A DNA stretch of 21,185 nt from a virus. The notes under the pieces were generated by a model, which ran no database searches, was not told where the DNA came from, and saw only the letters and a list, made by a program, of their open reading frames with translations. The position numbers and the translations under genes are program-made. Positions 1 through 21,185 of the stretch are shown here, one piece after another. The stretch spans positions 1 to 21,185 of the IMG/VR virus record IMGVR_UViG_3300036799_000044; one strand, 5' to 3'. Each line of letters opens with the position of its first letter. Position 1 is the stretch's first letter.

Positions 1-127
1 CGGGGGGAAAGACGACGGAGCCCGGTCCCTGTCGGGGGAACCGGGCTCCGTCATGTCGTGCCGCGCTAGTGCGCCTCCCGCCCTTCCCGCGGCGGTTCGA
101 CGCCAAGCCGTTGCCACGTGTCAATCG
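1..127. repeat. Terminal direct repeat, copy 1 (circular contig overlap)
   Basis: These 127 bases are identical to the last 127 of the window. An exact end-to-end repeat of this length is the usual sign of an assembler closing a circular or circularly permuted molecule, and 127 is also a common maximum k-mer size. I infer an assembly overlap rather than a biological terminal repeat. The unique genome is then 21,058 bp and the ends fall inside the tail-to-tail junction of the integrase and the minus-strand operon. Confidence 0.95.
14..52. terminator. Bidirectional hairpin terminator between int and the minus-strand operon
   Basis: A perfect 13-bp stem pairs 14-26 with 40-52. The 13-nt loop has three further C-G pairs (27-29 with 36-38). 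There is no U tract on either side, which is common in high-GC hosts. On the circle it lies just past the integrase stop (21040) on the plus strand and just past the minus-strand stop at 66, so it can serve both converging units. The second copy is at 21072-21110. Confidence 0.8.
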
Positions 128-269
128 CGGGGACGGTCCGGGTCGGGCGGGCGCGTTGGGACCCGGGGCACGGCCAACGCTGCAAACACTCCTGACAGAA
201 CGGCGCGCCGTCCGCGCAGACGGCGGGAGTCCCGTCGTCGGGGCAGACGTGGACGCGATGCCCGCTCAC
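66..269 (-). CDS. Small Cys-rich (zinc-ribbon-like) protein, 67 aa
   Basis: Last gene of a three-gene minus-strand operon, starting with GTG at 269. That GTG overlaps the TGA of the gene before it in a GTGA junction, so translation is probably coupled. Cysteines at C9, C18, C25, C28 and C34, with H4 and H7, suggest one small zinc-binding fold; the core reads CADGAPFCQEC. The C-terminal half is basic and carries no recognisable domain. I do not recognise the family. A nucleic-acid-binding or partner-binding zinc ribbon is a reasonable guess only. The gene ends a few bases from the junction hairpin at 14-52, which should terminate its transcript. Confidence 0.75.
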   Translation of the reverse strand: MSGHRVHVCPDDGTPAVCADGAPFCQECLQRWPCPGSQRARPTRTVPAIDTWQRLGVEPPREGREAH

Positions 270-850
270 GCCCTCTTGCGGGCGGTTGCCCTCTTCCGCG
301 GCGTCGGCTTGAGGAGCGCGTCACGGCGAGCCTTGACGATGCCGTGCGGGTCGCCCGCCGCCGCCGCGTCCCGGAAGAGACCCGCGACCGTGTCGGACCC
401 GTGGGTCTTGGCGTGCATCCCCATAGCGGGTGCGTTCGGGCTCCTCCTCCCGCACGCCGGGCAAGCAAGCCCGTAGACGGCTCCCGCCGTGCCGTCCTTG
501 AGTCCGTGGGCGCGGACGTAGTGCGCCGAGAGCCCGCCGCCCGACCCAAACGCCTCCGGGCATAGGAGACACGGGAAGCGGTCCGGGTGCGCGGGTTTCA
601 TCCCGGCTCTCGCCGCGGGTCTAGGGAGCCGCTGAGCGGTCCGGTCCACGTCCTGCCCGGACTCTGCCAAGAGGAGCGCGAGCGGCTCCACGAGGGCTTT
701 ACGGTGCCTCTCGCATAGGTCTAGGAGCCGCGCCGTCCCGCCGTCGAGAGCGACCGTGACCTCCGCGACCGCGGGCTCCACGTCGCCGCCCGTCTCCGCT
801 ATCTCCGCGCCGCACCCGTCGCACCATGCCCGGACCGTTACCTCTTTCAT
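266..850 (-). CDS. C2H2 zinc-finger protein with N-terminal Cys/His domain, 194 aa
   Basis: The start is ATG at 850, preceded on the minus strand by GGAGGCG at good spacing. It overlaps the preceding stop by ATGA. An N-terminal module has C10-x2-C13 and C46-x2-H49 around a short beta-rich stretch, like a treble-clef zinc domain. Two fingers with classical spacing follow. Finger 1 is C94, C97, H110, H115 (C-x2-C-x12-H-x4-H). Finger 2 is C130, C133, H146, H150 (C-x2-C-x12-H-x3-H). The last 25 residues are very basic (PRKRATARKRA). Together these point to a DNA- or RNA-binding protein, perhaps a transcription regulator. Classical-spacing C2H2 pairs are far less common in phages than in eukaryotes. 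The target and function are unknown. Confidence 0.85.
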   Translation of the reverse strand: MKEVTVRAWCDGCGAEIAETGGDVEPAVAEVTVALDGGTARLLDLCERHRKALVEPLALLLAESGQDVDRTAQRLPRPAARAGMKPAHPDRFPCLLCPEAFGSGGGLSAHYVRAHGLKDGTAGAVYGLACPACGRRSPNAPAMGMHAKTHGSDTVAGLFRDAAAAGDPHGIVKARRDALLKPTPRKRATARKRA

Positions 851-1203
851 GACGCCCGCCTCCGATGCCGCCGTGTCGCCATTTCATCGCCGCCGCCGAT
901 GAGCCGGACGACGGACTCAAGCCGCAACGTGTCCCGCTCGCCGCCGATGAGCCGCCCCGTCCCCACGGGCGCGAGATAGCCCTCCGGGTAGACGTAGTGA
1001 CCTTTGACCGGGTGCCCGGAGGAGTCCAAGAGTTGGTGCCGCTCGGTCTTGCATCGCCCGCAACGCAGGACCCGGTCATAGGACCGGGACGCTTTGTCGA
1101 ATGACGCCGTGAACGGTCGCCAATAGTGCCCGACGTCCCGGCATAGGAGCGCGGCGTCGGACAACTCCCGCGCCCACGTGCCGACGTCCCGCGTTGGTGC
1201 CAC
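847..1203 (-). CDS. Conserved actinophage-type protein of unknown function, 118 aa
   Basis: First gene of the leftward operon. The GTG start at 1203 is preceded by AGGTGA, and an in-frame stop just upstream rules out a longer form. Residues C21 and H26 (CRDVGHYW) and C48-x2-C51 (RCGRCKTER) form a probable zinc site. They are followed by a LLDSSG...YVYPEGYL stretch that I recognise as a recurring pattern in actinophage hypothetical proteins. No function is known to me. Its place at the head of a leftward unit, divergent from the early operon, suggests an early or lysogeny-related role, and a small nucleic-acid-binding protein would fit. The C-terminus overlaps the next gene by 4 bases. Confidence 0.8.
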   Translation of the reverse strand: MAPTRDVGTWARELSDAALLCRDVGHYWRPFTASFDKASRSYDRVLRCGRCKTERHQLLDSSGHPVKGHYVYPEGYLAPVGTGRLIGGERDTLRLESVVRLIGGGDEMATRRHRRRAS

Positions 1204-1243
1204 GCGCCATCACCTGTCCCGCCTAGGTGGTCTGTTCCCGCAG

Positions 1244-1272
1244 ACGCTAGGACCGTGATGCGCCGATAGCAA
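1244..1272 (-). promoter_or_regulatory. Candidate leftward promoter for the three-gene minus operon
   Basis: On the minus strand TTGCTA (1267-1272) and TAGCGT (1244-1249) are separated by 17 bases, 41 bases upstream of the GTG at 1203. The match to a sigma-70-type consensus is moderate (4/6 and 3/6). The -35 element lies inside the palindrome at 1260-1288, so a bound regulator would block it. Confidence 0.35.
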
Positions 1273-1288
1273 TACGTTGCGTCGGCGC
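1260..1288. promoter_or_regulatory. Nested palindrome, candidate operator
   Basis: The outer arms are GCGCCGA (1260-1266) and TCGGCGC (1282-1288). The inner arms are GCAA (1269-1272) and TTGC (1277-1280). It is the only strong dyad in the 205-base gap between the divergent units. It overlaps the leftward -35 candidate and abuts the rightward -35 candidate. I infer an operator bound by one or both of the phage HTH proteins. Confidence 0.5.
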
Positions 1289-1289
1289 G

Positions 1290-1317
1290 TTGGCATCTTT
1301 CCGTAACCGGGTAGAAG
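1290..1317 (+). promoter_or_regulatory. Candidate rightward early promoter
   Basis: TTGGCA (1290-1295) and TAGAAG (1312-1317) are spaced by 16 bases, about 90 bases upstream of the HTH start at 1409. It is the best sigma-70-like pair in the gap and would drive the early operon. The -35 box touches the end of the palindrome at 1260-1288. Confidence 0.4.
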
Positions 1318-1408
1318 GTACGTAGACGCAACGGCGTTGAGGCCCCGGACCCGACCGACGCCGTCAGGGAACCGTTGCGTCCGCGCCCATCTTGGGGGAG
1401 TCCTCGTC

Positions 1409-1681
1409 GTGCCTCCACACTTCCGCATCGTCCGTAAAGCCCTCATGGACCGGGCCATCGCGGAGGGCATCCACCCGACCCTGACGGCCATCGCGGCACG
1501 CCTCGACGTCGCTCCCTCGACCCTTTCCCGGGCGGTTACCGGGGCGTCCGTGCCCGGGGAGGACCTCCTAGCCCGCATCCGGTACGTGTTCGGAGCCGCG
1601 GGATTTGACGAAATCGTGAGCGTTTCGAGGGACGACGATGACCAGGGCGACGACGCCACGGCGACGCCGGACGTGTGGTGA
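1409..1681 (+). CDS. Small HTH regulator, Cro-like candidate, 90 aa
   Basis: First gene of the rightward early operon. GTG at 1409 is chosen because GGGGGAG lies 8 bases upstream; a longer form from 1337 would lack such a site. Residues 23-42 (TLTAIAARLDVAPSTLSRA) form a clear helix-turn-helix with a recognition-helix PSTLSR motif. A second helical part follows to about residue 70, then an acidic tail (DDDDQGDD). It is homologous to the minus-strand gene at 19124-19435: 39 of 70 ungapped positions are identical by my hand alignment. First place in the early unit, next to a palindrome, suggests a Cro-type repressor; it could instead be the main immunity repressor. It overlaps the next gene by GTGA. 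Confidence 0.8.
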   Translation: MPPHFRIVRKALMDRAIAEGIHPTLTAIAARLDVAPSTLSRAVTGASVPGEDLLARIRYVFGAAGFDEIVSVSRDDDDQGDDATATPDVW

Positions 1682-1920
1682 ACGCCCAAGAGCGCCAGGA
1701 GCGCGCCCGGATCGGCGCGGGCACCCGATGGGCCAAGCCCGGAGCCCGGGAGCGGCAAGCCGCCGCCGCCCGCGCGGCCATGTACCGCCGCCTCCGGGAC
1801 CAAGTGGACCCGGACGGCGTGATGGCTCCGGACGAACTCGCCGCCGCCATCCAAGCCGCTATCGCCGCCAACGCCGCGCGGCTCCGTCTCGCCAAACTCC
1901 GGAAGGACGACGACCGATGA
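1678..1920 (+). CDS. Conserved actinophage early protein of unknown function, 80 aa
   Basis: Start GTG at 1678 inside a GTGA overlap with the HTH gene; another GTG three bases upstream would add one residue. The N-terminus ERQERARIGAGTRWAK and the later VDPDG...PDELAAA segment match a pattern I know from many actinophage genomes, usually near a regulator. The protein is Ala/Arg-rich, predicted all-helical, and has no catalytic motif. A role as a DNA-associated or accessory protein is plausible but not shown. Confidence 0.8.
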   Translation: MNAQERQERARIGAGTRWAKPGARERQAAAARAAMYRRLRDQVDPDGVMAPDELAAAIQAAIAANAARLRLAKLRKDDDR

Positions 1921-2063
1921 CCCGAGAGCAACAGACACTCCTAGCCCGTTGTTACGTCGCCATCGCGGAGGTTGACTACGACCTACGGCGTTGGGACGAC
2001 GACCTCCACCCGCCCGCCCCGGTCATTGACCTCCGACGCGTACGGGTCTGGACCTCACGATGA
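1917..2063 (+). CDS. Small protein of unknown function, 48 aa
   Basis: Starts at ATG 1917 in an ATGA overlap with the gene before, and its own stop overlaps the next start by ATGA at 2060. The polypeptide begins MTREQQTLLARC and has a helical N-terminal half, an Asp-rich middle (RRWDDDLHPPAP) and a basic end. I see no domain and do not recognise it. The two perfect 4-base overlaps in a tightly packed operon are the main reason to accept it. Confidence 0.65.
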   Translation: MTREQQTLLARCYVAIAEVDYDLRRWDDDLHPPAPVIDLRRVRVWTSR

Positions 2064-2242
2064 CGACACACGTCACGTGCGAGATATGCCGCAACGCCGC
2101 CGCCGTCGTTGTCCTCGCGGACGCGGACCTCACGGAGCGCGCGGCGTGCGAGGAGTGCTGGCATCGGATGGGGCGCGTCATGGACGTGCGCGTGGTCCGG
2201 TTCGCGGGACCGTACGGGACGCGGTCGCGGGTCGTGCCATGA
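2060..2242 (+). CDS. Small zinc-ribbon-like protein, 60 aa
   Basis: ATG at 2060 in an ATGA overlap. Two CxxC knuckles, C7-x2-C10 (CEIC) and C30-x2-C33 (CEEC), frame a short hydrophobic beta-like stretch (AAAVVVLAD), the layout of a zinc ribbon. The C-terminal 25 residues are basic and beta-rich. No specific family is recognised. It is one of at least four Cys-cluster small proteins on this genome, the others being at 66-1203 and 2239-2412. It is coupled by ATGA to the next gene. Confidence 0.75.
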   Translation: MTTHVTCEICRNAAAVVVLADADLTERAACEECWHRMGRVMDVRVVRFAGPYGTRSRVVP

Positions 2243-2412
2243 CCGCGACGAGGTCTCTCCACGTTCCCGCCGTCGCACGCCGCGCGGACGGGACGTGGGG
2301 AGTGTGGTGCGTGGCGTGTTCGGAACGGGAGCAGGACTACACGTACCCGTGTGATGAGAACACGCGCACGGACGATTGGCCTCCGGACGTCCTCGTGGAG
2401 CCGACGCCGTGA
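2239..2412 (+). CDS. Small Cys-containing protein, 57 aa
   Basis: ATG at 2239 in an ATGA overlap; its stop TGA overlaps the next GTG start (GTGA at 2409). Residues C24-x2-C27 and C38 (WCVACSER, YPCDE) with H8 could bind one metal. The rest is polar with a Trp/Pro-rich end (TDDWPPDVLVEPTP). The family is not recognised. The call rests on operon spacing and a sensible amino-acid composition. Confidence 0.7.
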   Translation: MTATRSLHVPAVARRADGTWGVWCVACSEREQDYTYPCDENTRTDDWPPDVLVEPTP

Positions 2413-2780
2413 CGACCAACGTTGACGCCCTCGCCATCCGTCGCGCGTTGGGCGTTGACTCGTGGGGACCGCCGCAACCGATGGGACCGGACGGGTGGAC
2501 GTTCCGCCGCAAGGACGGCGCGGCGTCGCTCATCGTCACGTGCGCCGATTGGGACGGCGTGGAGTGGCTCCACGCATCCATCGCGCCCAACGATCACCTA
2601 CCGGCGTACGGGGACCTCGTGGACCTCCATGACGTCGTGTGGCGCGGTCGCGGGTACGCGTTCCAAGTGTTCGCCCCGCAGACGCACCACGTGAATATCC
2701 ATCCCAACGCGCTTCACCTTTGGGGACGCCTCGACGGAGCCAACCCGCTACCGCCGTTCGGACAGTGGGGGACCATATGA
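2409..2780 (+). CDS. DUF7694-like conserved phage protein, 123 aa
   Basis: GTG start at 2409 in a GTGA overlap. The C-terminal two thirds carry WLHASIAPNDHLPAYGDL, then AFQVFAP, then HHVNIHPNALHLWGRLDG. I recognise this order as the DUF7694 domain found in many phage and prophage early regions. The family has no established activity. The conserved His and Asn residues near the end (HVNIHPN) could line an active or metal site. It sits directly before the RecB-type exonuclease with an ATGA overlap, in keeping with an accessory role in DNA metabolism. Confidence 0.8.
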   Translation: MTTNVDALAIRRALGVDSWGPPQPMGPDGWTFRRKDGAASLIVTCADWDGVEWLHASIAPNDHLPAYGDLVDLHDVVWRGRGYAFQVFAPQTHHVNIHPNALHLWGRLDGANPLPPFGQWGTI

Positions 2781-3547
2781 CGTTGCGCCGGATCAATCGC
2801 GGCTCGTGGCACCAATACCTAGACGGCGACCACGAACTCCCGGGCGTCACGACGATCCTGAATCACGTACTAGCCAAGCCCGCCCTAGTTGGTTGGGCGT
2901 CGCGGCTCTCCGCGGAGTACGTCGTGGACCATTGGGACGAACTCACGTCCATGTCCCCATCGGAGCGGCTCAAGGCGGTACGCGGCGCGACCGACCGGAC
3001 GTCCTCGTTCGCCATGAATCGCGGGACGCGCATCCACGAACTCGGGGAGCAACTCGTCCACGGGATAGAGGTTGAGGTCCCGGACGAACTCGTGGGACCC
3101 GTGGACGCGTACGCCCGCTATCTCGACACGTGGCACGTCGTCCCTATCGCCGTGGAGTCCCCGGTCGCGTCGCGCCGCTATCAGTACGGCGGGACGTTGG
3201 ACCTCATCGGGACCGACGCACGCGGGCTCACCTTTCTCGGAGATATCAAGACGGGCGCGGGCGTTTACTCCGACGTCGCTCTCCAACTCGCGGCGTACCG
3301 CTACGCGGAGGTCATGGTCCTCGACGGGGAAGAGTTGCCGTTGCCCGCCGTGGACGTCGTCCAAGTGATGCACGTCCTGTCAGACACGGTGCGCGTCGTC
3401 CCGGTCAACGCCGACGTTGTGGCGTTCCGCGCGTTTCTCCACCTACGCGAGACCTACCGCGCCGTACGCCCGTGGAAAGACGTTCCGCCGTTGGGCAATC
3501 CGATGGACTCGCCGCCCGCGCCGCCACGATTGGAGGCGGTCCGATGA
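2777..3547 (+). CDS. PD-(D/E)XK (RecB/Cas4-type) exonuclease, 256 aa
   Basis: ATG at 2777 in an ATGA overlap. The nuclease core is readable: GTRIHELGEQL (83-93, H87), E127 in AVESP, GGTLDLI (138-144, D142), DIKTG (156-160, with D156 and K158 as the D/E-x-K pair) and QLAAYR (170-175). These are the ordered motifs of RecB-family nucleases with the Q-xxx-Y helix. The likely job is 5'-to-3' resection of double-stranded DNA to make single strands for the RecT annealase two genes downstream, as in Exo/Bet-type pairs. It has no iron-sulfur cysteine cluster, unlike many Cas4 proteins. Length is normal for a phage exonuclease. Confidence 0.87.
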   Translation: MTLRRINRGSWHQYLDGDHELPGVTTILNHVLAKPALVGWASRLSAEYVVDHWDELTSMSPSERLKAVRGATDRTSSFAMNRGTRIHELGEQLVHGIEVEVPDELVGPVDAYARYLDTWHVVPIAVESPVASRRYQYGGTLDLIGTDARGLTFLGDIKTGAGVYSDVALQLAAYRYAEVMVLDGEELPLPAVDVVQVMHVLSDTVRVVPVNADVVAFRAFLHLRETYRAVRPWKDVPPLGNPMDSPPAPPRLEAVR

Positions 3548-3795
3548 GCCCGTCACCCGGACCAACGCAGACGATGGCCGCGCGCCAAATGCGGCTAGGG
3601 GACGTCCTTTTCGTGGACGACCTGCCGCACGCCATCACGGACATTGAGTGGGACGAGGGCGCGCAACTCGTCCACGTGGACCTCTCCGGGTTTGAGAGCG
3701 GCGTCGCCGGACCGTGGACGTTCGGCATGGATGACCAAGTGGACGTGACGCGTCCGTTTACCCGCCACGCAGAGACAGGGGACCACGACCTATGA
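3544..3795 (+). CDS. Small protein between exonuclease and RecT, 83 aa
   Basis: ATG at 3544 overlaps the exonuclease stop by ATGA. The protein has a short disordered start, then a probable beta-rich domain (MRLGDVLFVDDLPHAITDIE and onward), and is acidic overall. I do not recognise it. Its place inside the recombination cassette, with overlaps on both sides, suggests a helper or inhibitor protein acting with the exonuclease or RecT. That is an inference from position only. Confidence 0.7.
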   Translation: MSPSPGPTQTMAARQMRLGDVLFVDDLPHAITDIEWDEGAQLVHVDLSGFESGVAGPWTFGMDDQVDVTRPFTRHAETGDHDL

Positions 3796-3974
3796 CCGTG
3801 TTTCGTGCCACGTTCACGACGGAACTCGTGGACGGCAAACCGTTGGACAGTGAGTTTGTCCGGACCCATCTAGAGGAGGCGTTGGAGGACATTGGCGCAC
3901 TCTTCGTCATGGATGACGACGACCATGAGGCGGAGTACGACGTCACCGTGGGAACCGTTGAGGTCGTGGCATGA
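3792..3974 (+). CDS. Small acidic protein before RecT, 60 aa
   Basis: ATG at 3792 overlaps the previous stop by ATGA and its own stop overlaps the recT start. The sequence is an alternating beta/helix pattern (TVFRATFTTEL, then LEEALEDIGALFV, then YDVTVGTVEVV), like a small ferredoxin-like alpha/beta unit. It is rich in Asp/Glu, including MDDDDHEAE. The function is not recognised. Similar small acidic proteins often accompany phage recombinases, and DNA mimicry or protein binding is possible. Confidence 0.7.
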   Translation: MTVFRATFTTELVDGKPLDSEFVRTHLEEALEDIGALFVMDDDDHEAEYDVTVGTVEVVA

Positions 3975-5218
3975 CGACGCGGGAGGTTGCCATCCGCGAC
4001 CACGCGGACCTCATGGTCGCGCGGACGGACTCGTGGACGGCGGTCGTGGAGGACGTGGCGGTCCTCGCGCAACGCATTGCAGGGACCGAACTCGTCCCGT
4101 CCGCGTTGCGCGGCAAGGCACCCGCGGTCGCGGCGTCCATCCTCTACGGGCGCGAGATTGGTCTCCCGCCGATGACCGCTCTCCGCTCCGTCTACGTCGT
4201 GAACGGGCAAGTAGCCCTCAAGGCGGAAGCAATGCGCGGGCTCATCCTCGCCGCGGGTCATGAACTCGTGTTCACGGAGTCCACGGCGGCACGGTGCGTC
4301 GTGCGGGCTCGTCGCAAGACGCAGGAGGATTGGTCGGAGGTCACGTGGACCATTGACGACGCGCGCCGCGCCGGGCTCGTCAAGCCCGGGTCCGCATGGA
4401 ACGGCTACCCGCGCGCAATGCTCAAGGCGCGGGCAACGGGCGAGATTGCGCGCGACCTCTTCGCGGACGTCATCGCCGGATTCGTTGCGTTGGAGGAGGT
4501 AGACGGCGCGGAGCCCGACGTCCCGCAGCACGACGGCACGGAGCCGCGTGCGCCGAAAGCCGTCACCCGCAAACGGACCACGCCCAAGGGCGGCGTACCG
4601 GGCTTCCCGTCCACGTACCCGAAATCGCAACCCATCCCGGGTGACCGCGAACTCCCCTACGAGGCTCCCGCCTCTCCCCCCGGTGATGGTCCTTCCCCGG
4701 GTGGGGAGGCGGGCATAGTCCCTCTCCCGGGTGAGCCCGGATACGGCGACGACATGGTCCCTACCGACATGCCGCCGCCGCCCACGTCCGATGCGGCGTC
4801 CCCCCCGCCTACGTCGGATGAGGACCCACCCGGGGGAGGCCCGCGCGAGGACGAGCCGCGCGATACGTCGGCGTTCCGCACCTACCCGGCGCAACGCACC
4901 AAGTTGCACGCCATCCTCACGGAACTAGGTGTCCGCGACCGCGACGTCCGGCTCCGTCTCGCAGGCATGGTGATTGGTCGGACCCTTGAGTCCTCCAATG
5001 ACCTCACCCGCGGAGAGGCGTCCGTCCTCATTGACACGCTAGAGAAAGTCAACGCGTCACAGACGATGAGAGAGGCGCTAACCGCCGTCCTGGCGTCGGC
5101 GGACCCGGTCGCGCAGTTGGACGCCATCGCGGACCGTATCGGCGCGCTAGCGGCCATCGCGGACGGCGACGTTCCCCCGGAGCCACCGGACGACGACCCG
5201 TGGCACACAGACACGTGA
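3971..5218 (+). CDS. recT: RecT-family ssDNA-annealing recombinase with long C-terminal extension, 415 aa
   Basis: ATG at 3971 in an ATGA overlap. Residues 1-175 form a RecT core; the LYGREIGLPPMTALRSVYVV segment (58-77) followed by LKAEAMRGLILAAGHELVF is the diagnostic part. The family anneals single strands and pairs with a 5' exonuclease, here at 2777-3547. After the core comes a Pro/Gly/Asp-rich linker (about 185-300) with a repeated PPPTSD motif, then a second compact domain (about 304-365, QRTKLHAILTELGVRDRDVR...LTRGEASVLIDTLE). That domain resembles small helical modules on other actinophage replication or recombination proteins. Family members are usually near 270-330 aa, so this one is extended. 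The end overlaps the next gene by GTGA. Confidence 0.88.
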   Translation: MTTREVAIRDHADLMVARTDSWTAVVEDVAVLAQRIAGTELVPSALRGKAPAVAASILYGREIGLPPMTALRSVYVVNGQVALKAEAMRGLILAAGHELVFTESTAARCVVRARRKTQEDWSEVTWTIDDARRAGLVKPGSAWNGYPRAMLKARATGEIARDLFADVIAGFVALEEVDGAEPDVPQHDGTEPRAPKAVTRKRTTPKGGVPGFPSTYPKSQPIPGDRELPYEAPASPPGDGPSPGGEAGIVPLPGEPGYGDDMVPTDMPPPPTSDAASPPPTSDEDPPGGGPREDEPRDTSAFRTYPAQRTKLHAILTELGVRDRDVRLRLAGMVIGRTLESSNDLTRGEASVLIDTLEKVNASQTMREALTAVLASADPVAQLDAIADRIGALAAIADGDVPPEPPDDDPWHTDT

Positions 5219-5580
5219 CGACGAACTACCGCACGGGCACGCGGCTTGAGTACCGCGCGATGGAACTCCTCCGCCGCCGCGGATGGTTCGTGGTGCGCTC
5301 CGCGGGCTCGCACGGTCCCGCCGACGTGGTCGCCCTGTCCCCCACGGACGGGCACGCGCTACTCGTGCAATGCAAGTCGGGACGGCTCACCCATGAGGAT
5401 TGGCAAGGACTCCGCGACCTCGCGCTCCGCTACCGCGCCGTGCCTGTCATCGCCGCATGGACCGAGACGCGCCGCGGCGTCGTGTGGCTTGTCATCACCG
5501 CGGACCACGTACCCGGGTCGCACCAATGGCCCGCCATCACCTACGACCTAGGACGCGCCCAAGACCCCGTCGCGCTCTAG
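5215..5580 (+). CDS. Hjc-like Holliday junction resolvase (PD-(D/E)XK), 121 aa
   Basis: GTG at 5215 in a GTGA overlap with recT. The order is R-x-E at E12 (GTRLEYRAMELLRRRGW), VVRSAGSHGPADVVAL with S29, S32 and D37, then LLVQCKSGRL with Q52 and K54. It matches the archaeal-Hjc-like resolvases common in actinophages, in which the usual E-x-K can appear as Q-x-K. The predicted role is to cut four-way junctions made by recombination or replication, clearing branches before packaging. It follows exonuclease and RecT in the same transcript. Another restriction-like endonuclease role cannot be excluded. Confidence 0.82.
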   Translation: MTTNYRTGTRLEYRAMELLRRRGWFVVRSAGSHGPADVVALSPTDGHALLVQCKSGRLTHEDWQGLRDLALRYRAVPVIAAWTETRRGVVWLVITADHVPGSHQWPAITYDLGRAQDPVAL

Positions 5581-5606
5581 GACGCCCGTATCCGTAGAGG
5601 CGTGAC

Positions 5607-5942
5607 ATGCCGAGAATCCGCACTATCAAGCCCGGGTTTTGGTCGGACGCGGGCGTGGTCTCCCTGTCCCACGAGGCGCGCCTACTCCTCATTGGGCTCA
5701 TCTCAATGGCAGACGACGAGGGACGTTTCGTTGCGACGCCCGCCGCCATCCGCGGGTACGTCTACCCGTTCGATGACGTCACGGACGTGTCCGTTCGCAA
5801 GCGCCGCGACGAGATAGCGAAAGTGGGAATCGTCTACGTCTACTCGGCGGACGGGTTGGAGTTGGGTCAACTCCCCAACTTCCTACGGCACCAACGCGTC
5901 AACCGTCCGACGCCCTCCGTCATCCCGCCGCCGCCGTCGTGA
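5607..5942 (+). CDS. Replication-initiator-type winged-helix N-terminal domain, 111 aa
   Basis: ATG at 5607 with GTAGAGG upstream; a 26-base gap makes it the only early gene without an overlap at its start. The opening MPRIRTIKPGFWSD...LSHEARLLLIGLISMADDEGRF and the closing LPNFLRHQRVNRPTPS are characteristic of phage replication (DnaD/replisome-organiser-like) proteins, whose first domain is a winged helix. Those proteins normally run on for 100-250 more residues through a charged linker to a second domain. This one stops directly after the PSVIPPPPS boundary, so it is either truncated or split. It probably binds the origin. See the findings on 5939-6954. Confidence 0.8.
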   Translation: MPRIRTIKPGFWSDAGVVSLSHEARLLLIGLISMADDEGRFVATPAAIRGYVYPFDDVTDVSVRKRRDEIAKVGIVYVYSADGLELGQLPNFLRHQRVNRPTPSVIPPPPS

Positions 5943-6394
5943 CCATCCGCGAGACCGCGGAGGACCGCGTCCACGAGCAAGAGGTCGTGGACGTGCTCGC
6001 GCCAATCTGGCATTGCGAGTTTGCGCGGTTCCCCATCGCACGGGCACCGTTCGATTTCATCGCGCATCGTGGCGGCGTGGCCCTCTCGCTCGTGGAGGTC
6101 AAATGCCGTACGCGATTGCTTGCGGGCCTCCCGTTCCTGTGGATCAACGCGCACAAGTGGTACGACCTCCGGGAGCACGCCAACGTTTGGGAGGTCCGTC
6201 CGCTATACGTCGCGCGGTTCCGCGACGCCATCGCGTGGGTTGACCTTCACACGGTGGACGTCACGTCGCCCCGGGTCACCGGACGCAAGGACCGCGGCGA
6301 CCCGGACGACCTTGACCTAGCCCTCCGCATCCCGCGCGAGCATTGCAACGTGATCCCTCTCCCGGCGCAGGACAACGGCGTGGACTCATGGTGA
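5939..6394 (+). CDS. Putative PD-(D/E)XK-type endonuclease, 151 aa
   Basis: GTG at 5939 in a GTGA overlap. The core reads PFDFIAHRGG (D39) followed by SLVEVKCRTR with E53 and K55, the D...E-x-K signature of the PD-(D/E)XK fold. E14/E15 in the first helix could be the motif I acid. The second half (FLWINAHKWYDL, then WEVRPLYVARF) fits the helix and strand after the core. The exact family is not recognised; VSR-like nicking enzymes and resolvase-like nucleases are possible. It is the third nuclease of this superfamily in the early operon. It lies between a replication winged-helix gene and what may be the rest of that gene. Confidence 0.7.
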   Translation: MTIRETAEDRVHEQEVVDVLAPIWHCEFARFPIARAPFDFIAHRGGVALSLVEVKCRTRLLAGLPFLWINAHKWYDLREHANVWEVRPLYVARFRDAIAWVDLHTVDVTSPRVTGRKDRGDPDDLDLALRIPREHCNVIPLPAQDNGVDSW

Positions 6395-6401
6395 AAGCCA
6401 T

Positions 6402-6459
6402 GAGCGGCTCACGCCCTCCTCAGTGAGCCCGCACGGAGCGGCTCACGCGGTCCTCAGTG
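6402..6459. repeat. 24-bp direct repeat, two copies, 34-bp period
   Basis: Copies at 6402-6425 and 6436-6459 share 22 of 24 bases (GAGCGGCTCACGC, three bases, CCTCAGTG). Copy 1 includes the palindrome TGAGCGGCTCA (6401-6411). They lie in the gap between the early operon and the packaging genes. Candidates are iterons of an origin, protein-binding sites of cos, or remains of a coding repeat. Confidence 0.85.
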
Positions 6460-6461
6460 GC

Positions 6462-6498
6462 GGAAGGGGAAGGGGAAGGGGAAGAGGAAGGGGAAGAG
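6462..6498 (+). repeat. 37-base polypurine tract built of GGGGAA units
   Basis: All 37 bases are purines. The core (6466-6495) is five hexamers GGGGAA, GGGGAA, GGGGAA, GAGGAA, GGGGAA. Such a strand-asymmetric tract can form triplex or unusual DNA and is typical of Gly/Lys/Arg/Glu-rich linkers in phage replication genes. No complete gene covers it here. Confidence 0.9.
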
Positions 6499-6508
6499 TG
6501 ATGGTGAC

Positions 6509-6556
6509 CCATCCATGAGACCTACAGGTGGTAGGGCGCATCCGCGCAATGGATGG
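6509..6556. repeat. Nested inverted repeats before the 6571 gene
   Basis: CCATCCAT (6509-6516) pairs with ATGGATGG (6549-6556, or the shifted copy 6553-6560). Inside it CCTAC (6521-6525) pairs with GTAGG (6531-6535) over a 5-base loop. In mRNA the outer stem would hide the GGATGG that could act as ribosome-binding site for 6571; in DNA it could extrude as a cruciform. Confidence 0.6.
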
Positions 6557-6570
6557 ATGGCGTCCACGCA

Positions 6571-6954
6571 ATGACGACAGAGACACAACTCCGCGCCATC
6601 GTGGAACTCGTCCACGCAATCCGTCCGGGATGGGACCGTGCGGGCATCTACTCCGCATGTCATAGCGCCGCCGCAACACGACCGTTGGACAACGTCGCGC
6701 ACGCCGCGATAGACGCCGCGATGGACAAGACCGCGAGGACGCCCGCCGTCATCGGCACCCGTGACCGCACGTGGCAACCGACGTTGCCGACGTTGGGCAA
6801 TCCGCCGCCCGTCGCGCAAGCCATCCACGATCCGCGCCAACCCGACGAGGTCACGAGCCGTGGTGCCGCCAATGCGCGGCAAGCCCTCGCCAAAGCGCGA
6901 GCCCGGGTGGACGATGACGCCAACGCCGCCACTCCCCCCCGGGACAAGCCATGA
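6571..6954 (+). CDS. Conserved actinophage protein, possible C-terminal half of a replication protein, 127 aa
   Basis: ATG at 6571 is chosen, with GGATGG 10 bases upstream; an in-frame ATG at 6553 would add six residues. The segment AIVELVHAIRPGWDRAGIYSACHSA, then AIDAAMDKTARTPAVIGTRDRTW, matches a short domain I know from actinophages. There it stands alone or as the last part of a replication protein whose first part resembles 5607-5942. The C-terminal 45 residues are Ala/Arg/Asp-rich and probably disordered. The biochemical function is unknown. It overlaps the next tiny gene by ATGA. Confidence 0.72.
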   Translation: MTTETQLRAIVELVHAIRPGWDRAGIYSACHSAAATRPLDNVAHAAIDAAMDKTARTPAVIGTRDRTWQPTLPTLGNPPPVAQAIHDPRQPDEVTSRGAANARQALAKARARVDDDANAATPPRDKP

Positions 6955-7034
6955 CCCCCAACCTCGTTGCGCTCGTCGCCATTGCCGGGCTCGTCGTCGC
7001 CATCATCGCGCTTGTCCTCACCGTGACCGGGTGA
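6951..7034 (+). CDS. Single-span membrane peptide, 27 aa
   Basis: ATG at 6951 in an ATGA overlap with the preceding gene; TGA at 7032-7034, four bases before the terminase start. After MTPN nearly the whole chain is hydrophobic (LVALVAIAGLVVAIIALVLT), a single transmembrane helix. It is short, but the overlap and the coherent helix favour a real gene. A role at the membrane is implied and no family is recognised. It is far from the lysis genes, so a holin role is unlikely. Confidence 0.55.
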   Translation: MTPNLVALVAIAGLVVAIIALVLTVTG

Positions 7035-7038
7035 CCCG

Positions 7039-8913
7039 GTGCCCCTGCACCTGACGCATGACACGACGTGGGAGTGGGGCAAGCGTCGGCAATGGTGGGC
7101 GGCGCGCTTGCCCTACCCGTGCCCGTTGTGCGGCGAGGACGTGACGCCCGATGACCCGACGTGGGAACTCCATCACCTAGACCTAGGTGACGCCCGGTCC
7201 GACGACGAGACCGCGCCGTCCCATCGCCGTTGCAATCGCGCCGACGGACTGCGTCGCGGACTTGCCAAGCGCAACGCCGCATTGGGATTACCGCGGAATG
7301 GCGCAAACGCAAGTGACGATGCGCGTTTTTTGAGCGACGGCTACGACCCGCAGCACACTGACCCGCTAGAAAATCCCCCCCCGCGGGCGGACGTACCCGA
7401 AACCGTCGCCGCTTCACCGGACGCGGCGGACAACGTTTGGGATAGCGCCGAATGGCTCCAATCTCTCCGGACGGTTCCCGCGGATGGGGCGTGGCCGCGG
7501 TACATGTCCGCGCCGCATCCCCGCGCGGTCGGCACGTACGGTCCGGATTTCGTGCGTTGGGTCCGCGACACGTACGGCGTCGGGTTGCGTTGGTGGCAAC
7601 GGCTCGCGGCGTACCGCGTGTTGGAGCATGACGACGCGGGCGAGTTGGTTTGGCTCGTGTGGTTGGTCTCGACGCCGCGACAGGTGGGCAAGTCTTGGTG
7701 GCTCCGGGCTTTGTTCCTGTGGCGCATCCACCAAGGGGAGCGTTTCGGGGAGCCGCAACTCGTGTTGCACACGGGCAAGGACTTGCCCGTCTGCCGTGAG
7801 GTGCAACGTCCGGCGAGGGCGTGGGCGCGTCGTCGTCGGGGCGACGGCTACCACGTGCGGGAGACCAACGGACAGGAGGAGATTGAGACTCCGGACGGTT
7901 CGCGTTGGATGGTCCGCGGTCGTGACTCCGTCTACGGATATTCGGCGTCCCTAGGCGGCGTTGACGAGGCGTGGCACGTGGAGCCCGTCGTGGTGGAGGA
8001 GGGCATGGAACCGACGATGCCGGAACGCTCTAGCCCGCAACTAGGGCTCGTCTCGACGGCGCACCGTTTGGCGACCGCGCTCTATCCGTCGCGTCGTGAC
8101 GGCGCGTTGGCGGAGTTGGTCGCGCCCGTGGACACGTTGGTCATCGAATGGTCCGCGCCATCGTTCGCGGACATGGGCGACGTGGATACGTGGCGCGCGG
8201 CGTCCCCGCATTGGACGACGAAACGGGAGCGGCTCGTGACGTCCAAGTGGACGCGTGCGCTCGCGGGCACGTCGGACGACCCGGACGAGCCGGACCCGGT
8301 GGAGGCGTTCCGCGCGCAATGGCTCAACGTGTGGCCCGACCGCACGGCACCCAAGCCGACGAGGGATGAGCCGTTGTTTGCGGACGGCTTGTGGGCGGCG
8401 GCATGCGACATTGGCGCGTCCGCGGTCGGCCCGGTCGTCGTCGCCGTGGAGGACTTTTTCGGCAAGGGCGCGGCGGCGGCGGCGTGTGGCGTCACGGGGG
8501 ACGGTCGGCTCGTCGTGTGGGGCGAGACGTTCGACCGTCGCGGCGACGCGTTCGGGTGGGCCTCGTTGGTGACCGCGAGCCGTCCCGGGTCGCGTCTCGT
8601 CGTCGGCGGATCGTTGGTGGGTGACGAGTGGTGCGCCACGGTGCCCGTTGTCTCGACGTCCGCGGCGGGCGTCGCGGAGACCAAGCGCGGGTTGCCGTTG
8701 CTCCGCGAGTTGGTGGCATCGGGCGGGCTCGTGCATGACGGCGGGACGAGTCTTGCCGCGCAGGTTGGCGCAACGTGGGTCACGCCGCTTCCGTCCGGGC
8801 TCGTCCCGTCCTCCCGTGCGGGGCGTACGGACTTGGTGCGTTGCGCGTCGTGGTGCGTCGCGTTGACGTCGCGGGCCGCGGAGCCCGCACCGTTGGAGTT
8901 TTTCGTCTACTGA
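7039..8913 (+). CDS. terL: HNH endonuclease-large terminase fusion, 624 aa
   Basis: GTG at 7039. Residues 20-75 are an HNH nuclease domain: C28-x2-C31 (CPLC), ELHH with H45/H46, and SHRRCN (H62, C65, N66). From about residue 135 follows the large terminase. It has a Walker A-like STPRQVGKS (211-219), Walker B GGVDEAW (306-312, D309/E310), coupling motif VST (338-340), the FRAQWLNVW linker (424-432) and an RNase-H-like nuclease with VEDFFGKG (470-477) and D598. The ATPase drives DNA into the head and the nuclease makes the cuts. In HK97-type cos phages a separate HNH protein assists terminase; here both are in one chain. A spacer (about 80-135) joins them. No small terminase gene is visible. 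Confidence 0.92.
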   Translation: MPLHLTHDTTWEWGKRRQWWAARLPYPCPLCGEDVTPDDPTWELHHLDLGDARSDDETAPSHRRCNRADGLRRGLAKRNAALGLPRNGANASDDARFLSDGYDPQHTDPLENPPPRADVPETVAASPDAADNVWDSAEWLQSLRTVPADGAWPRYMSAPHPRAVGTYGPDFVRWVRDTYGVGLRWWQRLAAYRVLEHDDAGELVWLVWLVSTPRQVGKSWWLRALFLWRIHQGERFGEPQLVLHTGKDLPVCREVQRPARAWARRRRGDGYHVRETNGQEEIETPDGSRWMVRGRDSVYGYSASLGGVDEAWHVEPVVVEEGMEPTMPERSSPQLGLVSTAHRLATALYPSRRDGALAELVAPVDTLVIEWSAPSFADMGDVDTWRAASPHWTTKRERLVTSKWTRALAGTSDDPDEPDPVEAFRAQWLNVWPDRTAPKPTRDEPLFADGLWAAACDIGASAVGPVVVAVEDFFGKGAAAAACGVTGDGRLVVWGETFDRRGDAFGWASLVTASRPGSRLVVGGSLVGDEWCATVPVVSTSAAGVAETKRGLPLLRELVASGGLVHDGGTSLAAQVGATWVTPLPSGLVPSSRAGRTDLVRCASWCVALTSRAAEPAPLEFFVY

Positions 8914-8928
8914 CCCGGGAGGTCCGTC

Positions 8929-9081
8929 ATGCCGGTTCGCAAGAGCGGCGGCGGCTACCGATACGGGAGCACGGGCAAGACGTACCGCGGCAAGGGTGCG
9001 AAAGCGAAAGCGGCACGGCAGGGGCGGGCCATCAAGGCAAGCCAAGCGCGACGGAAGGGGACGACCGATGGCAACGCGTAG
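8929..9081 (+). CDS. Small basic conserved protein after terminase, 50 aa
   Basis: ATG at 8929 with GGGAGG six bases upstream. The start MPVRKSGGGYRYGSTGKTYR and the following GAKAKAARQGRAI stretch match a short Lys/Arg/Gly-rich protein that I recognise from many actinophage packaging regions, usually beside terminase or portal. Its function is not established; DNA or capsid binding would suit its charge. The stop TAG at 9079-9081 lies past the portal start, an overlap of 14 bases. Confidence 0.8.
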   Translation: MPVRKSGGGYRYGSTGKTYRGKGAKAKAARQGRAIKASQARRKGTTDGNA

Positions 9082-10276
9082 GGACGCCACGCGGCGTCTC
9101 GCGGGCTCGCGGGGAGTCTCGCCGCGGACGGCACGGCTCGCACGTCCGCGGGAGTATTCGTGGCTCCTCGACGGCACGCCGCCCGCGGGCGAGGTCTACC
9201 CGGCGACCGAATGGGAGGCGATGGGTCTACCGCCGTTTGGCCGTTCCGTCGTCATCCTGGCGTCCGCGATTGCGGGCACGCCGTGGCACGCGGAGACGTG
9301 GGACGCGGACCGCGGTATCTCGCAACGCATCGCGGACCAACCCGCCGTCTTGGTGGACCCGTTCCCGGATCAATCACAGTGGGCGTACCGATGGGGCGCG
9401 ACGGAGGACGGCATCCTCTACGGCAATCACTTCGCCCTCATGGGGGACATTGACTTTCGCACGAACCGTCCCGGGTGGGTCGTGCCCGTGCCCGCGGACC
9501 AAGTGTGGATCGGTCAGGACCCGGCGAATCCTTGGGACTATTGGTGGACCATCGCGGGCGAGACGTTCACCCGCGACGAGGTCCTCCACGTGCCGTACGG
9601 CGCGCGCTCCGGTGAGGTCTTGGGTCGCGGCGTCCTCGCGCAGTACGGGCAATGGTTGGGCGGTCCGGTCGCGGCGGAACGTCACGCGGCTAACTACTTC
9701 GCAGGCGGCGCGCTACCTCCCGCGGTCCTGTCCGCACCCGTGCCCATCACGCAAACCCAAGCCGACGAACTCAAGGGAAAGTGGTTCGCGCTCACGGCGA
9801 CACGAGAGCCGATGGTCCTCCCCGCGGGCTACACGTTGACGCCCGTTGTCAGCAACGCGGAGCAAGCGCAACTCGTGGAGTCCCGCACGTGGGACGCGAC
9901 GATGGTCTCCCAAATCGTCGGCGTCCCGTATTGGATGCTCGGGTTGCAGGGACCGTCCATGACGTACCTCAACGTGGAGGGCTCGGACATTGCGTTCGTC
10001 CGGGACTACGCGGACCGTTGGGCGCAACCGTTGTCCGCGGCGTACTCCAAGTGGATGATGCCGCGCGGGACGTCGGTCGCGTGGGATTGGACTTCGCGGA
10101 TGCGCTCTGACTCCGCCTCCACGGCGGGCGTCCTCAAGACGCTCACGGACGCGGGCATCGTCACCAAGGACGAGGCGCGCGCCGTCCTTGGTCGCCCGCC
10201 GTTGACAGATACGACCGCTCCCGGGTCCACGCCCGCGGGCGTTCCGGAACTCACTCCCGGGAGTGTGGCCCAATGA
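9068..10276 (+). CDS. Portal protein (HK97/phage_portal type), 402 aa
   Basis: ATG at 9068 with AAGGGG seven bases upstream. An in-frame reading further upstream overlaps the 50-aa gene and has no better start. The sequence has the order of HK97-type portals: an N-terminal region with WEAMGLPPFGRSVVILASAIAGTPWH, a central VVPVPADQVWI, ...DEVLHVPYG, then ITQTQADELKGKW and VSQIVGVPYWMLG...NVEGSDIAFVRDY near the stem and wing, and a polar C-terminal tail. It forms the dodecameric ring at one head vertex through which terminase pumps DNA. It overlaps the protease start by ATGA. Confidence 0.9.
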   Translation: MATRRDATRRLAGSRGVSPRTARLARPREYSWLLDGTPPAGEVYPATEWEAMGLPPFGRSVVILASAIAGTPWHAETWDADRGISQRIADQPAVLVDPFPDQSQWAYRWGATEDGILYGNHFALMGDIDFRTNRPGWVVPVPADQVWIGQDPANPWDYWWTIAGETFTRDEVLHVPYGARSGEVLGRGVLAQYGQWLGGPVAAERHAANYFAGGALPPAVLSAPVPITQTQADELKGKWFALTATREPMVLPAGYTLTPVVSNAEQAQLVESRTWDATMVSQIVGVPYWMLGLQGPSMTYLNVEGSDIAFVRDYADRWAQPLSAAYSKWMMPRGTSVAWDWTSRMRSDSASTAGVLKTLTDAGIVTKDEARAVLGRPPLTDTTAPGSTPAGVPELTPGSVAQ

Positions 10277-10884
10277 CCGAACTCATCATTGAGCGCGCCG
10301 CTACCGCGTTAGAGCCGATTGGCGACGGATGGACCGTCTACGGTCGCGCCGTCCCCTACGGCGTGGAGCAACGCGTTACCGACGACGGCGGGCGGACGTG
10401 GTACGTGGAGGAGTTTGCCCGCGGCGCGTACTCCCGCGACGCCGCCAAGGGCGGACGTTGGGTCAATCTCATGGTTGGTCATTTGGGCGACGATGGCGAC
10501 CGCTTCCTAGGGCGTTGCGTGGAGTTGGCGGAGCAGGATGACGGCGCGTACGCCGCGTTTCGTCTTGACCGTTCGCACCCGTTGGCGGAAGCGGCGCGGT
10601 CCGGGGAGTTGACGGGTTGGTCCGTCTCGGCGCACGTCTACCGTTCCCGCGGAATCCTCCGCGGCGGATCGGAGGTCATGCTCCGGGAGGTTTGTGGGTT
10701 GCGCCATGTGGCGGCAACTCCGGTCCCGCAGTATGCGGGCGCGGGCGTCCTCGTCGCGCGGCACCACGAGTTAGTAACCCAGGCGTCGCGGCCACGTCTC
10801 GACGCGTGGCGCGCCAAGGGATACCTTGCGGGCAAGAGTCCAGATAACGAGCCGCCACCCGGGCTAGCCGCCACCCGGCCTTAG
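10273..10884 (+). CDS. HK97-family prohead protease, 203 aa
   Basis: ATG at 10273 in an ATGA overlap with the portal gene. The early GDGWTVYGRAVPYG strand pair, the catalytic His in NLMVGH (H70) and the serine motif LTGWSVSAH (S117 or S119), then EVCGLRHVAATPVPQYAGA, are the family's landmarks in order. It cleaves the N-terminal delta domain of the capsid protein during maturation and probably itself. The last residues (NEPPPGLAATRP) are encoded by the first two copies of a 12-bp repeat that runs on past the stop into the gap before the capsid gene. Confidence 0.9.
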   Translation: MTELIIERAATALEPIGDGWTVYGRAVPYGVEQRVTDDGGRTWYVEEFARGAYSRDAAKGGRWVNLMVGHLGDDGDRFLGRCVELAEQDDGAYAAFRLDRSHPLAEAARSGELTGWSVSAHVYRSRGILRGGSEVMLREVCGLRHVAATPVPQYAGAGVLVARHHELVTQASRPRLDAWRAKGYLAGKSPDNEPPPGLAATRP

Positions 10885-10919
10885 AGCCGCCACCCGGCAC
10901 GAAGAGACCCGCCACCCGG
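10851..10919. repeat. Four copies of a 12-bp repeat at the protease-capsid junction
   Basis: GCCGCCACCCGG occurs at 10851-10862, 10867-10878 and 10886-10897, and with its first base changed at 10908-10919. Start-to-start distances are 16, 19 and 22 bases, growing by three each time. Two copies are inside the protease gene's end and two are in the gap before the capsid gene. Confidence 0.9.
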
Positions 10920-10960
10920 TCACAGAGGACGCGTCATCCCTTGTGACCCGGAGGCTTACG

Positions 10961-12223
10961 GTGCCCGGATACCTCGACAGACTCAACGCGGAATTTGACG
11001 GCATCACGGAGGGCGTCAACGCCATCCTTGAGCGCGCCGCGGACGCGGACCGCGACGTGACCGACGACGAACAAGCGCAGATTGACCGCGATGACACGCG
11101 CCGTCAGGAACTCACCCGCAGCATTGAGCACTACACGGAGATTGAGGAGCGGTCCGGACGGGTCGCCACTCTCCGCGGACGTGTCGCCGCGGGTCCGCGC
11201 GTCGTCACGCCGCGCGCCCCGGAGGAGCCCGCGTACGACGTCCTCCGCGAGTTTCCGACCGCGGCGCATTGGGCCATCGCGCTCCACCGATCCATGACGA
11301 TGCGCGACGCGGACGCTACCGCCGCCATTGAGCGCGCGACCGCGCACCAAATGACCACGGACAACGTCGGGCTTATCCCGCGTCCGATTCTTGGTCCCGT
11401 CGTGTCGATGCTTGACGCAACGCGCCCGTTCATCTCGTCAGTGACGAACCGTCCTCTTCCCACGGGCAAGTTTGACCGCCCCAAGGTGACGCAGCACGTC
11501 GCCATCGGGAAACAAGCCGTAGAGAAAGACCTCACGGCGTCGCAGAAAATGACCATCGGGAATCTTCCGGTGACGGCGGCGACGTACGCGGGTCACCTGA
11601 ACATCTCGCGCCAGGACGTCAAGTGGACGTCTCCCGCCATCCTCCAAATCGTGTTTGACGACTTCGCCGCCATCTACGCGGACCAAACCGACGCGGACGC
11701 GTGCGCGCAGTTTGTGGCGTCGGTCGTGGCGGCGGGCGTGGACGCGGGCGCGACGTACGGGGACCTCCTCGTGGCTCTCTATGGCGCGGCGGGTGCGACG
11801 TACTCCGCGGGCAACGGTCTCCCGGACACGTTGTGGGTCGCCCCCAACGTGTGGGCGCAACTCGGCGGGATGCTCACTCAGCCCGGAGGCGCGGCGGCGT
11901 TCCCGGGTCTGTCCATCCGCAACCCGTCGTCCGGTTCGCCGCTCGGGCTTGACCTCGTCGTGGACCATCACTTCGCGGCGGATACGGCCATCCTTGGTCC
12001 CGCACGGCTCGCGGAGTGGTACGAGGACGTGGACGGGCTCCTACAGGTGCAAGAGCCGGACGTCCTCGGTCAGATGGTCGGCTACGCGGGTTATGGCGCG
12101 TTCCTCAACGTCAACCCGGCGTCCTTCACGCCCATTGAGGGCATCGGGTCGCTCATCCCGCCCGTTGCGGCGGGACAGGGCGGCGGCGGCGGGTCCACGT
12201 CGGGTCAGACCACGCGCCGATGA
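10961..12223 (+). CDS. Major capsid protein (HK97 fold), 420 aa
   Basis: GTG at 10961 is chosen because GGAGG lies seven bases upstream; GTG at 10943 would add six residues without such a site. Residues 1-85 are helical and charged (ITEGVNAILERAADADRDV and onward), the delta/scaffold domain normally removed by the protease. From about 130 the HK97 fold follows, with TGKFDRPKVTQHVAIGKQAV, then TIGNLPVTAATYAGHLNISRQ, a long P-domain and NPSSGSPLGLDLVVDHHF near the end. The C-terminal tail is Gly/Ser-rich. It builds the icosahedral shell. No separate scaffold gene is present, in keeping with the built-in delta domain. Confidence 0.92.
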   Translation: MPGYLDRLNAEFDGITEGVNAILERAADADRDVTDDEQAQIDRDDTRRQELTRSIEHYTEIEERSGRVATLRGRVAAGPRVVTPRAPEEPAYDVLREFPTAAHWAIALHRSMTMRDADATAAIERATAHQMTTDNVGLIPRPILGPVVSMLDATRPFISSVTNRPLPTGKFDRPKVTQHVAIGKQAVEKDLTASQKMTIGNLPVTAATYAGHLNISRQDVKWTSPAILQIVFDDFAAIYADQTDADACAQFVASVVAAGVDAGATYGDLLVALYGAAGATYSAGNGLPDTLWVAPNVWAQLGGMLTQPGGAAAFPGLSIRNPSSGSPLGLDLVVDHHFAADTAILGPARLAEWYEDVDGLLQVQEPDVLGQMVGYAGYGAFLNVNPASFTPIEGIGSLIPPVAAGQGGGGGSTSGQTTRR

Positions 12224-12543
12224 CCCAAGCGCCGACGTTGGCGGAGGTCCGGGCATGGTTGCAGACGCCCGCGACCGCCATTGACGACGCCCAACTAGGG
12301 CACGTCCTGGCGGCGGAGTTGGCACTCCAAGCGGAGTGGCTCCACGTCCCGGAGGACCCGGACGCGTTCCCGGACGCGCTCTACCAATCCGCGCTCCGCC
12401 GTTGCGGGCGGGAGTGCGCCGCACGTGGCGTACCGCTCGGGCTCGTCGGCACGGACGCGGAGTTTGGTTCCCAAGTGTTACGCCGTTGGGACGGAGAGAT
12501 AGAGCGGCTTGAGGCTCCGTACGTGACGCAGGTTTTGGCATGA
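12220..12543 (+). CDS. Head-tail adaptor/connector protein, 107 aa
   Basis: ATG at 12220 in an ATGA overlap with the capsid gene. It is a mainly helical protein (VRAWLQTPATAIDDAQLGHVLAAELALQ, then LYQSALRRCGRECAARGVPLG). This matches the gp6/gp15-like adaptors that bind under the portal in siphoviruses, and the place directly after the capsid gene agrees. The ending FGSQVLRRWDGEIERLEAPY is also typical. It would form a ring that extends the portal channel toward the tail. Confidence 0.8.
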   Translation: MTQAPTLAEVRAWLQTPATAIDDAQLGHVLAAELALQAEWLHVPEDPDAFPDALYQSALRRCGRECAARGVPLGLVGTDAEFGSQVLRRWDGEIERLEAPYVTQVLA

Positions 12544-12893
12544 GCCAAACCCGCGCGGCCATCGTGGACGCCCTCAAGACGGTCCCCACGCTCTCCGTCT
12601 CAACGGCTCCGCCCGCCGTCATCGCCACTAACTCCGCATGGCCCACGTGGGGCGGGTCGGAGTTGCGAAACGCATGTCTCACGGAAGAGACGTGGTTCGT
12701 GTTCGTTGCGTTGCCCAACGGCTCGCCATCCGTGCCCACGGAGGCGGGCGACGAGTTGGTGGGCGACGTTGTGACCGCTCTATGGACGGTCGCCAAAGTG
12801 GAGCGTTTTGAGCCGTGGGGATGGCCCGTGGACCAAGCGCAATCCATCGTCCCTGTCTTGCGTTTCACTCTCTCGGCATCCGGAGGCATCTAA
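12540..12893 (+). CDS. Probable tail terminator protein, 117 aa
   Basis: ATG at 12540 in an ATGA overlap; TAA at 12891-12893 shares one base with the next start. The pattern is an N-terminal helix (RAAIVDALKTV), a beta-rich core (TWFVFVALPN), a long helix (AGDELVGDVVTALWTV) and a closing strand (SIVPVLRFTLSA). That fits the gpU/tail-terminator fold, which caps the tail tube and joins it to the head. A stopper or other neck role cannot be excluded. Position just before the tail tube gene supports the call. Confidence 0.65.
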   Translation: MSQTRAAIVDALKTVPTLSVSTAPPAVIATNSAWPTWGGSELRNACLTEETWFVFVALPNGSPSVPTEAGDELVGDVVTALWTVAKVERFEPWGWPVDQAQSIVPVLRFTLSASGGI

Positions 12894-13369
12894 TGACGGT
12901 CAAGGTCGTCCGGTTCGGTCCGGGCACTCTCACCCTTGGGACCGCACCCGGGACGGACTACTCGTGCCAGGTGCAATCGCTCGGCGTCAACGTGGACAAG
13001 GACGAGGGCGACCCGATCACGGTCCTTTGTGGGGATGAGGTCCCGGGCTCCGTCGCGTACTCCTACTCGCTCGCGGGCACGTTGCTACAGGACCTCAACA
13101 CGGACGGCATCGTGGCTTTCTCGTGGGAGAACGCGGGCGTTGCGGTCCCGTTCACCTACGTTCCCGCGACCGCGGAGACCGCGCTCTCCGTGGCGGGCAC
13201 TGTGACCGTTGACCCCATGTCCATCGGCACGTCGGACGGCGAGTTTGGCGACGTCCTCACGTCGGACATTGAGTGGGCGTGCGTCGGCAAACCGGACGTC
13301 ACGTGGTCCACGGTGACGGGTGCGGTCGCGGCGGCGGCGGCGGCGAACGAGGAGTCCGTGCCCGCGTGA
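12893..13369 (+). CDS. Major tail (tube) protein, 158 aa
   Basis: ATG at 12893 with CGGAGG eight bases upstream. The protein is almost wholly beta-rich: FGPGTLTLGTAPGTDYSCQVQ, LGVNVDKDEGDPITVLCGDE, YSLAGTLLQDL and AVAGTV-like strands. This is the pattern of short siphovirus tail-tube proteins, and a strong own ribosome-binding site fits a high-output structural gene. The end (AVAAAAAANEESVPA) is Ala-rich. Hexamers stack to make the tube around the tape measure. The stop overlaps the next start by GTGA. Confidence 0.82.
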   Translation: MTVKVVRFGPGTLTLGTAPGTDYSCQVQSLGVNVDKDEGDPITVLCGDEVPGSVAYSYSLAGTLLQDLNTDGIVAFSWENAGVAVPFTYVPATAETALSVAGTVTVDPMSIGTSDGEFGDVLTSDIEWACVGKPDVTWSTVTGAVAAAAAANEESVPA

Positions 13370-13755
13370 ACGCCAAAGGTCCGGCCATCGTCGTGGAGGG
13401 CGACCGCGAACTCCGCGCCGCTCTCAACGGCGTTGAGGACGGGCTAAAGGACCTCTCCGCAACCAACTCCCGCGTTGCCAACGTGGTTGCGCCCGTCGCC
13501 CGTCGCTACGCGCCACGGCTCACCGGACGTCTTGGCGAGTCCGTGCGCGGCGAGGGAACGCGCGACGGCGCGCAGGTTGGGACCGACGTGACGTATGGAT
13601 GGCCCGTTCACTCCGGAGTCCCGGCGCGCGGTATCGCGGGCGTCCCGTTCGTGACGGAGGCGTGGGACAAGACGGAGCCGTTGTGGACGGGCATGTACGC
13701 GCACGACGTCCAAGGACTCATTGACAAGCAAGTGACCACCAAAGCCAAGACCTAG
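13366..13755 (+). CDS. HK97 gp10-like tail completion/neck protein, 129 aa
   Basis: GTG at 13366 in a GTGA overlap with the tail tube gene. The chain has an N-terminal VVEGDRELRAALNGVEDGLKDL helix, then VANVVAPVARRYAPRLTGRLGESVR and ARGIAGVPFVTEAWD, which I recognise as the HK97-gp10-like family. Members act at the head-tail interface or in tail completion. The gene usually precedes the tail tube gene; here it follows it. I consider the family call good and the exact structural role uncertain. Confidence 0.72.
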   Translation: MNAKGPAIVVEGDRELRAALNGVEDGLKDLSATNSRVANVVAPVARRYAPRLTGRLGESVRGEGTRDGAQVGTDVTYGWPVHSGVPARGIAGVPFVTEAWDKTEPLWTGMYAHDVQGLIDKQVTTKAKT

Positions 13756-13770
13756 AGAGGACGTGTCGTC

Positions 13771-14070
13771 GTGCCAGACGCGCCGCAACGGCTCCACACG
13801 AAAGTAACGATGGACGACGGGACGGTCCTTGAGGCGACCGTGGACCAACGTGACTACCGCCGTTATGACCTCACCCGCGCCGCCCACAAGTGGCCCCCTG
13901 CCACGGACGCGCCGTTCCTACTCCAAGGTTTCGTCTGCGCTTCCGCGCTCATCCGTCAGGGCGACGTCCCGGGTACGGACCCGGTCGCGGTCATGGACCA
14001 AATCGTGGAGGTAGTGGAGATAGGGACGTCCGACGTCACCCCTACCGACGCGGGACATGGTCCCGCCTAG
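13771..14070 (+). CDS. Tail assembly chaperone, N-terminal frame (gpG-like), 99 aa
   Basis: GTG at 13771 with GAGAGG ten bases upstream. A small protein (KVTMDDGTVLEATVDQRDYRRYD, then PFLLQGFVCASALIRQGDV, then an acidic end) in the slot between tail tube and tape measure, where the chaperone pair G/G-T is found in nearly all siphoviruses. The TAG stop is at 14068-14070. A second frame stays open across the end and encodes a chaperone-like C-terminal part (see 14073-14207). It keeps the tape measure soluble during tail assembly. Confidence 0.75.
   Translation: MPDAPQRLHTKVTMDDGTVLEATVDQRDYRRYDLTRAAHKWPPATDAPFLLQGFVCASALIRQGDVPGTDPVAVMDQIVEVVEIGTSDVTPTDAGHGPA
14050..14058 (+). other. Candidate -1 frameshift region of the tail assembly chaperone
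   Basis: In the first frame the codons are GCG GGA CAT. A tRNA-Gly on GGA could slip back one base onto GGG and move into the frame of 14073-14207. Another possible slip is CCT to CCC near 14037-14043. There is no classic X-XXY-YYZ heptamer, so this is a weak site call based mainly on gene order and the open second frame. Confidence 0.3.
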
Positions 14071-14072
14071 TT

Positions 14073-14207
14073 GTGGAGTTGGCGGTCGCCACGAACACGA
14101 GCCCGCGGGATTGGTGGGACGAGGACCCGCAAACGGTCTTGACCGCCGCCGCGGTCCTTGAGGCAAACGCGGAAGCGATGAGGAGAGGAGGGCGACGACA
14201 TGGCTAA
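14073..14207 (+). CDS. Tail assembly chaperone, C-terminal frame (gpT-like), 44 aa or frameshift extension
   Basis: This frame, -1 relative to 13771-14070, reads VELAVATNTSPRDWWDEDP, then QTVLTAAAVLEANAEAMRRGG. The P-R-x-W-W-x-E-D-P core is typical of the C-terminal chaperone part that recruits the tape measure. GTG at 14073 follows the first stop by two bases, so re-initiation is possible. More likely it is made by a programmed -1 frameshift, giving a chain of roughly 140 residues. No ribosome-binding site is visible before 14073. It overlaps the tape measure start by 8 bases. Confidence 0.65.
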   Translation: MELAVATNTSPRDWWDEDPQTVLTAAAVLEANAEAMRRGGRRHG

Positions 14208-15726
14208 CGCGTTGCTCTCGATCAAACTCGTTGCCGACGCGAGCCAAGCCGTTTCCGAACTCAACAAAGCCGACGCCGGGACGTCCAAGTGGTCCAAGGG
14301 GATCGGTCGGGCGTCCGCGGTCGCAACGGTCGGGCTCGCCGCCGTGGGCGCGGTCATGCTCTCCGGAGTCAAATCCGCCGCGGAGGACGCGCAGGGGCAA
14401 GCGTTGCTCGCCAAGAGCATGGAAAACGCCGCGGGCGCGTCCAGGAAACAGGTTGCGGCAACAGAGGATTGGATCACCAAGACTTCCCAAGCGACGGGCG
14501 TTGCCGACGACGACCTTCGTCCCGCGCTCGGATCGCTCGTGCGCGCGACGGGCGACGTGGAGAAATCTCAAAAGGCAATGTCGCTCGCGTTGGATATCTC
14601 CGCCGCGACGGGCAAGGACGTTGGTGCCGTCTCGGACGCGCTCGCCAAGGGATACGGCGGGCAGACGACGGCGCTAGGTCGGCTCGTTCCCGGTCTCTCC
14701 AAGGCCATCCTTGCGTCCGGCGACATGAATGCGATTACCGCCGAACTCGCACGCACGACGGGCGGGTCCGCCGCCGCGTCCGCGGAGACCGCGGCGGGTC
14801 AGTACAAAATCCTGACGAACAATCTCAACGAGACGAAAGAGGGCATCGGCGCGGCGTTGCTCCCGGTCGTGACGCAACTCGCAACCAAGATGGCGGGACT
14901 AGCAAAGATCGCGCAGGACAACAGTGGGACGTTGACGATCCTCCTAGGAGTGTTCGCCGCGCTCGCCGCAATCGTCGTCACGGTCAACGCCGTGACCAAG
15001 GCATGGACCGCGATACAGACCATCGCCAAGGTTGCGACCACGGCGTGGAGCGTCGCTAACAGGGTCCTGACCGTGACGATGCTCGGCATCCCGATTTTTC
15101 TCATCATCGCGGCGGTCGCCGCCCTCGTCGCCATCATCATCGTTGCGTACAAAAACTCAGACACGTTCCGTCGCATCGTGGACGCCGCGTTCCGCGCGGT
15201 CCAAGCGGCGGCGGCGTTCGCATGGAACTGGATCAAGGCCAATTGGCCGCTACTCCTCGCCATCATCACGGGACCCATCGGCATTGCGGTCCTCGTCATC
15301 GCCCGGCATTGGGACGCGATCAAGAGCGGCGCGTCCGCGGTCATCGGATGGTTCCGGTCCTCATGGGACGCACTCCAAGCCATCATCGTTGCGCCGTTCA
15401 CCGCGGCATGGTCCGCCATATCCGGAGTCATCGCCAAAATCCGGGACGCGGTCGCCAACGTCACGGATCTCATCCACAAAATCCCGGTCCCCAAAATCCC
15501 GCATATCCCGGGACTCAACGCGACGGGCGGGACCGCGACCACGGGCGCAACGGCAACATTCCGCGGCGTCGCACGGGCTCCCGCCGCCGCTCGCGGCACG
15601 ACGGGCGGCGGCGGGGCAACCGTCAACGTGTATGGGGCGTTGGACCCGGAGGCGGTCGCGCGCCAGATTGGCCGCATACTCGGCGCGCACGACGTCCGGG
15701 TGGGACGCGCCGTGGTGACGCCGTGA
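14200..15726 (+). CDS. Tail tape measure protein (short), 508 aa
   Basis: ATG at 14200 with GGAGAGGAGG ideally placed upstream. The N-terminal half is a helical, Ala/Lys/Ser-rich repeat-like chain (LLSIKLVADASQAVSELNKAD and onward) and includes TGKDVGAVSDALAKGYGGQTTALGRL, a segment typical of tape measures. Hydrophobic stretches at 244-267, 294-317 and 349-369 are the usual membrane-active part. Trp-rich helices (WNWIKANWP, WDAIKSG, WFRSSWDAL) follow. The Gly/Thr/Ala-rich C-terminus ends in an AVVTP strand. At about 0.15 nm per residue it predicts a tail near 75 nm, short for a siphovirus. It overlaps the next gene by GTGA. Confidence 0.92.
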   Translation: MANALLSIKLVADASQAVSELNKADAGTSKWSKGIGRASAVATVGLAAVGAVMLSGVKSAAEDAQGQALLAKSMENAAGASRKQVAATEDWITKTSQATGVADDDLRPALGSLVRATGDVEKSQKAMSLALDISAATGKDVGAVSDALAKGYGGQTTALGRLVPGLSKAILASGDMNAITAELARTTGGSAAASAETAAGQYKILTNNLNETKEGIGAALLPVVTQLATKMAGLAKIAQDNSGTLTILLGVFAALAAIVVTVNAVTKAWTAIQTIAKVATTAWSVANRVLTVTMLGIPIFLIIAAVAALVAIIIVAYKNSDTFRRIVDAAFRAVQAAAAFAWNWIKANWPLLLAIITGPIGIAVLVIARHWDAIKSGASAVIGWFRSSWDALQAIIVAPFTAAWSAISGVIAKIRDAVANVTDLIHKIPVPKIPHIPGLNATGGTATTGATATFRGVARAPAAARGTTGGGGATVNVYGALDPEAVARQIGRILGAHDVRVGRAVVTP

Positions 15727-17000
15727 CCGTGGGAACGCACCGTGTCCGTTGGTGGCCCGTCACCGGAGCCGCGCCCGGGACGGACCTCTCGTGCGACGTG
15801 CAAGAGGCAACGGTCCATCACGGGCGGGACGACCCGACGTCGCAACCGGAGGCGTCCACGGCAACTCTCACATTCCCGGGCGACGTCCCGCCGACGATGG
15901 ATATTGGTGCGTCCCTCGTTGTGGAGACCCAACACGGCGGGACGTGGTTTCCGCGTTTCGTCGGCACGGTGACGGACGTCGGGCTTACATGGGACGTCGG
16001 ACGCGGGACGTACGGCGCGGAGCCGGACGTGGTGCCGCGTGGGCAAGTCATGGGAGCCGGAGCGCTCGCGGGGACGGGGCGGCGGTACATCGGTGACGTC
16101 CCGTGGCCGCAGGAGAGCGACGGCGCGCGGGCGGGTCGTATCCTTGCCGCCGCCGCCGCCACGGTCGGGCAAGTGGACCCGGGCACGGTGCAACTCCTCC
16201 CCCGCGACGTGGACCGCAAAGCCGCCCTAGAACTCCTAGGGGATACCGCGAACGATGGCGGCGGCGTCGTGTGGGAGTCCGCGGACGGGCTCCTCAACTA
16301 CGCAGACGCGGACCATCGCCGGAACACTCCGCCCGCGGCCACGTTGGACGCGTGCGACGTCCTCATGGCTCCGCATTGGTCCAAGACCGCCGCGGGTCTC
16401 GTCAATGACGTTGCCGTTGCGTACGGCATCCCCCCGGACGGCGGAGACCAACCCGTCGTGACCACCACCAATGCGGCGTCCATCGCCGCGTACGGGCGTT
16501 ACGCGTACTCCGTCACAACGGAACTCGCCGCGTTGGCGGACGCGCAAGCCCGCGCCCAAACATTGACGGTGCGCGGCGGGTACCCGGCATGGAACGTCAC
16601 GGACCTCCCGTTGGACCTCTCCGTCCTAGACGACGCACTCACGGACCTAGTGCTCGGGCTTGAGGTCCACGACCTCCTCCAACTCGTCGGACAACCCGCG
16701 GGGACGCCGTCCCCGGGCGCGGTCAACTCCCTATGGATTGAGGGTTGGACGGAACGGCTCACCTACGGCGGGCACGAACTCACCTTTTCCGTGTCGGCGT
16801 ACTGCCGCACCGTGCCGCCGCCCCGATGGAATGACGTTTCGCCGTCGCAGACATGGGACTCCACGTTGCCCTCCGCGACATGGGACTCCGCCTCGTGTCT
16901 TGGTCCGCAACCGTCCCTAGGGCGTTGGGACGATACGGCGGCGTCCCTCCGATGGGACGAGGTCCCCGCCGCCACAACGTGGGATACATGGAAGGGATGA
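15723..17000 (+). CDS. Minor tail protein with C-terminal W-D nonapeptide repeats, 425 aa
   Basis: GTG at 15723 in a GTGA overlap. The first two thirds are beta-rich (TATLTFPGDVP, LVVETQHGGTWFPRFVGTVTDV, then ARAGRILAAAAATVGQVDPG), in the manner of actinophage tail-tip proteins that follow the tape measure. Residues 368-425 hold a repeat of about nine residues starting [R/T]-W-[D/N], with Trp at 369, 378, 387, 402, 411 and 420. It probably builds the tail tip or hub. The repeat may be a beta stack for surface contact or trimerisation. No lysozyme or peptidase motif is seen. Confidence 0.78.
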   Translation: MTVGTHRVRWWPVTGAAPGTDLSCDVQEATVHHGRDDPTSQPEASTATLTFPGDVPPTMDIGASLVVETQHGGTWFPRFVGTVTDVGLTWDVGRGTYGAEPDVVPRGQVMGAGALAGTGRRYIGDVPWPQESDGARAGRILAAAAATVGQVDPGTVQLLPRDVDRKAALELLGDTANDGGGVVWESADGLLNYADADHRRNTPPAATLDACDVLMAPHWSKTAAGLVNDVAVAYGIPPDGGDQPVVTTTNAASIAAYGRYAYSVTTELAALADAQARAQTLTVRGGYPAWNVTDLPLDLSVLDDALTDLVLGLEVHDLLQLVGQPAGTPSPGAVNSLWIEGWTERLTYGGHELTFSVSAYCRTVPPPRWNDVSPSQTWDSTLPSATWDSASCLGPQPSLGRWDDTAASLRWDEVPAATTWDTWKG

Positions 17001-17004
17001 CGAC

Positions 17005-17574
17005 ATGGGATCGACTACGCCCGCGCTAGCCTTGCCCTACCCAACCGGGACCGACCGGGTGATGGACGGGGACAACGCAATCCAAGCGTTGGCCGAAAAA
17101 ATCGAATCCGTGTTGCCTCGCGGCGTCATGGGCGAGTGGACCGCACTACCGGCCGCGTTTGTCGCCACGCAATCCGCCATTGATTGTTTCGGTTCGCATG
17201 TTCGCACCCTGGCAAACGGACGGACATACAAAGTCACGGTGTCCGTTGCGGTCGTCCGCGCCGTTGCGGGCGACGTGTCTGCGGTCGTCCTCAACGTGGA
17301 CGGCGCGGTCTGGCATCAGGGTTACGCGTGGCACGGGGCAGGGAACACGGGGCAGACCGTCACGTTCGTGTCTTTCGTCAACGGTGCGGGCACGGCGCGC
17401 ACTCTGTCCGTGAACGCGCTACGCGCCAGCGGAACCGGGAATATCAACCTCGCCAACGTGGGGACCCTGGGATCTAACACGCTCATGATTGAGGACATAG
17501 GACTAGTGCCGCCCGCGTCTCTCGACGTCGAGACGCAACCCGCACCGTCCGAACCGGAAGGACAACCGAAATGA
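17005..17574 (+). CDS. Minor tail / tail-fibre-like protein, 189 aa
   Basis: ATG at 17005 with GGAAGGGATGA upstream. The N-terminus ALALPYPTGTDRVMDGDNAIQALAEKIE is a common start of phage tail fibre or receptor-binding proteins. It is followed by a beta-rich domain (TYKVTVSVAVV, VSAVVLNVDGAVWHQGYAW, TVTFVSFVNGAGTARTLSV) like a jelly-roll, and a disordered Pro/Glu end. It is the last sizeable tail gene, so it is the best candidate for host contact. No carbohydrate-binding motif is recognised. It overlaps the next gene by ATGA. Confidence 0.72.
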   Translation: MGSTTPALALPYPTGTDRVMDGDNAIQALAEKIESVLPRGVMGEWTALPAAFVATQSAIDCFGSHVRTLANGRTYKVTVSVAVVRAVAGDVSAVVLNVDGAVWHQGYAWHGAGNTGQTVTFVSFVNGAGTARTLSVNALRASGTGNINLANVGTLGSNTLMIEDIGLVPPASLDVETQPAPSEPEGQPK

Positions 17575-17738
17575 CCGAGACCCCGACCGCACCCGCACCC
17601 GACGACGAGCCCGTGGAGCCCGCGCCAGAGACGCCTACGCCGACGCAGGAGCCCGCGCCCGACGTCCCGCCCCGTGAGGACCCGGAGCCCGCTCCCGTCC
17701 CGGAGGAGCCCGCTGACGGGCCCGACGCGCAGACATGA
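17571..17738 (+). CDS. Pro/Glu/Ala-rich disordered protein, 55 aa
   Basis: ATG at 17571 in an ATGA overlap; TGA at 17736-17738 overlaps the next ATG. The chain is almost only Pro, Glu, Ala, Asp and Thr (repeats like EPAP, PDVPP, DPEPAP) and must be disordered. It could be a linker-like surface or tail-associated peptide, or a spacer whose translation couples the flanking genes. The tail gene before it ends with a similar sequence (ETQPAPSEPEGQPK), so it may have arisen as an extension of that protein. Confidence 0.6.
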   Translation: MTETPTAPAPDDEPVEPAPETPTPTQEPAPDVPPREDPEPAPVPEEPADGPDAQT

Positions 17739-17896
17739 CGGACCGCGGCGAGCATTGGCCGCGGGTGGACCCGCGGGACCCGGGCGTCCCCCCGGAACGG
17801 CAGGACCGCAGGGTCTACCCGGTCCCGCCGTTGACGCTCGTCGTCGCCATCTTCCGGGACCTCACGGACCCGCGGGACCGCGTCTATAACCGATAG
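17735..17896 (+). CDS. Small protein before endolysin, 53 aa
   Basis: ATG at 17735 in an ATGA overlap; TAG at 17894-17896. The sequence begins MTDRGEHWPRVDPRDPGVPPE and later has VYPVPPLTLVVAIFRDLTDP, a short hydrophobic stretch too weak for a sure membrane helix. I do not recognise the family. Its place between tail and lysis genes would suit a small virion or lysis accessory protein. The call rests on overlap and position. Confidence 0.6.
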   Translation: MTDRGEHWPRVDPRDPGVPPERQDRRVYPVPPLTLVVAIFRDLTDPRDRVYNR

Positions 17897-17904
17897 GGGG
17901 AGCC

Positions 17905-18822
17905 GTGCCCTACGTGTGGCAGAAATGGCTAGCAGACGCCCTCCGCGCGGAGGGATGCGACGTCCGGGAGTACGAGGGTTGGAAGTCCCGTGGGCGTCCC
18001 TCGTCAACGGGCGCGTTCGACCCGTACGGCGTCCTCTTGCATCACACGGGGACCAAGACGTCCGCCTCCAACCCGTGCCCGACGTTGTCCACGTGCGTCA
18101 ACGGGCGATCCGACCTACCGGGACCGCTCTGTCAGGTGGTCATCGGGTATGACGGCGTGTGCCACGTCATCGCCGCGGGACGCGCCAACCACGGCGGCGA
18201 GTGCAACGGGAACGGTCCGACGTCGTCCGGGGACGCTAACGCGCAACTCATCGGGTTTGAGATGGACTACTCCGGGAGCCAACCCGTCTCGGACGCGCAG
18301 GGGGACGCCGCGGTCCGTGCCGCCGCCGCCGTGCTCCGACACTTTGACCAGGACGCGACCTACTGCCGTGGGCACAAAGAGACGTCCACGACGGGCAAGT
18401 GGGACCCGGGTCGCAACGGGTCGTCCGACCCGGCGTACCGGATGGACGAGGTCCGCGGGTACATCGCGGACCGCCTAGCAGGGGAAGAGGACGACATGCC
18501 TAGCGATGAGCACTTGATTGACCTCGTACGCCGCGGAGTCCAAGCCGAACTCGGGGACGAAAACACGGGAGCCCTCTCGGACCGGGTCGCGGACAAGGTA
18601 TGGGCGGAGGTCCTCGCGTACCACGGCGGCAAGCCGGACGAGGTCGCGCAGAAAGCCGGGACCGGGTGGCTCGTCTACACGGAGCGGCGGGTGGAGGCGA
18701 TCCAAGCCGAACTCGCCAACCTGTCCGCGGACGTTGCGGCCATCGCTACCTCGCTCGGCGTGGCGCTTCCCGTGGCGGTTACCGCCGCGCCCGTCGTGGA
18801 GCCGATGCCGGACCTTGAGTGA
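17905..18822 (+). CDS. Endolysin, N-acetylmuramoyl-L-alanine amidase, 305 aa
   Basis: GTG at 17905, preceded by AGGGGGAG at short spacing. Residues 1-190 form an amidase_2/PGRP-type zinc amidase: LLHHTGT (H46/H47), RANHGG (H96) and YCRGHKE...KWDPG (H157, D167). It cuts the bond between muramic acid and the peptide stem, releasing progeny. Residues 198-305 make a separate helical C-terminal part with coiled-coil-like stretches (RVEAIQAELANLSADVAAIA), a likely wall-binding or oligomerisation domain. It has no signal peptide, so it needs a holin; the next gene is a candidate. An internal ATG at 18496 has its own ribosome-binding site and may yield the C-terminal part alone. Confidence 0.9.
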   Translation: MPYVWQKWLADALRAEGCDVREYEGWKSRGRPSSTGAFDPYGVLLHHTGTKTSASNPCPTLSTCVNGRSDLPGPLCQVVIGYDGVCHVIAAGRANHGGECNGNGPTSSGDANAQLIGFEMDYSGSQPVSDAQGDAAVRAAAAVLRHFDQDATYCRGHKETSTTGKWDPGRNGSSDPAYRMDEVRGYIADRLAGEEDDMPSDEHLIDLVRRGVQAELGDENTGALSDRVADKVWAEVLAYHGGKPDEVAQKAGTGWLVYTERRVEAIQAELANLSADVAAIATSLGVALPVAVTAAPVVEPMPDLE

Positions 18823-18956
18823 GCCTCGCCCTCGCCGCGCCTCTAGCGTTCGTCCTAGGCGTCCTCGTGGGGCTCGGGGCGTCGTCCCGGTGGAGGCTCG
18901 TCCGTCGCGCGGCGTACGACCGATGGATGGCCCGCGGCGGCGATGGCGGAGAGTGA
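18819..18956 (+). CDS. Holin-like small membrane protein, 45 aa
   Basis: GTG at 18819 in a GTGA overlap with the endolysin stop; TGA at 18954-18956. One transmembrane helix (ALAAPLAFVLGVLVGLG, residues 4-20) is followed by a basic, then mildly acidic, tail (SRWRLVRRAAYDRWMARGGDGGE). Size, charge pattern and position directly after the endolysin fit a single-span holin or a holin accessory protein. No second membrane gene is nearby. It is the last gene before the hairpins at 18975-19074. Confidence 0.65.
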   Translation: MSLALAAPLAFVLGVLVGLGASSRWRLVRRAAYDRWMARGGDGGE

Positions 18957-18974
18957 AGCATCACGCTTGACTAG

Positions 18975-19024
18975 GTCCCGCGCCCCGGGTGACGCCCATT
19001 GCGGATGGGACCGGGACGCGGGAC
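18975..19024. terminator. Strong hairpin downstream of the lysis genes
   Basis: A 14-bp stem with one mismatch pairs 18975-18988 with 19011-19024. The loop itself has CCCAT (18995-18999) against ATGGG (19005-19009). It starts 18 bases past the holin-like stop and should end the late transcript. It has no U tract. Confidence 0.75.
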
Positions 19025-19035
19025 GAGAGTGACGC

Positions 19036-19074
19036 CCCCCGGGCCTACTCACGGGGGTTCGCAGGACCCGGGGG
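19036..19074. terminator. Second hairpin, toward the converging repressor gene
   Basis: An 8-bp G/C-only stem pairs CCCCCGGG (19036-19043) with CCCGGGGG (19067-19074) across 23 bases. It stands between the plus-strand late genes and the minus-strand HTH gene that stops at 19124, so it may terminate that leftward transcript or back up the first hairpin. Confidence 0.55.
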
Positions 19075-19123
19075 ACGCCGGGCCAAGACGCTACCCGACT
19101 CGTTGCGTGGGCGCACTAACCAT

Positions 19124-19435
19124 CTAGCGGGCTTTGGGGACGATCCGCCGCGGGACGAGGACCTCGTCGTCCGCGATGGGTCCGCACCATGCCGCCCGGG
19201 TGCAATCAAGGGAAACGATCCGGGCGAAGCCCGATGGCCCGAACTTGCAGCGGAGCCGCGCCAGCAACTCCGCCCCGGGACGTCCCTCATCGTTGAGAGC
19301 CCGGGAGAGCGTGGACGGCGGGACGCCCAACGCGCGGGCTATCGCGGTCACGGTCGGCGCTAGGCGTGCCGCCTCCGCCTCCCTCATGAGGGCGTCCCGG
19401 TCAATCCGGAAGCCCGGTGGGCGTCGTGCGGCCAC
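19124..19435 (-). CDS. Immunity-repressor-like HTH protein, 103 aa
   Basis: GTG at 19435, with GGAGG seven bases upstream on the minus strand (19443-19447). Residues 27-46 (PTVTAIARALGVPPSTLSRA) are a helix-turn-helix. The region from PGFRIDRDALM to ARIVSL (7-76) aligns without gaps to the HTH protein of 1409-1681 (39 of 70 identical, counted by hand). A unique C-terminal tail of about 27 residues holds two Cys (DCTRAAWCG). It lies beside attP and is transcribed away from int, as lysogeny repressors often are. I infer it is the prophage repressor and 1409 its Cro-like counterpart; the roles could be swapped. Confidence 0.78.
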   Translation of the reverse strand: MAARRPPGFRIDRDALMREAEAARLAPTVTAIARALGVPPSTLSRALNDEGRPGAELLARLRCKFGPSGFARIVSLDCTRAAWCGPIADDEVLVPRRIVPKAR

Positions 19436-19787
19436 GCTCTAACCTCCATGCTCCCCGAAACAAGGCACCCCGGTTAGGTCCCAAACGATCTAGTTAGGCA
19501 AAGGTAACGCGTCCCTCCGCTAAGTCACCGGACGGTTCGTTCCTAGACTCCCGCCCTCGTCCCCGGGCGGCAAGAGGTCAAACGTTCTGACCAGGGGTTT
19601 TGCGCTGGTAGCATCTCTGTTACCCGCAAGGACCTCCGGAGGCGGTGGCGCAGGTTCGAATCCTGCCGGGGGCACTACCAGGGATAACGCACTTTTAGAG
19701 GGCGCAATCCCAGGCTAGGCACCCGCCCTCAGTACGCAAACGGTGGTCTAAGCGGTCCTTGACCTCTCATGGATTGCTAGGAGCATC
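19436..19787. other. attP region between repressor and integrase units (352 bases without a gene)
   Basis: This stretch looks less GC-rich than the rest and holds no convincing gene. It carries the tRNA-like core at 19650-19674. GGTTAG/GTTAGG motifs occur at 19439-19444 (inverted), 19473-19478 and 19493-19498, the last two exactly 20 bases apart. It also has a 10-bp palindrome CCTCCGGAGG (19633-19642) and inverted CTGGTAG (19613-19619) against CTACCAG (19676-19682). Arm-type integrase sites, repressor sites and both promoters must lie here, but I cannot assign them with confidence. Confidence 0.7.
19650..19674 (+). other. attP core: 3' end of a tRNA gene
   Basis: GCAGG (19650-19654), TTCGAAT (19655-19661) and CCTGC (19662-19666) form a perfect T arm. 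CGGGGGC (19667-19673) then gives the 3' side of an acceptor stem and A19674 the discriminator. No 5' partner GCCCCCG and no complete cloverleaf lie upstream, so this is a half tRNA as in many attP sites that restore a host tRNA gene on integration. The isotype is not resolved. The true core may extend further left. Confidence 0.8.
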
Positions 19788-19979
19788 GTGCCGAACGTGC
19801 CAACCGCCCGCGTCACTCTCACCCGGACCTCCGGAGCCGTCTCCGTCGTCCGCTGCCAGGAGCCCGGGGAACTTCCCGTGTGGACCATCCACGTCCGCGG
19901 GGAGCGACCCATCTATGTGGCCCTCAACCTCCGGGACGCGGACCGCGTCGCGGACCATTGGGTCTCGGTGACCCGATGA
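19788..19979 (+). CDS. Unknown small protein coupled to integrase, 63 aa
   Basis: GTG at 19788 with AGGAG a few bases upstream; its TGA overlaps the integrase ATG (ATGA). The protein is beta-rich (RVTLTRTSGAVSVVRCQEPG, VWTIHVRGERPIYVALNLRD) with a final helix. It shows no helix-turn-helix, so it does not look like a standard excisionase. Since it is the first gene after attP and is translationally coupled to int, a role in directing integration or excision is possible. I do not recognise the family. Confidence 0.65.
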   Translation: MPNVPTARVTLTRTSGAVSVVRCQEPGELPVWTIHVRGERPIYVALNLRDADRVADHWVSVTR

Positions 19980-21040
19980 GCCCGCGCAAGAGCCCGACCC
20001 TCAAGAGCCCGCGCGCCTCCGGGTCGGTCCTGACCGCGGTCTCCCCCATCGGCTCCGCGGGCGTCGGGACCCGCGGGCTAGAGAGAGACCTCTACGCCGC
20101 GCACCTACGCGCCGCCCCGTCGTCGGCGGGCGACCTCTACTCCCCGCAGACGGTCCGGGTCTACCTCGACGCGATAGACGCCCTCGCGGAGTGGTGCGCC
20201 GCGACGGGCAAGGCGGGCGGGTTTCTCAACCTGACCCGGGAGGACCTCGACGCGTATTTTCTGTCCTTCCGGGAGCACCACACGCAGGGCGGCACGAACA
20301 CGCGCCAACGTCGGCTCCGCACGTTTTTCCGGTGGCTCGTCGTGGAGGTTGACCCGTCCGCGCGTAACCCGATGGACGGCGTGGCGGGCTACTCCGCGAG
20401 CGAGCCCGCCCCCTTGGCGTACGGCGGCGATTTCGCGGCGGACGTGCTGGCGACGTGCAAGGACCGTCGTGACTACGAGGACGTGCGGGACGAGGCTCTC
20501 CTACGGCTCATCGCTACCGGCGTACGGCGCGGGGAGTTGGCGGGTCTCTACGTGGAGGACGTGGACCTCTCTAACGGCGTGGTCGTGGTCGCCGCCCTCA
20601 AGGGGACCCGTCGTCACGCGCCCGTCATGCGCCGGGAGGGACGGACCGAGATTCGCCAGGGACGCCTAGTGCCCATCGGTCCGCAGACCGCCGCCGCGCT
20701 CGGGCGTTGGCTCACGATGCGCGCCCGCCACAAGTTGGTCTCGGACCCGGCGACCGGACCGCTTTGGTACGGCACCCGGGGGCGCGGTCGGCTCAAGGGA
20801 CGCGGGATTCTCGACATGGTCAAGCGGCGTGGACTCGCCGCGGGTTACGACCCCGCGGAGGTGACGGCGCACGGCTTTCGCCACTCACGCGCGGACGAAC
20901 TCTTGAGGTCGGGCGTCGCGGAGGGCGACGTCATGGCGATCATGGGATGGCGGGATCGGGAAATGCTCGACCGCTACGCCGCCAACCTCAAAACGTCCCG
21001 GGCTCATGAGGCCGTTCGGACGATGGGACTCGTGAACTAG
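19976..21040 (+). CDS. int: Tyrosine-type site-specific integrase, 354 aa
   Basis: ATG at 19976 in an ATGA overlap with the 63-aa gene. The N-terminal part (about 33-135) has an arm- and core-binding-like helical domain (YSPQTVRVYLDAIDALAEWC, then TNTRQRRLRTFFRWL). The catalytic domain carries the full set: R184 in TGVRRGEL, K209 in ALKGTRRH, H299-x-x-R302 in HGFRH, W325 in MGW and nucleophile Y334 in LDRY. It recombines attP at 19650-19674 with a host tRNA gene. The extreme N-terminus is Ser/Pro/Lys-rich and disordered. Its transcript ends at the junction hairpin (21072-21110). Confidence 0.93.
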   Translation: MSPRKSPTLKSPRASGSVLTAVSPIGSAGVGTRGLERDLYAAHLRAAPSSAGDLYSPQTVRVYLDAIDALAEWCAATGKAGGFLNLTREDLDAYFLSFREHHTQGGTNTRQRRLRTFFRWLVVEVDPSARNPMDGVAGYSASEPAPLAYGGDFAADVLATCKDRRDYEDVRDEALLRLIATGVRRGELAGLYVEDVDLSNGVVVVAALKGTRRHAPVMRREGRTEIRQGRLVPIGPQTAAALGRWLTMRARHKLVSDPATGPLWYGTRGRGRLKGRGILDMVKRRGLAAGYDPAEVTAHGFRHSRADELLRSGVAEGDVMAIMGWRDREMLDRYAANLKTSRAHEAVRTMGLVN

Positions 21041-21058
21041 GCGGCGCTAGCCTCCCCG

Positions 21059-21185
21059 CGGGGGGAAAGACGACGGAGCCCGGTCCCTGTCGGGGGAACC
21101 GGGCTCCGTCATGTCGTGCCGCGCTAGTGCGCCTCCCGCCCTTCCCGCGGCGGTTCGACGCCAAGCCGTTGCCACGTGTCAATCG
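21059..21185. repeat. Terminal direct repeat, copy 2
   Basis: Exact copy of bases 1-127. It includes the second copy of the junction hairpin (21072-21110) and the last codons of the 67-aa minus-strand gene that ends at base 66 in the first copy. On the closed circle this segment exists once. Confidence 0.95.
21072..21110. terminator. Junction hairpin, second copy
   Basis: Same 13-bp stem as at 14-52, 32 bases past the integrase stop. On the closed circle it is a single element serving the integrase transcript and the leftward Cys-rich operon. Confidence 0.8.

Follow-up and report, generated by a model that had tools for sequence, protein, structure and literature searches.

An HNH domain fused to the large terminase, with a cos-like element inside the fused gene, in mostly uncultured actinobacterial phages

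Introduction

Phage HK97 carries out cos packaging with a small terminase subunit (TerS), a large subunit (TerL) and an HNH protein, gp74, which promotes cos cutting, and the catalytic acids of its TerL are D302, D388 and D471 (PMC9410871). Motors of the phi29 type have no TerS and a vestigial nuclease domain, and they work with protein-capped unit genomes and a pRNA (PMC9410871). In P22, the pac site lies inside the TerS gene (PMC9611059). The gene order of cultured actinophages is mostly HNH-cos-TerS-TerL, and HNH is the last gene in BFK20, Greenhouse, Kuleana and Sleepyhead, as well as in HK97. For HK97-like phages, it is still debatable how HNH proteins and TerL divide the work at cos.

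In this computational study, we analyzed a complete IMG/VR record, 21,185 bases long (hereafter the window), in which an HNH domain and TerL are encoded as a single chain, and we report this fusion, its conservation, the exchange of its HNH type, the lack of a recognizable TerS, the loss of the motif II acid of TerL and the clustering of contig ends within the gene. The locus resembles HK97 in its TerL fold and in the type of its HNH by profile, the HK97 HNH gene lying at the right genome end, but here the HNH is fused, no TerS was found, the acid equivalent to HK97 D388 is lost and cos apparently lies inside the fused gene. In BFK20, Arthrobacter phages Greenhouse and Kuleana and Rhodococcus phage Sleepyhead, all with cos ends, TerL can be aligned with the window TerL over its whole length, and the last-gene HNH belongs to phrog_338 in the three tested, as does the window-type HNH; however, HNH, TerS and TerL are three genes in these phages, with cos between HNH and TerS. 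A packaging signal within a terminase gene, as proposed here, recalls P22, yet that phage uses pac-type headful packaging, whereas here the cut would split each packaged gene copy at one fixed place. Like phi29-type motors, the window has no TerS that we could find and has lost a nuclease acid, but phi29 packages protein-capped unit genomes with a pRNA, whereas the genome ends in the present family look cohesive, as judged from contigs. Literature searches, made largely among papers open without subscription, turned up neither an HNH-TerL fusion nor a cos inside a terminase gene as described cases. We consider it likely (probability of roughly 0.7) that HNH and TerL were fused across cos, that TerS was lost and that the genome ends split the fused gene.

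Results

The HNH domain and TerL form one chain

An earlier note on the window had placed an HNH nuclease at the N-terminus of a large terminase and had named C28, C31, H45/H46, H62, C65 and N66 as its residues, all of which are present in the sequence. C28, C31, H62 and C65 are the Zn ligands, while H46 is presumably the general base and H45 and N66 are taken by us to be metal ligands; together, C28, C31, H46, H62, C65 and N66 would supply the Zn knuckles and the catalytic H..N/H set of an HNH enzyme. The ORF runs without interruption from end to end (Table 1). A Pfam search of the HNH-TerL protein gave no match, and its residues 153-501 match phrog_9 (large terminase) with E=6.6e-20. The window HNH domain alone matches phrog_338 weakly (E=0.0044), but the HNH assignment is secure at the family level: the corresponding domain of a sibling, L013, reaches 7.9e-8, and an hhalign comparison of the window-type domain with standalone HNH proteins of cultured phages (actinophages and HK97) gave 97% with E=9.8e-11.

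An AlphaFold2 model of the whole chain, built from 66 family sequences, has a mean pLDDT of 89 (block means of 66-93 over HNH residues 11-80) and predicts ordered HNH and TerL domains joined by a disordered linker. The closest solved structure is HK97 TerL (6z6d; Z 24.9, 414 residues, rmsd 9.2), the rmsd reflecting two domains that are hinged differently or loosely placed, and the nuclease domain matches that of Sf6 gp2 (5c12) with a Z of 13.7. K218, D309 and E310 are invariant across 132 family members, and the protein is a large terminase by its Walker A/B ATPase and terminase fold.

In comparison with L002, a relative of the same architecture that is 82% identical, substitutions over the three codon positions are distributed as 15/8/35 in HNH, 62/42/158 in TerL and 16/16/15 in the linker. 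The third-position peak in both HNH and TerL indicates that both domains are translated in the frame of this ORF, while the even distribution in the linker suggests that its protein sequence is little constrained. A frameshift artifact that would separate the two domains was ruled out, as the fusion is kept in many independent records, including RefSeq genomes of Nocardioides, Nostocoides and Kribbella.

Table 1. Features of the HNH-TerL locus in the window (position 1 is the first base of the window).
Feature	Positions	Strand	Details
Genes at the expected TerS place	5607-6954	+	none TerS-like
Replication initiation protein	5607-5942	+	
PD-(D/E)XK nuclease	5939-6394	+	
Small protein, unknown function	6553-6954	+	
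HNH-TerL fusion gene	7039-8913	+	1875 bases, 624 aa, GTG start; conserved in L002 and about 100 relatives
HNH domain (beta-beta-alpha metal, endonuclease VII-like)	7039-7284	+	residues 1-82; sequence, AlphaFold2, phrog_338, hhalign
Linker	7285-7428	+	residues 83-130, disordered at 88-116 (pLDDT <50); substitutions even over codon positions
Cos-like element inside the ORF	7326-7382	+	T6 at 7326-7331, C8 at 7375-7382, 49 nt start to start; spacing as in L018 and L019
Predicted cohesive end and left-end first base	7351-7360	+	9 nt CAGCACACT at 7351-7359; predicted first base 7360, codon 108; predicted from relatives
TerL ATPase domain	7429-8337	+	residues 131-433; Walker A 211-219 (STPRQVGKS), Walker B D309-E310
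TerL RNase H-like nuclease domain	8362-8889	+	residues 442-617; catalytic positions E471, G523 (acid lost), D598
Portal	8996-10276	+	
Head maturation protease	10273-10884	+	
Major capsid protein	10943-12223	+	

Relatives and exchange of the HNH module

Two scans of IMG/VR gave 315 and 261 relatives, from each of which the best 80, i.e., the most similar, were kept, with some near-duplicate records among them. Twelve relatives were found in bacterial genomes, mostly of Nocardioides and also of Nostocoides, Kribbella and Propionicimonas, and no close relative was found among 50,697 phage records; the group is a large, mostly uncultured set of actinobacterial phages. A fused HNH-type domain is present in about 104 of the 106 relatives with a readable N-terminus. 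The two exceptions are L094, with the HNH in a different frame, and L095, in which a separate HNH-like ORF lies immediately upstream of TerL, so that the fusion is not obligatory. The top full-length structural matches, among predicted structures, are proteins of uncultured Caudovirales named 'HNHc domain containing protein' (for example A0A6J5RK67, 602 aa, and A0A6J5QUV0), which, to judge by the structural match, apparently carry the same fusion. The HNH-TerL architecture is hence already in databases, without a description as far as we found.

The fusion family forms one clade relative to cultured TerLs in the TerL tree, and its HNH domains fall into four classes, assigned by sequence pattern. 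Over all groups, the HNH label changes at least 14 times on this tree, and in L122 and L162, whose TerL parts are 75% identical, the HNH domains cannot be aligned; the HNH type has been swapped repeatedly between lineages. Phage HNH genes are often mobile, and such exchange would also be expected of a selfish homing endonuclease inserted before TerL. This explanation is most improbable, as the HNH was never lost among about 100 fused relatives, is always N-terminal and in frame, and belongs to the same family as the HNH genes that adjoin cos.

Search for a small terminase

The earlier note had seen no gene resembling a small terminase, and our searches agree: neither the upstream ORFs nor TerS-family profiles yielded one, canonical or otherwise recognizable. 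PF23931 (TerS), which does detect TerS in several outgroup phages, had no match in the window record and the records of 33 relatives, nor did PF05119 and PF03592 in the window record and those of 19 relatives. For 122 upstream ORFs, the listed Pfam families include no TerS family, and the listed Pfam and PHROG families (the first 25) comprise replication, recombination, methylase and lysis genes. The small protein of unknown function directly upstream of the fusion was considered as a TerS and rejected, since it has no family match and is matched only by its counterpart in L002.

These results mean that no TerS was detected, not that none exists. TerS proteins are short and diverge strongly between families, the genome-wide search covered three Pfam families and most records are fragments, all of which leaves room for a small terminase that is too divergent, or too far from TerL, to be recognized. 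We nevertheless regard a hidden TerS as unlikely, because 15 provirus or contig records of 15-24 kb gave no match and the upstream genes belong to replication and recombination, with no conserved unknown among them.

Independently of this search, the HNH of BFK20 (L112 3091-3381) also matches phrog_4581, annotated 'terminase small subunit', at 7e-4, and HNH-TerS fusions may therefore exist. In gene content, the window itself resembles a small temperate siphophage: besides an exonuclease, RecT, a replication initiation protein, HNH-TerL and the portal, protease and capsid proteins, it encodes a major tail protein, a tape measure, an endolysin and an integrase, and in view of these last four a tail-less satellite is not favored.

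The TerL nuclease site

In a profile alignment, E471 and D598 fall on HK97 D302 and D471, and G523 takes the second-acid position (HK97 D388), based on alignment with cultured TerLs and on the strand order of the model, in which G523 closes strand 519-523. Over the 132 family members, motif I is E in 123, motif II is G in 125 and motif III is D in 97, and the motif II residue is acidic in only two. Of the full terminase ATPase plus nuclease claimed in the earlier note, the ATPase part holds, whereas a full nuclease is doubtful: the fold is there, but of the three catalytic acids of a TerL nuclease that of motif II is missing. This loss is not specific to the fusion. The second position is D or Q in cultured actinophage TerLs, and the seven of 15 with Q (L083, L097, L099, L100, L102, L104 and L105) keep a normal TerS alongside, so that lack of the motif II acid does not exclude a protein from the TerL family. 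Degeneracy of the TerL nuclease may be wider, including cultured actinophages with TerS.

Judged from its sequence, the RNase H-like domain may be inactive, and with the motif II acid lost the HNH would be the likely cos-cutting enzyme. The roles could also be reversed, the N-terminal domain serving chiefly to bind DNA through its zinc knuckle and to recognize cos in place of TerS, while the RNase H-like domain cuts, using E471, D472 and D598. Several observations are compatible with such an arrangement: (i) in class C, G-H and C-S replace the usual D-H and C-N in 30 of 30 members, so that HNH cutting cannot be general unless other ligands serve; (ii) the motif I and motif III acids are largely retained; and (iii) the TerLs of cultured phages that have Q at motif II are presumably functional. 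However, window-type domains retain all of the HNH residues and match phrog_338, to which the standalone genome-end HNH of cultured actinophages belongs, and an acid at motif II is all but absent from the family, and for these reasons we hold the DNA-binding role to be somewhat unlikely and prefer cutting by the HNH.

Among cultured phages, the TerL of McGonagall (L109 520-1905) has apparently lost all three nuclease acids, and no HNH is annotated in its 17-kb genome; it was dropped as a parallel case on account of the missing HNH annotation and because gp1 is named TerS in the RefSeq copy. The TerL of Mycobacterium phage Hughesyang (L098 999-3359) carries a long, intein-like insert in its N-terminal part.

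Contig ends and the cos-like element

Since cultured actinophages have the order HNH-cos-TerS-TerL, a fusion of HNH with TerL should leave cos between the two, and contig ends were therefore inspected, all of the end evidence coming from assembled contigs. Upstream of TerL there are 136 contig 5' boundaries. One 100-nt stretch over the linker holds 53 of them, against a background of about one per 100 nt, and another 24, mostly of class B, lie upstream of HNH at a distance of 450-650 nt from the anchor. Among non-redundant boundaries no more than 700 nt from the anchor, 46 of 82 start within 22 nt of a pyrimidine (C or TC) run, compared with 2 of 45 boundaries farther upstream and 1.1% of random 40-mers. 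Several contigs start at an identical base when mapped on L164 or L172. Because Pfam PF01844 detected HNH in only two of 20 contigs, far ends were read directly; an HNH at the far end is known in only about seven contigs (L027, L121, L129, L131, L152, L170 and L181), all long, in which TerL stands at one end and the HNH part at the other as an open frame running off the contig. L170 begins at a point that departs from the motif, and L181 continues 40 nt beyond it at its far end. For class B contigs, the far ends were uninformative. L129 agrees with the uninterrupted L136 and L137 as far as it reaches at either end, minus exactly 9 nt, a gap that keeps the frame and is what would be expected from a 3' overhang trimmed in library making.

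A T-run and a C- or TC-run about 40-50 nt apart bracket a point in the linker in 39 of 80 intact relatives as against 4 of 1789 control windows, the patterns having been written after the ends had been seen and about half of the intact relatives missing the strict motif. Sleepyhead, Kuleana, Greenhouse and Barkley26, as deposited, likewise have a C-run about 7-11 nt in from the left end. In L018/L025 and L019/L035, the apparent cut lies 34-35 nt after the start of the T-run and 15 nt before the C-run, and the L018/L025 rule places the cut of the window at the same base from both sides (34 nt after the start of the T-run and 15 nt before the C-run; Table 1), within the disordered linker. Around this predicted cut, 'ACACTGACC' is common to the window and L002, while the rest of the linker has diverged. 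The HNH hence adjoins the terminase with a cos-like element between them, the arrangement of HNH-dependent cos packaging, and the contig ends at this putative cos would be cos ends. The corresponding site of class B relatives would precede the entire gene, which would then not be split.

Contig ends of this kind might alternatively be assembly breaks, arising where coexisting strains share TerL and differ in HNH, so that assemblers halt at the junction and a circular or concatemeric genome emerges opened at that point. HNH modules are exchanged, so an assembly graph could branch there, and homopolymer runs are nearby in what are throughout assembled data. Yet class B ends lie upstream of HNH and not at the HNH/TerL junction, different contigs begin at the same base, the 9-nt gap preserves the frame, a similar C-run is found near deposited ends of cultured actinophage genomes, and the C-run is contained in the contigs and so is not itself the break. 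Assembly breaks are quite unlikely in our view, and we read the ends as probable cos ends.

Proposed packaging cycle

We propose that HNH and TerL were joined into a single reading frame across cos, with TerS gone and cos persisting as DNA within the linker-coding stretch. The HNH domain, tethered to the motor, would cut cos in the concatemer to give short cohesive ends, and TerL would then pump the DNA. As the cut would fall in the linker, each packaged genome would have one part of the terminase gene at either end, and annealing and ligation of the ends after infection would restore the gene. A cos inside the terminase gene would couple gene integrity to circularization. The earlier note had taken the fusion to fix a 1:1 ratio and supposed that it might do part of the work of TerS; as purposes of the fusion, both are speculative. 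In its strongest form, held tentatively and at somewhat less than even odds, the proposal describes a TerS-free motor with a dead RNase H domain, in which only the HNH cuts cos and the enzyme splits its own gene in every packaged genome; if this is true, terminase is not made in a new host before end ligation. A family with a one-chain HNH-TerL, a lost TerL nuclease acid and no TerS found offers a ready two-mutant test of the cutter, and the T-run/C-run element provides a sequence signature for locating the ends of uncultured actinophage genomes.

Some minor observations concern gene content and genome size. A recombination cluster (2639-6394) stands shortly before the terminase in the window, with an exonuclease (2639-3547), RecT (3971-5218), an Hjc-like nuclease (5200-5580) and the PD-(D/E)XK nuclease of Table 1. 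The tape measure ORF (14200-15726) shares about 500 nt with a 592-aa ORF (15222-17000) that lies in another frame; the latter has no PHROG match, and its true start is probably later. Finally, the proviruses of a second clade (L118, L120, L122, L123, L125, L144, L146, L151, L161, L190 and L196) are nearly all about 15.4-18 kb long, and HNH-TerL fusions may accompany very small temperate phages.
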